From Mucilaginibacter sp. KACC 22063 (GTDB lineage: Bacteria > Bacteroidota > Bacteroidia > Sphingobacteriales > Sphingobacteriaceae): a stretch of DNA of 64,000 nt. Shown piece after piece: positions 1 through 64,000 of this stretch. The stretch is from contig NZ_CP117877.1 in the NCBI RefSeq assembly GCF_028736115.1, forward strand, positions 4,092,001 to 4,156,000, written 5' to 3'. The notes under the pieces are model-generated. The model had not been told where the DNA came from, did not search any database, and saw only the letters and a program-made list of their open reading frames with translations. Each line of letters starts with the position of its first letter. Position 1 is the stretch's first letter. Made by a program: the position numbers and the translations under genes.

Positions 1-2
1 GG

Positions 3-794
3 GATATCAGGCAAATGATAGCCATTGAAAACTGGAAACGGCAATACCACGATAGCATTGAACAGGCTTTCGTGGTATTATTTGAGTTTGAGGCGCTTTG
101 CAGCCTGGCCAGTTTACACATCAACTATCCGGAATGGTGTTTCCCGCAGATTTCTTCAGATAACGGCTATATATATCAGGCTGAAAATTTAGCCCACCCG
201 CTGATTAAACCAGGCATACGTGTTGAAAATGATTACTCGCTTAACGGGTTTAAAATTGATATTATCACCGGCTCTAACATGGCGGGTAAAAGTACCTTTC
301 TGCGTACGCTGGGTATAAACGCCGTACTTGCGCTCAGCGGAGCACCGGTATGCGCACAATCAATGGAAATTTCGGTAATGCAGGTAGTTACCTATATGCG
401 CATCAAAGACTCGCTTAACGAAAGCACTTCTACCTTTAAGGCCGAACTTGACCGCCTGCAAATGTTATTAAAAGCAGTTAATGACAGCGATAATATATTC
501 TTCCTGATTGATGAGATGTTGCGGGGCACCAACTCTGCCGATAAATACATCGGCAGCAAAGCCGTAATTGAGCAACTGATCAGTGAGCATGGCGTGGGCC
601 TTGTTGCCACGCACGATTTGCAACTATCCCAATTAGAGCAACAATATCCCGACTATGTACGCAACTTTTATTTTGACATACAGGTGCAGGACGGCGAAAT
701 GATTTTTGACTACAAGATTAAGCCCGGAGAATGCAAAACATTCAATGCATCCATGCTGCTTAAAAAGATAGGAATAAAAATAACAGAAAAATAA
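3..794 (+). CDS. MutS-family mismatch-repair-like ATPase, C-terminal part (5' end outside window)
   Basis: The reading frame is open to the left edge, so only the last 263 or so residues are seen; the internal ATG at 15 is not the true start. The visible part is the MutS ATPase domain: Walker A GSNMAGKST, Walker B FFLIDEMLRGTNSADK and the ATHD switch motif. In MutS proteins this domain dimerises and couples ATP use to DNA lesion or branch recognition. The N-terminal mismatch-binding or membrane part cannot be seen, so a true MutS cannot be told from the shorter MutS-related ATPases common in Bacteroidota. A minus-strand gene converges on it. Confidence 0.85.
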   Translation, partial: DIRQMIAIENWKRQYHDSIEQAFVVLFEFEALCSLASLHINYPEWCFPQISSDNGYIYQAENLAHPLIKPGIRVENDYSLNGFKIDIITGSNMAGKSTFLRTLGINAVLALSGAPVCAQSMEISVMQVVTYMRIKDSLNESTSTFKAELDRLQMLLKAVNDSDNIFFLIDEMLRGTNSADKYIGSKAVIEQLISEHGVGLVATHDLQLSQLEQQYPDYVRNFYFDIQVQDGEMIFDYKIKPGECKTFNASMLLKKIGIKITEK

Positions 795-795
795 A

Positions 796-821
796 AGGCA
801 GCCTATGGCATGGGCGTGCCT
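796..821 (-). terminator. Putative terminator of the small membrane protein gene
   Basis: On the minus strand the arms AGGCACGCC and GGCTGCCT pair with one bulge and are followed by TTTTATTTTT. The site lies between two convergent genes. Confidence 0.45.
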
Positions 822-851
822 GTAATTGCCTTACGTATCTCTTTTATAATA

Positions 852-1058
852 TTATCTCGCTTTGTTGCGCGCAACAGCAGTAGCCAGCAAAACCACGCCT
901 ACACCAAAAACAATAGTACCGGTGAAGAAAATTGCAGCAGAAGCATGAATGCCGTTGTTAGAATCAGCAGGGTTAAAAGTACGGGCAGGAGTTAAAATTA
1001 AAGCGCCTGCTACGATAAGTATACCTAAAAGGCCAATAACGATACCTAAGTTTTTCAT
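852..1058 (-). CDS. Small two-helix membrane protein
   Basis: A 68-residue protein with two hydrophobic segments (about residues 5-24 and 40-62) separated by a polar loop containing PARTFNPADSN, and a basic C-terminus (ARNKAR). It therefore looks like a small inner-membrane hairpin protein. No family is recognised. Support for a real gene is its composition, a consensus Bacteroidota -7 box just upstream on the same strand and a possible terminator downstream. It is alone in its transcription unit. Confidence 0.7.
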   Translation of the reverse strand: MKNLGIVIGLLGILIVAGALILTPARTFNPADSNNGIHASAAIFFTGTIVFGVGVVLLATAVARNKAR

Positions 1059-1074
1059 ATCTTAATTAAAGCCA

Positions 1075-1082
1075 CAAATATA
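1075..1082 (-). promoter_or_regulatory. -7 promoter element of the small membrane protein gene
   Basis: On the minus strand this reads TATATTTG, an exact match to the Bacteroidota TAnnTTTG box, 17 bases before the start codon. A clear -33 element was not seen. Confidence 0.5.
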
Positions 1083-1380
1083 ATTGATGTTTTTATTAAT
1101 TGCTATACTTTATTCATTGTTGTGCAGTACCACACTAAGCAATTTTTTCATCACTTTGGGGACATTTATGCTCACTTGGGGCGATCATAACATTGCATCA
1201 ATGCCACTTAATTAAGCAAAAGAAATAAACCAATTAACCTTTTACTACGTAGTTTAACCTGAAGGAAACATTTTTACTACTTAAAGAAGTAAACTTATGT
1301 TCCCATATCAACTTTGGATATATTATTGCTTTAATGGAAACACCTATTTATTAACCTAACTACAATATTCTAATAATTTC
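1083..1380. other. Gene-free AT-rich spacer
   Basis: About 300 bases between divergent genes. No coding potential, tRNA or strong hairpin was seen; it presumably carries the promoter of the downstream plus-strand gene. Confidence 0.6.
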
Positions 1381-1746
1381 GTGCGATATCTTACCCCGAG
1401 TGATCTAAAAAGACTTGAAAAGCTGCTAACAACCTTTCAGCATTATTCCTATAACCACTATGCCGTATTACAGCTCACGTTGGTACAACTGGCTGATTTT
1501 GTAAATGGCAAACCCGAAAGAATGGACAGCCAAACGCAGCTTGATTTAAGCTTTGAATTGGAACACGAGATCGAAGCTTTAAAACAATTACGTTTTGATC
1601 CGGATAAAGATGAAGCATTTGCACTAAGGGTAAAGGCGGCATTGTCTATTATTAACCGTCTGCACCCGTTTACAGATCAGCTTCCGGAAGAAGCAACAAA
1701 ACAAAAACCAGGTTTCTTTAGCCGGTTGAAAAGGTGGTTTAAGTGA
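1381..1746 (+). CDS. Unknown 121-residue helical protein
   Basis: No family recognised. The start is GTG: the frame is closed by a TAA 22 bases upstream and no ATG lies between. The protein is charged and looks largely alpha-helical, with a leucine-rich N-terminal half and a basic, aromatic tail (GFFSRLKRWFK) that could bind membrane or nucleic acid. There is no signal peptide or membrane segment. It stands alone upstream of the P5C dehydrogenase gene, which has its own promoter. Confidence 0.65.
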   Translation: MRYLTPSDLKRLEKLLTTFQHYSYNHYAVLQLTLVQLADFVNGKPERMDSQTQLDLSFELEHEIEALKQLRFDPDKDEAFALRVKAALSIINRLHPFTDQLPEEATKQKPGFFSRLKRWFK

Positions 1747-1827
1747 GTCTAATTGATTAGCTTCCTGATATATCCATCACACCAGCCAAAATTACGCCGA
1801 ACAAACAAATAACTTAATAACAACCTG

Positions 1828-1835
1828 TATCTTTG
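1828..1835 (+). promoter_or_regulatory. -7 promoter element of the P5C dehydrogenase gene
   Basis: TATCTTTG matches the Bacteroidota TAnnTTTG box and lies 20 bases before the ATG, giving a very short leader. No clear TTTG is seen at -33. Confidence 0.5.
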
Positions 1836-1855
1836 CGGCACTTAAAATATCGTCT

Positions 1856-3490
1856 ATGTTAAAAGGATTTTTTAACGTACCGCAGCCTGTTAACGAGCCG
1901 GTTTTGAACTACGGCCCGCGCAGTGTGGAACGTGCCGCTTTAAAAGCCGCTTTAGAAGAGGGCCGCGCTCAGCAACTGGATATCCCGATGTATATCGGCA
2001 GCGAAGAAGTACGCACCGGTAAAACATTTGAAATTCGCCCGCCGCATGATCATAAACATGTATTAGCAACTTACCACGAAGGTGATGCCAGCCATGTACA
2101 TGCCGCTATTGAAGCTGCATTAAATGCCAAGGCCAACTGGGAAAACATGCCGTGGGAACAACGCGCCGCTATTTTCCTGAAAGCTGCAGACTTGATCGCA
2201 GGCCCTTATCGTGCTAAGATCAACGCAGCTACCATGCTTGGCCAGTCTAAGAACGCTTATCAGGCAGAGATTGATGCAGCATGTGAGTTGATCGACTTCC
2301 TGCGCTTCAACGTGCATTACATGACCGAGATATATGCCGAGCAACCGCAAAGCAGCAAAGGCATCTGGAACCGTGTGGAATACAGGCCGCTTGAAGGTTT
2401 CGTATTTGCTATTACCCCATTCAACTTTACGGCTATTGCAGGTAACCTTTGTGCTTCTGCAGCCATGATGGGTAACGTTGTGGTTTGGAAACCGGCACCA
2501 ACACAGATCTACGCTGCTAACGTAGTGATGCAGATCTTCCTGGAAGCTGGTGTGCCTCCGGGAGTTATCAACCTGATTTATACTGATGGCCCTGTTGCGG
2601 GTGATATCATCTTTAAACACCCTGATTTTGCAGGCCTTCACTTTACAGGTTCAACCGGGGTTTTCCAAAGCCTTTGGAAAGAGATCGGCGCAAACATCAA
2701 TAAATACCGCTCATACCCACGCATAGTTGGCGAAACCGGTGGTAAAGACTTTGTGCTTGCCCACCCAAGCGCTAACATCGACGTATTGAATGTTGCCTTA
2801 TTACGTGGCGCTTTTGAATACCAGGGACAAAAATGTTCGGCTGCCTCTCGTGCATATATTCCAAAATCTTTATGGCCTGCGCTTAAAGAGAAACTGGTTG
2901 CCGAATTAAAAACATTTAAAATTGGCCCGGTTGAAGATTTCAGCAATTTTGTTAATGCCGTGATCGACGAACGTTCGTTCGATAAACTGGCTAAATATAT
3001 TGACGCTGCCAATGCCGACCCTAACGTTAACGTTATTTCAGGCGGCACTTATGATAAAACCATAGGCTGGTTTATTACCCCTACCGTTATTGAGGTGCAG
3101 GATCCGTTTTATGTAACCATGTGCGAAGAGCTTTTCGGCCCGGTATTAAGCGTTTACGTTTACAACGACGATGAGTTTGAAAGCATTATGGAAACTATTG
3201 ATAAAACCGGCAATTATGCGCTGACAGGTTCTATCATTTCTCAAGACCGTTATGCCATAGCTACCGCAACAGAACGCTTGCGTAACAGCGCGGGTAACTT
3301 CTATGTGAATGACAAACCTACCGGAGCTGTAGTTGGCCAGCAGCCATTTGGCGGTGCACGTGGTTCAGGTACTAATGACAAGGCGGGTTCAATGCTTAAC
3401 CTGCTGCGTTGGGTATCGCCGCGTACCATCAAAGAAACCTTTGATCCACCAAAAGATTACCGCTATCCTTTTTTAAATAAAGAAGTATAG
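1856..3490 (+). CDS. pruA: L-glutamate gamma-semialdehyde (1-pyrroline-5-carboxylate) dehydrogenase
   Basis: Oxidises glutamate semialdehyde, the open form of pyrroline-5-carboxylate, to glutamate with NAD+; this is the second step of proline breakdown. The 544-residue length fits the stand-alone P5CDH type. The catalytic glutamate is in GETGGKD (Glu293) and the catalytic cysteine in GQKCSAAS (Cys327). The Rossmann part includes HFTGSTG and the C-terminal substrate region contains QPFGGARGSGTNDKAG, typical of P5CDH. No proline dehydrogenase gene is adjacent. The gene has its own -7 box and a strong downstream terminator, so it is monocistronic. Confidence 0.95.
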   Translation: MLKGFFNVPQPVNEPVLNYGPRSVERAALKAALEEGRAQQLDIPMYIGSEEVRTGKTFEIRPPHDHKHVLATYHEGDASHVHAAIEAALNAKANWENMPWEQRAAIFLKAADLIAGPYRAKINAATMLGQSKNAYQAEIDAACELIDFLRFNVHYMTEIYAEQPQSSKGIWNRVEYRPLEGFVFAITPFNFTAIAGNLCASAAMMGNVVVWKPAPTQIYAANVVMQIFLEAGVPPGVINLIYTDGPVAGDIIFKHPDFAGLHFTGSTGVFQSLWKEIGANINKYRSYPRIVGETGGKDFVLAHPSANIDVLNVALLRGAFEYQGQKCSAASRAYIPKSLWPALKEKLVAELKTFKIGPVEDFSNFVNAVIDERSFDKLAKYIDAANADPNVNVISGGTYDKTIGWFITPTVIEVQDPFYVTMCEELFGPVLSVYVYNDDEFESIMETIDKTGNYALTGSIISQDRYAIATATERLRNSAGNFYVNDKPTGAVVGQQPFGGARGSGTNDKAGSMLNLLRWVSPRTIKETFDPPKDYRYPFLNKEV

Positions 3491-3509
3491 TTTAGAAATC
3501 AGATATAAC

Positions 3510-3543
3510 AAAAAGCCACTTTGCAATTGCAGAGTGGCTTTTT
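3510..3543 (+). terminator. Terminator of pruA
   Basis: Hairpin with arms AAAAAGCCACT and AGTGGCTTTTT ending in a T run, 20 bases after the stop codon. Confidence 0.85.
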
Positions 3544-3579
3544 GAGTTTAATGAGCCCCACAGTTAAATGCGGCTTGAG

Positions 3580-3621
3580 GATTGCTTCTTCATCCGATAA
3601 ATCGGATTCATCGCAATGACG
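3580..3621. repeat. REP-like half element (GATTGCTTC ... CGCAATGACG)
   Basis: Carries the words GATTGCTTC and CGCAATGACG, which also form one arm of the full palindromic repeat at 41557-41637, plus an internal CCGATAAATCGG palindrome. It is probably a decayed copy of that repeat. Confidence 0.6.
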
Positions 3622-3641
3622 ATACCTAAAATATCTTTTGT

Positions 3642-3697
3642 AGCCTCACCCCAAACCGCTCTCCGGTCAAAGGACTCCTGTGGAGCAGAGAGAGGCT
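3642..3697. repeat. Interspersed repeat of the AGCCTCACCCC / GAGAGAGGCT type
   Basis: Begins AGCCTCACCCCAAACCGCTC and ends AGAGAGGCT. The reverse complement of 8631-8667 has the same ends and layout, so the two are members of one dispersed family. This copy has a longer middle. Confidence 0.6.
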
Positions 3698-3846
3698 CTA
3701 TTGCATATGCAAGCACATAAGATTATTCTGTTCGTACTGACGTAACGCAACCGAAACAATGTCGCCTCAGCGCAGCCGGAAATTACGGGTAGTGCTAAAG
3801 CAAAAACATTTGAAGGCTGCGGTGCCAGCGACGAGTTTTTTTCTTG

Positions 3847-3879
3847 GTACTTCTTTTTTAGCGGCTAAAAAAGAAGTAC
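3847..3879. repeat. Perfect 15-bp inverted repeat
   Basis: Arms GTACTTCTTTTTTAG and CTAAAAAAGAAGTAC enclose only three bases. It lies in the gene-free 3491-3984 stretch, about 280 bases past the pruA terminator and before the carbonic anhydrase terminator, so it is not obviously a terminator for either gene. It resembles dispersed hairpin repeats of bacterial spacers. Confidence 0.7.
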
Positions 3880-3939
3880 ATCCACAAACGCTTCATTTAC
3901 TTACTTTGCTTGCCTAATGAAAATTGGCTCATAACACAA

Positions 3940-3963
3940 AAGCCGCAAATCACTTCGCGGCTT
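3940..3963 (-). terminator. Terminator of the carbonic anhydrase gene
   Basis: On the minus strand AAGCCGC and GCGGCTT pair and are followed by TTGTG; the hairpin begins about 20 bases after the stop codon. Confidence 0.7.
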
Positions 3964-3984
3964 CTTATGATATATGATTTTTTA

Positions 3985-4653
3985 TTAATCAAATCTGAAC
4001 ACGCCTTCAAGGCTGTCTTTATTGCTGTGGCTTACTTGCAGGTCTTTAATATAACCTGTGCCTAATTCATACACCCAGCCATGTACATAAATCTCCTGGT
4101 CGTTTTTCCAGGCGTTTTGTACAATTGATGTTTTACAAACGTTTTCAACGCTTTCAATCACATTGTATTCAACAAAACGGTTGGTACGTTCGGTTTCGTC
4201 TTCAATAGCATCCAGTTCGGCCGAGTGCAAGCGGTAAACGTCTTTAATATGGCGCAGCCAGTTGTCAATTAAACCAAACTGTTTATGGCTCATGGCAGCA
4301 ATTACACCACCGCAGCCATAATGACCGGTAACAATTACGTGTTTTACTTTAAGCACGTTAACGGCATAGTCGAGTACGCTTAACATGTTCATATCAGAGT
4401 GTACTACAACGTTGGCGATATTACGGTGCACAAATATTTCACCCGGGTTAGTACCTGTAATCTGGTTAGCAGGCACACGGCTATCAGCACAACCAATCCA
4501 CAGCACCGGAGGCGCCTGACCAGAAGCCAGTTTACTAAAATAGTCCGGGTCTTCCTGTAATGTTTCAGCAACAAAACGTTTGTTGCCTTCTAACAAAGCT
4601 TCGTAACTTAATCTTGAAGCATCGTCATAATACTTTTCTACTTTAGCACACAT
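3985..4653 (-). CDS. can: Beta-class carbonic anhydrase
   Basis: Interconverts CO2 and bicarbonate in the cytoplasm, supplying bicarbonate to carboxylases. The zinc site of the beta class is complete: Cys55, Asp57 and Arg59 in CADSRVP, then His111 and Cys114 in GHYGCGG. At 222 residues it has the normal length and no signal peptide. It is the second gene of a pair: the upstream DUF1275 gene ends two bases before its start, so the two are surely co-transcribed. A bicarbonate-using acyl-CoA carboxylase subunit is encoded nearby, but on the other strand. Confidence 0.95.
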   Translation of the reverse strand: MCAKVEKYYDDASRLSYEALLEGNKRFVAETLQEDPDYFSKLASGQAPPVLWIGCADSRVPANQITGTNPGEIFVHRNIANVVVHSDMNMLSVLDYAVNVLKVKHVIVTGHYGCGGVIAAMSHKQFGLIDNWLRHIKDVYRLHSAELDAIEDETERTNRFVEYNVIESVENVCKTSIVQNAWKNDQEIYVHGWVYELGTGYIKDLQVSHSNKDSLEGVFRFD

Positions 4654-4655
4654 AG

Positions 4656-5411
4656 TTATTGTTTAAAATTGTTTGTTTTGCCGGGTCTGCCAAACAAGCG
4701 AGCAAGCTTATGGAGCGCCAGCGGTGATAAATCGTAATATAATATGGTGAGCAATATTAATGGCACAAAATAAAATATAGCAAAGCCATATATGTCAAAA
4801 AATATGCCTCCAACAATACCGCCTGTAATATAACAACCAAGTATTGTTGTGCGGATTAATATCTTCTCCTTCGTTATTTTCGCTTTTAAACTTTTGGGAT
4901 GCAGCCATTCGGCTACTTCTCCGCCCAAGTCGGTAAACAAACCTGTAAGGTGAGATGTTTTAACTAACCCACCAGAAACTGTAGATACCATATTGTTCTG
5001 CAAACCGTTGGCAAACAGCAAGGCACCGATGATGTATTCGCGCTCGGTATCAGAGCCCGCAAAAAAATGATTACCGTATATGGCTACAAATAATAAGATG
5101 AAAATCTCTAATATCACCGGTGTACTATGAGCCGTGTAATAGCTTTTATGCTCAAAAGAGCGGATAATAAAATTTGAGGTAAAGGCGCCAAAAAAGAACA
5201 TGAGCAACCATATCATAAACACCATGATCTCATGAAAGTGTTGCCTCACGATATGATTTGCTAATGAAGCAACGTGACCCGTAACATTTGAGGTAAAAAC
5301 AAGTAAGCCTAACATTCCGGCCACATTAATGTAACCCGAAACAAAGGCCGTTGACGATGCAAGCATCTGATTTTCGCGGAAGGTGCGATTTGTTGTTGAA
5401 TTTCTTAGCAT
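4656..5411 (-). CDS. DUF1275 (YoaK-type) membrane protein
   Basis: A 251-residue integral membrane protein with about six hydrophobic helices. The DUF1275 hallmarks are visible: an N-terminal SGYINVAGMLGL segment followed by FTSNVTGHVASL, the later NGLQNNMVSTVSG, and SHLTGLFTDLGGEVAEW. The biochemical role of the family is not known; transport is usually assumed. It is the first gene of a two-gene operon with carbonic anhydrase, which suggests a link to CO2, bicarbonate or pH handling (inference). The start codon precedes MLRNSTTNRTFREN, giving a short cytoplasmic N-terminus. Confidence 0.85.
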   Translation of the reverse strand: MLRNSTTNRTFRENQMLASSTAFVSGYINVAGMLGLLVFTSNVTGHVASLANHIVRQHFHEIMVFMIWLLMFFFGAFTSNFIIRSFEHKSYYTAHSTPVILEIFILLFVAIYGNHFFAGSDTEREYIIGALLFANGLQNNMVSTVSGGLVKTSHLTGLFTDLGGEVAEWLHPKSLKAKITKEKILIRTTILGCYITGGIVGGIFFDIYGFAIFYFVPLILLTILYYDLSPLALHKLARLFGRPGKTNNFKQ

Positions 5412-5728
5412 AAAAGCAGCTATTCATTAACGCTGCAAAATATAAAATTTATATAAATAACAACCCCGCGACTCGCTCCCGGGGTTGTCTACTACTAACT
5501 AACTTAAGATGAAAACTCACCCTCAATGGGCAACAGTTAACGCTGTCCATTAAGCTCTTATATACAACCTGATTATTCAGGTTTATTCAAAAATTAAATC
5601 ATTTATTTTTACCCTGCATTAATGCAGGGATGTTTTGAAGATGATATGGAAAAGCAATTACCGGCTATTAGCAATAGCTAAATGCCATAGTTTGCAGATC
5701 ATACATCATCAAATGGGATTGCCCGGGA
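5412..5728. other. Gene-free spacer with one terminator
   Basis: Apart from the hairpin at 5460-5488 nothing coding was found. A short plus-strand frame here (about 63 codons) overlaps the end of the next minus-strand gene and has no protein-like composition. Confidence 0.6.
5460..5488 (-). terminator. Terminator-like hairpin
   Basis: Perfect 9-bp arms ACAACCCCG and CGGGGTTGT; on the minus strand the hairpin is followed by TATTTATATAAATTTT. It probably ends the transcript of the small gene at 5729-6064 before the DUF1275/can operon starts. Confidence 0.65.
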
Positions 5729-6064
5729 TTATACGTTCGGAGGAGGGGTTGGCACAACAGGATGGTAAACCTGTGTATATAAAGACCGTTCCTGGTTATG
5801 CAGGATGTTTGTTTCTTCAATTATAGCAACATGCTCATAGGTGTAACTAAAAAAATGCTCATCGCAGAATTTCTTTTCTTTGGCGGCATCTTTCTCCGGC
5901 GATTCTTTTTCGCCTTTAGTTTCCTGCTCTAATTGTGTAATAACAGCGTTAACTGTTTTACTGTTAAGGCTCATAAAAACAGGTGCAACTGAAATGAACA
6001 TCTTTAAATTAAAGATGGCCATAAACAGGATGCAAAGCACTATTTTAAATTCCCTTAACTTCAT
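5729..6064 (-). CDS. Small membrane-anchored protein of unknown function
   Basis: 111 residues. A hydrophobic N-terminal segment (about residues 8-33) would act as a signal anchor. It is followed by a Lys/Glu-rich stretch (ETKGEKESPEKDAAKEKK) and a C-terminal part ending in a proline-rich tail (HPVVPTPPPNV). Single-pass anchoring with the C-terminus outside the inner membrane is likely. No family is recognised. It stands alone between divergent or terminator-separated neighbours. Confidence 0.6.
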   Translation of the reverse strand: MKLREFKIVLCILFMAIFNLKMFISVAPVFMSLNSKTVNAVITQLEQETKGEKESPEKDAAKEKKFCDEHFFSYTYEHVAIIEETNILHNQERSLYTQVYHPVVPTPPPNV

Positions 6065-6191
6065 GCGTATTTAGCAAATATATAAAAAACATCATAAGCA
6101 CCTAATTGATTGCATTTTTCATTGTCATTTTTCTTTCTCTTGATTATATCAGTTAACAATCAGTACTTTTAGCCTTTACCGATTATATACC

Positions 6192-7733
6192 GTGGATAAA
6201 AAGATAGAAATTCTTGATCAGAAACGCGCACAGGCGTTGGCTGGTGGCGGACAAGCACGTATTGATGCCCAACATAAAAAAGGAAAGTTAACCGCCCGCG
6301 AGCGTTTACATTTTTTGCTGGATAAAGGCTCATTCCAGGAGATCGGGATGCTGGTAACACACCGCTCAACTGATTTCGGTATGGAAAAAGAAAACTATCC
6401 GGGCGATGGTGTAGTGACTGGTTACGGCACGATCAGCGGTCGTATAGTTTATGTATTTTCGCAGGATTTTACTGTTTTCGGTGGATCGTTGTCTGAAACC
6501 CATGCCGAAAAGATCTGTAAAATAATGGATCTGGCTATGCAGAATGGCGCACCGGTTATCGGGCTTAACGATTCGGGCGGCGCACGTATACAGGAAGGCG
6601 TGGTCTCTTTGGGCGGCTATGCCGATATCTTTTACCGCAATACTAAAGCTTCGGGTGTGATACCTCAAATATCTGCCATTATGGGTCCGTGTGCCGGCGG
6701 TGCAGTTTACTCGCCTGCCATTACCGACTTTATACTGATGGTGGAAAACACCTCGTACATGTTTGTTACGGGACCCAACGTTGTTAAAACGGTAACGCAT
6801 GAGGTAGTCACTTCAGAAGAACTTGGCGGTGCTAACACACACGCTACAAAGTCAGGTGTTACCCATTTTGCCTGCGCTAATGAGATCGACGCTATTCAGC
6901 ATATTAAAAAACTGCTGAGTTATATGCCGCAAAATTGCGAAGAAAACGCACCGGCATTAGTTTATGAAGGGGGCAACGAACAACGCCCGACACTGAATAA
7001 AATGATGCCTGAGAATGCCTCACAACCTTACGACATCCGTGAGGTGATTGAGGAAGTAATTGACGGCGGCAGCTTTTTAGAGATCCATAAAGATTTTGCA
7101 CCTAACATTGTGGTAGGCTTTGCACGCATAGCTGGCCGCAGCATTGGCATTGTGGCTAATCAGCCCGCCTACCTGGCAGGTGTGCTTGATATCCATTCCT
7201 CTACCAAAGGAGCGCGCTTTGTACGCTTTTGCGATAGCTTTAATATTCCGCTGTTGGTATTTGAAGATGTACCGGGCTTTTTGCCGGGCACCGACCAGGA
7301 ATGGAATGCCATTATTACCAATGGCGCTAAATTATTATACGCTTTCTGCGAGGCTACTGTTCCGCGTATTACGGTAATTACCCGTAAAGCCTACGGCGGC
7401 GCTTATGATGTAATGAACTCGAAACATATCGGTGCCGACATGAACTTTGCATGGCCATCGGCAGAGATTGCGGTTATGGGTGCCAAAGGGGCAGCAGAAA
7501 TTATCTTTAAACGTGAAATTAATGCCGCAGAAGACCCGGAAGCAAAATGGCGTGAGATGGAACAAATCTATTCTGACAAATTTGCCAACCCTTACCGTGC
7601 AGCCAAACGCGGCTTTGTTGACGAGGTGATCGAACCATCAGAAACACGTATCAAGCTGATCCACGCTTTCAAGATGCTTGAAAATAAAGTAGTAAACATG
7701 CCAAAGAAAAAGCATGGCAATATTCCGTTGTGA
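6192..7733 (+). CDS. Acyl-CoA carboxylase carboxyltransferase (propionyl-/methylmalonyl-CoA type) beta subunit
   Basis: Transfers the carboxyl group between biotin and an acyl-CoA (propionyl-CoA or methylmalonyl-CoA in this family), working with a biotin carrier and a biotin carboxylase encoded elsewhere. At 513 residues it has the expected length and both crotonase-like halves: [24 protein letters not shown] and [12 protein letters not shown] in the N-half, and [29 protein letters not shown] and [16 protein letters not shown] in the C-half. The glycine-rich [12 protein letters not shown] helps form an oxyanion hole. The start is GTG; no ATG is available before an upstream TGA. Substrate choice cannot be settled by eye. 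Confidence 0.93.
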
Positions 7734-7750
7734 CGCTTGTTTTATGATTA

Positions 7751-7782
7751 GTTCCCTCCCTTGGGAGGGTAAGGGAGGGGTT
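7751..7782 (+). repeat. Left inverted repeat of the DUF559 cassette
   Basis: Begins GTTCCCTCCCTTGGGAGGGT and ends GGGAGGGGTT. It is itself partly palindromic (CCCTCCCTTGGGAGGG). Confidence 0.85.
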
Positions 7783-7783
7783 A

Positions 7784-8197
7784 ATGCCAGACAAGATCAT
7801 TCCATACAATCCTAAATTAAAAGAACTTGCCAGGAAACTTCGCAAGAACATGACTTTGGGAGAAGCTCTGCTATGGAATGAACTTAAACAAGATAAATTA
7901 TTGGGTTTTGATTTCGACCGGCAACGCTGCATTGACAATTATATAGTAGATTTTTATTGCAAAAAATTGCATTTGGCAATTGAAATTGATGGGCATTATC
8001 ATGAACTTGAAGAAACTTTTAATAATGATCTAATCAGAACTGAAAGGCTATAGCAGTTGGGAGTTACTATTTTAAGACTTTCAGAGACTGAAGTAAAATC
8101 AGACATGATCAATGTATTAAGGACGATTGAAATTACAATCATAAAAATTATTGAAAACAACCCCTCCCTAACCCTCCCAGGGGAGGGAACTATCTAA
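7784..8197 (+). pseudogene. DUF559 (Vsr/restriction-endonuclease-like) protein gene, interrupted by an in-frame TAG
   Basis: The first 89 codons encode a typical DUF559 N-terminal part: ARKLRKNMTLGEALLW, FDRQRCIDNYIVDFYC and AIEIDGHYHE, the last with the acidic metal-binding residues of the PD-(D/E)XK fold. A TAG at 8051-8053 stops the frame after RTERL. Reading on in the same frame gives QLGVTILRLSETEV, the expected C-terminal part of the family, until a TAA at 8195. One base change could account for the break. The last codons lie in the right inverted repeat. DUF559 proteins are related to Vsr mismatch endonucleases, but their role is uncertain. Confidence 0.85.
8159..8190 (-). repeat. Right inverted repeat of the DUF559 cassette
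   Basis: Its reverse complement begins GTTCCCTCCCCTGGGAGGGT and ends GGGAGGGGTT; two mismatches to the left arm. Confidence 0.85.
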
Positions 8198-8201
8198 TCA
8201 T

Positions 8202-8624
8202 ATGGATTCCCTTCACATCGAACAAATAACCCCCGAGCTTACGTGGCGCTTGCGACGTAACGAGCTTTATCCAAACGAAACGCTGCCAGCTATGGAAATG
8301 GAGGAAGACCAGCATGGCATCCACTTCGGTGGTTTTATGGATAATAAACTGGTTGCTGTTGTATCCTTATTTCAAAACGGAACAGATTTTCAGTTCCGAA
8401 AGTTTGCCGTAGCCGCCGACATGCAAGGCAAAGGCATCGGCCGCGACTTATTGCAATATATCATTGATTTTGCAAAAGCAGAAGGTGGTACACGCATCTG
8501 GTGCAATGCCCGCGATTCAGCAGTAGGGTTTTATCAAAAATCCGGCTTTAATTCTACCGGTGAGTTATTCGAGCGCAAGGGCGTAAATTATGAGATCATG
8601 GAAAAGATGTTATCCAAGATATAA
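8202..8624 (+). CDS. GNAT-family N-acetyltransferase
   Basis: A 140-residue single-domain acetyltransferase using acetyl-CoA. The acetyl-CoA pyrophosphate loop MQGKGIGRDLL (about residues 74-84) follows the beta-strand FRKFAVAA. The C-terminal part has the usual NARDSAVGFYQKSGF motif. The substrate cannot be inferred; the nearest family label would be ElaA/YjcF-like, held loosely. Its ATG lies four bases after the broken DUF559 frame, so it may once have been expressed together with it, or the cassette landed in its upstream region. A dispersed repeat follows the stop codon. Confidence 0.88.
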   Translation: MDSLHIEQITPELTWRLRRNELYPNETLPAMEMEEDQHGIHFGGFMDNKLVAVVSLFQNGTDFQFRKFAVAADMQGKGIGRDLLQYIIDFAKAEGGTRIWCNARDSAVGFYQKSGFNSTGELFERKGVNYEIMEKMLSKI

Positions 8625-8630
8625 ACTCAA

Positions 8631-8667
8631 AGCCCCTCTCTTCAGGAGAGGGGTTCGGGGTGAGGCT
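8631..8667. repeat. Interspersed repeat with hairpin
   Basis: AGCCCCTCTC ... GGTGAGGCT; the inner arms CCCCTCTC and GAGAGGGG pair around five bases. The reverse complement has the same ends as 3642-3697. There is no T run, so a terminator role is doubtful. Confidence 0.65.
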
Positions 8668-8759
8668 ACTTCCTCCTCACACATCCTTTAAAATAACCCT
8701 AACACTGCATCAACTATTTGATAACTTTAGGGTTTATATGGCATTATCAACTGCTTTGC

Positions 8760-8767
8760 TATATTTG
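8760..8767 (+). promoter_or_regulatory. -7 promoter element of the M42 peptidase gene
   Basis: TATATTTG, exact Bacteroidota consensus, 41 bases before the ATG. Confidence 0.5.
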
Positions 8768-8808
8768 TCTATCTGCAATAGCAGCAATGTTATACGCGTT
8801 ATACTACT

Positions 8809-9924
8809 ATGTCTGAAAAAACACCTGATAAAAAACAGCACGTACCTGTTGTAAACGAAACTTCCTTAGCATTTTTAGAAAGATATATTAATAATCCTTC
8901 GCCAACCGGTTTTGAATGGAAAGGCCAGCAAATGTGGCTGGACTATATCAAACCATATATTGACGAATATTATGTCGACAATTATGGCACAACCGTTGGT
9001 ATCATTAATCCGCAGGCCGAATACAAGGTGGTAATTGAAGCACATGCCGATGAAATCTCATGGTATGTGAATTACATTACCAGCGATGGCTTGATCTATG
9101 TGATCCGCAATGGTGGCTCCGACCATCAGATCGCACCTTCTAAACGTGTAAATATTCACACCGACAAAGGCATTGTAAAGGCAGTTTTCGGCTGGCCTGC
9201 AATACACACCCGTTTAGGCGGCGAAAAAGAAGAAGCCCCTACCCTTAAAAATATCTTCCTGGATTGCGGTTGTACTTCTAAAGAAGAGGTTGAAAAACTG
9301 GGCATCCACGTGGGTAGCGTTATTACTTACGAGGATGAATTTATGGTACTTAACGACCGCTATTATGTAGGCCGTGCGCTGGATAACCGTGTAGGTGGTT
9401 TCATGATTGCCGAAGTTGCCCGTTTACTTAAAGAAAACAACAAGCAATTGCCTTTCGGCCTGTATATCGTAAATGCCGTACAGGAAGAAATTGGTTTGCG
9501 CGGTGCCGAAATGATTGCACATCACATTAAACCTAATGTGGCCATTATCACTGACGTAACGCACGACACCCAAACCCCTATGATTAACAAAATTGTTCAG
9601 GGCGATTTAGCATGCGGACGCGGGCCGGTAGTTTCTTACGCACCTGCGGTACAAAACAACCTGAATAAATTACTGATTGACACTGCACAAAAAGCAGATA
9701 TTCCGTTCCAGCGCCAGGCATCGTCACGTTCAACTGGTACAGATACGGATGCATTTGCCTACTCAAATGATGGTGTGCCATCTGCTTTGATATCTTTGCC
9801 TTTGCGATACATGCATACTACTGTTGAGATGATACATAAAGAAGATGTAGACAATGTGATCCGTTTGATTTATGAATCGCTGCTGAGTATCGAGGCAGGA
9901 CAGAATTTTAAGTATTTCAATTAA
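8809..9924 (+). CDS. M42-family metallo-aminopeptidase
   Basis: A cytoplasmic di-metal aminopeptidase of the glutamyl aminopeptidase/FrvX family. These usually form large tetrahedral oligomers that trim peptides released by proteases. At 371 residues it has the usual length. Metal ligands and catalytic residues can be placed: His79 and Asp81 in EAHADEIS, Asp192 in RALDNRVGG, the catalytic Glu226-Glu227 in VQEEIGLRG, Asp249 in ITDVTHD, and a histidine in RYMHTTVEM near the end. There is no signal peptide. It has its own promoter and is followed, 57 bases later, by a nucleotidyltransferase gene. Confidence 0.92.
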   Translation: MSEKTPDKKQHVPVVNETSLAFLERYINNPSPTGFEWKGQQMWLDYIKPYIDEYYVDNYGTTVGIINPQAEYKVVIEAHADEISWYVNYITSDGLIYVIRNGGSDHQIAPSKRVNIHTDKGIVKAVFGWPAIHTRLGGEKEEAPTLKNIFLDCGCTSKEEVEKLGIHVGSVITYEDEFMVLNDRYYVGRALDNRVGGFMIAEVARLLKENNKQLPFGLYIVNAVQEEIGLRGAEMIAHHIKPNVAIITDVTHDTQTPMINKIVQGDLACGRGPVVSYAPAVQNNLNKLLIDTAQKADIPFQRQASSRSTGTDTDAFAYSNDGVPSALISLPLRYMHTTVEMIHKEDVDNVIRLIYESLLSIEAGQNFKYFN

Positions 9925-9981
9925 CAACCGAACATCACTCAAAAAAAATTCGTTAAAAAATAAAAGCCCAGCTTTATAACA

Positions 9982-10881
9982 ATGAAACCAACATTATTAA
10001 TATTAGCCGCCGGAATGGCAAGCCGTTATGGCAGCATGAAACAAGTAGATGGTTTTGGCCCAAACGGCGAAACCATTATCGATTACTCTATTTACGATGC
10101 CATTAAAGCAGGCTTCGGCAAAATCAGCTTTATCATTCGCGAAGAATTTCAGGATAACTTTAAAGCTATTTTTGAACCTAAGCTGCAGGGTCGTATAGAA
10201 ACCGATTACGTATTTCAAAGCTATGACCTTAAACCTTTCGGTATCGACGAAGAAGTAGAGCGTGCTAAGCCATGGGGTACTGCACATGCTGTATTAGCTG
10301 CCCGCAACCAGATCCATGAGCCTTTCTGCGTAATCAATGCAGACGATTATTATGGTTATGACGCCTTTGAAAAAATGGCTAAGTTTTTAACTACCGAAGT
10401 TGCTGACGATAAATATTCGCTTATCGGTTACCAGATCGGTAAAACACTTTCAGATTACGGCTCGGTATCCCGCGGCGTTTGTAAAGTGAACGAAGAAGGC
10501 AACATGGTTGAGATCAACGAGCGTACACAGGTTTACTTTAAAGGCGACGGCATTGTTTACGAAGAAGGTGGTGTAGAAACTCCGCTAACTGAAGATACCC
10601 GCGTTTCTATGAACTTCTGGGGCTTTACTCCTGCCGTATTTGAGCAAAGCCTGCCCATGTTCCAACGCTTTGTTGAGGCTAACAAAAACAATCCTAAAGC
10701 AGAGTTCTTTATTCCGCTTGTGGCCGACGAATTAATTAAATCTGGCAAAGCATCTTTCAAAGTGATCCCAACTTCATCAAAATGGTTTGGCGTTACTTAC
10801 AAAGAGGATAAACCGATTGTACAAAAAAGCATTGCTGATCTTGTAGCAAACGGTACTTATCCAGAAAAACTTTGGGACTAA
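9982..10881 (+). CDS. NDP-sugar pyrophosphorylase-like nucleotidyltransferase
   Basis: Predicted to join a sugar phosphate to a nucleotide (GalU/RmlA fold), supplying activated sugar for envelope glycans. The signature loop LAAGMASRYGSMKQ is at the N-terminus and the metal-binding NADDYYG at residues 119-125, with GTAHAVLAA between them. At 299 residues it matches the family of stand-alone nucleotidyltransferases in Bacteroidota; the nucleotide and the sugar are not known. A terminator and a dispersed repeat follow. The next gene, an alpha-glucosidase, could share carbohydrate physiology but is transcribed separately. Confidence 0.85.
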   Translation: MKPTLLILAAGMASRYGSMKQVDGFGPNGETIIDYSIYDAIKAGFGKISFIIREEFQDNFKAIFEPKLQGRIETDYVFQSYDLKPFGIDEEVERAKPWGTAHAVLAARNQIHEPFCVINADDYYGYDAFEKMAKFLTTEVADDKYSLIGYQIGKTLSDYGSVSRGVCKVNEEGNMVEINERTQVYFKGDGIVYEEGGVETPLTEDTRVSMNFWGFTPAVFEQSLPMFQRFVEANKNNPKAEFFIPLVADELIKSGKASFKVIPTSSKWFGVTYKEDKPIVQKSIADLVANGTYPEKLWD

Positions 10882-10892
10882 AAAATTAGCCT

Positions 10893-10966
10893 GTCATGCT
10901 GAACCCAGTTCAGCATCCCACATGCAAATCTTAACTTATGAGATCCCGAAACAAGTTCGGGATGAC
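10893..10966. repeat. Bipartite two-hairpin repeat (GTCAT ... ATGAC), copy 1
   Basis: Starts GTCATGCTGAAC and ends GTTCGGGATGAC. It holds two small hairpins, TGCTGAAC/GTTCAGCA and ATCCCGAA/TTCGGGAT, 26 bases apart. Copy 2 at 57843-57919 has the same layout. Confidence 0.75.
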
Positions 10967-10982
10967 GTAAGCCTACTCATAC

Positions 10983-11008
10983 AATCCCTGCCCTTAAAGG
11001 CGGGGATT
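10983..11008 (+). terminator. Terminator of the nucleotidyltransferase gene
   Basis: Arms AATCCCTGCC and GGCGGGGATT with one mismatch, followed by TTTATTT. Confidence 0.65.
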
Positions 11009-11066
11009 TTTATTTATAAAAACGTTATCCAATTTCAGCCGTTCTTTTATTGCTAACATAAAAGAT

Positions 11067-13331
11067 ATGCAGTTTGAGATATTAGGAAATACCGAAAGCG
11101 TAAGCAAGCAAAATAACCAGCTGATTATAAAAACCGCCGAAGCTATAGCGCGGGTATGGGTCTATAGCCCTACGGTGGTCAGGGTTAATATTTCTAAAAA
11201 CTTTAATACCGCAGACGAATCGTTCGCTGTAATTCAAAAGCCGGAGAATGAGTTTAGCATTGAAGAATCAGGTTCGGAAATAAAGGTGCGAACCGATGCT
11301 TTGGAGCTACGCATCCAAAAATCGTCATTAAGGTTTAGTTTCTATACGGCCGATGGAAAAGAGCTAAGCCGGGACGATGAACGCTTCGGTGTTAACTGGC
11401 AGGGCAGCCGTGTGATTAATTATCGTAAGCTTTATCCTGACGAGAAATTCATTGGCCTCGGTGAAAAAACCGGTGACCTGAACCGTCGCGGCAGTTCATA
11501 CGTAAACTGGAACAGCGATGTACCATTGCATGGCATTACATCAGATCCGCTTTATGAAACCTTCCCGTTCTTTATTGGCATCCATAGCGGATTGACCTAC
11601 GGATTATTCCTTGATAACACCCATAAAACTTATTTTGATTTTGGTGCCACTACCGATAACCAGATGAGCTGGTTTGGCGCTGATGATGGTGATATTAACT
11701 ATTATTTTTTCGGTGCGCAAAGCGTAGCAGAAATCATCAAAGATTATACATGGCTAACTGGCCGAATGGAAATGCCGCCAATGTGGAGCCTCGGTTACCA
11801 GCAATGCCGCTGGAGTTATATGAGCGCACAGGAGATACTGGATATTGCCCAAACCTTCCGCGACCATAACATACCGGCCGATGTAATGTATTGCGACATT
11901 GACTATATGGACGGTTTCAAGATATTCACCTGGAATAACGAGACCTTTCCCGATCCGAAGTCGTTCATCGATAAACTTAAATCAATGGGCTTCCGCCTGG
12001 TTACCATAGTTGACCCTGGCATTAAGGTAGAACAAGGCTATAAACAATACGACGAAGGCGTAGCTAAAGGCTATTTTGCCACCTATCCTAACGGCGAAAA
12101 CTATGTAGGCGAAGTATGGCCAGGCCGCTGCCATTTTCCAGATTTTTTCCGAGAAGATGTACGCAAGTGGTGGGGCGAGTCGTTCACCGCACTTACAGAC
12201 CCGGGTGTAGAAGGTTTTTGGAACGACATGAACGAACCTGCAGCCTGGGGACAAAACATCCCGTGGATGGTGAAGTTTGGCGACAAATTTATGCCCGAGG
12301 TGCGTAATGTGTACGGCATGGAAATGGCACGCGCCACTTATGATGGCACTAAGAAAATATCAGGCCGCAGGCCGTTTGTGTTAACACGTGCAGCCTATTC
12401 CGGTACGCAGCGCTATTCAGCCGTCTGGACGGGTGATAATTCGGCTTACGATGCTCATATGCTTTTAGGGCAGCGCATGGTAAATGCGCTGGGCATTACA
12501 GGTATGTCAATGGTGGGTGTTGATATTGGCGGCTTTACCGGCGACCCTACTCCTGAACTGATGGTACGCTGGAATTCGTTAGGTGTATATATCCCTATGT
12601 TCCGCAACCATGCCATGAAAGGCATGAAAATGCGCGAGCCGTGGCGTTTCGGCGAAGACAACGAGCAGATCATGAGAAAGGACATAGAATGGCGTTACCG
12701 CTTGTTACCTTATCTGTATTCCAGCTTTTACCAATCGCATACTACAGGGCTTCCGGTAAGCCGCACATTAGCTATTGAATACACCTTTGATGATACTGTT
12801 TATAATGACTCGTACCAAAACCAGTTTATGTTTGGCGATAGCTTGTTGATTTGCCCGGTCATCAGTACCGAAAGTAGTGTTTATGCTTACCTGCCAAAAG
12901 GTGAATGGTACCGCTTAGGATCAGACGAAAAATATGAAGGTGGCAAAGATCACCAAGTTGATGCGCCACTGGGTAATCTACCAGTATTTGTAAAAGCCGG
13001 TGGCATATTGCCTCTGCAAAGTATCATTCAGTATACCGATGAAAAAACTGATGGCATTTTAGAGGTAAATGTTTGGAACGGCAGCGAGCCGAACACATTT
13101 GTTTATTATGAAGATGACGGCTCGTCATACGATTATGAGAAGGGCAGCTATCACAAGCGCACGATCACATTTGACCCGTACACCAGGCAAATCATTTTCT
13201 CAGCAGCAGAAGGCTCCTATTCATCAAAATTTGAGCAGATAAAACTTGTCCTGCATGGTTTTGGCAGTGAAGCTAAGGTGCAGGAACATTTAATTGATTA
13301 CAGTAATCAGGAAATTGAGATTGATTATTAA
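11067..13331 (+). CDS. Glycoside hydrolase family 31 alpha-glucosidase
   Basis: Hydrolyses terminal alpha-linked glucose or xylose with retention of configuration. The nucleophile is Asp387 in GFWNDMNEPAAW and the likely acid/base is Asp457 in WTGDNSAYDAHM, both in a central TIM barrel that also shows YCDIDYMDG. The N-terminal 230 residues are the galactose-mutarotase-like domain and the C-terminal part is beta-rich. There is no signal peptide, so a cytoplasmic role in breaking down oligosaccharides is likely. It converges on dnaK across a two-way terminator. Confidence 0.93.
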   Translation: MQFEILGNTESVSKQNNQLIIKTAEAIARVWVYSPTVVRVNISKNFNTADESFAVIQKPENEFSIEESGSEIKVRTDALELRIQKSSLRFSFYTADGKELSRDDERFGVNWQGSRVINYRKLYPDEKFIGLGEKTGDLNRRGSSYVNWNSDVPLHGITSDPLYETFPFFIGIHSGLTYGLFLDNTHKTYFDFGATTDNQMSWFGADDGDINYYFFGAQSVAEIIKDYTWLTGRMEMPPMWSLGYQQCRWSYMSAQEILDIAQTFRDHNIPADVMYCDIDYMDGFKIFTWNNETFPDPKSFIDKLKSMGFRLVTIVDPGIKVEQGYKQYDEGVAKGYFATYPNGENYVGEVWPGRCHFPDFFREDVRKWWGESFTALTDPGVEGFWNDMNEPAAWGQNIPWMVKFGDKFMPEVRNVYGMEMARATYDGTKKISGRRPFVLTRAAYSGTQRYSAVWTGDNSAYDAHMLLGQRMVNALGITGMSMVGVDIGGFTGDPTPELMVRWNSLGVYIPMFRNHAMKGMKMREPWRFGEDNEQIMRKDIEWRYRLLPYLYSSFYQSHTTGLPVSRTLAIEYTFDDTVYNDSYQNQFMFGDSLLICPVISTESSVYAYLPKGEWYRLGSDEKYEGGKDHQVDAPLGNLPVFVKAGGILPLQSIIQYTDEKTDGILEVNVWNGSEPNTFVYYEDDGSSYDYEKGSYHKRTITFDPYTRQIIFSAAEGSYSSKFEQIKLVLHGFGSEAKVQEHLIDYSNQEIEIDY

Positions 13332-13368
13332 TCGCTCTTGTTATCTAACTTCAATAATATCATAAAGC

Positions 13369-13402
13369 AAAACGCCCCGCCGGAAACCGGCAGGGCGTTT
13401 TA
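13369..13402. terminator. Bidirectional terminator between the GH31 gene and dnaK
   Basis: AAAACGCCC..GCCGG / CCGGC..GGGCGTTTT hairpin, A-rich on one side and T-rich on the other, between convergent genes. Confidence 0.85.
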
Positions 13403-13418
13403 CATATATATTGGGTTA

Positions 13419-15323
13419 TTATTTTACTTCTTCGAAGTCAACATCAGTTACGGTGTCTGCTCCGTTTTGAGGCTCGCCGCCTTGTTGAGCGTCAGGGCCT
13501 GGTTGTGCTTGCTGACCATCGGCAGTTGCTTTGTACATCTCTTCAGATGCTGCAGCCCATGCGTTGTTAAGCTCGGTTTGTGCAGCTTCGATATCAGAGA
13601 AGTTTTTAGCAGCATAAGCATCTTTCAGTTTTTGCAATGATGATTCGATAGGTGCTTTTTTGTCAGCAGAAATCTTGTCACCATATTCTTTCAGTTGCTT
13701 TTCTGTCGAGAAGATCAAAGCATCAGCAGCGTTAAGTTTTTCAACTTCTTCTTTTGCTTTTTTATCTGCCTCAGCATTTGCTTCAGCTTCATCTTTCATC
13801 TTCTTGATCTCCGCATCAGTTAAGCCTGAAGAAGCTTCGATACGGATCTTTTGCTCTTTACCGGTTGCTTTATCTTTAGCAGATACGTGCAGGATACCAT
13901 TAGCATCAATATCAAAAGTTACTTCGATCTGAGGTACACCACGTGGCGCTGGCGGAATGCTGTCCAGGTGGAAGCGGCCTAAAGTACGGTTCTGTGCAGC
14001 CATTGGGCGTTCACCTTGTAAAATATGGATCTCTACAGATGGCTGGTTGTCAGACGCAGTTGAGAACACTTCTGATTTTTTGCTTGGGATAGTAGTGTTA
14101 GCTTCGATCAGCTTGGTCATTACACCACCCATAGTTTCAATACCTAATGAAAGCGGGGTAACGTCTAACAGTAACACATCCTTAACTTCACCGGTTAATA
14201 CACCACCTTGAATTGCAGCACCAATAGCCACAACCTCGTCAGGGTTTACACCTTTTGAAGGCGCTTTACCGAAGAATTTTTGTACTGCTTCCTGAATTGC
14301 AGGGATACGGGTTGAACCACCTACCAGGATGATCTCGTCGATATCTGATGTACTGTAACCTGCATTTTTAAGTGCGGTACGGCAAGGCTCAATAGTACGT
14401 TTAATCAAGCTGTCGGCTAATTGCTCAAATTTTGCACGGGTTAATGATTTAACCAAGTGCTTAGGCATACCGTCAGCAGCAGTAATATATGGCAGGTTGA
14501 TCTCACTTTGAGTAGTGCTTGAAAGCTCGATTTTAGCTTTCTCAGCAGCTTCTTTCAAACGTTGTAAAGCCATAGGGTCTTTACGCAGATCAATACCTTC
14601 GTCGTTTTTAAATTCGTCTGCCAACCAGTCGATAATTACCTGGTCAAAGTCGTCACCACCTAAGTGCGTATCACCGTCAGTTGATTTTACTTCGAACACG
14701 CCATCGCCAAGTTCAAGCACTGACACGTCATGCGTACCACCACCGCAGTCAAATACCACAATTTTCATGTCTTTGTGGGCTTTGTCAAGGCCATAAGCCA
14801 GGGCAGCAGCGGTAGGTTCGTTAATGATACGTTTTACAGTTAAGCCTGCAATTTCGCCTGCTTCTTTAGTGGCCTGGCGTTGTGCATCATTAAAGTAAGC
14901 TGGTACGGTAATAACCGCTTCAGTAACTTCAGTTCCTAAGAAATCCTCAGCAGTTTTCTTCATTTTCTGAAGGATCATTGCAGAAATTTCTTGCGGAGTA
15001 TATTTGCGGTCGCCGATCTCAACACGTGGTGTGTTGTTATCGCCTTTAACCACGTCATATGGTACGCGTTCAGCCTCTTTAGTAACCTCGTTAAACTGGT
15101 TACCCATGAAGCGTTTAATAGAGTAGATTGTTTTTTTAGGGTTAGTGATAGATTGGCGCTTAGCAGGGTCACCCACCTTACGTTCGCCGTTATCAACAAA
15201 AGCAACTACCGATGGGGTGGTGCGTTTACCCTCGCTGTTGGCAATAACTACAGGCTCGTTACCTTCCATTACAGCCACGCAGGAGTTTGTTGTTCCTAAG
15301 TCGATTCCAATGATTTTAGACAT
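13419..15323 (-). CDS. dnaK: Molecular chaperone DnaK (Hsp70)
   Basis: ATP-driven chaperone that binds exposed hydrophobic stretches, working with DnaJ and GrpE. At 634 residues it is full length: [16 protein letters not shown], the phosphate loop [19 protein letters not shown], and [13 protein letters not shown] in the ATPase domain. A substrate-binding domain and a helical lid follow, ending in a Gly/Gln/Pro-rich linker and the terminal DVDFEEVK, close to the EEVD-type tail. dnaJ and grpE are not adjacent. The upstream region contains a sigma-54-like sequence rather than the usual TAnnTTTG box, which would be unusual regulation for a heat-shock gene. Confidence 0.98.
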
Positions 15324-15370
15324 ATGATTGATATTTTCCTTTATTATTAAATAAGTTCCTGCTCTTATTT

Positions 15371-15387
15371 AACAAGGGTTGTGCCAA
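15371..15387 (-). promoter_or_regulatory. Sigma-54-like (-24/-12) sequence upstream of dnaK
   Basis: On the minus strand TTGGCACAACCCTTGTT: the TGGCAC block, five bases, then TTGT. This matches the RpoN consensus TGGCAC-N5-TTGC at all but one key position. The predicted start of transcription would be about 40 bases before the ATG. Confidence 0.5.
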
Positions 15388-15500
15388 CTTAAAAATGGCA
15401 GAAAATAATTAACAGGAATGACATAAAGTGGGTTATATGTGTATAATAACATGCGTTTAGTCAGTACTAAATGAGATTACGGTGACAGGTTGACAGCATC

Positions 15501-16580
15501 CTACTGTTTTTGCATCTCTATCTTAAATACCTCTTTACCCATGTGACCGGAAAGAACTTTTGTTCCAGCCGCTTTGCCTGGCAGCAACTGTGCAGTCAGC
15601 GTATCATGCATGAACTCCGGCCAATGCCATATTACCTGGATCAGGTTATTGGATTTATTGTAAGTATAGTTCCCAATAAAACGGCGGCGGTAATCATTAT
15701 AATCCATAACAAAGTCATTATCATCTTTATCAATATAAATCCGGGTTAAGACACTGTCGCGGGATGATTTGGGCCGGGGAACCAAAGCATTATTTAATTT
15801 AAGCAATTTTACCGTATAACTGCCTGTATACTCAGGATAAAATAATGGCATTCGGTTGATGATAACAAGCGCAAACGGAATGACCACTATCGAAGCTCGG
15901 GCAACCGCTTTAGCCCACTGGTTTTTAAATATGAACACAGGCAGCGTACCCGGCTCTGCAAAGAAAAATTGCGACAAGCGATCATACTCAAGCAGCAGTA
16001 AGTAAACGCATGCAAGCGTAAGTAAGATGGTATAAATGCTTACCACAGGCCCAAAATCATAATAATAGTTAAGCAGAATGATGTTCAGTAAAATTGGCAG
16101 TAAAAAAATGGTTCCGAACAAACGTGTGCGACGAAATACAATTAGCAAGCCTGCTGCCATTTGTAATATAGCAATGATAACGGTGTAACTATAGTGTTTG
16201 CCAAAGAAAGCCCACATCAGTGTCGAGCCTTCTATCTCATTAAACGGAAGATCGAGCATGCCCAACGGCACCCGGAACTGTGCATGAAAAATCTTACCCA
16301 AACCGATATCAAACATATCCAACCCGATAAAATAACGGATAAGCGCTTCCCAAAATGCAAATTGCCGTTTGTTGATATCGCATGTGTATTTTGAATTTTG
16401 CCGCCACCTGAAAGCATACAAGATGCTAAGCAGTAAAAATGCCACGCCCACTGTAATAAACAGAATGTTAGGAATAAATGCTAAATACCGGCGCGATATG
16501 CGAATTGTTACAATTGCGCCAATAATGCCGGCAACAACACATGCTAATTGATTTTTGAAAAAAGTGCTTTGATAACTCAT
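15501..16580 (-). CDS. DoxX-like multi-pass membrane protein
   Basis: 359 residues with about eight hydrophobic helices in the first 260, then a soluble C-terminal domain. The central part (WEALIRYFIGLDMFDIGLGKIF, later LLIVFRRTRLFGTIFLLPILL) resembles DoxX/SURF4-type four-helix proteins. The C-terminal 95 residues are hydrophilic and would lie in cytoplasm or periplasm. The function is unknown. It lies 56 bases downstream of an AraC-type regulator gene in the same direction, so the two may be co-transcribed and functionally linked. Confidence 0.65.
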   Translation of the reverse strand: MSYQSTFFKNQLACVVAGIIGAIVTIRISRRYLAFIPNILFITVGVAFLLLSILYAFRWRQNSKYTCDINKRQFAFWEALIRYFIGLDMFDIGLGKIFHAQFRVPLGMLDLPFNEIEGSTLMWAFFGKHYSYTVIIAILQMAAGLLIVFRRTRLFGTIFLLPILLNIILLNYYYDFGPVVSIYTILLTLACVYLLLLEYDRLSQFFFAEPGTLPVFIFKNQWAKAVARASIVVIPFALVIINRMPLFYPEYTGSYTVKLLKLNNALVPRPKSSRDSVLTRIYIDKDDNDFVMDYNDYRRRFIGNYTYNKSNNLIQVIWHWPEFMHDTLTAQLLPGKAAGTKVLSGHMGKEVFKIEMQKQ

Positions 16581-16636
16581 ATTGGATTTCAGTTTTATCC
16601 AATATTATGTATATGAACAGGGCTTGTCGTTCGGTA

Positions 16637-17806
16637 TTATAAACCCGTACCGATTTGTTTTATAGTAAGCCGATCTGAAAGCGTAGCCGACTGTTTAATA
16701 TACTGGCTTGGCGACAAGCCGGTTGCTTTTTTAAAAGCAGTATTAAAAGTGGTTTTAGAGTTAAAACCTGCATGATATGCAATGCCTAAAATATTAAGAT
16801 GATTGTGTTTGCCAGACAGCATCAATTGTTTAGCCTCCTCTACCCGGTAGCCGTTTACGAACTGAAAAAAATTAACGCCGATCACCTCATTAAGCAGGTA
16901 AGACAGGTCATGTATAGAAAGGTCCATTGCTTGTGCTAACTGCGGAAGGTTTAGTTCGTTATCGAGATAGAACTTTTCGATCTGCATTAGTTGCTGCAGG
17001 CGTAACTTTAATTGCAACGCTTCCTCTGAAGTAAACCGGGTCTTAACGGTCCGGCTATTTTCATTCACTTCTTCAATAACCAATTGTATCCCCTCAATAT
17101 CGGCGCTTACGAAAGGATAAATCTCTTTTTGGGCAAGCGAATAGTAGATAATCAGCAAACTACCCGACAAATAAACCATCGGTGATAATAGTGGATGTAC
17201 ATAAATATGTAATGCCACATTGATAACGAATAGTATCACCATGGCGCCAATTGCATACATCATGTATTTTAACCAGTCGAGGCTTACAGGTTCAATATTT
17301 GAATTAATATGGCGAATATTTTTTTGATGACGATAAAGTATTAACAATGACAGAGCCCAATAGGCCAACAACTGAAACCGAGCGGTTAACCCGAAGAATG
17401 TAGCAACAAGTACGCCCATGCTGTGCGTTAACAACCAACTGTGCGTGCCTGGCAATAATATAGTGGGGGCCATATAAAGTACAAACAAGGCAAATGGCAA
17501 AAAACGCCATAGCTGCTTTACCTTAAAACTATTTCCTGGCGTGGTGAATTGTAAAACCGCAAGATATAATGCAGGTGCCATTGCAAACCTTGTCATCTCA
17601 CTGGCGCCTATTAAGCGGTAATGGCGCTCATGCCAGCCTGCTAAGAACAACATTTCATTCAACGCCATGCCGGCAACAGCCACATAAAATATACTAAGCC
17701 ATCTATTCCCAATCACATTTACTTTCAGCGGATTAAAAAAAGCAATAAAAGCCTGCAGGAAGAAGGTTACGCAGATAATACCGCAAATGACAGCTTGGAT
17801 AGGCAT
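16637..17806 (-). CDS. Membrane-anchored AraC-family transcription regulator
   Basis: 389 residues: an N-terminal membrane region with about seven hydrophobic helices (residues 1-230) and a C-terminal AraC-type DNA-binding domain. The two helix-turn-helix units are visible in LNLPQLAQAMDLSIHDLSYL and in LNILGIAYHAGFNSKTTFN, followed by the family signature KKATGLSPSQY. This layout implies sensing of a signal in or across the membrane. Target genes are unknown; the adjacent DoxX-like gene is the obvious candidate. Confidence 0.88.
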   Translation of the reverse strand: MPIQAVICGIICVTFFLQAFIAFFNPLKVNVIGNRWLSIFYVAVAGMALNEMLFLAGWHERHYRLIGASEMTRFAMAPALYLAVLQFTTPGNSFKVKQLWRFLPFALFVLYMAPTILLPGTHSWLLTHSMGVLVATFFGLTARFQLLAYWALSLLILYRHQKNIRHINSNIEPVSLDWLKYMMYAIGAMVILFVINVALHIYVHPLLSPMVYLSGSLLIIYYSLAQKEIYPFVSADIEGIQLVIEEVNENSRTVKTRFTSEEALQLKLRLQQLMQIEKFYLDNELNLPQLAQAMDLSIHDLSYLLNEVIGVNFFQFVNGYRVEEAKQLMLSGKHNHLNILGIAYHAGFNSKTTFNTAFKKATGLSPSQYIKQSATLSDRLTIKQIGTGL

Positions 17807-17850
17807 TTTATACAGATAAGCTTAAAGCTAATCAAATCATTTTAAAAAAT

Positions 17851-17882
17851 AAAAGCCCCGCTCAAAACTGAGCGGGGCTTTT
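17851..17882 (-). terminator. Terminator at the end of the ribosomal operon
   Basis: Arms AAAAGCCCCGCT and AGCGGGGCTTTT, 21 bases past the rplQ stop codon. Confidence 0.9.
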
Positions 17883-17903
17883 AACAGTATCGCGTAATTA
17901 CAA

Positions 17904-18482
17904 TTACTCGCCTTTTTCTGCCTGATCTTCTTTGTTAGAAACCTCGTCAGCAGCTGGTGTTTCAGTTGCAGGAGTTTCTTCAGCAGGGTTTTCAGCAACA
18001 ACTGCTTCATCAGCAGGCGTTACCTCAGCAGTTGCAGCTTCAGCAGTTTTGCCTTTGCCAGCACCACCACGACGACGGGTAGCTTTCTTAGCAGGAGCAG
18101 CAGCAGTATCTTTACCGTAAACGGTATTGTAATCTACTAATTCGATAAGTGCCATTTCGGCGTTGTCACCTAAACGGTTTTCTAATTTGATGATACGGGT
18201 GTAACCACCTGGGCGGTTAGCAACTTTTTCAGCAATCTCGCGGAACAATACAGTTACAGCATCTTTGCTTTGCAGGTAGCTGAATACGGTACGGCGTGAG
18301 TGTGTAGTATCGTTTTTAGCTTTTGTGATGATCGGCTCAACATAAACGCGTAAAGCTTTTGCTTTTGCTAACGTTGTAGTAATACGTTTGTGTTCGATCA
18401 AAGAAGAAGCCATGTTAGCAAGCATTGCCTTGCGGTGGCTGTCGGTACGACCTAAGTGGTTGTGTTTTTTACCGTGTCTCAT
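17904..18482 (-). CDS. rplQ: 50S ribosomal protein bL17 with acidic C-terminal extension
   Basis: Large-subunit protein near the peptide exit. The core (residues 1-120, [20 protein letters not shown] onward) is standard. The remaining 70 residues form an Ala/Glu/Thr-rich, low-complexity tail ([15 protein letters not shown]) that E. coli L17 lacks but Bacteroidota often carry. It is the last gene of the cluster, after rpoA. Confidence 0.97.
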
Positions 18483-18563
18483 TTTGTTTGTTGTTGTGGC
18501 ACGTGCATACCGTTGGGCGGCGTTACCGTCAAGCCCTCGGAATTACGCTGTTGTTTGTAAATA

Positions 18564-18625
18564 GAACCAAGAGTCAGGAATCAAGATTCAAGATGTCCTG
18601 TTTCTTGTCTCTTGGCTCTTGGTTC
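18564..18625. repeat. Word-repeat hairpin in the rpoA-rplQ spacer
   Basis: Outer arms GAACCAAGAG and CTCTTGGTTC are perfect, and the inner 20 bases pair at about 14 positions. The left arm repeats the word TCAAGA. Confidence 0.8.
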
Positions 18626-18634
18626 GTTATAAAA

Positions 18635-19627
18635 TTATTCCTCGTCCAGTTTGTATTTAGCCAGGTTCATACCAAAAGACAAGCCTTTTGATTTAACCAG
18701 ATCCTGAATCTCTGTTAATGATTTTTTACCGAAGTTTCTGAATTTTAACATATCAGCAACATCGTAAGAAACCAGATCAGCCAAGCTGCGGATATCAGCT
18801 GCTTTTAAGCAGTTAAGCGCACGCACTGAAAGGTCAAGATCAACCAGTTCGGTTTTAAGGATCTTGCGCATGTGCAGGATTTCCTCATCAACTTCTTTGG
18901 TTTCTTCTTTAGCCTGAGCCTCAAGCATCATGTTTTCGTCTGAGAACAACATGAAGTGCTGGATAAGGATCTTAGCCGCTTCTTTCAATGCATTTTCAGG
19001 GTGGATAGAACCATCAGTAACAATATCCAGAACTAATTTTTCATAGTCCGTTTTTTGTTCTACACGATAGTTTTCAATGGTATACTTTACATTCTTTATC
19101 GGAGTGTAAATAGAGTCGATGGCGATAACGCCAACCATTGCATCCGGGTTTTTATTTTCTTCACTTGCAACGTAACCACGGCCTTTGTTAACAGTAAGCT
19201 CAACTTCAAGCGTTACTGATGAGTCCATGTTACAAAGAACAAGCTCAGGGTTTAATACGGTAAAGTTGTTTGAAAACTTGGTGATGTCACCAGCTTTAAA
19301 AGTATCCTGACCATTGATGATGACAAATATTTTCTCAGAATCACCAGAATTTCCGGTTTTTTTGAAACGAACTTGTTTCAGGTTCAGGATAATTTCGGTA
19401 ACGTCTTCAACAACGCCTTTGATGGTTGAAAACTCATGCGTTACTCCTGAAATACGTACAGAAGTGATAGCATAACCCTCCAGTGATGAAAGTAAGATAC
19501 GACGTAAAGCATTACCAATGGTAACACCGAAACCTGGCTCTAACGGACGGAATTCAAAAGTACCATCAAAGTCAGTTGACTTCTGCATGATTACCTTGTC
19601 TGGTTTTTGAAATGCTAAAATTGCCAT
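18635..19627 (-). CDS. rpoA: RNA polymerase alpha subunit
   Basis: 330 residues. The N-terminal assembly domain shows [20 protein letters not shown] and the C-terminal domain the helix-hairpin-helix [12 protein letters not shown] with [12 protein letters not shown]. It nucleates assembly of core polymerase and contacts activators and upstream DNA. Long hairpin-containing spacers flank it on both sides, unlike the tight packing elsewhere in the cluster. Confidence 0.98.
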
Positions 19628-19661
19628 TTATATCCTTTTGATTTTTGTTTGTTAATTAGAC

Positions 19662-19778
19662 TTGAGATGTGAGATATGAGATTTGAGATTATAATCTGAA
19701 ATCGGAAGTACCCACATCATTTTTGAATTTATTTAAAATGCAAAATCTGCGACTAAAGTCTCAGATCTCACATCTCAA
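19662..19778. repeat. Word-repeat hairpin in the rpsD-rpoA spacer
   Basis: TTGAGATGTGAGATATGAGA pairs with TCTCAGATCTCACATCTCAA with one mismatch across a 77-base loop. Repeated words are GAGAT and TGAGAT. Confidence 0.8.
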
Positions 19779-19788
19779 TTCTCATATC

Positions 19789-20397
19789 TTATTTAGAGTA
19801 CAACTCGACGATCAGATTCTCTTTGATGTTCTCTGGAATCTCATCACGGTTAGGGTAGTTTAACAACTTACCAGAAAGGTTAGCTGCATCCCACTCAAAC
19901 CAGTTGTATTTGTTAACACGACGGCCGGCAACTGAATTGCTGATTGCTTCAAGTGATTTTGATTTCTCACGTACTGCAACAACATCACCTGCTTTTAAAG
20001 TATAAGAAGCAATGTTTACAATTTCGCCATTAACGGTAATGTGTTTGTGACCAACCAGCTGACGTGCGCCAGAACGGGTTGGAGCAATACCTAAACGATA
20101 AACTACGTTATCTAAACGAGCTTCTAATAATTGAAGCAAGTTTGTACCGGTTATACCTTCGCGAGATGAAGCGCGGTGGAACAGGTTTTCGAACTGACGT
20201 TCTAACACACCGTAAGTATATTTAACTTTTTGTTTCTCCTGAAGCTGTACTGCGTACTCAGATTGTTTGCCTCTGCGTTTAGAAACGCCGTGCATGCCTG
20301 GAGGGTAGTTCTTTTTCTCTAACACTTTATCCGGACCGAAAATCGGTTCACGGAACTTACGTGCAATTTTGCTTTTTGGGCCTGTATATCTTGCCAT
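19789..20397 (-). CDS. rpsD: 30S ribosomal protein uS4
   Basis: 202 residues; an early-assembly protein that binds the 5' domain of 16S rRNA. The S4 RNA-binding domain is seen in [20 protein letters not shown] with GHKHITVNG. The N-terminus ([20 protein letters not shown]) has no cysteine cluster, so this is the zinc-free form. Confidence 0.98.
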
Positions 20398-20407
20398 TGT
20401 TTGTGTG

Positions 20408-20452
20408 TTTTAAAGTATCAGGCAGCCCGCAGCTGCCGAATCTTAGCTTTAA
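20408..20452. repeat. Nested hairpin in the rpsK-rpsD spacer
   Basis: Outer arms TTTAAAG and CTTTAAA enclose inner arms GGCAGC and GCTGCC. It occupies nearly the whole spacer. Confidence 0.7.
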
Positions 20453-20464
20453 AAAATATATTAA

Positions 20465-20854
20465 TTAAACTCTTCTGCGTTTTGAAGGACGGCAACCGTT
20501 GTGCGGAAGCGGTGTGATATCTTTAATGGTAGTAACCTCGATACCTGTAGTTTGCAGGGTACGGATAGCTGACTCACGACCAGCGCCCGGGCCTTTAACA
20601 AACACCTCAACTTTACGTAAGCCTAAATCATAAGCTACTTTACCGCAATCGGCAGCAGCTTGTGAAGCAGCGTAAGGAGTATTCTTTTTAGAACCTTTGA
20701 AACCCATTTTACCAGCTGATGACCATGAAATAGCCTGACCGGTTGAGTTAGTAAGGGTAATAATGATGTTGTTAAAAGTAGCGTTAACATGCGCCTGACC
20801 AACAGGCTCAACAATTACGATACGTTTTTTGGTTACTTTTTTAGCTTTAGCCAT
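20465..20854 (-). CDS. rpsK: 30S ribosomal protein uS11
   Basis: 129 residues; platform protein of the small subunit, contacting mRNA near the E site. Typical stretches are [30 protein letters not shown] and the terminal [12 protein letters not shown]. Confidence 0.98.
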
Positions 20855-20995
20855 TTTACTTTAAGGTTTGAGATCCGAGATTTGAGTTGTGAGACCTACC
20901 GCTCAGTTCAAATACTGCAAATCCTATTTTTTTAAATCCATTAAATGCGAGTGTGTGAGAAAATCACCTATCTCACATCTAACATCTGTTACTTA

Positions 20996-21373
20996 TTATT
21001 TAGTAGCTTTTTTCTTGTTAGCAACTGTTTTACGTTTACCTTTACGGGTACGTGAGTTGTTCTTAGTACGCTGACCACGCAGAGGTAAACCTTTACGGTG
21101 ACGTGTACCACGGTAACAACCAATATCCATCAAACGCTTAATGTTCAGTTGTACTTCAGAGCGAAGAGCACCTTCAACTTTGATCTGATCATTAATAATA
21201 CCGCGAATTGCAGCTAATTGCTCATCGGTCCATTCTTGTACTTTAGTATCATAAGAAATACCAGCCTGGTCTAAAATGCTTTGCGCAGTTGAACGGCCAA
21301 TTCCGTAGATGTAAGTAAGTCCGATCTCTCCTCTTTTATTTCTTGGTAAATCAATACCTGATATCCTTGCCAT
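20996..21373 (-). CDS. rpsM: 30S ribosomal protein uS13
   Basis: 125 residues; head protein forming bridges to the large subunit and contacting P-site tRNA with its basic tail. Seen: [20 protein letters not shown], a helix-hairpin-helix in [13 protein letters not shown], and [19 protein letters not shown]. The spacer before rpsK is long and carries degenerate GAGAT-type words but only a weak hairpin. Confidence 0.98.
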
Positions 21374-21394
21374 ATTTTTAAATTTTTTTTTAGT

Positions 21395-21432
21395 GAATTA
21401 CCGAACGGCGGCTACCGTTGTACGGATAATTC
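21395..21432. repeat. Nested hairpin in the rpmJ-rpsM spacer
   Basis: GAATTACCG pairs with CGGATAATTC with one bulge, and inside it AACGG pairs with CCGTT. Confidence 0.65.
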
Positions 21433-21443
21433 CAATATTTTAA

Positions 21444-21560
21444 TTATCCCTGACGTTGTTTGTACTTAGGGTTCTTTTTGTTGATCACGTAAAGTTTTCC
21501 GTTACGACGGATGATCTTGCAATCAGCGCTACGCTTTTTGATGGATGCTCTAACTTTCAT
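21444..21560 (-). CDS. rpmJ: 50S ribosomal protein bL36, zinc-free form
   Basis: A 38-residue protein starting [14 protein letters not shown] and ending PKYKQRQG. It lies between infA and rpsM as expected for the cluster. The usual zinc ligands of L36 (Cys11, Cys14, Cys27, His33) read here as Ser11, Cys14, Asn27 and Tyr33, so zinc cannot be bound in the normal way. Confidence 0.95.
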
Positions 21561-21568
21561 CTCTTTAA

Positions 21569-21787
21569 TTATTTATATCTGTAGGTTATTCTGCCTTTGG
21601 TTAAATCGTACGGGCTCATTTCAAGTTTCACCCTGTCGCCAGGTAAGATCTTGATATAGTGCATACGCATTTTACCCGATATGTGTGCAATTATCTCATG
21701 GCCATTCTCCAGTTCAACCCTAAACATTGCATTGGACAATGCCTCTTTAATTGTACCGTCTTGCTCAATCGATGATTGTTTCGCCAT
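21569..21787 (-). CDS. infA: Translation initiation factor IF-1
   Basis: 72 residues, one OB fold: [37 protein letters not shown] and the ending KGRITYRYK. It blocks the ribosomal A site during initiation. A separate promoter box just upstream suggests it can be expressed independently of the long operon. Confidence 0.98.
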
Positions 21788-21831
21788 ATTTTATTGATAA
21801 TTACTTATTTATCCGCTCCCAAAGCGGGATG

Positions 21832-21839
21832 CAAAATTA
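21832..21839 (-). promoter_or_regulatory. Possible internal promoter (-7 box) before infA
   Basis: On the minus strand TAATTTTG fits TAnnTTTG, in the 70-base spacer between map and infA and 45 bases before the infA start. No clear -33 box. Confidence 0.4.
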
Positions 21840-21857
21840 TAAAAAAAATTTGATATT

Positions 21858-22643
21858 TTAATTTTTTCTTTCTAAAACTTCCTCAACGTATGAAAAAGTA
21901 GAAAGAATGTCTGGCTGGCCCTTTTTAATGGCTACAGTGTGTTCATAATGTGCTGATGGCTTTCCGTCAACTGTCGAAACAGTCCACCCATCATTCCAAA
22001 ACTTAACGCCTGCTTTACCAGCATTTATCATTGGCTCAATAGCGATCACCATACCTTCTTCCAGCTTTGTACCAGCTCCGCGCTTACCGTAGTTAGGCAC
22101 TTCAGGTTTCTCATGCAGCTGTAAGCCAACACCGTGGCCTACCAATTCTTTAACAACGCCATAACCATGCTTTTCGGCATGTTGCTGTACTGCAAAACCT
22201 ATGTCACCTACACGCATGCCGGTAACCGCTTTCTCTACGCCAAGTTTTAAACACTCCTGCGTAACACGCATCAGTTGTTTAACTTCGTCGCTTACTTCTC
22301 CCACTGCAAAGGTATAGGCCGAATCGCCAATGTATTTATTCAGGATAACACCACAATCAACAGATATCAGGTCGCCATCCTTTAATTCTTTTTCTCCCGG
22401 GAAACCATGTACCACCTGGTCGTTAGGCGATATGCATAACGAGTAAGGGAAACCATGATAGTTCAGGAAAGCCGGAACGCCGCCATTATCGCGGATAAAT
22501 TCTTCGGCAAGCTTGTTTAAAGCTATAGTTTTAACACCCGGAGCAATAACCTTAGCTACCTCTCCGAGTGTTTTAGATACTAATAAAGCACTTGCTCTGA
22601 TGAGCTCAATCTCTTCCGCACTTTTATAATGGATCTTTGCCAT
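21858..22643 (-). CDS. map: Methionine aminopeptidase type I
   Basis: Removes the initiator methionine from new proteins using two metal ions. 261 residues. Metal-binding positions are visible in GDLISVDCGV (Asp) and GDSAYTFAVG (Asp), in VGHGVGLQLHEKP (His), and in AIEPMI and YEHTVAI (Glu). Placement between secY and infA is the common arrangement. Confidence 0.97.
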   Translation of the reverse strand: MAKIHYKSAEEIELIRASALLVSKTLGEVAKVIAPGVKTIALNKLAEEFIRDNGGVPAFLNYHGFPYSLCISPNDQVVHGFPGEKELKDGDLISVDCGVILNKYIGDSAYTFAVGEVSDEVKQLMRVTQECLKLGVEKAVTGMRVGDIGFAVQQHAEKHGYGVVKELVGHGVGLQLHEKPEVPNYGKRGAGTKLEEGMVIAIEPMINAGKAGVKFWNDGWTVSTVDGKPSAHYEHTVAIKKGQPDILSTFSYVEEVLERKN

Positions 22644-22661
22644 GTATAAATCTCTTGCTCC

Positions 22662-24017
22662 TTATATAGCCGGAGGCGTTGTACCTGCAGCTGTTGGAAT
22701 AGCAGTACGGCCTTTAATCCTGCCGGTTTTCATTAAACCGTCATAGTGGCGCATTAATAAGTGGCTTTCTACTTGTTGTAAGGTATCAAGCACAACACCA
22801 ACTAAGATGATTAATGAGGTACCACCAAAGAACCTTGCAAACTGGCTGTTTACATGTGCCAGGTTTGCTATTGCCGGGATGATAGCGATTGCCGCTAAGA
22901 AAATTGAACCCGGTAAGGTAATCTTAGAAATTACATCGTCAATAAAATTAACCGTTGCATCGCCTGGTTTAACACCCGGAATGAAACCACCGTTCTTCTT
23001 CATATCATCCGACATTTGTTTCGGATTTACAGTAATTGCTGTATAGAAGTAAGTGAACAGGATGATCAGTATGGCAAATACCAGGTTGTGTAACCATGAT
23101 GTATAGTTAGACAATAATATCAATACCGTACTTGATGCCATTTTAGGGAAAAACGAAGCAATTGTAGTTGGGATAAACATCAATGCCTGGGCAAAGATGA
23201 TCGGCATTACACCTGCAGCATTTACCTTTAACGGGATGTACTGACGTACACCGCCATATTGCTTGTTACCAACAATACGTTTGGCATATTGCACCGCAAT
23301 TTTACGGGTACCCTGCACAATCATAATGGTAAACATGACCACTAAGATCAGTGCAACCATCTCTACGATGAAGATCAATAAACCGCCGCTGTTGGTGTCA
23401 GTTACACGTGAGCTGAACTCCGTTACCAGAGCTGATGGCAACTGGGCAATGATACCCACCATAATGATCAATGAAATACCGTTACCGATACCTTTATCAG
23501 TAATTTTTTCACCTAACCACATTACAAATAATGTACCTGCAGTTAAAACGAAGATCGATATGATATTAAACATAGTTTGGCCTAATACCGGGCTGATCGC
23601 ATCCGGAGTAACCTGCGTACGCACATACCCAATGGCTTGTGCAGCAGTGATCAGGATAGTCAGGTATCGGGTCCATTGGTTAATCTTGTTGCGGCCACTT
23701 TCACCTTCCTTTTGCAGTTTGGTAAAATATGGCACAGCAATACCTAATAGCTGCACCACGATAGATGCAGAAATATATGGCATTACACCCAGTGCAAAAA
23801 TAGACGCACGTGAAAACGAACCGCCGGCAAACATGTTTAATAAGCCTAACAGACCTTCTTTAGCGCGTTGCGAATTTAATGAGGCTGGATCTACACCCGG
23901 CAGCACGATAAACGAACCGACACGGTATATTAAAAGAAATAAGAGTGTGTTGATAATACGCACTCTTAAATCTTCGATTTTCCAGATATTAGATAATGTG
24001 GTGAAAAACCTTTTCAT
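22662..24017 (-). CDS. secY: Protein translocase subunit SecY
   Basis: The channel of the Sec export machinery, working with SecE and SecG. 451 residues with ten hydrophobic helices. Hallmarks are LPGVDPASLNSQ after helix 1, the plug-side region GGSFSRASIFALGVMPYISA, and the conserved cytoplasmic loops around RKIAVQYAKR and KQMSDDMKKNGGFIPG. It starts six bases after rplO. Confidence 0.97.
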   Translation of the reverse strand: MKRFFTTLSNIWKIEDLRVRIINTLLFLLIYRVGSFIVLPGVDPASLNSQRAKEGLLGLLNMFAGGSFSRASIFALGVMPYISASIVVQLLGIAVPYFTKLQKEGESGRNKINQWTRYLTILITAAQAIGYVRTQVTPDAISPVLGQTMFNIISIFVLTAGTLFVMWLGEKITDKGIGNGISLIIMVGIIAQLPSALVTEFSSRVTDTNSGGLLIFIVEMVALILVVMFTIMIVQGTRKIAVQYAKRIVGNKQYGGVRQYIPLKVNAAGVMPIIFAQALMFIPTTIASFFPKMASSTVLILLSNYTSWLHNLVFAILIILFTYFYTAITVNPKQMSDDMKKNGGFIPGVKPGDATVNFIDDVISKITLPGSIFLAAIAIIPAIANLAHVNSQFARFFGGTSLIILVGVVLDTLQQVESHLLMRHYDGLMKTGRIKGRTAIPTAAGTTPPAI

Positions 24018-24023
24018 TGAAAA

Positions 24024-24470
24024 TTATAACTTAACGATGGAACCACCGGCTGCTTCAATTGCTTTTTGTGCAGTAGCCGAGAAAGCATGAGCTTTAACAT
24101 CAAGCTTAGCTTTTACCTCGCCACGACCTAATACTTTGATCAGGTCATTTTTAGATGCCAGGCCGTGTTCTCTGAACGTATCAAAATCGATAGTGGTTAA
24201 TGAGAACTTCTCAGCCAATTGCTGTAAAGCATCTAAGTTAATGCCTACATACTCTACACGGTTAGGGTTTTTAAAACCAACCTTTGGTAAGCGGCGTTGT
24301 AATGGCATCTGGCCACCCTCGAAACCTACCTTAGTAGATGTACCAGAGCGTGAACCGGCACCTTTATGACCACGTGTAGAAGTACCGCCTTTACCTGAGC
24401 CGGTACCACGGCCAATTCTTTTGCTATCTTTTACAGAACCTTTTGCAGGTTTCAGATTACTTAAATTCAT
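24024..24470 (-). CDS. rplO: 50S ribosomal protein uL15
   Basis: 148 residues from MNLSNLKPAKGSVKDSKRIG. A start 18 bases further upstream is open but would overlap rpmD and add six residues absent from the family. The glycine-rich N-terminus (GRGTGSGKGGTSTRGHKGAG) threads into 23S rRNA. Confidence 0.96.
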   Translation of the reverse strand: MNLSNLKPAKGSVKDSKRIGRGTGSGKGGTSTRGHKGAGSRSGTSTKVGFEGGQMPLQRRLPKVGFKNPNRVEYVGINLDALQQLAEKFSLTTIDFDTFREHGLASKNDLIKVLGRGEVKAKLDVKAHAFSATAQKAIEAAGGSIVKL

Positions 24471-24474
24471 GATC

Positions 24475-24654
24475 TTAAATTGTTTCAACTGCTACCAAAT
24501 GATTAACTGCGCGAACCATACCGATGATAGCCGGAGTAGCTTCAACTTCTACGCTATGGTTGATCTTTTTCAAACCTAAAGCAGTAATGGTTCTTTTCTG
24601 GCGTTCGTTTCTGTCGATAACGCTTTTAATCTGTGTTATTTTGATCTTAGCCAT
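24475..24654 (-). CDS. rpmD: 50S ribosomal protein uL30
   Basis: 59 residues: MAKIKITQIKSVIDRNERQK at the start, LGLKKINHSVEV in the middle and MVRAVNHLVAVETI at the end. It fits exactly between rpsE and rplO, with four-base gaps or so on each side. Confidence 0.95.
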   Translation of the reverse strand: MAKIKITQIKSVIDRNERQKRTITALGLKKINHSVEVEATPAIIGMVRAVNHLVAVETI

Positions 24655-24659
24655 GTTGA

Positions 24660-25178
24660 TTATCCGTTAAATACTTTACCTAAGTTAACACCGCGGTGTT
24701 GTGCTACGGTATAAGCATCGCGCAGTTGCGCTAAAGCAGATACAGTTGCTTTTACCACGTTGTGTGGGTTTGATGATCCTTTTGATTTTGCCAATACGTT
24801 GTGGATACCAGCACTCTCTAATACAGCACGCATTGCACCACCGGCAATTACACCGGTACCGTTAGCAGCAGGTTTCACGAAAACGAACCCACCTGAAAAC
24901 TTACCATATTGTTCGTGAGGTACAGTACCGTTGATGATAGGCACTTTAACCAGGTTCTTTTTAGCATCGTCGATACCTTTGGCAATAGCCTCGGTAACCT
25001 CTTTTGCTTTACCTAAACCGTAACCAACAACACCGTTCTCATCGCCTACAACCACAATGGCTGAGAAGCTGAAGGTACGGCCACCTTTGGTTACTTTGGC
25101 AACACGTTGTATGCTAACCAGGCGATCTTTTAATTCGATCTCGCTGGTTTTTACTCTTTTAACATTTATTGTTGACAT
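24660..25178 (-). CDS. rpsE: 30S ribosomal protein uS5
   Basis: 172 residues; accuracy and helicase-region protein. The double-stranded RNA-binding part is [20 protein letters not shown] with [20 protein letters not shown], and the C-half has [14 protein letters not shown] and [12 protein letters not shown]. Confidence 0.98.
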
Positions 25179-25191
25179 TTCTTTGCTTCAA

Positions 25192-25542
25192 TTAAAATTT
25201 TAAACCGCCTTCACGTGCACCATCAGCCAATGACTTAATGCGGCCGTGATACAAGTAACCATTTCTGTCAAACACTACCTGAGTGATACCGGCAGCGATT
25301 GCTTTTTGGGCTACTAATTTACCCACAGCTGCTGACTGCTCTGATTTGGTACCTGTAGCAGAAAAATCTTTAGACAAAGATGATGCTGATACTAATGTTT
25401 TACCGTTAACATCGTCGATGATCTGAGCATAAATTCCTTTATTGCTTCTGAATACAGATAAGCGAGGACGTTCTGTAGAACCTGAAAGACTTTTTCTGAT
25501 TCCTTTTTTAATTCTGTCTCTTCTTGATAATTTACCTGCCAT
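25192..25542 (-). CDS. rplR: 50S ribosomal protein uL18
   Basis: 116 residues; binds 5S rRNA. Seen: [20 protein letters not shown] and the C-terminal [20 protein letters not shown]. Confidence 0.98.
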
Positions 25543-25547
25543 GACGA

Positions 25548-26105
25548 TTATTTTTTAGATGCTGATTTACCTGCTTTTCTTCTCAATACTTCACCAACAA
25601 ACTTGATACCTTTACCTTTGTAAGGCTCTGGAGCACGCAGTGAGCGGATTTTAGCAGCTACCTGACCGATCAATTGTTTGTCAATTGATTCAAGGATGAT
25701 AGTAGGGTTTTTACCCTTTTCAGCAGTGGTTGTAACTTTAATTTCTTTTGGTAATTCAAACACGTAGTGGTGAGAGTAACCTAACACCAAATCAAGTGTA
25801 TTACCAGTATTGGTTGCACGGTAACCTACACCTACAAGTTCTTGCTCGATCTTGTAGCCGGTTGTAACACCAGTTACCATGTTAAATAACAAAGCGCGGT
25901 ATAAACCGTGTAATGCTTTATGGCGCTTTTGTTCTGACGGACGGGTAACCAACAGGGTACCGTCTTGCTGCTCAACTTTGATATCGCTATCTAAAGCCTG
26001 GTGCAGCTCACCTTTAGGTCCTTTTACAGTAACAACGTTATCGTTAGATACGGTTACAGTAACACCCGAAGGGATTGTTATAGGTGCTTTTCCTACTCTT
26101 GACAT
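25548..26105 (-). CDS. rplF: 50S ribosomal protein uL6
   Basis: 185 residues with two repeated L6 folds, near the factor-binding centre. [15 protein letters not shown] opens it; the second domain has the signature [19 protein letters not shown]. Confidence 0.98.
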
Positions 26106-26132
26106 TTCTTAATTCCTCCTGTGTGTTGTTGA

Positions 26133-26531
26133 TTAATAAACGTAGCACAATACTTCGCCACCTACATTCTGAGCGCGTGCCTCTTTATCGGTCATAACGC
26201 CTTTTGAAGTAGAAAGGATAGCGATACCTAAACCATTTAATACGCGTGGCATGTTAGTAGTGCCTGCATATTTTCTCAAACCTGGTTTGCTGATACGCGA
26301 TAATGTGCGGATAGCAGGAATTTTAGTTACAGGGTGGTATTTTAAAGCAACTTTGATAATGCCTTGCGGGCCGTTGTCTTCAAATTTGTAGTTTGCAATG
26401 TAACCTTTGTCGAAAAGCACTTTAGTGATTTCCTTCTTCAGATTTGATGCAGGAATTTCAACAACCCTGTGGTTGGCTTTAATAGCATTCCTTACTCGTG
26501 TAAGATAATCTGCGATTGGATCTGTATTCAT
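26133..26531 (-). CDS. rpsH: 30S ribosomal protein uS8
   Basis: 132 residues; central-domain 16S rRNA binder and, in E. coli, the repressor of the spc operon. [18 protein letters not shown] and the C-terminal [20 protein letters not shown] are typical. Confidence 0.98.
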
Positions 26532-26560
26532 CTATTTTTAAAATATGATAGTGGTTTCCT

Positions 26561-26670
26561 TCCGGGCCTATCCCGGACGACCTTCTATCGGTTAAGTTTT
26601 GTTATTTGAGCATAAAGCGAAAAGCCTAAAGCTAAAAAGCGTTGAGCTTTAAACTTTCGGCTTTCAGCTT
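26561..26670. repeat. Two hairpins in the rpsN-rpsH spacer
   Basis: A compact TCCGGG/CCCGGA hairpin at 26561-26577. A second, longer one pairs 26615-26640 with 26644-26670 imperfectly; its arms repeat the word AAAGC. Confidence 0.7.
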
Positions 26671-26674
26671 AATA

Positions 26675-26944
26675 TTACCAGCTTGCTTTTTTAACCCCTG
26701 GTATTTTACCAGCTAAGGCCATTTCACGGAAAGTTACACGTGAAATACCAAATTGGCGCATATAACCACGTGGACGGCCGGTTAATTTGCAACGGTTGTG
26801 CAATTTTACCGGAGATGCAGCTTTAGGTAATTTATCTAAAGCAACATAATCGCCAGCGGCTTTAAGGGCTGCTCTTTTATCAGCGTATTTAGCTACTAAC
26901 TTAGCGCGTTTTACTTCACGTGCTTTTACACCTTCTTTAGCCAT
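26675..26944 (-). CDS. rpsN: 30S ribosomal protein uS14, zinc-free long form
   Basis: 89 residues from [20 protein letters not shown]. An upstream start would add 12 residues overlapping rplE. The start codon instead overlaps the end of rplE by eight bases (ATGGCTAA), implying translational coupling. It lacks the CxxC pair of the zinc form; the family core [19 protein letters not shown] is present. Confidence 0.96.
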
Positions 26945-27506
26945 TTTGTTGTGGATTTTGATTTTTAAATGGTAAACCAAATTGTTTAAGCAGTTCTAAC
27001 GCTTCAACGTCATTAGTTGCCGAAGTTACAAAGGTAATATCCATACCCATGATCTTGTTGATCTTGTCGATATTTATTTCAGGGAAGATGATTTGCTCAG
27101 TGATACCTAAAGTATAGTTACCACGGCCATCAAAACCTTTATCATTAATACCTTTGAAATCGCGGATACGAGGTAAAGCTACGGCGATCAAACGGTCTAA
27201 GAACTCATACATGGTGTTATCACGTAAAGTTACACGTACGCCTACAGGCATGTTTTTACGTAATTTGAAGTTTGAGATATCTTTTTTAGAACGTGAAGAT
27301 ACTGCTTGCTGACCGGTGATGGTGGTTAACTCATTGATAGCAACCTCGATCAGTTTTTTATCAGTGGTAGCACCGCCAACACCCTGGTTGATAGCGATTT
27401 TTTCAAGCTTTGGAACCTGCATTACTGACTTGTACTGAAATTTATCTTTCAGTGCAGTACGGATTTCCTCTTTATATTTCGATTTTAATCTTGGTACGTA
27501 GGCCAT
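26937..27506 (-). CDS. rplE: 50S ribosomal protein uL5
   Basis: 189 residues; contacts 5S rRNA and P-site tRNA. Seen: [36 protein letters not shown], and [11 protein letters not shown]. It shares one base with the rplX stop codon and eight with rpsN. Confidence 0.98.
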
Positions 27507-27847
27507 TACTTAATTTCCTCCCCTGATTTTTTAGCAAATCTAACTAATTTACCTTCGCTGTTCTTTTTACGACCAACTTTGGTAGTCTCGCCTGTTTTTG
27601 GATCAACCAATGCCAGGTTAGAGATATGGATAGAAGCTTCCTGTTTAATGATACCACCATTAGGGTTGGCAGCGTTTGGCTTAGTGTGTTTTGACACCAT
27701 GTTAACGCCTTCTACCACGGCACGGTTAGTAGCCAGGATAACTTCAGTTACTTTACCTTGTGAACCTTTTGAGTCACCGGCAATTACCTTTACTGTATCA
27801 CCTTTGCGGATTTTCAGTTTTGGCTGTGCGTTTTTCTTTCTTTCCAT
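27506..27847 (-). CDS. rplX: 50S ribosomal protein uL24
   Basis: 113 residues; assembly initiator with an N-terminal KOW motif ([20 protein letters not shown]). Confidence 0.98.
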
Positions 27848-27848
27848 G

Positions 27849-28217
27849 TTACAATACCTCCGGTGCTAATGATACAATCTTCATAAATTGTTTTTCACGC
27901 AGCTCTCTTGCAACAGGGCCGAAGATACGTGTACCACGCGGCTCGTCCTGGTTATTTAATAACACAGCTGCATTGTCGTCGAAACGGATATATGAACCAT
28001 CTTTACGGCGAATTTCCTTTTTGGTTCTTACCACTACGGCTTTAGAAACGCTACCTTTTTTTACGTTACCTGATGGCAGCGCACTTTTAACGGTAACAAC
28101 AACTTTATCTCCGATAGAGGCATATCTTTTACCTGTACCACCTAAAACACGGATCACTAAAACTTCTTTAGCGCCACTGTTATCGGCTACATTCAATCTT
28201 GATTCCTGTTGTACCAT
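27849..28217 (-). CDS. rplN: 50S ribosomal protein uL14
   Basis: 122 residues, beta-barrel protein at the subunit interface: [19 protein letters not shown] and [20 protein letters not shown], ending in [11 protein letters not shown]. Confidence 0.98.
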
Positions 28218-28218
28218 C

Positions 28219-28473
28219 TTATTTAGCCCTTTCTAAAATTTGAACTAATCTCCAGTTTTTACTTTTGCTCATCGGACGAGTTTCCATAATCAATACGGTA
28301 TCGCCAATACCACAGGTATTTGCTTCGTCATGAGCCATAAATTTGGTAGTCTTCTTTACGAATTTACCGTAGATAGGGTGTTTTACTTTCCTTTCTACTG
28401 CAACAACGATAGATTTATCCATCTTGTTGCTCACTACCAAACCGGTACGTGTTTTTCTTAAATTTCTTTCCAT
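28219..28473 (-). CDS. rpsQ: 30S ribosomal protein uS17
   Basis: 84 residues, OB fold binding the 5' domain of 16S r[23 protein letters not shown] and [20 protein letters not shown]. Confidence 0.98.
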
Positions 28474-28487
28474 TTTTCAGACGCTGG

Positions 28488-28697
28488 TTATTTATTTTCA
28501 GAAGCTGACGCCGCTTTGCGCTTGGTTAATTCTGTAGTTAAACGAGCAACATCCTTACGTACTTTAGTAATGCGTGAAGGATTCTCAATAGCTGAAACCG
28601 CATGAGCAAATTTCAATTTATTAAGATTGTTCTTTTCCTCGTTAATCTTTGCAACCAACTCTTCTGTTGACAGCTCTAAAATTTCTGAGTTTTTCAT
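28488..28697 (-). CDS. rpmC: 50S ribosomal protein uL29
   Basis: 69 residues, two-helix hairpin at the exit tunnel, a docking site for trigger factor and SRP. Recognised by LNKLKFAHAVSAIENPSRIT. Confidence 0.96.
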   Translation of the reverse strand: MKNSEILELSTEELVAKINEEKNNLNKLKFAHAVSAIENPSRITKVRKDVARLTTELTKRKAASASENK

Positions 28698-28713
28698 TTT
28701 CTTGTTTGTTCTA

Positions 28714-28776
28714 ATGTTGAAAGGTTGTAATGTTTAAATGTTGTTGTAACGGTTCAACATCCAACTTTTCCAACCT
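28714..28776. repeat. Word-repeat hairpin in the rplP-rpmC spacer
   Basis: The left arm has ATGTTGAAAGGTTGTAATG. The right arm, with GGTTCAACATCCAACTTTTC, pairs with it imperfectly. The word GTTG/CAAC recurs. Confidence 0.65.
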
Positions 28777-28786
28777 AAACTAATTG

Positions 28787-29209
28787 TTATGCTTCTGCGT
28801 AATCTCTGCGTACAACAAATTTTGTTTGTACGGGCAGTTTTTGAGCTGCCAAACGCAAAGCTTCTTTGGCAATTTCCAGTGGCACACCTTCTGCTTCGAA
28901 AATGATTCTTCCAGGGCGTACAACTGCTACCCAGTATTCAGGAGCACCTTTACCTTTACCCATACGTACCTCTGCTGGTTTTTTGGTTACAGGCTTGTCT
29001 GGGAAAATCCTGATCCAAACCTGGCCTTCACGTTTCATATAACGTGTTACAGCGATACGTGCAGCCTCGATCTGACGGCTGGTGATCCATGCCGGCTCGA
29101 GTGATTTTATACCGAAAGATCCGAATGAAAGTTCAGCACCACGGGTGGCTAAACCTTTCATTCTGCCTTTTTGCATCTTTCTGAACTTCGTTCTTTTTGG
29201 CTGTAGCAT
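28787..29209 (-). CDS. rplP: 50S ribosomal protein uL16
   Basis: 140 residues; orients A-site tRNA. Seen: [39 protein letters not shown] and [17 protein letters not shown]. Confidence 0.98.
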
Positions 29210-29249
29210 TACTTTAAGCTTTTATTCGTGTTTAAACGATGTTTGTTTG

Positions 29250-29311
29250 TTGTTAGTGATCGGTTGTCTGTTATCAGTTATTCCTGACATCCGGCAACTG
29301 AAAACTCACAA
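29250..29311. repeat. Word-repeat hairpin in the rpsC-rplP spacer
   Basis: TTGTTAGTGATCGGTTGTC pairs with GGCAACTGAAAACTCACAA at about 14 of 19 positions. Confidence 0.6.
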
Positions 29312-29325
29312 CGCATCAAACTTTA

Positions 29326-30204
29326 TTATCTGTTACCACCCGGACGGTTGCCACCCTGACGGTTTTGGCCGCCCGGACGATTGTTGCCACCACCACGTTG
29401 GTTGTTACCGCCTCTGCGGTCATTATTACCACCTCTTCTGTCACCACCACCACTGTTGCGACGGTCGCCACCGCGATCATTTCTTTCGCCACGTGCGCCA
29501 AATGAAGCTGCGCCCTCTGGACGGCCACCTTTACCGCTGGCACTGCTTGCAGCACCAATGTTTGGAGAAAGATCACGTTTGCCATAAACCTCGCCTTTGC
29601 AGATCCATACCTTAACACCTATTTTACCATAAGTAGTTAAAGCCTCTGCCAGTGCATAGTCAATATCAGCGCGGAAGGTATGTAACGGAATCCTTCCCTC
29701 TTTATATTGTTCGGTACGTGCCATCTCAGCACCGCCTAAACGGCCGCTGGTCATCACTTTAATCCCTTCAGCACCCATTCTCATGGTTGAAGCTATTGCA
29801 GTTTTCATGGCGCGACGGAAAGAGATACGTGCTTCTAATTGCTTAGCGATACCTTCAGCAACCAGTTGCGCGTCAAGCTCAGGACGTTTGATCTCGAAGA
29901 TGTTGATCTGAACATCTTTTTTAGTAAGCTTTTTAAGCTCTTCTTTGATCTTATCAACTTCCTGGCCGCCTTTACCGATAACGATACCCGGACGGGCAGT
30001 ATGTATAGTAACTGTAATACGTTTTAAAGTACGCTCGATAACTACTTTTGATACGCCGCCTTTAGCGATACGTACTGATAAGTATTTGCGGATTTTTTCG
30101 TCCTCAACTAATTTGTCGGAGTAGTTGTCGCCACCGAACCAGTTAGAATCCCAACCTCTGATGATTCCTAATCTGTTACCTATTGGATGTGCTTTTTGTC
30201 CCAT
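29326..30204 (-). CDS. rpsC: 30S ribosomal protein uS3 with Gly/Arg/Asn-rich RGG-type tail
   Basis: S3 sits at the mRNA entry and helps unwind mRNA. The KH domain ([19 protein letters not shown]) and C-terminal domain are normal up to about residue 212. The total of 292 residues exceeds the usual 210-240 because a low-complexity tail of about 80 residues is added. It is rich in Gly, Arg and Asn with many RGG and RGGNN units ([20 protein letters not shown]) and is strongly basic. Such RGG tails bind RNA in other proteins. The DNA behind it is repetitive, which creates spurious open frames on both strands. Confidence 0.97.
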
Positions 30205-30210
30205 TTCAAA

Positions 30211-30639
30211 TTAATTGTTAGCGTTTTTACTATCCACAATAAGTGTTACGTGGTTTGAGCGTTTACGGATACGGTAACCGCGGCCTTGTGGAGCCGGGCG
30301 AAGTCTTTTTAACTGACGGCCACCGCCTACAGAAACTTCTTTAACAAATAAACCGCTTTCTTCAACACGTTTGCCTTCGTTTTTAGCTTCCCAGTTTTTA
30401 ATTGCAGAAAGTAATAACTTTTCTACACGGATAGCCGCTTCCTTATTTGTATATTTTAATATATATAACGCTTTTTCAACGTTCTCACCGCGAATCAGAT
30501 CAACTACCAGGCGCATTTTGCGTGGTGATGTTGGGCAGTTTTGCAGTTTGGCAACAGAAGCTCCTCCTTGCTGAGCTTTCTCTTGCTCTTTTTGCTGTCT
30601 GATTAGGACAGATCTTTTGATTTTATTTGTTGCTTCCAT
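30211..30639 (-). CDS. rplV: 50S ribosomal protein uL22
   Basis: 142 residues; lines the exit tunnel with a long beta-hairpin ([20 protein letters not shown]). An N-terminal extension of about 28 residues ([20 protein letters not shown]) precedes the usual core beginning [16 protein letters not shown]. Confidence 0.97.
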
Positions 30640-30645
30640 TGCCTA

Positions 30646-30912
30646 TTATTTTTTCTTTTCTGCGTGACCGCGGAATGTACGTGTTGGGGCAAACTCTCCC
30701 AGCTTGTGACCAACCATGTTTTCTGTTACGTACACAGGGATAAATTTGTTACCGTTGTGTACTGCGAATGTGTGACCAACGAAGTCAGGAGAAATCATGG
30801 AACGGCGTGACCATGTTTTTACTACCGACTTTTTGCTTGATTCATTCAAGGTCAGAACTTTTCTTTCCAGGTTATGATCAATATAAGGTCCTTTTTTAAT
30901 TGAACGTGCCAT
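30646..30912 (-). CDS. rpsS: 30S ribosomal protein uS19
   Basis: 88 residues; head protein next to uS13. [19 protein letters not shown] and the closing [17 protein letters not shown] are diagnostic. Confidence 0.98.
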
Positions 30913-31736
30913 TATTTCTTCCTTCTTTCAATGATGTAACGATCCGATGTTTTCTTTTTGTCGCGGGTTTTGTAGCCTTTAGCTAATAAACCTTTACGTG
31001 AGCGTGGGTGACCACCTGAAGAACGGCCTTCACCACCACCCATAGGGTGATCGACAGGGTTCATTGCTACACCACGTACTCTTGGACGACGACCGATCCA
31101 ACGTTTACGGCCTGCTTTACCTAATACCTCATTTGCTTTCTCAGCATTTGAAACTGTACCGATGGTAGCAAGGCAGGTAGCCAGGATCATACGGGTTTCA
31201 CCAGAAGGCAATTTAATGATGGCATATTTACCATCACGGGCAGATAGCTGCGCATAAGTACCTGCAGAGCGTGCAATTGTGCCACCCTGACCAGGATTAA
31301 GTTCAATGTTATGGATGATCGAACCCAGCGGGATGCTCTTTAATGGTAAAGTGTTACCAACTTCAGGAGCAACTGCATCGCCAGAAAGTACAGTTTGTCC
31401 AACTGTCAATCCTTCCGGAGCGATCATATAACGTTTCTCGCCGTCAGCATAAACTAACAGGGCGATACGTGCTGAACGGTTTGGATCGTACTCGATAGTC
31501 GCAACAGTAGCGGGGATGTCAAACTTGTTACGTTTAAAGTCGATCAATCGGTATGATTTCTTGTGTCCCCCACCGATATAACGCATGGTCATTTTACCGG
31601 TATTGTTACGACCGCCTGATTTTTTGTGCGCTACAACAAGTGACTTCTCAGGCACATTGGTTGTAACGTCCGAGTAATCGGCACCTACTCTGAAGCGGGT
31701 ACCCGGCGTAACCGGTTTAAATCTTTTAACTGCCAT
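30912..31736 (-). CDS. rplB: 50S ribosomal protein uL2
   Basis: 274 residues; binds close to the peptidyl-transferase centre. The conserved [19 protein letters not shown] contains the important histidine of VDHP; the second histidine common in this motif is Met here. It shares one base with rpsS. Confidence 0.98.
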
Positions 31737-31742
31737 CTCTTT

Positions 31743-32033
31743 TTATATTGTGCTATAAAAATCTATTGTTTCACCGTCTTTCAACGTAATAACCGCTTTT
31801 TTGTAAGTAGCTGCACGGCCAGTTACCGAGCCAGCTTTAGTGTTACGGGTTTTTAGTTTTCCGACATATTTCATGGTGTTTACCGCTGTAACGTTTACAC
31901 CATACATGTTTTCAATCGCTGCTTTGATCTGAATCTTGTTAGCTCTGTGATCAACTTTGAAAACATAACGATTAAGTTTCTCAGTTAATTGAGATACTTT
32001 TTCAGTAAGTAAAGGTTTCTTTAAAATTTCCAT
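31743..32033 (-). CDS. rplW: 50S ribosomal protein uL23
   Basis: 96 residues; exit-tunnel rim, docking site for SRP and trigger factor. Seen: ILKKPLLTEKVSQLTEKLNR and ANKIQIKAAIENMYGVNV. Confidence 0.98.
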   Translation of the reverse strand: MEILKKPLLTEKVSQLTEKLNRYVFKVDHRANKIQIKAAIENMYGVNVTAVNTMKYVGKLKTRNTKAGSVTGRAATYKKAVITLKDGETIDFYSTI

Positions 32034-32035
32034 AA

Positions 32036-32665
32036 TTACTTAGCGAAAGCTTCCTCCAAAGTTTTAACAGCACCTGTAGTTAAGATCAGTTTGCCTGCGT
32101 TTAACACATCATAAGTGTTTAACTGGTCGGCAGTAATAACCTTAGCTTTTTTCAGATTTCTGCTTGATAAATAAACATTGTTATTTGCTGCAGGCAATAC
32201 CAGTAAAGTTTTCTCGTCAGTGAATTTTAAGTCGCTAACTAACTTTACATAGTTTTTAGTTTTAACAGTATCGAAGTTGAAGTCTTCTAAAACTACGATA
32301 TTGCTATCCTGAGCTTTGTAAGTTAAGGCTGATTTACGTGCTAATTGCTTAAGCTTTTTGTTTAGCTTGAAGCTATAGTCGCGAGGCTGAGGACCGAATA
32401 CACGGCCACCACCATTAAATAATGGTGATTTGATGCTACCTGCGCGTGCACCACCAGTACCTTTTTGTTTATGTAACTTGCGGGTTGAACCAGCAATTTC
32501 ATTACGTTGTTTTGCTTTGTGAGTACCCTGACGCTGATTAGCCAGATATTGCTTCACATCCAGGTAAATAGCGTGATCGTTGGGCTCGATACCGAATACC
32601 GAATCAGGAAGCTGCACCTTGGCACCTGTTTGCTGACCTGATACATTTAATACATTAACTTCCAT
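32036..32665 (-). CDS. rplD: 50S ribosomal protein uL4
   Basis: 209 residues starting [15 protein letters not shown] start four codons earlier would overlap the end of rplC. The tunnel loop is [20 protein letters not shown]. In E. coli this protein represses the S10 operon; whether that holds here is unknown, although the leader does carry a hairpin. Confidence 0.97.
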
Positions 32666-32666
32666 C

Positions 32667-33284
32667 TTATTTATCAACGATTACGAATGAACCCTTAGCT
32701 CCTGGGATAGAGCCTTTAACCACTAACAAATTTTGTTCTGGATACACTTTAACCACTTCAAGGTTTTGAACCTTTACGCGCACATTACCGGTTTGACCAG
32801 CCATGCGCATACCTTTAAATACGCGTGATGGCCATGAAGATGCACCCAGTGAACCCGGAGCTCTTAACCTGTTGTGCTGACCGTGGGTCTGCATACCAAC
32901 ACCACCAAATCCGTGACGCTTTACAACGCCCTGAAATCCTTTACCTTTTGAAGTACCAACAACATCCACGAAATCGCCAGAAGCAAAGATATCGACAGTA
33001 ACGGTGTCGCCTAAGTTCTTTTGATCCTCAAATGTTTTGAATTCAACAAGCTTGCGCTTTGGAGTGGTTCCGGCTTTCTGGAAATGACCTTTTAAAGGAG
33101 CAGTAGTGTTTTTTTCTTTTTGCTCATCGTATGCTAACTGAACAGCTGCATACCCGTCTGCCTCTACAGACTTCACTTGTGTTACTACACAAGGACCAGC
33201 TTCGATTACGGTACAAGGAATGTTTTTTCCCGCCTCATCGAAAATACTGGTCATACCTACTTTTTTACCAATAATTCCTGACAT
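32667..33284 (-). CDS. rplC: 50S ribosomal protein uL3
   Basis: 205 residues; early assembly protein reaching the peptidyl-transferase centre. Seen: [20 protein letters not shown] and [18 protein letters not shown]. The glutamine that is methylated in E. coli L3 (Gln150) is Ala here. It is the first gene of the operon: rpsJ, the usual first gene, lies 8.5 kb away. Confidence 0.98.
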
Positions 33285-33313
33285 TTTCTTTTTTAGCTTT
33301 TTTTGTTGCCCAT

Positions 33314-33331
33314 CGAAGCAGTAGGGCTTCG
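33314..33331 (-). promoter_or_regulatory. Leader hairpin of the rplC operon
   Basis: Perfect CGAAGC/GCTTCG stem with a six-base loop in the untranslated leader, 30 bases before the rplC start codon. It might take part in operon feedback (inference). Confidence 0.4.
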
Positions 33332-33362
33332 TTCAAGGCATAATTTCCCCCGAAAGGGACGG

Positions 33363-33393
33363 CAAAGATAGGAATTATTAATTAACTCTCAAA
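33363..33393 (-). promoter_or_regulatory. Promoter of the 29-gene ribosomal operon
   Basis: On the minus strand TTTG, 19 bases, then TATCTTTG, a full match to the Bacteroidota -33/-7 consensus, about 80 bases before rplC. Confidence 0.75.
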
Positions 33394-33572
33394 TACTTAC
33401 GAAATTATTTTTTAGAGAATTTTCTTACTTACAGCAAGTTACGGAAGTAACCGGCATATGGAACAATAAATTGCAGGGTTTAGTGATGCAATTATAGCAA
33501 GGATCGGATCAAAATACAATGCATTAATTAAATTTCTGTTGTATTTGTTAATATTGTAGCAAACTAACAATA

Positions 33573-35450
33573 ATGTATAAAAAACTCATTATCAGCGCCA
33601 TTCTGTTATGCTTTTTAACAGGCGCAATGGCACAATCGCTTTATATGCCGCGCGATATTAAACGCGCCTTTGACAAAGGCACGCGATCTGCGGACGGAAA
33701 GCCTGGAAAAAACTACTGGCAAAACCATGCACGTTATGACATTCATATCACAACCGCACCACCAGACCGTAACATAAAAGGCAAAGAAGAAATTGTCTAT
33801 GTAAACAATAGCCCGGATACCTTAAAGGCGCTAAACATGAAACTGATTATCAACATCCACCGCCCCGGCGCAGCAAGGTTAAGGCCGGTTGGCGATAATT
33901 ACCTTACCCCGGGTATGCAGATTGATACTTTTTTAGTGAACGGCACAAAGGTGAACTGGGATAACACACGCAAAGGTGCAACCAATGAAGGCGTTATGCT
34001 GACCAAGCCCCTGCTTCCGCACGACTCTGTGAAACTGAACATCAATTTCCATTACCAGATCTCTTTACAAAGCGAGCGCGAGGGCATGATCGACTCTACT
34101 ACTTATTACTTCGCTTATTTCTATCCGCGCGTTTCTGTGTATGACGATTACAATGGTTGGGACCGCCTGCCATTTACCGACGCGCTTGAGTTTTATAACG
34201 ACTTCAACGACTATAAGCTAAGTGTTACCGTACCTAAAAATTATTTAGTTTGGTCAACCGGTACATTGCAGAATGCCAACCAGGTTTTACAGCCTGAATA
34301 TGCCAAACGCCTTCAGGCATCCTTCACAAGTGATTCCACTATTCATGTTGCTACTGCCGAAGATATTGCCAAAAAGAAAGTTACTGCACAAAATGCCATG
34401 AACACTTGGGTTTGGACAGCAACCAACATCACCGATGTTGCCTTTGGCATAAGCGACCATTACGTATGGGATGCTGCCAGTACCGTGGTTGATGATGCAA
34501 CAAAACGCCGTGCAAGTATGCAAGCCGCATTCTTAGATGAATCAAAAGACTTTCATCATTCGGTTCAATTTGGCCGTAATAGTTTAAGCTGGTTTTCGCA
34601 TAACTGGCCAGGTGTACCTTATCCTTTTCCAAAGATGACCGCCTTTCAGGGATTTGCAGACATGGAGTATCCAATGATGGTGAACGACAGCCACACTGAC
34701 GACCTGCGTTTTGCACAATTTGTACAGGACCATGAAATTGCACATACCTATTTTCCATTCTACATGGGCATAAACGAAACCCGCTATGGTTATATGGATG
34801 AAGGCTGGGCTACCACATTTGAGTACCTGATTGGCCAGGCAGAGGTTGGCAAAGATGGCGCTGATAAACTTTACAAAGCTTTCAGGATTAACCGCTGGAT
34901 ACATGACCCATCATCAGCAGAAGACTTGCCTGTAATTACCCCTACCAGCGAACTGTTTGCAGGTGCAGGTAATAACGAATATGGTAAACCATCATTAAGT
35001 TACCTGGCACTTAAAGATATGCTTGGCGACGAGCTCTTCAAAAAAGCTTTGCATACCTATATGGACAACTGGCATGGAAAACACCCTATTCCGTGGGATT
35101 ACTTTAACTCGATGAGTGCTGGTGCTGGCAAAAACCTGAACTGGTTTTTCAACAGCTGGTTCTTCACTAACGGGTATAATGATATTGCGATAACCAAAGT
35201 TGCCAAAGTAACCGGCGGCACTGCCATTACCGTTAAAAACATTGGCGGCTTTGTTATCCCTTTTGATGCGATGATTACTTATGCCGACGGCAGCACACAA
35301 ACCATCCACAGGACATCTGCTTTCTGGGAAAACAATCAGAAAGAAGTAACCATGACGGTTAAATCTGCAAAGGCTGTTAAATCTGTTAAATTAGATGGCG
35401 GCATATTTATGGATGCCAACGAAAAAGACAATAGCTGGGAAGCTAAATAA
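33573..35450 (+). CDS. Secreted M1-family metallopeptidase (gluzincin)
   Basis: A zinc aminopeptidase-type protein of 625 residues with a signal peptide (MYKKLIISAILLCFLTGAMA, cut before QSL). The zinc site is HEIAH at residues 387-391 with the third ligand Glu410 in GYMDEGWAT, the M1 spacing. The N-terminal part is the beta-rich M1 domain; the C-terminal part (residues 530 on) is a small beta domain. It is transcribed away from the ribosomal operon and ends at a strong palindromic terminator. A second M1 protein at 52070-54043 is clearly related (RADYKLT/HARYDIH start, ERxGYMDEG/GWMDEG). Confidence 0.9.
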   Translation: MYKKLIISAILLCFLTGAMAQSLYMPRDIKRAFDKGTRSADGKPGKNYWQNHARYDIHITTAPPDRNIKGKEEIVYVNNSPDTLKALNMKLIINIHRPGAARLRPVGDNYLTPGMQIDTFLVNGTKVNWDNTRKGATNEGVMLTKPLLPHDSVKLNINFHYQISLQSEREGMIDSTTYYFAYFYPRVSVYDDYNGWDRLPFTDALEFYNDFNDYKLSVTVPKNYLVWSTGTLQNANQVLQPEYAKRLQASFTSDSTIHVATAEDIAKKKVTAQNAMNTWVWTATNITDVAFGISDHYVWDAASTVVDDATKRRASMQAAFLDESKDFHHSVQFGRNSLSWFSHNWPGVPYPFPKMTAFQGFADMEYPMMVNDSHTDDLRFAQFVQDHEIAHTYFPFYMGINETRYGYMDEGWATTFEYLIGQAEVGKDGADKLYKAFRINRWIHDPSSAEDLPVITPTSELFAGAGNNEYGKPSLSYLALKDMLGDELFKKALHTYMDNWHGKHPIPWDYFNSMSAGAGKNLNWFFNSWFFTNGYNDIAITKVAKVTGGTAITVKNIGGFVIPFDAMITYADGSTQTIHRTSAFWENNQKEVTMTVKSAKAVKSVKLDGGIFMDANEKDNSWEAK

Positions 35451-35503
35451 TTATTTCAGATACAAGAAGTAAAAAAGCAAGAGACATGATAATTGCCTTT
35501 AAA

Positions 35504-35535
35504 AAAAAAGCGACCTGTTAACAGGTCGCTTTTTT
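35504..35535 (+). terminator. Terminator of the M1 peptidase gene
   Basis: Perfect palindrome AAAAAAGCGACCTGTT / AACAGGTCGCTTTTTT. Confidence 0.85.
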
Positions 35536-35561
35536 AATTACTTAATGTTATATTTGGTTAT

Positions 35562-35786
35562 ATGTCAAAGCTTGATAGAATAACATCGGATCCTCAAATT
35601 ATGGGTGGTAAAGCGTGCATTAGAAATATGCGAATTACTGTTTCATTGGTCCTTAATCTTATAGCTAATGGCTTAAGCAAGGAAGATATTATTAAAGAAT
35701 ATCCACTTATCGAACTTGAAGATATTGATCAGTCCCTTAAGTATGCAGCTTATCTTGCAGAAGAAGAGTTATATTCATTTAATTAA
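35562..35786 (+). CDS. DUF433 antitoxin-like protein
   Basis: 74 residues. The family start LDRITSDPQIMGGKACIRNM with RITVSLVLNLIANGLSKEDI is clear. DUF433 proteins are small winged-helix-like proteins found beside PIN-type toxins and are taken as antitoxins that also repress their own promoter. The stop codon directly abuts the ATG of the next gene, the usual tight coupling. The DNA is more AT-rich than its surroundings, which suggests transfer. Confidence 0.88.
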   Translation: MSKLDRITSDPQIMGGKACIRNMRITVSLVLNLIANGLSKEDIIKEYPLIELEDIDQSLKYAAYLAEEELYSFN

Positions 35787-36149
35787 ATGAAATTCCTTTT
35801 AGATATGGGAATCTCAACCAGAACTCTCAGTTGGTTAAAAGATCAGGAACATGATGCTATCCACTTATCGAACGAAGGATTACATAAGCTTTCAGATTTA
35901 GATATTCTAATAAAAGGCTCTAAAGAGGGCAGGATAATCGTTACCGCTGATATGGACTTTGGAACTTTATTAGCAACTCATCCTGAATATGAAACTTCTG
36001 TTATACAGTTTAGGGTAAGTGATTTCAGTCCGGATAACATTATTGAAAAATTAAGCTTAATATTTAATGATTTTAATCTGGAGTTATCTAGTCCAAGAAT
36101 CATCACCGTAAAGGATCATCAGATACGCATAAGAAAGCTCCCTATCTAA
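35787..36149 (+). CDS. DUF5615 PIN-like toxin candidate
   Basis: 120 residues beginning MKFLLDMGIS, with the acidic residue of the PIN-like fold, and continuing with IIVTADMDFGTLL, the second acidic cluster. DUF5615 proteins pair with DUF433 proteins in presumed toxin-antitoxin modules, the likely activity being RNA cleavage. Its stop codon overlaps that of the convergent prephenate dehydrogenase gene by three bases, so the module fits between its neighbours with no room to spare. The activity is inferred from family and context only. Confidence 0.87.
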   Translation: MKFLLDMGISTRTLSWLKDQEHDAIHLSNEGLHKLSDLDILIKGSKEGRIIVTADMDFGTLLATHPEYETSVIQFRVSDFSPDNIIEKLSLIFNDFNLELSSPRIITVKDHQIRIRKLPI

Positions 36150-37405
36150 TCCATCATCAACCTTCTGATCAACTCTGCGCTTTGTTTTTTGCCTTCATCT
36201 AAACGGTCGCTGAAGAAAGTCTGCACTTCGTTAAAGTGTTTCTTATAGCCTTCCATATCGCCGTAGCTGATAATTGACGACCATTCGCGCACAGCCGAAT
36301 GGAATTCCAAATCATCGCCGCGAATAGTTTTATCATAGAGTGCGGTTTCTATAGATTCTTCGAGCAGAGCTTCATTTTTAAAAAGGTATTCGGCAATACC
36401 CAAACGCAAGCGGAATGGTGGTGTCTGCGCAATCAGGTTATCATACGGGTTTACTCCTAAATGATACCAGGCATCAACCATACTTAATATACTTAAATGT
36501 GAGTTTGGCTTTGGATGTGCAGAGGTGTCTGCCAGCGAAAATTCTTTCATCACCTGCTCATTAAACATGATCAGTTTCCGGCTTTCATGAAATACAAAGT
36601 CGCGGGCTTTATAAATACGCTCCCTGAATGCCTTTTCTTCTTCCATAATCATGAGCTTAAACAACTCCGATTCTGAAAGTGCATACCTTTTTACCTGTGC
36701 CTTTGCATAAGGATTAAGGATAGCCAGGCCGGCATACACGTGTGCTTTGTAACTAAATATACGTAGTGTGGTCAGGATCTTAACATTATCGATGCCTCCA
36801 TGATATGAAGCATTATCCCACGGGAAAAAACCTGCCGATTTCCACGCCGTGCCCATACTCTCGAAACCAACGTGGGTTACCGCCTGCGTATCGGCAACAA
36901 TCTGATCATGCTGATGATAGTCGGCTAATTCTACAATGTTTGTTTCAAGGCTGTCAAATAGCTCATACATCAATCGGTAAGCATCATCATCAGCCCGGTG
37001 CCTTATCAGGATTAGCTTTTGCCCTTTGGGTTCAAAACCCGGCCCATGCATGGCATGAAAAGTTACAATATGTGCGTTTGCAGGTACATAAGTTTCAAAA
37101 ACACTAATCTCCGGTTGTTTTACAGATGTTTGCCCGGCTACTATTGTTCCCGGCTTTATGGCCTGGTAAGATTGTGCAACTACCTGTTCAAATCTTTCAG
37201 CCTCAACAGAATAGATCAGCAGTTCGCTTTGATGGGCTACCGCTGTGCCATTATCTAAAACCGAAATACCAAGTGGGTTTAATTCGTCTTCAAGCCTTTC
37301 ACGGTTTTGCGGCAGATCACAGCCAAAAACCTTATGCCCTGTCTTTGCAAAAGCCTTCGCATAAAGCTTGCCCATATCTCCCAAACCGATGATACCGATA
37401 TTCAT
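36146..37405 (-). CDS. Prephenate dehydrogenase, fungal Tyr1-like
   Basis: Predicted to convert prephenate to 4-hydroxyphenylpyruvate (tyrosine synthesis) with NAD(P)+. It has an N-terminal Rossmann motif GIIGLGDMG and 419 residues. It resembles yeast Tyr1 much more than bacterial TyrA, sharing as remembered IYSVEA, GQTS, ADTQAVTH, SMGxAW, VYAGLAI, NSHLS and DDLEF..REWSS in the same order. No chorismate mutase domain and no ACT domain are seen. No other aromatic pathway genes are nearby. Confidence 0.8.
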   Translation of the reverse strand: MNIGIIGLGDMGKLYAKAFAKTGHKVFGCDLPQNRERLEDELNPLGISVLDNGTAVAHQSELLIYSVEAERFEQVVAQSYQAIKPGTIVAGQTSVKQPEISVFETYVPANAHIVTFHAMHGPGFEPKGQKLILIRHRADDDAYRLMYELFDSLETNIVELADYHQHDQIVADTQAVTHVGFESMGTAWKSAGFFPWDNASYHGGIDNVKILTTLRIFSYKAHVYAGLAILNPYAKAQVKRYALSESELFKLMIMEEEKAFRERIYKARDFVFHESRKLIMFNEQVMKEFSLADTSAHPKPNSHLSILSMVDAWYHLGVNPYDNLIAQTPPFRLRLGIAEYLFKNEALLEESIETALYDKTIRGDDLEFHSAVREWSSIISYGDMEGYKKHFNEVQTFFSDRLDEGKKQSAELIRRLMMD

Positions 37406-37510
37406 GCTGCTAATATAAGTACCATAAAGCTAATCATCACGTTATAGTACTATTTGCGCAACTTTAATTAACATTTAATATATTAGTGAACCATCTTAAC
37501 ATATATGCGT

Positions 37511-37518
37511 TAATTTTG
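37511..37518 (+). promoter_or_regulatory. -7 promoter element of the three-gene EVE set
   Basis: TAATTTTG fits TAnnTTTG, 33 bases before the ATG at 37552. Confidence 0.4.
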
Positions 37519-37551
37519 GATCATTAAACAAACATCAAAAACTATTACCAA

Positions 37552-38304
37552 ATGACTAACAAGCTGTTTTTTAAAAGTTTGCCGGCACTCATCTTTCTGC
37601 TAAGCACATCGCTTTATTCTATAGCACAGGATAGCACAAAGAAAGCCGCTACCAAACCTGCTGTTACAAGGCCTGTACAAAAACCAACTACTTACCCTGC
37701 AGCAAAAACAGCCGTTCCGCAAGCTACTACCCCAGGTACAGTACCGCCAAACAATGCGGCACGTGGTTATACATCAGCCCAGCCAGCACCCCCAAATGAC
37801 CGTAGTATAAAAGGACAATACCAATATTTAAACACCAAAGTTTTTGGCTATCAGCGCCCGCTGGTTGAGGCCTTTTATAAAAGTGTTACCGATACTTTAA
37901 AATCAGAAAGAAAGAAGGCAAAGGAAGCACAAGCCAACTTAACATCACTAACAGATACGGTTAAAGACCTGCATAAGCAACTATCTACACAAGGCCAGTC
38001 GTTAACCGAATCAACCGAAAAAGCCGATAGCATTAGCTTATTAGGTATCCACATGAGCAAAGCCTCGTACAACAGCCTGATGTGGGGATTGGTAATAGTT
38101 TTTGGCGCAGTTGCCGCTTTTGTCATCTTTCGCTCGGGTACTTACAGCCGCGAAGCAAAGTACCGTATCAAACTTTATGAAGAGCTTGACGAGGAATACA
38201 AGAACTATAAAATCAAGGCTAACGACAAAGAGAAAAAACTGGCCCGTGATCTGCAAACTGCCCGTAATAAAATTGAAGAAATTACAGGAAAGCCTGATTA
38301 TTGA
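37552..38304 (+). CDS. Secretory-signal, single-pass coiled-coil protein of unknown function
   Basis: 250 residues: signal peptide 1-25 (ending YSIAQD), a Pro/Thr/Ala-rich linker to about residue 82, a helical coiled-coil segment 105-160, one membrane helix at about 177-193 (WGLVIVFGAVAAFVIF) and a charged helical tail 195-250. The topology suggests a periplasmic coiled coil joined to a cytoplasmic coiled coil. Related Bacteroidota proteins have at times been given misleading enzyme names; nothing enzymatic is visible. Its stop codon is 14 bases before the EVE-domain gene. Confidence 0.75.
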   Translation: MTNKLFFKSLPALIFLLSTSLYSIAQDSTKKAATKPAVTRPVQKPTTYPAAKTAVPQATTPGTVPPNNAARGYTSAQPAPPNDRSIKGQYQYLNTKVFGYQRPLVEAFYKSVTDTLKSERKKAKEAQANLTSLTDTVKDLHKQLSTQGQSLTESTEKADSISLLGIHMSKASYNSLMWGLVIVFGAVAAFVIFRSGTYSREAKYRIKLYEELDEEYKNYKIKANDKEKKLARDLQTARNKIEEITGKPDY

Positions 38305-38318
38305 TTAATAGCCAACTA

Positions 38319-38774
38319 ATGCCAGCAAGAGCTTTCTTATTTGGGTGGAACCCCGTTAAATGGCCGTGGGAGGATCTCGATCTGGATATTCAGAAATTAT
38401 CAACAGAAGGTACACTTAAAGAAGATTGGAGCGCAGCAAGCCACAAGGCAATAAAACCTGGAGACAGGGCTTTTATTGTGAGGCTTGGTGCAGAGCCACG
38501 CGGCATTTTTGCATCAGGTACAATTACATCTAATCCTTATCCTGCTTACAGGAATGGCAGGCATTATTACCGGGTAAAAATTGACCTGGATGTATTGCTT
38601 AATCCAGATAAGGAACGCATCTTAACTTTTGATATTCTTAAGATAGGTAACCTTGCTGCGCAAACATGGGCGCCGCAGGCGTCGGGAATTTCTATCAGAC
38701 CAGAGCTTGTTGACGAACTTGAAAATTTGTGGCTCGATTTTTTGGAAACAAAAGACCAGCATGACGACTTTTAA
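38319..38774 (+). CDS. EVE (PUA-like) domain protein
   Basis: 151 residues from MPARAFLFGWNPVKWPWEDL; a TTG 18 bases upstream is possible but less likely. The pattern FLFGWNP, then W, then KPGDRAFIVRLGAEPRGIFASG, and a final WAPQASGISI matches EVE-type PUA-like domains. These bind modified bases and occur at the N-terminus of McrB-like or HNH restriction enzymes. Here the domain stands alone with no nuclease. Reading of modified DNA or RNA bases is an inference. It is the middle gene of a three-gene run. Confidence 0.75.
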   Translation: MPARAFLFGWNPVKWPWEDLDLDIQKLSTEGTLKEDWSAASHKAIKPGDRAFIVRLGAEPRGIFASGTITSNPYPAYRNGRHYYRVKIDLDVLLNPDKERILTFDILKIGNLAAQTWAPQASGISIRPELVDELENLWLDFLETKDQHDDF

Positions 38775-38791
38775 TACCATAACAATTGAAT

Positions 38792-38944
38792 ATGGAATAT
38801 CAACCCGGAGACTTGGTATCTACGCCAAACGGTAATGGCTATGTGAATGAAGTAATAGAAAATCAGGTAATAGTTGACCTGATTGATGGTGACGACCGTC
38901 GCGAAGTGTTCGACATCACACAAATAGCACTATTAGAAGAATAA
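38792..38944 (+). CDS. 50-residue SH3-like (KOW-type) protein
   Basis: A short gene, easily missed: MEYQPGDLVSTPNGNGYVNE at the start, VIVDLIDGDDRREVFDITQI towards the end. The pattern of a beta-barrel entry (GDLVSTPNGNG), then VIVDL, is that of small SH3/KOW-like barrels. It starts 17 bases after the EVE gene and ends just before a terminator, so it is the third gene of that set. Confidence 0.7.
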   Translation: MEYQPGDLVSTPNGNGYVNEVIENQVIVDLIDGDDRREVFDITQIALLEE

Positions 38945-38947
38945 AAC

Positions 38948-38973
38948 AAAAGCATCCATTACAGGATGCTTTT
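38948..38973. terminator. Bidirectional terminator
   Basis: AAAAGCATCC / GGATGCTTTT between the 50-residue gene and the convergent permease gene. Confidence 0.85.
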
Positions 38974-38986
38974 GTTTTATATAAGC

Positions 38987-41359
38987 CTATTCTGTTCTCA
39001 GGCTTTTTATAGGATTAGCTAATGCAGCTTTTATGGCTTGAAAGCTCACTGTCAGTATGGTGATAGCAACAGCCCCGACGCTTGCCAGAATAAACACCCA
39101 CCATGATATTTCTGTATGGTATACATATCCTTTAAGCCATCCGGAAAGATAATACCAGGCAAGCGGTATAGCGATGATACATGATATAATTACCAAAGCC
39201 AGAAAGTCTTTAGAAAGCATGGTCCATACGTTATAAACAGAAGCACCTAATACTTTGCGCACACCAATTTCTTTAGTACGTTGCTCGGCAACAAACGATG
39301 CCAAACCGAACAATCCTAACGATGAAATAAAAATGGCCAGTATGGCGAAGAAAGTGGCAAGATTACCGATCCTGATCTCGTCTGCAAATTTTTGTCCGTA
39401 TTCAGTATCGGTAAATTTAAAATCAAAGGGACTGTTAGGATTATACTTTTTAAATACGGGTTCTATCTTTGCAAGCGCATCCTTAACAGGCATGTGCGGA
39501 TTGATACGTAGTGTTATTACGTTTACCCAATTATAATCAAGCCTGAAGATTGTCCCTATTGCCGGTGTATAAGGCGAATCCATAATCATGTCATCAATTA
39601 CACCAATAATGGTGTAGTTTTTACCATCGAACTTAATGGTTTTACCTACCGGGTTTTTAAAACCGATAACTTTTGCGGCAGTCTGGTTGATAACCATACC
39701 AAGGCTATCCGTTTTAAAAGCCCTCGAAAAATCCCGGCCGTTGTTAATATGCCAGCCAATGGTTTTACCAAAATCATGTGTTACGGCAATTGTACCGAAT
39801 ACCGGGTTTGTGGTTGGATCTTTACCCTCCCATTCATAACCAATTTGATTTGACCATACGCCTGTTGAAGGGCTTGATGATTCAGCAACATTTTCTACAG
39901 CTCCCGTTTTAATCAGGTCATTTTTAATGGCTTCATAATGCCCGTATAAGTCGGGCGTAGTCATATCCACAGTTATTAGCCCCTCACGGGTATAACCTAC
40001 CGGCCGGTTCTTAGCAAACTGTATTTGCTTGTAAACAATGATTGTCCCGATGATGATTGCGACAGAAACTGTAAACTGAATAACTACTAAAACCTTGCGT
40101 GGCAAAGCAGCAAAACGGCCAACTTTAAATGTCCCTTTTAAAACTTTTACTGTATTAAAACCTGACAAATAAAAGGCAGGATAACTTCCGGATAGCACAC
40201 CTGTAAATACTGTAAATACCAATGCCATTAACCAAAATAAAGGATTGGCCCAGGGAAGGGACATCTCTTTACTCGACAAACTATTGAAGTATGGCAGAAA
40301 CAATAACACCAGCACAATAGACAATGCAAAAGCAATTAATGCCATTAAAACAGACTCGCTTAAAAACTGGTAGATCAATTGCTGCCTGACTGAGCCTATT
40401 GCTTTGCGAATACCCACTTCCTTTGCACGCTTTTCGGAACGTGCGGTACTCAGGTTCATGAAATTGATACAGGCTAACAGCAATACAAAAACTCCAATGA
40501 TGCCAAACATCCACACATATTGGATACGGCCTCCATCCAGTTTGCCATCCACAAAATTACTTTCCAGGTGCCACTTGTTCATTGGATGTACCAGCACCCA
40601 TTCATTACCCTCTTTAAAATGCGGGCGTACAATGGCTTTAATTTTATCAGTTACTTTAGCAAAATCTGCATGATCTTGCAGCTGCACAAAAATCTGAAAG
40701 CTATGATCGCCCCAGTTGATCATCGCATTTTTTAACCAGTTTTCGGTAGTCACATACTTATCCCAAGGCAGTAAAATCTTGGTGGTAGCAAAAGTGGAGT
40801 TCTGAGGCATGTCCTGGTATACACCAGCCACTTTCATATCCCATTTGTTACTGACCCTTATTGTTTTGCCCATTGGGTCGGCATCACCAAACAGTGACTT
40901 AATTAATGATGCACTTACCAATGCTGACGAAAGATCATTCAGGGCATTAATGTCACCTTTAACCATTTTAAGGGTTAACATTTTGGGGAAGTCTGGCTGT
41001 ACCCACATACCGTGATCTGAAACCTTTTTATCACCCACTGCATAAGTAAAACCATTATTCCATGATGTAAGCGTTACGTACTTAAAGTCAGAACCATACT
41101 TGTTTTTTAGTTCCTGCCCGGCCGGAATAGGCATTGCCGGCTGCGTGCCTGTATGCCCATCAAAAGTCTGGGTTACCATAATTTGCCCTATGCGATCATG
41201 ATTTTTGAAATTATGATCAAAGGAAATTTCATCCCAAATCCATAAACCTATTAAGATGGCTACAGCCATACCTAAGGCTAGGCCAAGTATATTGATGAAA
41301 GAATATACCTTGTTCTTTAAAAGGTTGCGCCAGGCTATTGTGAAGTAATTTTTAAGCAT
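38987..41359 (-). CDS. MacB/FtsX-type ABC transporter permease
   Basis: 790 residues with a duplicated plan: N-terminal helix (FTIAWRNLLKNKVYSFINIL), a periplasmic MacB-type domain, an FtsX-type block of three helices starting NFMNLSTARSEKRAKEVGIR, then a second helix, periplasmic domain and FtsX block (ASFVAEQRTKEIGVRKVLGA). This is the fused Bacteroidota type, which acts by mechanotransmission rather than classical transport. No ATPase gene is adjacent, so the partner is encoded elsewhere. The substrate is unknown. Confidence 0.9.
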   Translation of the reverse strand: MLKNYFTIAWRNLLKNKVYSFINILGLALGMAVAILIGLWIWDEISFDHNFKNHDRIGQIMVTQTFDGHTGTQPAMPIPAGQELKNKYGSDFKYVTLTSWNNGFTYAVGDKKVSDHGMWVQPDFPKMLTLKMVKGDINALNDLSSALVSASLIKSLFGDADPMGKTIRVSNKWDMKVAGVYQDMPQNSTFATTKILLPWDKYVTTENWLKNAMINWGDHSFQIFVQLQDHADFAKVTDKIKAIVRPHFKEGNEWVLVHPMNKWHLESNFVDGKLDGGRIQYVWMFGIIGVFVLLLACINFMNLSTARSEKRAKEVGIRKAIGSVRQQLIYQFLSESVLMALIAFALSIVLVLLFLPYFNSLSSKEMSLPWANPLFWLMALVFTVFTGVLSGSYPAFYLSGFNTVKVLKGTFKVGRFAALPRKVLVVIQFTVSVAIIIGTIIVYKQIQFAKNRPVGYTREGLITVDMTTPDLYGHYEAIKNDLIKTGAVENVAESSSPSTGVWSNQIGYEWEGKDPTTNPVFGTIAVTHDFGKTIGWHINNGRDFSRAFKTDSLGMVINQTAAKVIGFKNPVGKTIKFDGKNYTIIGVIDDMIMDSPYTPAIGTIFRLDYNWVNVITLRINPHMPVKDALAKIEPVFKKYNPNSPFDFKFTDTEYGQKFADEIRIGNLATFFAILAIFISSLGLFGLASFVAEQRTKEIGVRKVLGASVYNVWTMLSKDFLALVIISCIIAIPLAWYYLSGWLKGYVYHTEISWWVFILASVGAVAITILTVSFQAIKAALANPIKSLRTE

Positions 41360-41556
41360 AAGGTTCCAATACTAATATAGTCAGGATGTACCAATATAGT
41401 GCCTTATAATATAAATAACTATCAATCAGATATTTATACATAATCAATCCTATATAAACTGTGCGATTACGATACAGTAGCTGTGCGGAGATGAACGTGT
41501 GAACTGTTATTTGTGATTGCGTGAGATATCTATCTATGACAAGTCTGTTCCAGTAT

Positions 41557-41637
41557 CGTCATTGCGAGGCACGAGCAATCCCCGGCTTGCAGAGCGGCTC
41601 TGTATAGTTTGTGATTGCTTCGTTCCTCGCAATGACG
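41557..41637. repeat. Palindromic REP-like element (CGTCATTGCGAGG ... CCTCGCAATGACG)
   Basis: Perfect 13-bp arms at 41557-41569 and 41625-41637, with GCAATC and GATTGC as further inner pairs. This is a repeat type common in bacterial spacers. A decayed half copy is at 3580-3621. It fills much of the 398-base gap between the permease gene and rpsJ; the rest is AT-rich and holds only a terminator. Confidence 0.85.
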
Positions 41638-41700
41638 CGTTTAGCACATATCTTGATTACCGGCTCCTTTCCTGTCATCGCAACATTCTCGGCTTTAAAC

Positions 41701-41734
41701 AACAAAGGCCACCTTTATTCAGGTGGCCTTTGTT
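41701..41734 (-). terminator. Terminator of the str operon
   Basis: AACAAAGGCCACCT / AGGTGGCCTTTGTT, 24 bases past the rpsJ stop codon. Confidence 0.88.
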
Positions 41735-41757
41735 ATATTTCGGATCTTCCGGTACTA

Positions 41758-42063
41758 TCACACTTTGATCTCAACTTCAACACCGCTTGGCAGCTCAAGT
41801 TTCATCAGCGCGTCTACAGTTTTAGAGTTAGAGCTATAGATGTCTAACAAACGTTTGTAGCTGCACAGTTGGAACTGCTCACGTGCTTTTTTGTTTACGT
41901 GTGGTGAACGTAATACAGTAAACACTTTTTTCTCGGTTGGTAAAGGAAGCGGTCCGCTAACTACAGCGCCGGTTGGCTTTACAGTCTTAACGATCTTTTC
42001 AGCTGATTTGTCAACCAAGTTGTAGTCGTAAGATTTCAGTTTAATTCTGATTCTTTGGCTCAT
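41758..42063 (-). CDS. rpsJ: 30S ribosomal protein uS10
   Basis: 101 residues: [40 protein letters not shown] and the ending [11 protein letters not shown]. It is also a transcription antitermination partner (NusE). It is last in the str operon and is followed by a strong terminator, so it is cut off from rplC, with which it normally forms the S10 operon. Confidence 0.98.
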
Positions 42064-42082
42064 TTTTGTTCTTTTTAATGAT

Positions 42083-42216
42083 GATTCACCGATTTAATAA
42101 GGCGATTTCACCGATTTGTTTTTGGTTACCCTAAGAGCTATTTATTAGGATAAGTCTGTAATTATAATTTGATTACACCGAATAATCTGTGAAATCACAA
42201 ACTAATCGGTGCAATC
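42083..42216. repeat. Word-repeat hairpin in the fusA-rpsJ spacer
   Basis: GATTCACCGATT and GGCGATTTCACCGATT on the left pair with AATCTGTGAAATCAC and AATCGGTGCAATC on the right across a 67-base loop. The word CACCGATT recurs. Confidence 0.8.
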
Positions 42217-42227
42217 GAAAATTTATA

Positions 42228-44339
42228 TTAAGCGATAGCGCCTTTAACGCGGCCTTTAGATTTAGCAACCACTTCTTCTTGTACGTTACGTGGAGCTTCT
42301 TCGTAATGGTCAAACTCCATAGTTGAAGTTGCACGGCCTGAAGTAATGGTACGTAATTGAGTTACATAACCAAACATTTCAGAAAGTGGCACCATTGCTT
42401 TGATCACCTGTGAACCATTACGGGTGTCCATACCTTGCAGCTGGCCACGACGACGGTTCAAGTCACCGATAACGTCACCCATGTTTTCTTCAGGGGTTAA
42501 GATCTCGATTTTCATGATTGGCTCAAGCAATACCGGCTTACATTTTGGTAACGCCTCACGGTAAGCAGATTTAGCAGCAATCTCGAAAGATAATGCGTCT
42601 GAATCGACTGCGTGGAACGAACCGTCAATTAATCTAACTTTAAGGTTAGTTAACGGGAAGCCTGCTAATACACCGTTTGACATGGAAGCATTAAAGCCTT
42701 TTTCAACAGATGGAATAAACTCACGAGGGATAGAACCACCAGTGATTTCGTTCACAAACTGTAAGCCTTCTTTACCTTCGTCGGCAGGTGAAAGTACAAC
42801 CTGGATATCAGCGAATTTACCACGACCACCAGTTTGTTTCTTGTAAGTTTCACGGTGCTGAGTAGTACCGGTGATTGACTCTTTGTAAGCAACTTGTGGC
42901 GCACCCTGGTTAACCTCAACTTTAAACTCACGTTTCAGACGGTCCATGATGATATCAAGGTGAAGCTCGCCCATACCTGAAATTACAGTCTGGCCGGTTT
43001 CTTCGTCAGAGTTTACGCGGAAGGTTGGATCCTCTTCTGCTAATTTACCAAGCGCTAAACCTAATTTATCAACGTCAGCCTGAGTTTTTGGCTCAATAGC
43101 TAAACCGATAACCGGGTCAGGGAATACCATTGATTCCAATACCACTTTGTTTTTCTCATCGCAAAGGGTATCACCTGTTTTGATATCTTTAAAGCCTACT
43201 ACCGCAGCAATATCACCAGCACCTACGTTAGGAATAGGGTTTTGCTTGTTAGCGTGCATCTGGAAGATACGTGAGATACGCTCTTTGTTGTCAGAACGCA
43301 TGTTGTGCACGTATGAACCAGCTTCAAGATTACCAGAGTAAACGCGGATAAAGCACAAACGGCCTACGAATGGGTCGGTTGCAATTTTAAATGCTAAAGC
43401 TGCAAATGGCTCTTTAACATCCGGTTTAATCATCACTTCTTCACCAGTATCAGGGTTAGTACCAACAACACCTTTTGAATCAAGTGGTGAAGGCAATAAC
43501 TCCATTACATAGTCAAGCATGGTTTGTACACCTTTATTTTTGAATGAAGAACCGCAGGTCATTGGTACGATTTTACCAGCCAGGGTAGCCTGACGTAAAG
43601 CGTCCAATACTTCGCGCTCGGTGATGCTTGAAGGATCATCAAAGAATTTCTCCATTAATGACTCATCATACTCAGCAACTGCTTCTAATAATTTTTCTCT
43701 CCACTCGGTAGCTTCATCTAACAAATCGTCAGGGATTGGCACTTCAGTAAAGGTCATACCTTTATCATGCTCATTCCAAACCACACCACGGAAGTTGATT
43801 AAGTCAACCACACCTTTAAAGCCGTCTTCAGCACCGATAGGGATCTGCAATGGCACAGCGTGGCTGCCCAGCATATCACGTACCTGCTTAACAACTTTTA
43901 AGAAGTCGGCACCAGAACGGTCCATTTTATTAACGAAACCGATACGTGGTACGTTGTAGTTGTTAGCTAAGCGCCAGTTAGTCTCAGATTGAGGCTCAAC
44001 ACCGTCAACTGCCGAAAACAGGAACACCAAGCCGTCCAATACACGCAGTGAGCGGTTTACCTCTACGGTAAAATCCACGTGTCCCGGAGTATCGATAACG
44101 TTTACCTGGTATTTGTTGCCACGGTAGTTCCAGAATACGGTGGTAGCAGCCGAAGTGATGGTAATACCACGCTCCTGCTCCTGAGCCATCCAGTCCATAG
44201 TAGCAGCACCTTCGTGTACCTCACCAATTTTGTGGCTTACACCCGCATAGTACAGGATACGCTCGGTGGTGGTGGTTTTACCCGCATCAATGTGAGCGGC
44301 AATACCAATGTTTCTTGTATATTTAAGATCTCTTGACAT
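42228..44339 (-). CDS. fusA: Elongation factor G
   Basis: 703 residues; GTPase that drives translocation and ribosome recycling. G1 is [16 protein letters not shown]3 [13 protein letters not shown]4 NKMDRSG. The domain IV region ([20 protein letters not shown]) is intact, so it is a functional canonical EF-G. Confidence 0.98.
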
Positions 44340-44352
44340 ATCTCTTTTCTAT

Positions 44353-44425
44353 TTAGTGAGTTATTGAGTTAGTGAATTAATGAATATTAAATACCCGTTA
44401 ACTCACACATTCACTAACTCACTAA
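44353..44425. repeat. Word-repeat hairpin in the rpsG-fusA spacer
   Basis: TTAGTGAGTTA pairs perfectly with TAACTCACTAA, and further inner bases pair. Words GAGTTA and TAACTC recur. Confidence 0.8.
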
Positions 44426-44432
44426 TTTTTGA

Positions 44433-44900
44433 TTAGAATCTAAAGTGTGAGAACGCTTTGTTGGCTTCAGCCATTTTATGCGTATCTTCTTTCTTTTTAA
44501 CCGCAGCACCTTCGCCTTTTGCAGCAGAGATGATTTCACCGGCTAATTTCTCCATCATGGTTTTTTCACCACGACGACGGGCATAGCTGATTAACCATTT
44601 CATACCTAAAGCTACTTTACGCTCCGGACGAACTTCGGTAGGTACCTGGAAGTTAGCACCACCTACACGGCGAGATTTAACCTCAACGGCAGGCATTACG
44701 TTGTTCAATGCTTTTTTCCATGTTTCTAAACCGTTCTCGTTGGTTTTTTTCTCAACGATATCAACTGCGTTATAGAAAATGCCGTATGCGGTAGATTTTT
44801 TACCATCATACATCATGTTATTTACAAACCTGGTTACCAATACGTCGTTAAAACGCGGATCAGGCAGAAGGATTCTCTTTTTTGGTTTTGACTTTCTCAT
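44433..44900 (-). CDS. rpsG: 30S ribosomal protein uS7
   Basis: 155 residues; head assembly protein. [19 protein letters not shown] and [19 protein letters not shown] are typical. Confidence 0.98.
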
Positions 44901-44919
44901 TGTTACTATCCTCCTTTAA

Positions 44920-45333
44920 TTATTTCTTTTTACCTTTTGCCGGTGCAGCTGCTGGCTGTCCTGGTTTAGGGCGTTTAGTACCATATTTAGAACGACGTTG
45001 GTTACGGCCGTTAACACCTGATGTATCTAATGCACCACGGATAATGTGGTAACGTACACCTGGTAAGTCTTTCACCCTGCCGCCACGGATCAACACAATT
45101 GAGTGCTCCTGTAAGTTGTGACCTTCACCCGGAATGTAGGCATTCACCTCTTTACCGTTGGTTAAACGTACACGCGCAACTTTACGCATTGCTGAGTTTG
45201 GTTTCTTAGGGGTAGTGGTGTATACACGGGTACACACGCCTCTTCGCTGTGGACAGCTGTCCAACGCTGGGGATTTACTCTTATCCTCCAGAGCTACTCT
45301 ACCTTTTCTAACTAATTGCTGAATAGTAGGCAT
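44920..45333 (-). CDS. rpsL: 30S ribosomal protein uS12
   Basis: 137 residues; decoding-centre protein. [17 protein letters not shown] carries the wild-type lysine (position 43 in E. coli) and [13 protein letters not shown] the second lysine (88), so no known streptomycin-resistance change is present. The tail [17 protein letters not shown] is an extension of about 12 residues. Confidence 0.98.
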
Positions 45334-45377
45334 TCTTCCTTTTTAATGTTACAGTTTTATCCTTATTTTAAGGACTG

Positions 45378-45408
45378 CAAAAGTACACACTTATTTTTTG
45401 ATTTTCAA
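45378..45408 (-). promoter_or_regulatory. Promoter of the str operon
   Basis: On the minus strand TTG, 20 bases, then TACTTTTG (TAnnTTTG), 45 bases before rpsL. Confidence 0.7.
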
Positions 45409-45524
45409 GTGGTTGATAAAAAGTTTTTTACGGGAGTGGCGGGGCGGTTGGCGCGAGGTGCAGAGTGGTATTGAAACTGAGGTTAAGAAACCAATAATTA
45501 AAGCTATTATAAATAGTTTAAATC

Positions 45525-46040
45525 CTAATCAGAATATAAAGTTGAGAAAACTGTTAAAAGATTTTTTGCTTCATCTTTACTTTTAGCGCTTCCAAATGCA
45601 TGTATTTGCCTTGGAAAATGCTTAGCATTTTTAATGTTTACTATTCCCTGAATGAAAAATTTGGATTTGCAATCATTAAACTCCCAATTCATCTTTTCGC
45701 TTAAAAGTACACCCTCTACTTCACTTGTTTTACAACTATCTGCTTCATCCATGGTAAATAACGCACCTGCATTTCCTAAATAAAAGCCACCATGAAAATG
45801 CGTTTTATCGGTAGTATCTGCAGGCCCAAAATAGTAAACATCAAAGTCGGGGCCACGACTTACCTTCACGATGTAATTATTTGGTAATGAAATATGGAAC
45901 TTGCTATCTCCAACACGCTTTTTGATCAAACATTTCATGTATGGGTCTGCTAGAGAGACTTGAGTGTTTCTTTTGCAATTACTAAATAGCGCAATACAAA
46001 GAAGCCCTAAAAGCAACAATGCCGGTTTTAATTTATTCAT
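45525..46040 (-). CDS. Lipoprotein of unknown function
   Basis: 171 residues from MNKLKPALLLLGLLCIALFS with the lipobox-like ending SNC, so the mature protein would begin with a lipid-modified cysteine. An upstream start would add 11 residues before the signal. The mature part has beta-strand-like segments such as FHISLPNNYIVKVSRG and HFHGGFYLGNAG. No domain is recognised. It lies downstream of a Spy-like gene, which has its own terminator in between. Confidence 0.75.
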   Translation of the reverse strand: MNKLKPALLLLGLLCIALFSNCKRNTQVSLADPYMKCLIKKRVGDSKFHISLPNNYIVKVSRGPDFDVYYFGPADTTDKTHFHGGFYLGNAGALFTMDEADSCKTSEVEGVLLSEKMNWEFNDCKSKFFIQGIVNIKNAKHFPRQIHAFGSAKSKDEAKNLLTVFSTLYSD

Positions 46041-46053
46041 GTGTAGTAAACAT

Positions 46054-46087
46054 AAAAAAACCGCCCGGCTCATACAAACCGGACGGC
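46054..46087 (-). terminator. Terminator of the Spy-like gene
   Basis: On the minus strand CCGTCCGG pairs with CCGGGCGG (one G-T pair) and is followed by seven T. Confidence 0.85.
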
Positions 46088-46122
46088 ACCTTAAACATCA
46101 AAACTTTTAATATTTACAACAC

Positions 46123-46608
46123 TTATGATTTTTGTACATCGCCGCGGTGGGTAACTACACCTCTGCCCTGGCGGCTATTTTTAAACAGCTCTTTCATTTG
46201 CGCTTTTTGGGTATCGCTAAGGGTGGCAACAAAAGCTTTGCGGTTTGCCTTGCGCGCTGCTTTATTGTCGGCCATCATTTTTTGCTGATCGGCAGTTAAT
46301 GTGCCTTTCAGTTTTTCCATTTTATCTTTACGGGAAAGGGTCTTGTCTTTCAACACCGCTTGCTGTTCAGGTGTAAGCGTTGCTTTAAATGCCTTGTGAG
46401 CTTCTTTCTGCTTTTCGCGGTTCTCCTTTAGCATTGCTTGCTGCTCTGGTGTTAAAATTGCCTTAAAGGCTTTAAAGTTTTTACCACCATGATGACGGTG
46501 CGCTACTGTATTGGTATCTGCCTTAGCTACAGTTTGAGCTTTAGCGCCAACTGCTACCGCTGCGGTAAGCAACGCCATCAGTGAAATTGATCTTACTAAC
46601 TTTTTCAT
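46123..46608 (-). CDS. Spy/CpxP-like periplasmic protein with repeated LTPEQQ units
   Basis: 161 residues with a signal peptide (MKKLVRSISLMALLTAAVAV, cut after AKA). The mature part is highly charged and helical. It has four imperfect copies of a unit of about 30 residues, each with a TPEQQ-like motif: FKAILTPEQQA, FKATLTPEQQA, LKGTLTADQQK and FVATLSDTQKA. LTxxQ motifs mark the Spy/CpxP family of periplasmic chaperones or stress sensors. The basic, extended copies here differ from Spy, which has two motifs. An upstream histidine-rich stretch (AHRHHGG) might bind metal. Confidence 0.8.
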   Translation of the reverse strand: MKKLVRSISLMALLTAAVAVGAKAQTVAKADTNTVAHRHHGGKNFKAFKAILTPEQQAMLKENREKQKEAHKAFKATLTPEQQAVLKDKTLSRKDKMEKLKGTLTADQQKMMADNKAARKANRKAFVATLSDTQKAQMKELFKNSRQGRGVVTHRGDVQKS

Positions 46609-46931
46609 ATGCTATTTAAATTAATTACAAGGATAGAGTGCTTATCCTGCCAAAGGTTTAAGTAACATTTATGTTAACAAACCGCCTGATGCAGAAATGC
46701 TTGCATTAGTAATTAACCATTAAGCAACAAAACATTTCCCACTGGTTTCAAGTTCACTCTTATTACAACTTATTGAGGTAAAATGACTTCAGGATTTTGG
46801 ATCGGCATCTTTCTTGATATATTTTTAACGGATACTTCCCCATACTTTTTACGCTTACTAAATTGGCTCCTGACGTTCTTTTTAAACCGCAAGTACACTG
46901 CGGACCTGTTTGCAGGCCCGATACTGTATTA
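46609..46931. other. Divergent intergenic region
   Basis: Carries the promoters of the Spy-like gene and the kinase gene. A TTG at 46863 opens the kinase frame but its first 23 codons look non-coding. No terminator or repeat was seen. Confidence 0.5.
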
Positions 46932-48467
46932 ATGCATCAACAACAACGCGCCGGCTTAACTACCCAGGCTACTGAATTCTTCTCAAAACTATTTGATACC
47001 AGCGACTGGCCTCCGCGCTGGCATTGCGGCACCTGGTCTGATTTTCATGGCTGGTTATATATCATATCCGATCTGCTGATATGGGCATCTTATTTTTTAA
47101 TACCTGTGTTATTGATACGCATGGTAACAGGCCGCAAAGACATGCCTTTCCCGAAAATCGTGTGGCTGTTCGGCGCTTTCATTATTCTATGCGGTACAAC
47201 CCATCTTGTTGATGCCATTATTTTTTGGTGGCCTGCCTACCGTTTAAGCGCATTGATCCGCTTGCTAACGGCCATTATATCTGTATTTAGCGTATATGCT
47301 TTGTATCGTATACTGCCAATGGTGTTTTCGTTAAGAACGGTAAAAGATCTGGAGCATGAAATAAACGAACGCCGTATTGTGGAAGAAAAGCTTGCCGCAA
47401 GCGAATTTCTGCTTTCTGAAGCCGGCCGCGTTAGTAAAGCAGGCGGCTGGGAGTTTGACCGGCGTACACGACAGCTGACCTGGTTAAAAACTGTTTATGA
47501 TATTTTTGAACTGCCTTATAATACTGATCTTAACGATATTGATGTTGCATCGTTTTTTAACGAGCCTTACAAACAACAATTACTTACAGCTACACACGAA
47601 GCGGTAAAGCAAAAACGCCGCTTAGACCTTGAACTGTTACTTACCACCGCTCAGAACAACCCTATTTGGGTACGTATCATCGGCGAAGCGGTTTTAGATG
47701 ACCATGCGAACGTAATTAAACTGCGTGGCGTATTAATTGACATCAATAAGTATAAACTAAATGAGCTTGCACTTAACCAGTCGCTGGCATTGCTTAGCCA
47801 ACAGAACCAGCAGCTCAAAAACTTCACGCATATTTTATCACATAATATACGTAACCATGCAAGTAATATGTCGCTGCTGTGCAGCTTTATAGAAGAACCT
47901 GTAGGCAGTGATAACAATGCTGAAATCTTCGATAAGATGAGCAATGTTTCATCTGCGCTAAACAATACGCTCGATGATTTGTCTACAGCATTAAAAATAA
48001 GAGAAGGCGGTGTACATTCAGAGGAGTTAAGCTTTACAGAGATAACCAATGATGTATTAAACGTTATGAATATGGACCTGGAAACTAACAAGGCGATGAT
48101 AAGTACCGATTTCCAGGTCGACAAGGTTAATTTTCCGGGTATCTATCTGGAAAGCATCATTATGAATCTTGTATCAAACAGTATTAAATACCGAAAACCC
48201 GATCAACTACCTGTGATAAAGTTAAGTACTTACAAGAATACCGCAAACGATACCGTTTTAGAATGCAGCGACAATGGTATTGGCATTGACCTGCATTTAC
48301 ACGGACAAAAAATATTTGGTTTATATAAAACCTTCCACAAGCATAAAGACGCGCACGGCATAGGCCTTTTTTTAGTGAAGAACCAGATAGAATCTCAGGG
48401 AGGATTTATTGAGGTAGAGAGCACACCCGGAAACGGCACAACATTTAAAATAACGTTTAATGATTAA
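46932..48467 (+). CDS. Histidine kinase with an ethylene-receptor-like membrane sensor and PAS domain
   Basis: 511 residues from the ATG. Residues 41-135 form three membrane helices matching the ETR1 sensor: YIISDLLIWASYFLIP, then FGAFIILCGTTHL. The ETR1 residues needed for copper and ethylene binding (Asp25, Tyr32, Ile35, Pro36, Phe58, Ile62, Cys65, His69) are all here at a constant offset of 22: Asp47, Tyr54, Ile57, Pro58, Phe80, Ile84, Cys87, His91. A PAS domain follows (about 155-275). The phospho-acceptor is His304 in LSHNIRNHASN; the ATPase has Asn412/416, DNGIG (447-451) and HGIGL (475-479). The last eight bases overlap the regulator gene. Confidence 0.88.
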   Translation: MHQQQRAGLTTQATEFFSKLFDTSDWPPRWHCGTWSDFHGWLYIISDLLIWASYFLIPVLLIRMVTGRKDMPFPKIVWLFGAFIILCGTTHLVDAIIFWWPAYRLSALIRLLTAIISVFSVYALYRILPMVFSLRTVKDLEHEINERRIVEEKLAASEFLLSEAGRVSKAGGWEFDRRTRQLTWLKTVYDIFELPYNTDLNDIDVASFFNEPYKQQLLTATHEAVKQKRRLDLELLLTTAQNNPIWVRIIGEAVLDDHANVIKLRGVLIDINKYKLNELALNQSLALLSQQNQQLKNFTHILSHNIRNHASNMSLLCSFIEEPVGSDNNAEIFDKMSNVSSALNNTLDDLSTALKIREGGVHSEELSFTEITNDVLNVMNMDLETNKAMISTDFQVDKVNFPGIYLESIIMNLVSNSIKYRKPDQLPVIKLSTYKNTANDTVLECSDNGIGIDLHLHGQKIFGLYKTFHKHKDAHGIGLFLVKNQIESQGGFIEVESTPGNGTTFKITFND

Positions 48468-48867
48468 GGTAAATAAACTTTGTGTAATTGATGACGATGA
48501 GATATACACCTTTACCGTTAAGCGTCTAATTAAACAAACAGGTGCAGCCGAAGAAACTCTTTTCTTTGAGAACGGTCAGATGGCTATAGATCATTTCGTG
48601 AACTACCAGCACCAACCGGATATGTTACCAGAAGTTATTTTGCTGGATCTTAATATGCCTGTGCTTGATGGCTGGCAGTTTTTAGATCAGTTTACACAAC
48701 TGGTGCCTGCTTTTGATAAAAGCATTACCGTTTACATCGTAAGCTCGTCTATTGATGAAGCTGATTATATCCGGGCAAAGGCAATCAGAGAGGTTAGTGA
48801 TTTTATTGTAAAGCCAGTAAACGCAGACACTTTAAGAAACCTGGTCGGCCGTTTGAATGCCGCTTAG
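48460..48867 (+). CDS. Single-domain response regulator
   Basis: 135 residues: acidic pocket Asp11-Asp13, phospho-acceptor Asp63 in ILLDLNMP, the switch serine within SSS (95-97) and Lys118 in VKPV. No output domain, so it acts through protein partners or a phosphorelay. Its ATG lies inside the end of the kinase gene (eight-base overlap), so the two are a translationally coupled cognate pair. Confidence 0.93.
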   Translation: MIKVNKLCVIDDDEIYTFTVKRLIKQTGAAEETLFFENGQMAIDHFVNYQHQPDMLPEVILLDLNMPVLDGWQFLDQFTQLVPAFDKSITVYIVSSSIDEADYIRAKAIREVSDFIVKPVNADTLRNLVGRLNAA

Positions 48868-49142
48868 TGCATAGGCCCCATATGGAAACTATTTACGCAG
48901 GTACCAAAACCAATTATTAAAACAAGTAAACCTGCTAAGGCCCATGCCCACCTACTCTTCGCTATGGCCATAATGATACATACCACAAAGTGTATGATTG
49001 ATAATATGAAGGCAAAAAACACATTATCCTTATCAGACGCTACAAGGACAATGGTATACAATGCGAAGGCTAACAGGTTATAACCTAATATCGCAAGGTC
49101 TGGCGTGCGCTTTTTTGGTGGCTGTATAGGTTGCTCTGTCAT
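48864..49142 (-). CDS. Small membrane protein at the end of the Lgt-like/radical SAM operon
   Basis: 92 residues with three hydrophobic helices (about 17-37, 42-62, 68-83) after a proline-rich cytoplasmic start (TEQPIQPPKKRTPD). No family recognised. Its ATG overlaps the radical SAM stop codon by four bases (ATGA), a strong sign of coupled translation. Its own stop codon overlaps that of the convergent regulator gene. Confidence 0.75.
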   Translation of the reverse strand: MTEQPIQPPKKRTPDLAILGYNLLAFALYTIVLVASDKDNVFFAFILSIIHFVVCIIMAIAKSRWAWALAGLLVLIIGFGTCVNSFHMGPMH

Positions 49143-50536
49143 ACTGCTATTTCATTTCTTAAGGTTTCAAGATATGCCGCTTTATCATCCCGGTAAAACA
49201 GGTTCATGGTTTCAAACGGAATGATCTGCATGTCTTTATTTACAATATGCACGCATGATTTTTTAATGGCGCGCACATCAAAATTTTGCGCATCAATAAA
49301 GTTCATGATAATCACCCTGAACAGGTTATCATAACCAAGGCCCGGCGCATCAATCTGCGGCAGGCAGCACATAATAGAATGTAAATGCTCTTTGGCTACA
49401 TCAACAGAGTTACCTGTGCTAAACATATGCAGCAAGTGTTTTTTCAGTGTTTCATCCTGCTCATAAACAATGGTATTCCGCGAATTATCTAACAGGTCAT
49501 TCGGATCAATCATCCGGGTAAGCGGGAAAACGTTGCATCCTAATTTTAAGGCATAACCCATTACCAGCGCATCGGGGTTACAAGGTACCGGCAAAAGATC
49601 CTGCGCCGTAAAAACATTAGTTTGTTCAAGTATCGCCGTGCGCACCTCTGTCATGGTGTAACGGTCTGTAGCCGGATTAAAATTCTCTAAACGGCCTGCC
49701 TGTTGTGTAGGTTGAAGCGTAACGCCCCGTACGCAACGCTGCTGCAAAGCATAATCTATAATTGTGCCTATCTCGTCGGTATTTAAACCCTTTTGCAGGG
49801 TTACCACCAGCGTGGTTGACAGGTTATACTTATTCAGATGCTCGATAGCTTTAGCCCTTACCTCTCGAAGATCTTCGCCACGCAGCTGTTCTAACGCTTC
49901 CTTTTTAAACGAATCGAATTGCAGATAGATCTCAAAATCGGGCATGTAAGTGGCCAGCCTTTTAACAAACTCCTCATCTTTAGCTATACGGATGCCGTTG
50001 GTATTCACCATCAGGTGTTTGATCGGCTTCCGTTTGGCAATATCCAGTATCTCAAAAAACTGCGGATGCACGGTTGGCTCGCCACCGCTGATCTGTACCA
50101 CGTCTGGTTCACCCTCGTTGGCAACAATCACATCCAGCATCTGCTCAATTTCTTCAAGCGTACGGTGCCTGCCATAATGCGGCGATGACATAGCATAACA
50201 GGTTGGGCAACTTAAATTACAGCGGTCTGTAACCTCAATCACAGTAAGGCACGAGTGCTGCTCATGGTCGCGGCAAAGACCGCAGTCATAAGGGCAGCCG
50301 TAGTGCGTTTCGGCATTAAACTTCAAAGGCATTTCGCTGCGCTTGGCATAGTTGCGACAGTTTTTATAATACTCAATATCGGTGGCTATCAGCACCTTCT
50401 CAAAGCCGTGATGCCTGCAGTTTTTGAGCATATATACCTTATCATCTTCAAACACAATTTTTGCATCAACACGCCTTAAGCAGGTTGAACAAATGCTTAA
50501 AGTAAAATCATAATAAATATACGGACGCTCAGGCAT
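49139..50536 (-). CDS. Radical SAM enzyme of the Tes/MJ0619-like class
   Basis: 465 residues. The SAM cluster motif is Cys106-x3-Cys110-x2-Cys113 (CNLSCPTC), followed by SGGEPTVHPQ. A second CX3CX2C (CPYDCGLC, 81-88) precedes it with Cys96. An N-terminal rubredoxin-like part has Cys16, Cys19 and Cys40 around VYMLKNCRHHG. Further C-terminal cysteines (MCCLPQ) suggest more clusters. This layout fits the archaeal MJ0619 and tetraether synthase (Tes) group, which makes carbon-carbon bonds or adds methyl groups on unactivated carbons. The gene is sandwiched between, and overlaps, an Lgt-like gene and a small membrane protein gene, so a lipid-like substrate is plausible (inference). Confidence 0.85.
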   Translation of the reverse strand: MPERPYIYYDFTLSICSTCLRRVDAKIVFEDDKVYMLKNCRHHGFEKVLIATDIEYYKNCRNYAKRSEMPLKFNAETHYGCPYDCGLCRDHEQHSCLTVIEVTDRCNLSCPTCYAMSSPHYGRHRTLEEIEQMLDVIVANEGEPDVVQISGGEPTVHPQFFEILDIAKRKPIKHLMVNTNGIRIAKDEEFVKRLATYMPDFEIYLQFDSFKKEALEQLRGEDLREVRAKAIEHLNKYNLSTTLVVTLQKGLNTDEIGTIIDYALQQRCVRGVTLQPTQQAGRLENFNPATDRYTMTEVRTAILEQTNVFTAQDLLPVPCNPDALVMGYALKLGCNVFPLTRMIDPNDLLDNSRNTIVYEQDETLKKHLLHMFSTGNSVDVAKEHLHSIMCCLPQIDAPGLGYDNLFRVIIMNFIDAQNFDVRAIKKSCVHIVNKDMQIIPFETMNLFYRDDKAAYLETLRNEIAV

Positions 50537-51278
50537 AGGCTTTTTTTGATTTAAGGAACGGAAAAATAAAACTGGAGTAATAAATTAAACCAGCAATACA
50601 AGCTAACTGGATACTTGATAATCCGAAGCTAAAAAAATAATCGGGTTTAATAAACTCATCGCAAAATCTGAACAATAAGTAGCTCACCATTAATACTTTA
50701 AACTTACTACCATCTGCAAAATTGTGCTTTCTTTCTGTTATCAATAACGCGATCCAAAGTATCGCCCAAAACAATATTTCATACAAATTGGTAGGATGCC
50801 TGCGCACCCCATCGCCAAAATTAATTGCCCAGGGCAGGCTGCTTGGTGTACCATAAGTACCATCGGGCAAACCAGCAAAAAAGCAACCTAAGCGGCCAAT
50901 GATCATGGATAAACAGATGGGATACACCATTAAGTCGCCCGAAGAGGTATTTACTCCGATAATTTTCTTGGTAGCCTCTACCCCGACAAGCCCACCCAGC
51001 AAGCCGCCTACTATAGTCGTATTACCCATGAAGTAAACAATATTCATTTCTGAGAACTTATCCGGCCTTTCTAGTACCCCCAGAATATGCGAGCCTAAAA
51101 ATGCACCTATGGCAGCACCAATAAAAATAATCATCCGGTGCTGATCGCTGATGATGTCTTGCTTTTTATGCCGTAAATAAACATAAAACCTGTACCCTAT
51201 TGTATAAGCAAGCGTTTCGCATACAAAGTGTACAGGGATTTCGGCATTGCCGATGTGGATATTTACAGGAAAATGCAA
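50529..51278 (-). CDS. Divergent Lgt-superfamily membrane protein
   Basis: 249 residues with about seven membrane helices. It resembles prolipoprotein diacylglyceryl transferase in VGGLLGGLVG, MIIGRLGCFFAGLP, the RHPTNLYE segment and FRFCDEFIKPD. Residues important in E. coli Lgt seem changed: the His103 position in FHGG reads Val (IVGG), and Asn146 in GRLGNF is Cys (GRLGCF). It is therefore probably not the housekeeping Lgt but a relative acting on another acceptor. The stop codon overlaps the radical SAM start by eight bases. Confidence 0.82.
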   Translation of the reverse strand: MHFPVNIHIGNAEIPVHFVCETLAYTIGYRFYVYLRHKKQDIISDQHRMIIFIGAAIGAFLGSHILGVLERPDKFSEMNIVYFMGNTTIVGGLLGGLVGVEATKKIIGVNTSSGDLMVYPICLSMIIGRLGCFFAGLPDGTYGTPSSLPWAINFGDGVRRHPTNLYEILFWAILWIALLITERKHNFADGSKFKVLMVSYLLFRFCDEFIKPDYFFSFGLSSIQLACIAGLIYYSSFIFPFLKSKKAYA

Positions 51279-51331
51279 TTTATACTATCGTTTCCCAATA
51301 ATAGCGATTAAAGCGCTTAACTGAAATTTGT

Positions 51332-52009
51332 TTAAGGCGTTAACGGTTGTACCTTACGCTTTTCGGGCGGCAGCGCCATAAACTTTTTATAACTGTCGTT
51401 TATATAAGCCGCTAAAGAAGGGCCGCTATTGCTGCGGATAAATGCATAGCTTGGCCTGTAAAGCGTCATGAAATCATTAAGCTGCTCGCCTTTTAACGGT
51501 ATAATACTGGTGACATAAGCCCTGCTGAATGCCGAATCAATTGTACGCTCCTGCATCTCGCGTTTAAAGTATTCTTTTAAACGGCGGGCATTACGGGCAT
51601 CATGACTAAACCATGATGACGGTGAAAAAGGATAGACCTTGCTGCGTTCGTAAACTTCGGGATATTCTGCATGCGGGTCAAACTTTGAACTGGCACGGAT
51701 GCTTACCTCACGCAACTCTATCGACTGCAATGTTAGCTCCACATTCTTTGGGCGCAGGTCTGTTACATACAAGGTATCAGATACATAACCCGGCGAAGAA
51801 AAAACGATGAGGTTACCAGCCTGGGCACGTATCTCATATTTACCATTTTTATCGGTAAGAGTTATCTGTTTGTTATTGGTGTTTTTAACAAACACATTGC
51901 TCATTTTACCTTTGCCACCCGCTTCTGACACCACACCTTTTATGGTTTGCGCCTTTACATTTCCAAATGCTAAAAAGCTAATTACAACGGCTAATATCCA
52001 AAGTTTCAT
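51332..52009 (-). CDS. Secreted CarboxypepD_reg-like domain protein
   Basis: 225 residues from MKLWILAVVISFLAFGNVKA, a signal peptide; an upstream start adds five residues. Residues 21-95 form a carboxypeptidase regulatory-like beta sandwich (IKGVVSEAGGKGKMSNVFVK, LTDKNGKYEIRA), the module usually found at the front of TonB-dependent receptors. No barrel follows. The rest (EREVSIRASSKFDPH to the end) is helical and charged. Probably periplasmic or cell-surface; function unknown. Confidence 0.8.
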   Translation of the reverse strand: MKLWILAVVISFLAFGNVKAQTIKGVVSEAGGKGKMSNVFVKNTNNKQITLTDKNGKYEIRAQAGNLIVFSSPGYVSDTLYVTDLRPKNVELTLQSIELREVSIRASSKFDPHAEYPEVYERSKVYPFSPSSWFSHDARNARRLKEYFKREMQERTIDSAFSRAYVTSIIPLKGEQLNDFMTLYRPSYAFIRSNSGPSLAAYINDSYKKFMALPPEKRKVQPLTP

Positions 52010-52069
52010 AAAGCGTATAACCATTATTTAAACCATGAAGTTTTAAGAGGATAGAAATTATGTGTTAAA

Positions 52070-54043
52070 TTATTGCTGCCAGGTGTTATTGTCGGTATTG
52101 TAATCGGGCAAAGTATGGTCAGGGTCATAAGTTACAGATACGATCGGCTCCACAGACTGATACTTAAAGGTCCACTTGCTGCCTGTAGCCCAAACTTCTA
52201 CAGGTAATTTGATACGTTCGGTTTTGCCGCTTTGGGTTTTTATTTCCAAAGGTACGGGCATTGCCATACGATCAAGGTTTTGTATGGTGATCAGCGCACC
52301 TTTAGCCGGGTTGTTATCTACATAATGTACATCAGTAACTGCAACGTCCAGTTGCCAGTTATTTAAATACCATTCGCGCCAAAACCAGTTAAGACTTTCG
52401 CCAGATGCGTTTTCAATCGTGCGGAAGAAATCATCAGGAGTTGGATGCTTAAACGCCCAGCGTTTGATATACGTTTTAAAGGCATAATCAAACCGCTCGG
52501 GGCCAATGATCTGTCTGCGTAAAAAATTAAGCCCAAGCGCCGGTTTATCATAAACCAATATCCCGTTATCATATTCAACAATGTTATCAGGGGTGGTCAT
52601 GATAGGCGGCAAAGCCGGGTTCAGAAAATGTAATGCGGCGTTACTGGTCCAGTCTATCGGTTTATCGGCATATTCTCCATTATTAAAAGATTGAGTTGAC
52701 AGGACATTGATAAAGGTGTTAAAGCCTTCATCCATCCAGCCATACAACCGTTCGTTCGAACCAACAATCATCGGAAACCAGGTATGGCCAAACTCATGAT
52801 CGTTTACATCCCATAGCTCCTTACCCTTGCTTGTTGCACCGCAAAATACAATACCCGGATATTCCATACCGCTTACACGGCCGGCAACAGCGGTTGCCAC
52901 AGGGTAAGGATACTGGTACCATTTTGCAGAATTATATTCAATGGATTTCTTTACATATTCTGTTGAACGCTCCCATCCATTATCGCCGCTGCTTTCAGCA
53001 GGGTATGCAGATACCGCCAGGCATTTTTTACCGTCGGGCAAATCAACCTTCGCTGCATCAATTACAAATGCAGGTGACGATGCCCAGGCAAAATCACGTG
53101 CATTATCTATTTTAAAATGCCAGGTAAGTTCTGTTTTACCTACAGGCCGCGATGATGCTTTACCAACCTCGTTTGCAGTGCGTATCATCACTGTTTTTTC
53201 GCTACCTGCAGCTTCTGCCCAGCGCTGCTGCTGAACAGGCGTATAAACCTCCTGCGGATTTAATAACTCTCCCGATCCAAATACAATATGATTAGCCGGA
53301 ACGGTGATATTCACATCAAAATCGCCGTATTCCAGGTAAAACTCCGACGGGCCGTTATACGGTACCGTGTTCCATCCCATTACATCATCAAATACGCACA
53401 TGCGCGGGTACCACTGCCCTACTGTGAATATCTTTCCTTTGCGGCTATCATAAATGCCCATCCGGTCGCTGCCATAATCGGGCATGGTAAACGAGTATAT
53501 AATATTGACCACTACCCTTCCGCCGTTTGCAGGCAAAGTGTTAGGCAGAAACACCTGCATACGTGTTTCGCTGATCAGATACTTTACAGCTACACCATTT
53601 ATGGTTACTGCGCTGATCTTATAACCGGCATCAAACACCTGCCCAAAAGCATGGTTACGGCTGCCGCCTACAGGCTCCATTGCATAACCACGTGCATCTG
53701 GCTTGTAGAGGTTTTGATCCAGTTGCATCCACAAAAAGTCCATTTTTTGCGGGCTGTTGTTGGTATAAGTAAGTACTTCTGTACCGCTGATTTGTTTGGT
53801 GTTTTCATCCAGCCGGGCAGTTAGTTTATAATCGGCACGGTTTTGCCAATACAGCGGACCAGGCTCGCCGCTGGCGGCACGATAAGGTGTACCTTTTTCG
53901 GTATAGAATATCGGATTAAATAATTCGGATGGATTATATTTTGAAGGCAGTTTGGCAGATGAGCCAATATCTTGTGCATTACAAAAATTAAATGCGGCAA
54001 TAAAGGCCGGTAAAATACCAGCCAATGATAAATATTTTTTCAA
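52070..54043 (-). CDS. Secreted M1-family metallopeptidase, second copy
   Basis: 657 residues with signal peptide ([20 protein letters not shown], cut after CNA). Zinc site HEFGH begins at residue 416 and is followed after 18 residues by the glutamate of YGWMDEGFN. The N-terminal tail-to-barrel portion and the C-terminal beta domain match the M1 protein at 33573-35450, so the two are paralogues. Likely periplasmic or outer-membrane exposed; the peptide substrate is unknown. Confidence 0.9.
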
Positions 54044-54111
54044 AATTGTATAATGCAGTTTATAATTTGTTTAAACCGACAAATTAACGCATTATACAGC
54101 AATAATGACAA

Positions 54112-54459
54112 CTATTTCAGAAAGTGCTGTTTATAAGTATTTTCGTCAAAGCCGAAATATAAAAAGCCACCGTCTTCAATAACCGGGCGCTTAATCATAC
54201 TTATTTTTTCCTTTAATAAGGGCAATGCCTCTGTAGCGGATGTTACTTTCTCTTTTACCGCAGGGTCAAGCTGTTTCCAGGTAAGCCCCTGCTTGTTCAA
54301 AAACTTCTCGTAACCTGCCTTATCGTTCCACTCATTAAGCTTCTCATCGCTTACACCAAGCTTTTTAAAATCATGAAACTCATAATCAACATGATTAGCC
54401 TTTAGCCAGTCAAGCGCTTTTTTTACTGTGTTGCAGTTAGTAATGCCGTAAACTTTCAT
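54112..54459 (-). CDS. ArsC/Spx-family thioredoxin-fold protein (YffB type)
   Basis: 115 residues. The active-site cysteine is Cys9 in GITNCNTVKKALDWL; no second cysteine at CxxC, as in YffB-type members of the ArsC family. The C-terminal motif MIKRPVIEDGGFLYFGF contains the conserved Arg-Pro and glycine. The family includes arsenate reductases, but this subgroup is better seen as glutathione- or thiol-linked reductases of unknown substrate. No arsenic genes are near. Confidence 0.85.
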   Translation of the reverse strand: MKVYGITNCNTVKKALDWLKANHVDYEFHDFKKLGVSDEKLNEWNDKAGYEKFLNKQGLTWKQLDPAVKEKVTSATEALPLLKEKISMIKRPVIEDGGFLYFGFDENTYKQHFLK

Positions 54460-54468
54460 ACCGCAAAC

Positions 54469-56889
54469 TTAATGATTTCCACCACGGCCGCCACCGCTGT
54501 CATCATTATTTATACCCCGCTGGTTTTTCTTGATGTCGCTGCTGAGGTGCCCAAATTTGTAGGTAAAGCTAACAGCTACCGCACGGTAAAAAACCTGGTT
54601 GGCCGTGATCTGTTCAAAATCATCTGTTTTTGAATAAAAATCAATCTTCCTGAACTTTGAAAACGGGTTTGACAGATAGAATGCAATAGTGGCTTTATCT
54701 TTCCAAAAATCCTTTGAGCCGCTTAATGAGGTACCAAAATAGTTATTGTCTTTACCCTGCAACAGCACATACCGGCTATCATAATTAATGTTTATTCCCA
54801 TGCGGTAGCCTTTATCAAATTTATAACCGGCATAAGTAAATGTATGCCCCTGGTAACCGCTGTTAGTATAAAATATATTGTTGAAGGTACCGCTGAGATC
54901 AACACGCATTATCTGTGAATTGATACTTATGTTTAGCTTTTTTGTTATAGGATAATTAACATTAACGTTTAGCCCCAGGCGTTTGCTTTTACCAACGTTT
55001 TCATAGGTAGTGATGCTCACGGTATCGGGTGTGATCGTGGTTACGCTTTGTATGGTATTATTTGCAAAAGCATAACTTAAACCCATATTAACCGAGCCCT
55101 TGCCCGAGATACTATAATTTAACTCTAAGCTGTGATTTAACGCGGGGCGCAAATTCGGATTACCCACATTAATGTATTTTGGATTAGACTGGTCTATAAA
55201 AGGGTTAAGTTGCCAGATACCCGGCCTGGATATCCGGTCAGAATAGCCAAAATTCAGACTACTGCTTTTAAACTTACGCTGTATAGAAATGGAGGGTACA
55301 AGATTATTATAATCCTGCGTAGCCGCACTGCCTACCGAGGTAAAATTAGCATCAATGGTGGTATGTTCTAACCGCGCGCCGCCTTTAAAGCTCCAGTTGG
55401 TCAGCTTGATCTGGTAGGTACCGTAACCGCTGTAAACATTTTGCTGGTAATCAAAATTATTAGTTTGTGCTGGATTATTGATAAAGCTGCCGCTCGCCGG
55501 GTCAAAAACGTCGCTGGTAAAATCACTATAATTACTTCTGAAAATTCCTTTTATGCCGGCTTCAACCGTTTGATTTTTCAGCGGCTGTACATAATCTATC
55601 TGGGCAGTATGCTCATGCGTACCTGATAGATTATATTGATTATAGTTTTGCTGTCCGTAATTTACACGTTCGCTAAAAATGGCGTTATTGTCTTGTTTAC
55701 TGCTTCCTCCGCTGTACTTATAGGATGCTGTAAGCATTTGATCCTTACTTTTTTTAAAGCCCAACTGATAATTTAAAGCCAGGTCGGTACCGTGATAAGA
55801 CCCCTTACTGTAATTATTCAAGGTATACGATTGCGCATTCGCCGGGTCGCTGCTGGGCTGATTAGAATACTGCAGATTATCTGAATTTGAATTTTGACCA
55901 TAAGATTCAATACTGCCTGTTATCAGGTTCAAAGAATCAAGCTCATAACTTAACTCTGCGCTGCCATAAGTATTGTTGCCCTGCCTTGTATTGCTTCCGC
56001 TTTGCATTAGCGTTGACACTACCGGATGAAAAGTATTGGTTACGTTTTCAAAGTCCGATGTTCGCCTGTTTTGCTTATTATAACCTACATAACCGCTTAT
56101 ACCAAACTTACCCTGCTTTACTGTAAGATTTAAGTTGGTGCCCGGCCCCCACACGTTGTTATACCGTGCGCTGATGTTGCCATTGTAACCCTGATCAACA
56201 TTCTTCTTCGTTATAATATTAATGATACCCGCCAGGCCTTCCGCCTCATATTTAGCAGGTGGCGTTGTAATAACCTCTATCTTGTCAATATTGCTTGCAG
56301 GCATAGCCTTCAACACATCCGACGGATTTTTAGTTACAAGCGCCGATGGTTTCCCGTTGATAAATATTTTAAAATCCCCGTTGCCTTTTAGTTTAATATT
56401 ATCCTGTGCGTCAACCGATACCAGCGGCACCTTACGCAGCATCTCTAACACAGTCTGGCTCTTGCTTTCAGGGTCGGCCTGTACATCGTAACCTATGCGG
56501 TCAACCTCTTGCTTAACTATGGGTTTAAGTGCGGTAACAGTTACTTCATTAAGATTTTTTGATGAGGCAGACAATTTGATACGCCCCAGATCAATCAGCT
56601 TTTTAGTACTGTCTGTGCTGATTATTTTTTGCGCATAACCTACTGATGCCAATACCAGTTCATAAGATTTACCGGGAAGCGAAGTAAATTCAAAACTGCC
56701 GTTATCTTTAGTTAAGGTACTTTTTACAGGTTGTTTACCCTTTACAGTACGCAGGGCCACAGTAACATAACCCATAGGCTCGTTCTTGGCTGAATCGATA
56801 ACAATGCCCTTTATGTTTTGTGTAGACTGTGCAATTACACTGGCCCAGGTTAAAAACAGCAATGTAAACAGTAATAAGGCTTTTTTCAT
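54469..56889 (-). CDS. TonB-receptor-like outer membrane beta-barrel protein
   Basis: 806 residues: signal peptide (ending WASVIAQ), a CarboxypepD_reg domain (NIKGIVIDSAKNEPMGYVTV, about 24-105), a TonB plug domain (VLEMLRKVPLVSVDAQDN to AGIINIITKK) and a C-terminal barrel of the OMP_b-brl_3 type ending in an aromatic strand. This family in Bacteroidota lacks SusD partners and its ligands are mostly unknown. The C-terminus ends in a glycine-rich tail (DDSGGGRGGNH). No TonB box was placed with confidence. Confidence 0.88.
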   Translation of the reverse strand: MKKALLLFTLLFLTWASVIAQSTQNIKGIVIDSAKNEPMGYVTVALRTVKGKQPVKSTLTKDNGSFEFTSLPGKSYELVLASVGYAQKIISTDSTKKLIDLGRIKLSASSKNLNEVTVTALKPIVKQEVDRIGYDVQADPESKSQTVLEMLRKVPLVSVDAQDNIKLKGNGDFKIFINGKPSALVTKNPSDVLKAMPASNIDKIEVITTPPAKYEAEGLAGIINIITKKNVDQGYNGNISARYNNVWGPGTNLNLTVKQGKFGISGYVGYNKQNRRTSDFENVTNTFHPVVSTLMQSGSNTRQGNNTYGSAELSYELDSLNLITGSIESYGQNSNSDNLQYSNQPSSDPANAQSYTLNNYSKGSYHGTDLALNYQLGFKKSKDQMLTASYKYSGGSSKQDNNAIFSERVNYGQQNYNQYNLSGTHEHTAQIDYVQPLKNQTVEAGIKGIFRSNYSDFTSDVFDPASGSFINNPAQTNNFDYQQNVYSGYGTYQIKLTNWSFKGGARLEHTTIDANFTSVGSAATQDYNNLVPSISIQRKFKSSSLNFGYSDRISRPGIWQLNPFIDQSNPKYINVGNPNLRPALNHSLELNYSISGKGSVNMGLSYAFANNTIQSVTTITPDTVSITTYENVGKSKRLGLNVNVNYPITKKLNISINSQIMRVDLSGTFNNIFYTNSGYQGHTFTYAGYKFDKGYRMGININYDSRYVLLQGKDNNYFGTSLSGSKDFWKDKATIAFYLSNPFSKFRKIDFYSKTDDFEQITANQVFYRAVAVSFTYKFGHLSSDIKKNQRGINNDDSGGGRGGNH

Positions 56890-57266
56890 TTAGTGATAAG
56901 ATGCAATTAGATAACTAATAGTTACAAGGAGATCAAATTATTTCCGGATATGGCAGGCACTCGTTTACTTGCTATGCAGCGTTATGTAATATTTGAATGC
57001 GTGTAACGGCTACTGTATCAAAAACCAAATGGTTATCCATGTTAATGATCATACCCAACCATCCAGCGCATGAATTAGAATTTGTCGAAACTTAGGTAGC
57101 GGTTTTAAACTACGGTAAGAAAAGGGGCAGTAAGCCTGCAATTGGTGATAAGGTTTTTTTCATAATGGTTGACAGGTTAAATTTTCTCAATTATAACGCT
57201 AATCTTCCATTAAAATTCAGTTGATATAAGAAATAACTAACCTGTTAGTTAAAAATCTTGTTACAA
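56890..57266. other. Gene-free spacer
   Basis: 377 bases upstream of the outer membrane receptor gene, downstream of pth. No coding frame, RNA gene or strong hairpin seen; presumably holds the receptor promoter. Confidence 0.55.
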
Positions 57267-57827
57267 TTATTTATTGAACCTTGTCATGGTGAGTTCGGTG
57301 CCAACAGTAACAAAGCTTTTGATGATCTCTATAGAGCGGTCAATCAATGCCGGCAGCTCAGGTTGTTCATCGTCATCAAAACCGCTTAGTACATAATCAA
57401 CTTGGCGGCCTTTGGGGTAATTGTCGCTGATGCCAAAACGCAGGCGCGGATAATCGTTACGCCCCAACGTAGCTTCAATATGTTTTAACCCGTTATGGCC
57501 GGCGGCACTGCCTTTAGGTTTTAACCTTAATGAGCCAAACGGAATAGCCAGATCATCAACCAAAACAAGCACATTTTCAATAGGAATCTTCAGGTCTTTC
57601 ATCCAGTAGCTAACCGCTTTACCGCTCAGGTTCATGTAGGTAGTGGGCTTTATCAGATACAATGACCGGCTTTTATATTGCATTTCGGCATAGTACGCCA
57701 AACGCATATTGTAAAACTTAATGCCTTCCTGCTTAGCCAGCTCATCAAGAATCATAAAGCCGATGTTATGTCGTGTATCAACATACTCAGGACCGATATT
57801 ACCTAAACCTACAATAAGATATTTCAT
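57267..57827 (-). CDS. pth: Peptidyl-tRNA hydrolase
   Basis: Frees tRNA from stalled peptidyl-tRNA. 186 residues from [15 protein letters not shown] with the catalytic Asn10 and His20 (TRHNIGF) and the aspartate of [11 protein letters not shown]. The frame stays open 40 codons further upstream, but that stretch ([10 protein letters not shown] and EILKQVQDD) is the translation of a dispersed repeat, so the longer start should not be used. Confidence 0.95.
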
Positions 57828-57842
57828 AGATGTACACATTAT

Positions 57843-57919
57843 GTCATCCTGAACTTGTTTCAGGATCTCACTGGCATAGTAGCTATATATTTGAGATGCC
57901 GAAACAAGTTCGGCATGAC
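57843..57919. repeat. Bipartite two-hairpin repeat (GTCAT ... ATGAC), copy 2
   Basis: GTCATCCTGAACTTG at one end and CAAGTTCGGCATGAC at the other; hairpins ATCCTGAA/TTTCAGGAT and ATGCCGAA/TTCGGCAT. It separates pth from rplY. Confidence 0.8.
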
Positions 57920-57945
57920 GGGTTAATTTAATTTCTAAACTAAAC

Positions 57946-57978
57946 AAAAACAGCGATAAGTAAACCTATCGCTGTTTT
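57946..57978 (-). terminator. Terminator of rplY
   Basis: On the minus strand CAGCGATA / TATCGCTG followed by TTTTTG. It implies pth needs its own promoter or read-through. Confidence 0.75.
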
Positions 57979-58023
57979 TATACTTCGGTGAAATCACTTT
58001 TTAATCAGTGAAATCAATCGTTA

Positions 58024-58599
58024 TTATTTTTTACCTTCTTGCTCTGCCTGACGTAGTGCACGTGAAGTAGTTACAGATACGATGGTATCTTCAGCAGCAT
58101 TGGTGATGGTCAGGTTTGGAACGCTGATTTCGCCAACACGTACAGATTTACCAACTTCTAAGCCTTCGATGCTAACGTCGATAGTGTCAACGTGATCTTT
58201 AGGTAAGCCTTTAACACGCAGTTTACGCAGTTTCTGAACTAATTTACCACCCATTTTAACACCTGGAGAAGTACCAGTTAAACGGATAGGAATTTCAATA
58301 GTAACCGGTTTATTTTCGTTCAACGCTAAAAAGTCGATGTGTAAAATTTTGCTGGTTAATGGATGAAACTGAAGATCTTTAACAATAGCCTGAGCTTTTG
58401 TACCACCGATTTCAAGGTCGATGAAAGATACTTCCGGAGTGTAAATTACCGGTTTAATGTCAGCTTCAGATACTGAGAAGTGAACTTGTGTTTCGCCACC
58501 GTAAAGTACGGCCGGGATTGAACCTGCGTAACGCAGTTCTTTGGCATCGCGTTTCCCTACGTTCTCTCTTGGAGAACCGCTAATAGCAACTGATTTCAT
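58024..58599 (-). CDS. rplY: 50S ribosomal protein bL25, Ctc long form
   Basis: 191 residues. The N-terminal domain (SGSPRENVGKRDAKELRYAG) binds 5S rRNA; the second beta-rich domain (LRVKGLPKDHVDTIDVSIEG) marks the Ctc/TL5 general-stress form. It sits between prs and pth, a common arrangement. Confidence 0.97.
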   Translation of the reverse strand: MKSVAISGSPRENVGKRDAKELRYAGSIPAVLYGGETQVHFSVSEADIKPVIYTPEVSFIDLEIGGTKAQAIVKDLQFHPLTSKILHIDFLALNENKPVTIEIPIRLTGTSPGVKMGGKLVQKLRKLRVKGLPKDHVDTIDVSIEGLEVGKSVRVGEISVPNLTITNAAEDTIVSVTTSRALRQAEQEGKK

Positions 58600-58642
58600 T
58601 TTATATTTATTTAATTTATATCACTAATCCATTACCCAAGGG

Positions 58643-58689
58643 CAATGGACAATAGTTTCAATTTCACGTCTATGAACTATTGACCATAG
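58643..58689. repeat. Word-repeat hairpin in the prs-rplY spacer
   Basis: CAATGGACAATAGTTTCA pairs with TGAACTATTGACCATAG with few mismatches. Confidence 0.75.
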
Positions 58690-58702
58690 ACTATCAACTT
58701 AT

Positions 58703-59650
58703 TTAGTCCTCTACCTTAAACAGCTGGCTTATCGAACCATGTTCGTTTACATTGGCAATAGCCTTTGCAAACAAATCGGCGGTTGAAAGCACCCTTATTT
58801 TAGGGCTTTGCTGTTTCAACGGAATTGTATCTGTAACGATCAATTCTGTTAAAGCAGAGTTTTCAATGGTTTCATACGCCTTGCCTGATAATACAGGGTG
58901 TGTACAAACAGCCCTCACACTTTTTGCGCCGCGTTCCATAATAAGGCCGGCAGCTTTTGATAATGTACCTGCCGTATCGCAGATATCATCAATTAACACA
59001 ATATCTTGTCCGGTTACGTCTCCAATGATCGTCATCGACTCAATTTCATTGGCACGCTTACGGCGTTTATCACAAATTACAACCTCTGCGTTAAAAAACT
59101 TGGCAAAGGTACGTGCGCGGTATGAACCACCCATATCAGGCGATGCAATGGTCAGATTTTCCAGTCCCAGGCTTTTAATGTAAGGGACAAAGATCACTGA
59201 AGCATCAAGGTGGTCAACCGGTATGTCAAAGAAACCCTGGATCTGCGCAGCGTGCAGGTCCATCGTCATAATACGGTTAATGCCCGCAGCAACTAACAGG
59301 TTGGCTACCAGCTTTGCACCAATAGCTACACGCGGCTTGTCTTTTCTGTCCTGACGTGCCAAACCAAAATAAGGGATTACTGCTGTTACATAATGGGCTG
59401 ATGCACGGCGGCCGGCATCAATCATCATCAGTAATTCCATTAAATTGTCGGTAGGCTGATTGGTAGACTGGATCAGAAACAAGTCGCATCCCCTTACAGA
59501 TTCGTTAAAGTGCGGTTGAAATTCACCATCGCTAAAGCGGGAGAAAACAATATCGCCAAGCTCGCGGCCATAAGCGTCTGCGATTTTGTTGGCCAGTGCT
59601 ACACTGCCAGAACCGCTGAATAGTTTAACCGGGTTAAATTGTAAAGGCAT
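58703..59650 (-). CDS. prs: Ribose-phosphate pyrophosphokinase
   Basis: Makes PRPP from ribose 5-phosphate and ATP for nucleotide, histidine and NAD synthesis. 315 residues; FSDGEFQPHFNESVRGCDLF, the flexible-loop region YFGLARQDRKDKPR, and the PRPP-binding DIVLIDDICDTAGTL are intact. Confidence 0.97.
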   Translation of the reverse strand: MPLQFNPVKLFSGSGSVALANKIADAYGRELGDIVFSRFSDGEFQPHFNESVRGCDLFLIQSTNQPTDNLMELLMMIDAGRRASAHYVTAVIPYFGLARQDRKDKPRVAIGAKLVANLLVAAGINRIMTMDLHAAQIQGFFDIPVDHLDASVIFVPYIKSLGLENLTIASPDMGGSYRARTFAKFFNAEVVICDKRRKRANEIESMTIIGDVTGQDIVLIDDICDTAGTLSKAAGLIMERGAKSVRAVCTHPVLSGKAYETIENSALTELIVTDTIPLKQQSPKIRVLSTADLFAKAIANVNEHGSISQLFKVED

Positions 59651-59659
59651 CCCTTTTTT

Positions 59660-59792
59660 ATTTCGGATTTCGAATGTTCAATTTCGAAATTTCTTAGCAA
59701 CCTTATAAAACAACAATTCGGATTTCAATTTTCTTAGATCATATCTGATTTGAGAAATTAAAATCCGAAATTGAAATTTCGAAGTTCGAAAT
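59660..59792. repeat. Word-repeat hairpin between tRNA-Gln and prs
   Basis: The 33 bases at 59660-59692 and the 32 at 59761-59792 are near-complementary. The word ATTTCGAA and its relatives recur. It is the most extended of the hairpin class. Confidence 0.8.
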
Positions 59793-59799
59793 TTTATTG

Positions 59800-59870
59800 T
59801 TGCCCGACCAGGATTCGAACCTAGACAAACGGTACCAAAAACCGTCGTACTACCATTATACTATCAGGCA
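59800..59870 (-). tRNA. tRNA-Gln (anticodon UUG)
   Basis: Cloverleaf read on the minus strand: acceptor TGCCTGA / TCGGGCA, anticodon stem ACGGT / ACCGT around the loop TTTTGGT, giving anticodon TTG, and a T arm with GGTTCGAATCC. The CCA end is not encoded. A consensus promoter lies upstream. Confidence 0.95.
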
Positions 59871-59908
59871 ATCCTTTTCCGTAAACAAGTTGCTTCCGAA
59901 ATGGAATG

Positions 59909-59938
59909 CAAATATAGGACGATATTTTTAAAGTCAAA
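59909..59938 (-). promoter_or_regulatory. Promoter of the tRNA-Gln (and possibly prs) transcript
   Basis: On the minus strand TTTG, 18 bases, then TATATTTG; about 40 bases before the tRNA. Confidence 0.65.
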
Positions 59939-60027
59939 AGCATTTTTTGAAAAATTTTCAAATTTTTCTTGTCCACTATTTAATGGGCTGGCACTTAGTT
60001 AAATTATGTTAAAGAATAGCCCGGCGA

Positions 60028-60060
60028 TTGAAAAACATCGTAATAGTTTTGTTAATTTCG
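60028..60060 (+). promoter_or_regulatory. Candidate promoter of the DUF2723 gene
   Basis: TTG at 60028, 22 bases, then TAATTTCG (one mismatch to TAnnTTTG). It would place transcription start well before the ATG at 60094 and would make the TTG a promoter element, not a start codon. Confidence 0.35.
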
Positions 60061-60093
60061 GCGGCTAATTATAGATATACTGTATATTCAATC

Positions 60094-63000
60094 ATGAATT
60101 ATAACAAAATCAATAACCTCTTTGGCTGGATAGCTTTTCTGATAGCCTCGGTAACGTACATTTTAACCTTAGAGCCATCTGCCAGTTTTTGGGATTGCGG
60201 CGAATTCATTGCCTGTATATATCGTTTACAGGTAGCCCACCAACCTGGTGCCCCTTTGTTCACTATGATTGGTAAAGTGTTCTCCTTACTTTCAATGGGC
60301 GACATACACAGGGTGGCTTACTGGACAAACGTTGCTTCGGCCATCGCCAGCGGTGCTACAATTTTGTTCTTATTCTGGAGTATTACAGCCTTAGCTAAAA
60401 AGATATTAGTTAAAACAGGCGAAGAAATTACAACCGCCAACACCATCCTTATTATAGGTGCAGGCCTGGTTGGCGCTTTAGCTTATACCTGGTCTGATAC
60501 CTTTTGGTTCTCGGCCGTTGAATCTGAGGTTTATGCACAATCATCATTATGTACGGCTATTGTTTTTTGGGCGATATTAAAATGGGATGCCCATGCAGAT
60601 GAGCCGGGTGCCGACAGGTGGCTGGTATTTATCGCTTATGTAATGGGCCTTTCTATCGGCATCCACTTACTTAACTTATTGGTTATTCCGGCAATTGCAT
60701 TGGTGATTTATTTCCGCCGTGCAAAAACAGTTACCGCTTCCGGAACTTTATGGTCATTCTTATTAGGCTGCGTTGCCTTAGGCCTTGTACTTTGGGGTAT
60801 CATTCAATACACTGTTAAAGGTGCTGCTTATTCAGACCTGTTCTTTGTTAACACTTTAGGCATGGGCTTCGGCACAGGCGCTATTGCATTTTATGTGTTA
60901 TTACTTGCAGCTATTGTATTAGGCATTTACTATACCATTAAGCCTTCGCAGCCGGTTATTATTGCATCTGCCATCTGCTTTATACTGCTGCTGGGTTTTA
61001 GCGGCGGTATTGTAGGCGCTATTGCAGGCATTGCATTTGTTGCCTTTTTAGAGTATGTACTGCACGTACGCAACAAACGCTATCTGTTAAATACCATCCT
61101 TATATCTACCTTGTTCATTCTTTTAGGTTACAGCTCGTTTGTAATGATTGTTATCCGTGCTAAAGCAGGTACAAACTTAAACAACAGCGACCCTGAAGAT
61201 GCTTTTACATTAAACAGCTACCTTAACCGCGACCAGTATGGGGAAACGCCATTGCTTTACGGTCAGTTTTTTGATTCAAAACAAGTAGACCAAACCGAAG
61301 GCGGCAACATGTATCGCCGTGGCAAAGAGAAATATGAAATTGCCGGTAAAAAAATCAAACCGGTTTACGACCGTAATACCATCTTCCCACGTATCTTCAG
61401 CCAAACAGGCGACGATCCGCAATTCTATCGTCAGTGGCTTCGCTTAGGGCAGGAAGAACATCCTACCCTGGTCCACAATCTTGCCTTCTTCTTTAGCTGG
61501 CAGGTTAACCAGATGTATACCCGTTACTTTATGTGGAACTTTGTTGGACGTACCAATGAAATGGACGGCCAGGCGAATGATTCACCTGACGGCGATTGGG
61601 TAAGCGGCTTGAACGTGGGTAAAAAGATGCCTTACAATGTAACGCACAGCTTATCATACAACCGTATGTATTTCCTGCCGCTGATAATTGGTTTGGTAGG
61701 TTTGTTCTATCATTTTAAACGCAAACAGCGCGATGCAGGTGTTGTGGCGGTACTGTTCTTCTTTACAGGGCTTGCCATTGTGCTTTACCTCAACCAGGAT
61801 CCGGGGCAGCCACGTGAGCGTGACTATGCCTATGCGGGTTCGTTCTACGCGTTTGCCATCTGGATTGGTTTAGGCGTATTAGCTATTGCACAGTTCCTGA
61901 GCAAAAAGCTGAATGCAACTACCAGCGCTTATATTGCTACTGCTGCATGCTTACTGGCGGCGCCTATATTAATGGCTACACAGGAATGGGACGACCACGA
62001 CCGTTCTACCAAATACACGCCTCGTGATATGGCGATCAACTACTTGGAATCATGCGCGCCTAACGCTATCTTATTCACTTATGGCGATAACGACACTTAC
62101 CCGCTTTGGTATGCGCAAGAGGTAGAGAACGTTCGCCCGGATATCCGTATTGTGAATTTAAGTTTACTGGGTACCGACTGGTATATCCGCCAGATGAAGC
62201 AGAAGATGAATGATTCTGCTCCGCTGCCTATCACTATGCCGAACGAAAAATTTGAGCAGGGTGTTAGAGATGTGCTTTATTTCAATGATAAAAATATTGC
62301 TACTCCGGTTGAGCTGAAGGAAGTGTTCGACTTTATGATGTCAGACAATCCTGAAACTAAGGTGGAATACCAAAGTGGTGATGTAGAAAACTACCTGCCT
62401 ACCAAGAACTTTAAAATGACCGTTAATGCCGACCAACTGGTTAAAGACGGCATTGTTAAAGCCAGCGATAAAGATCGCGTTACACCAGAGATGGATTGGA
62501 AATACAATTCGAACTATGTAACAAAAGATAACCTGGCCATGATGGATATCCTGGCGCACAACAATTGGAAACGCCCTATTTACTTTGCAATAACCGTAGG
62601 TAACGAGAACCTGATGGGCCTTGACAAATACCTGTACTGTGAAGGTTTTGCAAACCGTTTATTGCCATTTAAACCGGATACAGCCGCCGCACAAGGCGAT
62701 GTAGCCAACACCATGCTGATGTATAATAACATGATGACCAAGTTTAAATGGGGAAATATGAAAAAGGCGCGTTACCTGGATCATGAGTCGTTAACGATGT
62801 TCTACCCTATCATCATGAAACAGTTTGTTTCTCTTGCTGATCATTTAATGGAAGACGGGCATCCAGATCTTGCTAAAAAAGCGCTACAGAAATACGATGC
62901 AGAAATGCCTAACCTGTACCCTTATACAGAGGTTGCCGCACGCAAATACTATTTAGTTGATGATGCCTACAAAGTTGGCGATGCACAGCTTGGCAATAAA

Positions 63001-63231
63001 TGGGCTACCGAAATTGATGATTATCTTAATGACGTGCTATCCTACAATGCTGACCAGTTGAAAAACAATGGCACCGTTAGCACACGTGATGCACAGCTTT
63101 GCATGTCGATACTGAATGGTTTAGTAACCCTTACCAAAGATAATAAGCAAACAAGCCTTTCGGCTAAGTTTGAAAAACAACTGAAAGAATACGAAGGCAG
63201 CCTGGGCTCAATTATGCAAAGGCAGCAATAA
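60094..63231 (+). CDS. DUF2723 family large membrane protein
   Basis: 1045 residues from MNYNKINNLFGWIAFLIAS; a TTG start 66 bases earlier is unlikely. The N-terminal DUF2723 domain opens with TYILTLEPSASFWDCGEF, a pattern shared with PMT-type glycosyltransferases, and has about ten membrane helices to residue 630. The region YLNQDPGQPRERDYAYAGS is characteristic. The C-terminal 350 residues are soluble and probably periplasmic. A role in protein or lipid glycosylation is inferred from fold similarity; the family is not well studied. A terminator hairpin follows. Confidence 0.88.
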   Translation: MNYNKINNLFGWIAFLIASVTYILTLEPSASFWDCGEFIACIYRLQVAHQPGAPLFTMIGKVFSLLSMGDIHRVAYWTNVASAIASGATILFLFWSITALAKKILVKTGEEITTANTILIIGAGLVGALAYTWSDTFWFSAVESEVYAQSSLCTAIVFWAILKWDAHADEPGADRWLVFIAYVMGLSIGIHLLNLLVIPAIALVIYFRRAKTVTASGTLWSFLLGCVALGLVLWGIIQYTVKGAAYSDLFFVNTLGMGFGTGAIAFYVLLLAAIVLGIYYTIKPSQPVIIASAICFILLLGFSGGIVGAIAGIAFVAFLEYVLHVRNKRYLLNTILISTLFILLGYSSFVMIVIRAKAGTNLNNSDPEDAFTLNSYLNRDQYGETPLLYGQFFDSKQVDQTEGGNMYRRGKEKYEIAGKKIKPVYDRNTIFPRIFSQTGDDPQFYRQWLRLGQEEHPTLVHNLAFFFSWQVNQMYTRYFMWNFVGRTNEMDGQANDSPDGDWVSGLNVGKKMPYNVTHSLSYNRMYFLPLIIGLVGLFYHFKRKQRDAGVVAVLFFFTGLAIVLYLNQDPGQPRERDYAYAGSFYAFAIWIGLGVLAIAQFLSKKLNATTSAYIATAACLLAAPILMATQEWDDHDRSTKYTPRDMAINYLESCAPNAILFTYGDNDTYPLWYAQEVENVRPDIRIVNLSLLGTDWYIRQMKQKMNDSAPLPITMPNEKFEQGVRDVLYFNDKNIATPVELKEVFDFMMSDNPETKVEYQSGDVENYLPTKNFKMTVNADQLVKDGIVKASDKDRVTPEMDWKYNSNYVTKDNLAMMDILAHNNWKRPIYFAITVGNENLMGLDKYLYCEGFANRLLPFKPDTAAAQGDVANTMLMYNNMMTKFKWGNMKKARYLDHESLTMFYPIIMKQFVSLADHLMEDGHPDLAKKALQKYDAEMPNLYPYTEVAARKYYLVDDAYKVGDAQLGNKWATEIDDYLNDVLSYNADQLKNNGTVSTRDAQLCMSILNGLVTLTKDNKQTSLSAKFEKQLKEYEGSLGSIMQRQQ

Positions 63232-63251
63232 TCCTCTTTATAAAACTTTAA

Positions 63252-63277
63252 GAAAGCCACCTCATCAGGTGGCTTTC
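63252..63277 (+). terminator. Terminator of the DUF2723 gene
   Basis: Arms GAAAGCCACCT / AGGTGGCTTTC, 20 bases after the stop codon; short T stretch follows. Confidence 0.75.
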
Positions 63278-63339
63278 GCATTTAAAATACTTTGTAACTA
63301 ATCGCCTTATCAGGAATCAAACTGCTATAAACCTGGTAA

Positions 63340-64000
63340 ATGAAAAAGCGTTACTTACTTATACTATTCTTGTGCCTTGGCTTAGGCATCTATGCAGCTA
63401 AAGCGCAGGACAGCAAAGCAAAAAAGATTGAGACCTACATGCAAAAGGCGCATGATCTTGGCTTATTTAAGGGAAATGTTTTGGTTGTGGATAACGGCAA
63501 AGTAGTATATAAGGCTGCAATGGGTTTTACTGATTACACCGAAACAAAACCACTCACCACGGCATACCGTTTTCATATTGGCTCTATCGCAAAAGAATCT
63601 GATGCGGTAGCCATCATGATACTTAAAGACGAAGGCAAGCTTAACCTTGACGATAAAGTTTCAAAATACCTGCCCCAACTACCGGCATGGAGCAATACCA
63701 TAAGCATTAGAAACTTGTTGCAATACACCAGCGGATTGCCGGACGTAAAGTGGAAAACGGTTAAAAGTGATTCAGCCAATATGTCGGACCTGATGCATGT
63801 AGAGAAACTCAATTTTGAACCGGGCACTAATTATTTTTATAACAACAACAATGTGTTTTTACGCCGCCGTATTATTGAAAAGATCAGCGGAATGACGTTT
63901 AACCAATTTGTTGAGCAAAAAATATTGCAGCCATCGGATATGAAAAGCTCGATAGTTGATCCTGACGATAGCACGCCATTGTTTGCAAAGGGATATGATA
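63340..64000 (+). CDS. Serine hydrolase of the beta-lactamase/class C family (3' end outside window)
   Basis: The first 220 residues are seen. A signal peptide (LLILFLCLGLGIYAAKA) precedes a beta-lactamase-related domain. The active-site SxxK is Ser82-Ile-Ala-Lys85 (HIGSIAKES), and NYFYNNNNVFL contains the YxN motif. IRNLLQYTSGLPD is also typical. It is likely a periplasmic esterase or peptidase rather than a drug-resistance enzyme. It is truncated by the right edge. Confidence 0.85.
   Translation, partial: MKKRYLLILFLCLGLGIYAAKAQDSKAKKIETYMQKAHDLGLFKGNVLVVDNGKVVYKAAMGFTDYTETKPLTTAYRFHIGSIAKESDAVAIMILKDEGKLNLDDKVSKYLPQLPAWSNTISIRNLLQYTSGLPDVKWKTVKSDSANMSDLMHVEKLNFEPGTNYFYNNNNVFLRRRIIEKISGMTFNQFVEQKILQPSDMKSSIVDPDDSTPLFAKGYD

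Follow-up and report, generated by a model that had tools for sequence, protein, structure and literature searches.

The tested system that we found to be closest to the locus described here is AzoEtr1/AzoRR of Azospirillum brasilense. According to excerpts of the published account, ethylene is bound by residues 1-130 of AzoEtr1, and the D35A and C75A variants do not restore biofilm formation (PMC11819568). This proteobacterial receptor, published in 2025, makes out of date the view of an earlier note on this DNA that ethylene binding is established for plants and some cyanobacteria. SynEtr1 (slr1212) of Synechocystis, likened here via published descriptions, also joins an ethylene-binding domain (EBD) to a histidine kinase and has a separate response regulator, slr1213; it differs from the pair studied here in that it also senses light and that slr1213 activates csiR1 transcription (PMC11819568). 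Signalling by the plant receptors mostly does not use kinase activity, and there are very few microbes in which direct binding by a receptor of this family has been linked with physiology (PMC11819568). ETR1 of Arabidopsis carries a GAF domain and a fused receiver (PMC13012798), and its N-terminal Cys4 and Cys6 form interchain disulfides (PMC6586836). The excerpted part of a 2026 review treats the copper step of the ethylene receptor as a biogenesis checkpoint (PMC13012798). Another review places the domain in many proteobacteria and cyanobacteria, and its available text does not contain the string “Bacteroid-” (PMC7700396); in the available text of a further article, Bacteroidetes appear only for ACC deaminase (PMC10452086). 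Our literature search, which did not extend to the main bacterial-receptor papers, returned, among the papers listed, nothing linking the ETR1_N domain to Bacteroidetes or Bacteroidota, and an earlier mention is possible.

The window analysed here is a stretch of 64,000 nucleotides from contig NZ_CP117877.1 of Mucilaginibacter sp. KACC 22063. It encodes a kinase with an ethylene-receptor-type domain, the conserved residues of that domain and the motifs of a histidine kinase, directly followed by a receiver without an output domain (Table 1). Ethylene binding by a receptor of this type has already been demonstrated in a different bacterium; what we describe is a distinct Bacteroidota version. 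We think it rather likely that the pair is a two-component system with a Cu(I)-dependent sensor kinase for ethylene (or a small olefin) and belongs to a distinct Bacteroidota subfamily, in which we infer the ligand, the copper and the signalling. Ethylene sensing by the pair is likely, judged from sequence. The suggestion in the earlier note that it might sense ethylene or a small olefin draws its support only from homology, above all to AzoEtr1, a receptor with an identical order of domains and demonstrated ethylene binding.

Table 1 Features of the sensor pair, in positions of the window
Feature	Position	Strand	Remarks
Sensor histidine kinase	46863..48467	+	534 aa from TTG 46863, 511 aa from ATG 46932; N-tail, ethylene-binding-type domain, PAS-like domain, SHNIRNH-type DHp, HATPase
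N-terminal tail	46863..46931	+	C13 (46899-46901) and C17 (46911-46913), motif CGPVC; presumed to be translated in the source strain
Ethylene-binding-type transmembrane domain	47004..47351	+	Residues 25-140 (ATG numbering); PF25487, three predicted helices
Cys32 and Trp35 before helix 1	47025..47036	+	80/83 bacterial rows
Predicted Cu(I) ligands Cys87 and His91	47190..47204	+	Cys87 at 47190-47192, His91 at 47202-47204; 83/83 rows
PAS-like domain	47439..47741	+	PAS_9 26.2 bits, just below the cut-off of 27; modelled strands and helices 193-293
Kinase core	47745..48464	+	Phospho-acceptor His327 (TTG numbering) in SHNIRNH; HATPase_c
Stand-alone receiver	48460..48867	+	135 aa; phospho-acceptor by position Asp63; 8-nt overlap with the kinase end

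The ethylene-binding-type domain

A Pfam profile search placed ETR1_N (PF25487) at residues 39-133 of the kinase with E 1.5e-32 and 112.2 bits, against a curated cut-off of 27, and a profile search of the source genome returned this single match. HATPase_c was found with E 1e-15. With an E limit of 0.1, Pfam detected no GAF domain after the membrane part; a PAS-like region lies there instead. Residues H327, N435, N439, D470, G472, G474, G499 and G501 of the kinase core showed no variation across 23 aligned rows, and the receiver has one Pfam match only, Response_reg (E 2e-14). Together with the conserved residues described below, the PF25487 match bears out the reading of the locus as a two-component pair with an ethylene-receptor-type sensor, and the lone Response_reg match bears out the reading of its regulator as lacking an output domain, both put forward in the earlier note. 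The Bacteroidota origin given there likewise has sequence support.

The AF2 model built from 51 sequences (mean pLDDT 79.2) predicts the three transmembrane helices of an ETR1_N domain at residues 61-90, 97-120 and 126-156, followed by a linker helix at 160-187 (TTG numbering). In a full-length model (23 sequences; mean pLDDT 73.7, pTM 0.35), residues 193-293 form a PAS-like block, and there are also a pair of long DHp-like helices and an ATPase-like part; pLDDT is below 50 for the first 28 residues. On helical wheels, D47, Y54, F80, C87 and H91 deviate by at most 26 degrees from the conserved side of the helix to which each belongs, and I57, P58 and I84 by 44 to 54 degrees. A structure search of the PDB with the domain model gave 10 matches at E up to 10 and none at E ≤ 0.001; by sequence, no PDB chain covered the domain, all 50 best stretches beginning at residue 274 or beyond.

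Eight positions of the kinase, Asp47, Tyr54, Ile57, Pro58, Phe80, Ile84, Cys87 and His91 (ATG numbering), align with ETR1 Asp25, Tyr32, Ile35, Pro36, Phe58, Ile62, Cys65 and His69. The constant offset of 22 reported for these residues was confirmed. Compared with ETR1, the three-helix Cu(I) ethylene-binding domain is identical at 35 of 115 positions, and ETR1 is not known to have counterparts of Cys32 and Trp35. All eight residues are present in the kinase as the earlier note had it; the published account gives the number of essential residues as seven and not eight (PMC11819568).

We compared 83 bacterial rows, a part of all matches, obtained after identical domain stretches were dropped. They came from GTDB-genome loci (30 + 8, drawn from longer match lists), from 50 domain-bearing loci among the 80 retained of 127 named-contig relatives, and from 7 of 18 plasmid records. 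Y54, P58, F80, I84, C87 and H91 are each present in all 83 rows, I57 in 81 (Leu in the other two) and D47 in 79, the exceptions being two Asn, one Glu and one gap. Nine of the 96 columns of the domain are invariant and these include six of the eight ETR1 residues (hypergeometric P 2.4e-6, a value that concerns which columns are kept and not how frequent the domain is, since all 83 rows were gathered via similarity to the domain). At the position of ETR1 Lys91, which is predicted to bond with Asp25 (PMC11819568), Arg or Lys is found in 80 of the 83. The D47 rows with Asn need not be dead, because a receptor with the conserved Asp changed to Asn is still functional, with an affinity about 100-fold lower, according to excerpts of the 2026 review (PMC13012798). 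The three rows outside the Cys32/Trp35 count are L121, L122 and L123; the open frame of L122 starts inside the domain. L121 and L123, both from Bacteroidota, are very long ORFs (1567 aa) with Asn at the Asp25 position and no Cys32/Trp35 motif, and their domain is perhaps a low-affinity or altered sensor.

AzoEtr1, whose sequence we took from locus L117, resembles the kinase in having all eight residues and a Cys/Trp motif before helix 1 (AzoEtr1 Cys20). The two systems share the order EBD-PAS-kinase (AzoEtr1 525 aa) and an adjacent 135-aa receiver without output domain, overlapping by 8 nt, with the PAS match of the kinase studied falling below the Pfam cut-off. Identity reaches 47 of 123 positions in the ethylene-binding domain and 25% over the whole kinase. 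The H-box, however, reads AHEMSQP in AzoEtr1 and SHNIRNH here, the AzoRR and Mucilaginibacter receivers are weakly alike (E 0.004 over 72 residues), and AzoEtr1 lacks the N-terminal cysteine pair. The pair shares the layout of AzoEtr1 and yet represents a Bacteroidota variant of its own, distinguished by its cysteine-pair tail and a different kinase core; kinase and receiver are not of the same lineage as AzoEtr1/AzoRR.

In a quick tree of few columns, the Bacteroidota domains group on a branch far from those of AzoEtr1 and the cyanobacteria (support 98, length 1.2), so the ligand could have changed. The domain might then hold Cu(I) but respond to a different cue, be it copper status, carbon monoxide, some other olefin or the redox state, and the cysteine pair might belong to that sensor. 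Such a change would fit a distinct branch with its own signature and a clade-specific cysteine pair ahead of the domain, and copper-site residues do not reveal the identity of a ligand. Against it, the ethylene residues that are not copper ligands are about as conserved as those that are (Tyr54, Pro58, Phe80 and Ile84 in 83/83, Ile57 in 81), and we regard this reading as unlikely, though it is the strongest of the alternatives.

The N-terminal cysteine tail

Upstream of ATG 46932 the kinase frame, which ends with its stop at 48467 on the plus strand, remains open and contains one in-frame TTG (46863, 69 bases 5′ of the ATG) and no ATG or GTG. The kinase frame probably starts at this TTG, which adds 23 codons, and the ATG is probably the wrong start. 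A C-x(2-4)-C pair is present in 37 of the 40 rows of a Sphingobacteriaceae/Dyadobacter group (a 39-row tree fork with support 82, plus L003) and in none of the 43 other rows; in 37 of these the open frame ahead of the domain is shorter than 36 residues, so that the tail itself is absent. The exceptions within the group are L037 and L038, which have two cysteines at wider spacing, and L022, which has none. Both cysteines are invariant in the 32 rows with C-x3-C (32/32); the first of them is followed by Gly in 24 rows and by Asp in 7, and the other neighbours vary. The second cysteine sits 25-30 residues ahead of the start of the domain profile in all 37 pair-bearing rows.

It is improbable, in our view, that the CGPVC tail goes untranslated in the source strain and that the kinase begins at ATG 46932. 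ATG is the commoner start codon, and in relatives including L002, L014 and L015, as in the kinase studied, an ATG follows the cysteines and precedes the domain. But in L003, L011, L025 and L026 a TTG 5′ of the cysteines is the sole ATG, GTG or TTG ahead of the domain, and in others, L005, L009 and L016 among them, an ATG lies 5′ of the cysteines. Selection on the stretch between start and domain also argues for translation: dN was lower than dS in 7 of 9 pairs of relatives (some rows used twice, the kinase studied left out), and of the other two pairs one was identical and one saturated synonymously.

Taking the TTG start, the tail should lie outside the cytoplasm, because the three helices put the kinase inside. 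The earlier statement that ETR1 Cys4/Cys6 are not conserved is correct by position, as no cysteine of the kinase aligns with this subfamily I feature, but the choice of the ATG had cut off a tail with a different cysteine pair of its own, farther upstream. We do not claim homology between the two pairs. Tentatively, the periplasmic C-[GD]-x-x-C tail of the Bacteroidota subfamily, perhaps together with Cys32, may load Cu(I) onto the sensor or lock it by redox. Plants deliver copper via RAN1 and have a disulfide step via Cys4/Cys6; if the suggestion is true, the C-[GD]-x-x-C tail is a built-in counterpart of both, and a simple bacterium could serve to test how an ethylene receptor is loaded with copper. 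Cys32 and the cysteine pair found across the clade are concrete candidate residues for the delivery or holding of copper in an ethylene receptor.

Kinase types and proposed signalling

Sorting the 83 rows by H-box revealed that the domain is joined to at least four types of kinase, with 15 rows falling elsewhere. A receiver lies just downstream in 22 of the 25 rows with SHNxRNH kinases (none was found in the other three), in 12 of 15 with HDLQEP-like kinases and in 9 of 14 with HDLRAP kinases; none was found downstream of the 14 SHELKTP kinases. The counts without a receiver are upper bounds, because AzoRR itself escaped the receiver profile and a number of the loci are short. Among the flanking genes of the 50 named domain loci, the largest families contain receivers, and the others among the eight families listed occur in at most 6 loci. 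A related kinase core is found in PAS-SHNLRSH kinases paired with receivers (L060, L061, L077 and others, mostly Flavobacteriaceae), which differ in having no detected ethylene-binding domain; a receiver lies downstream in 19 of 30 EBD-less loci. It thus looks as if a kinase-receiver set common in Bacteroidota had been fitted with an ethylene-type sensor.

These EBD-less relatives, in which PAS is joined to a kinase of the same type and a receiver is often present, and the PAS-like fold in the model could also mean that the transmembrane domain merely anchors a PAS sensor in the membrane, but nine invariant columns, six of them ethylene-binding residues, are hardly expected of an anchor and many domain-bearing homologues have no match to the PAS of the kinase studied, which makes this very improbable.

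For the Cu(I)-dependent ethylene or small-olefin sensor that we favour, we propose the following mechanism. The kinase would be an inner-membrane dimer with its N-terminus outside, in which Cys87 and His91 of each monomer hold one Cu(I) and Asp47 tunes the site. Binding of ethylene or a similar small olefin to the copper within the membrane would shift the helices. Through the linker helix and the PAS domain, this shift would change, and by analogy with ETR1 and SynEtr1 most likely reduce, both the autophosphorylation of His327 and the transfer to the receiver residue Asp63. The receiver may then act through binding other proteins. The clade-specific cysteine pair would probably serve as a disulfide lock of the dimer, as ETR1 Cys4/Cys6 do, or as an aid to copper loading. 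If ethylene is bound, members of a phylum that is common in soil are able to perceive a plant hormone.

Spread and genomic neighbourhood

ETR1_N was detected in 39 of 149 genomes of the same genus (38 above the cut-off), 48 of 399 of the same family (46 above) and 21 of 395 in a sample of the phylum (all 21 above). The control genomes gave 0/14 in each of the three surveys. Matches with internal stop codons were seen in G383, G121, G194, G055 and G760 (locus L122), which suggests that the gene has decayed several times.

The domain row with the highest identity is that of Dyadobacter L033 (79%), from a different family than Mucilaginibacter; the nearest rows by tree path are from the same genus or from named Mucilaginibacter. 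An alpha-amylase-like gene, so named from reading its sequence only, lies upstream and divergent in Mucilaginibacter L031 and L053 and in Dyadobacter L033 and L035, with one small ORF between it and the sensor pair in L031 and L053. The identity of L033 and this shared neighbour hint at horizontal transfer, for which the tree has too few columns to give proof.

The source genome contains two partial matches to ACC deaminase, neither above the cut-off, and no second ethylene-linked gene was found in it. Its copper ATPases (two above the cut-off) were set aside as a clue, as such genes also occur in 13 of 14 control genomes.

Downstream of the pair, on the minus strand (48864-51278), are genes for a 92-aa protein, a radical SAM protein with an HMPTM zinc ribbon (PF23545) and an LGT-like protein. 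The radical SAM neighbour is present at 86% identity or more in 15 relatives. Ten of these were fetched; all ten keep the three genes together, and within the stretch fetched none has the sensor pair beside the radical SAM gene, although four carry an ETR1_N gene at another place. The sensor pair of Mucilaginibacter sp. Bleaf8 (L101), in contrast, lies about 2 kb from the radical SAM gene, and for this reason we do not claim the pair as a new insertion. A further ETR1_N-like kinase with an adjacent response regulator was observed near a type II Cas9 gene on plasmid p2 of Novosphingobium sp. ES2-1 (L114), a plasmid typed as conjugative.
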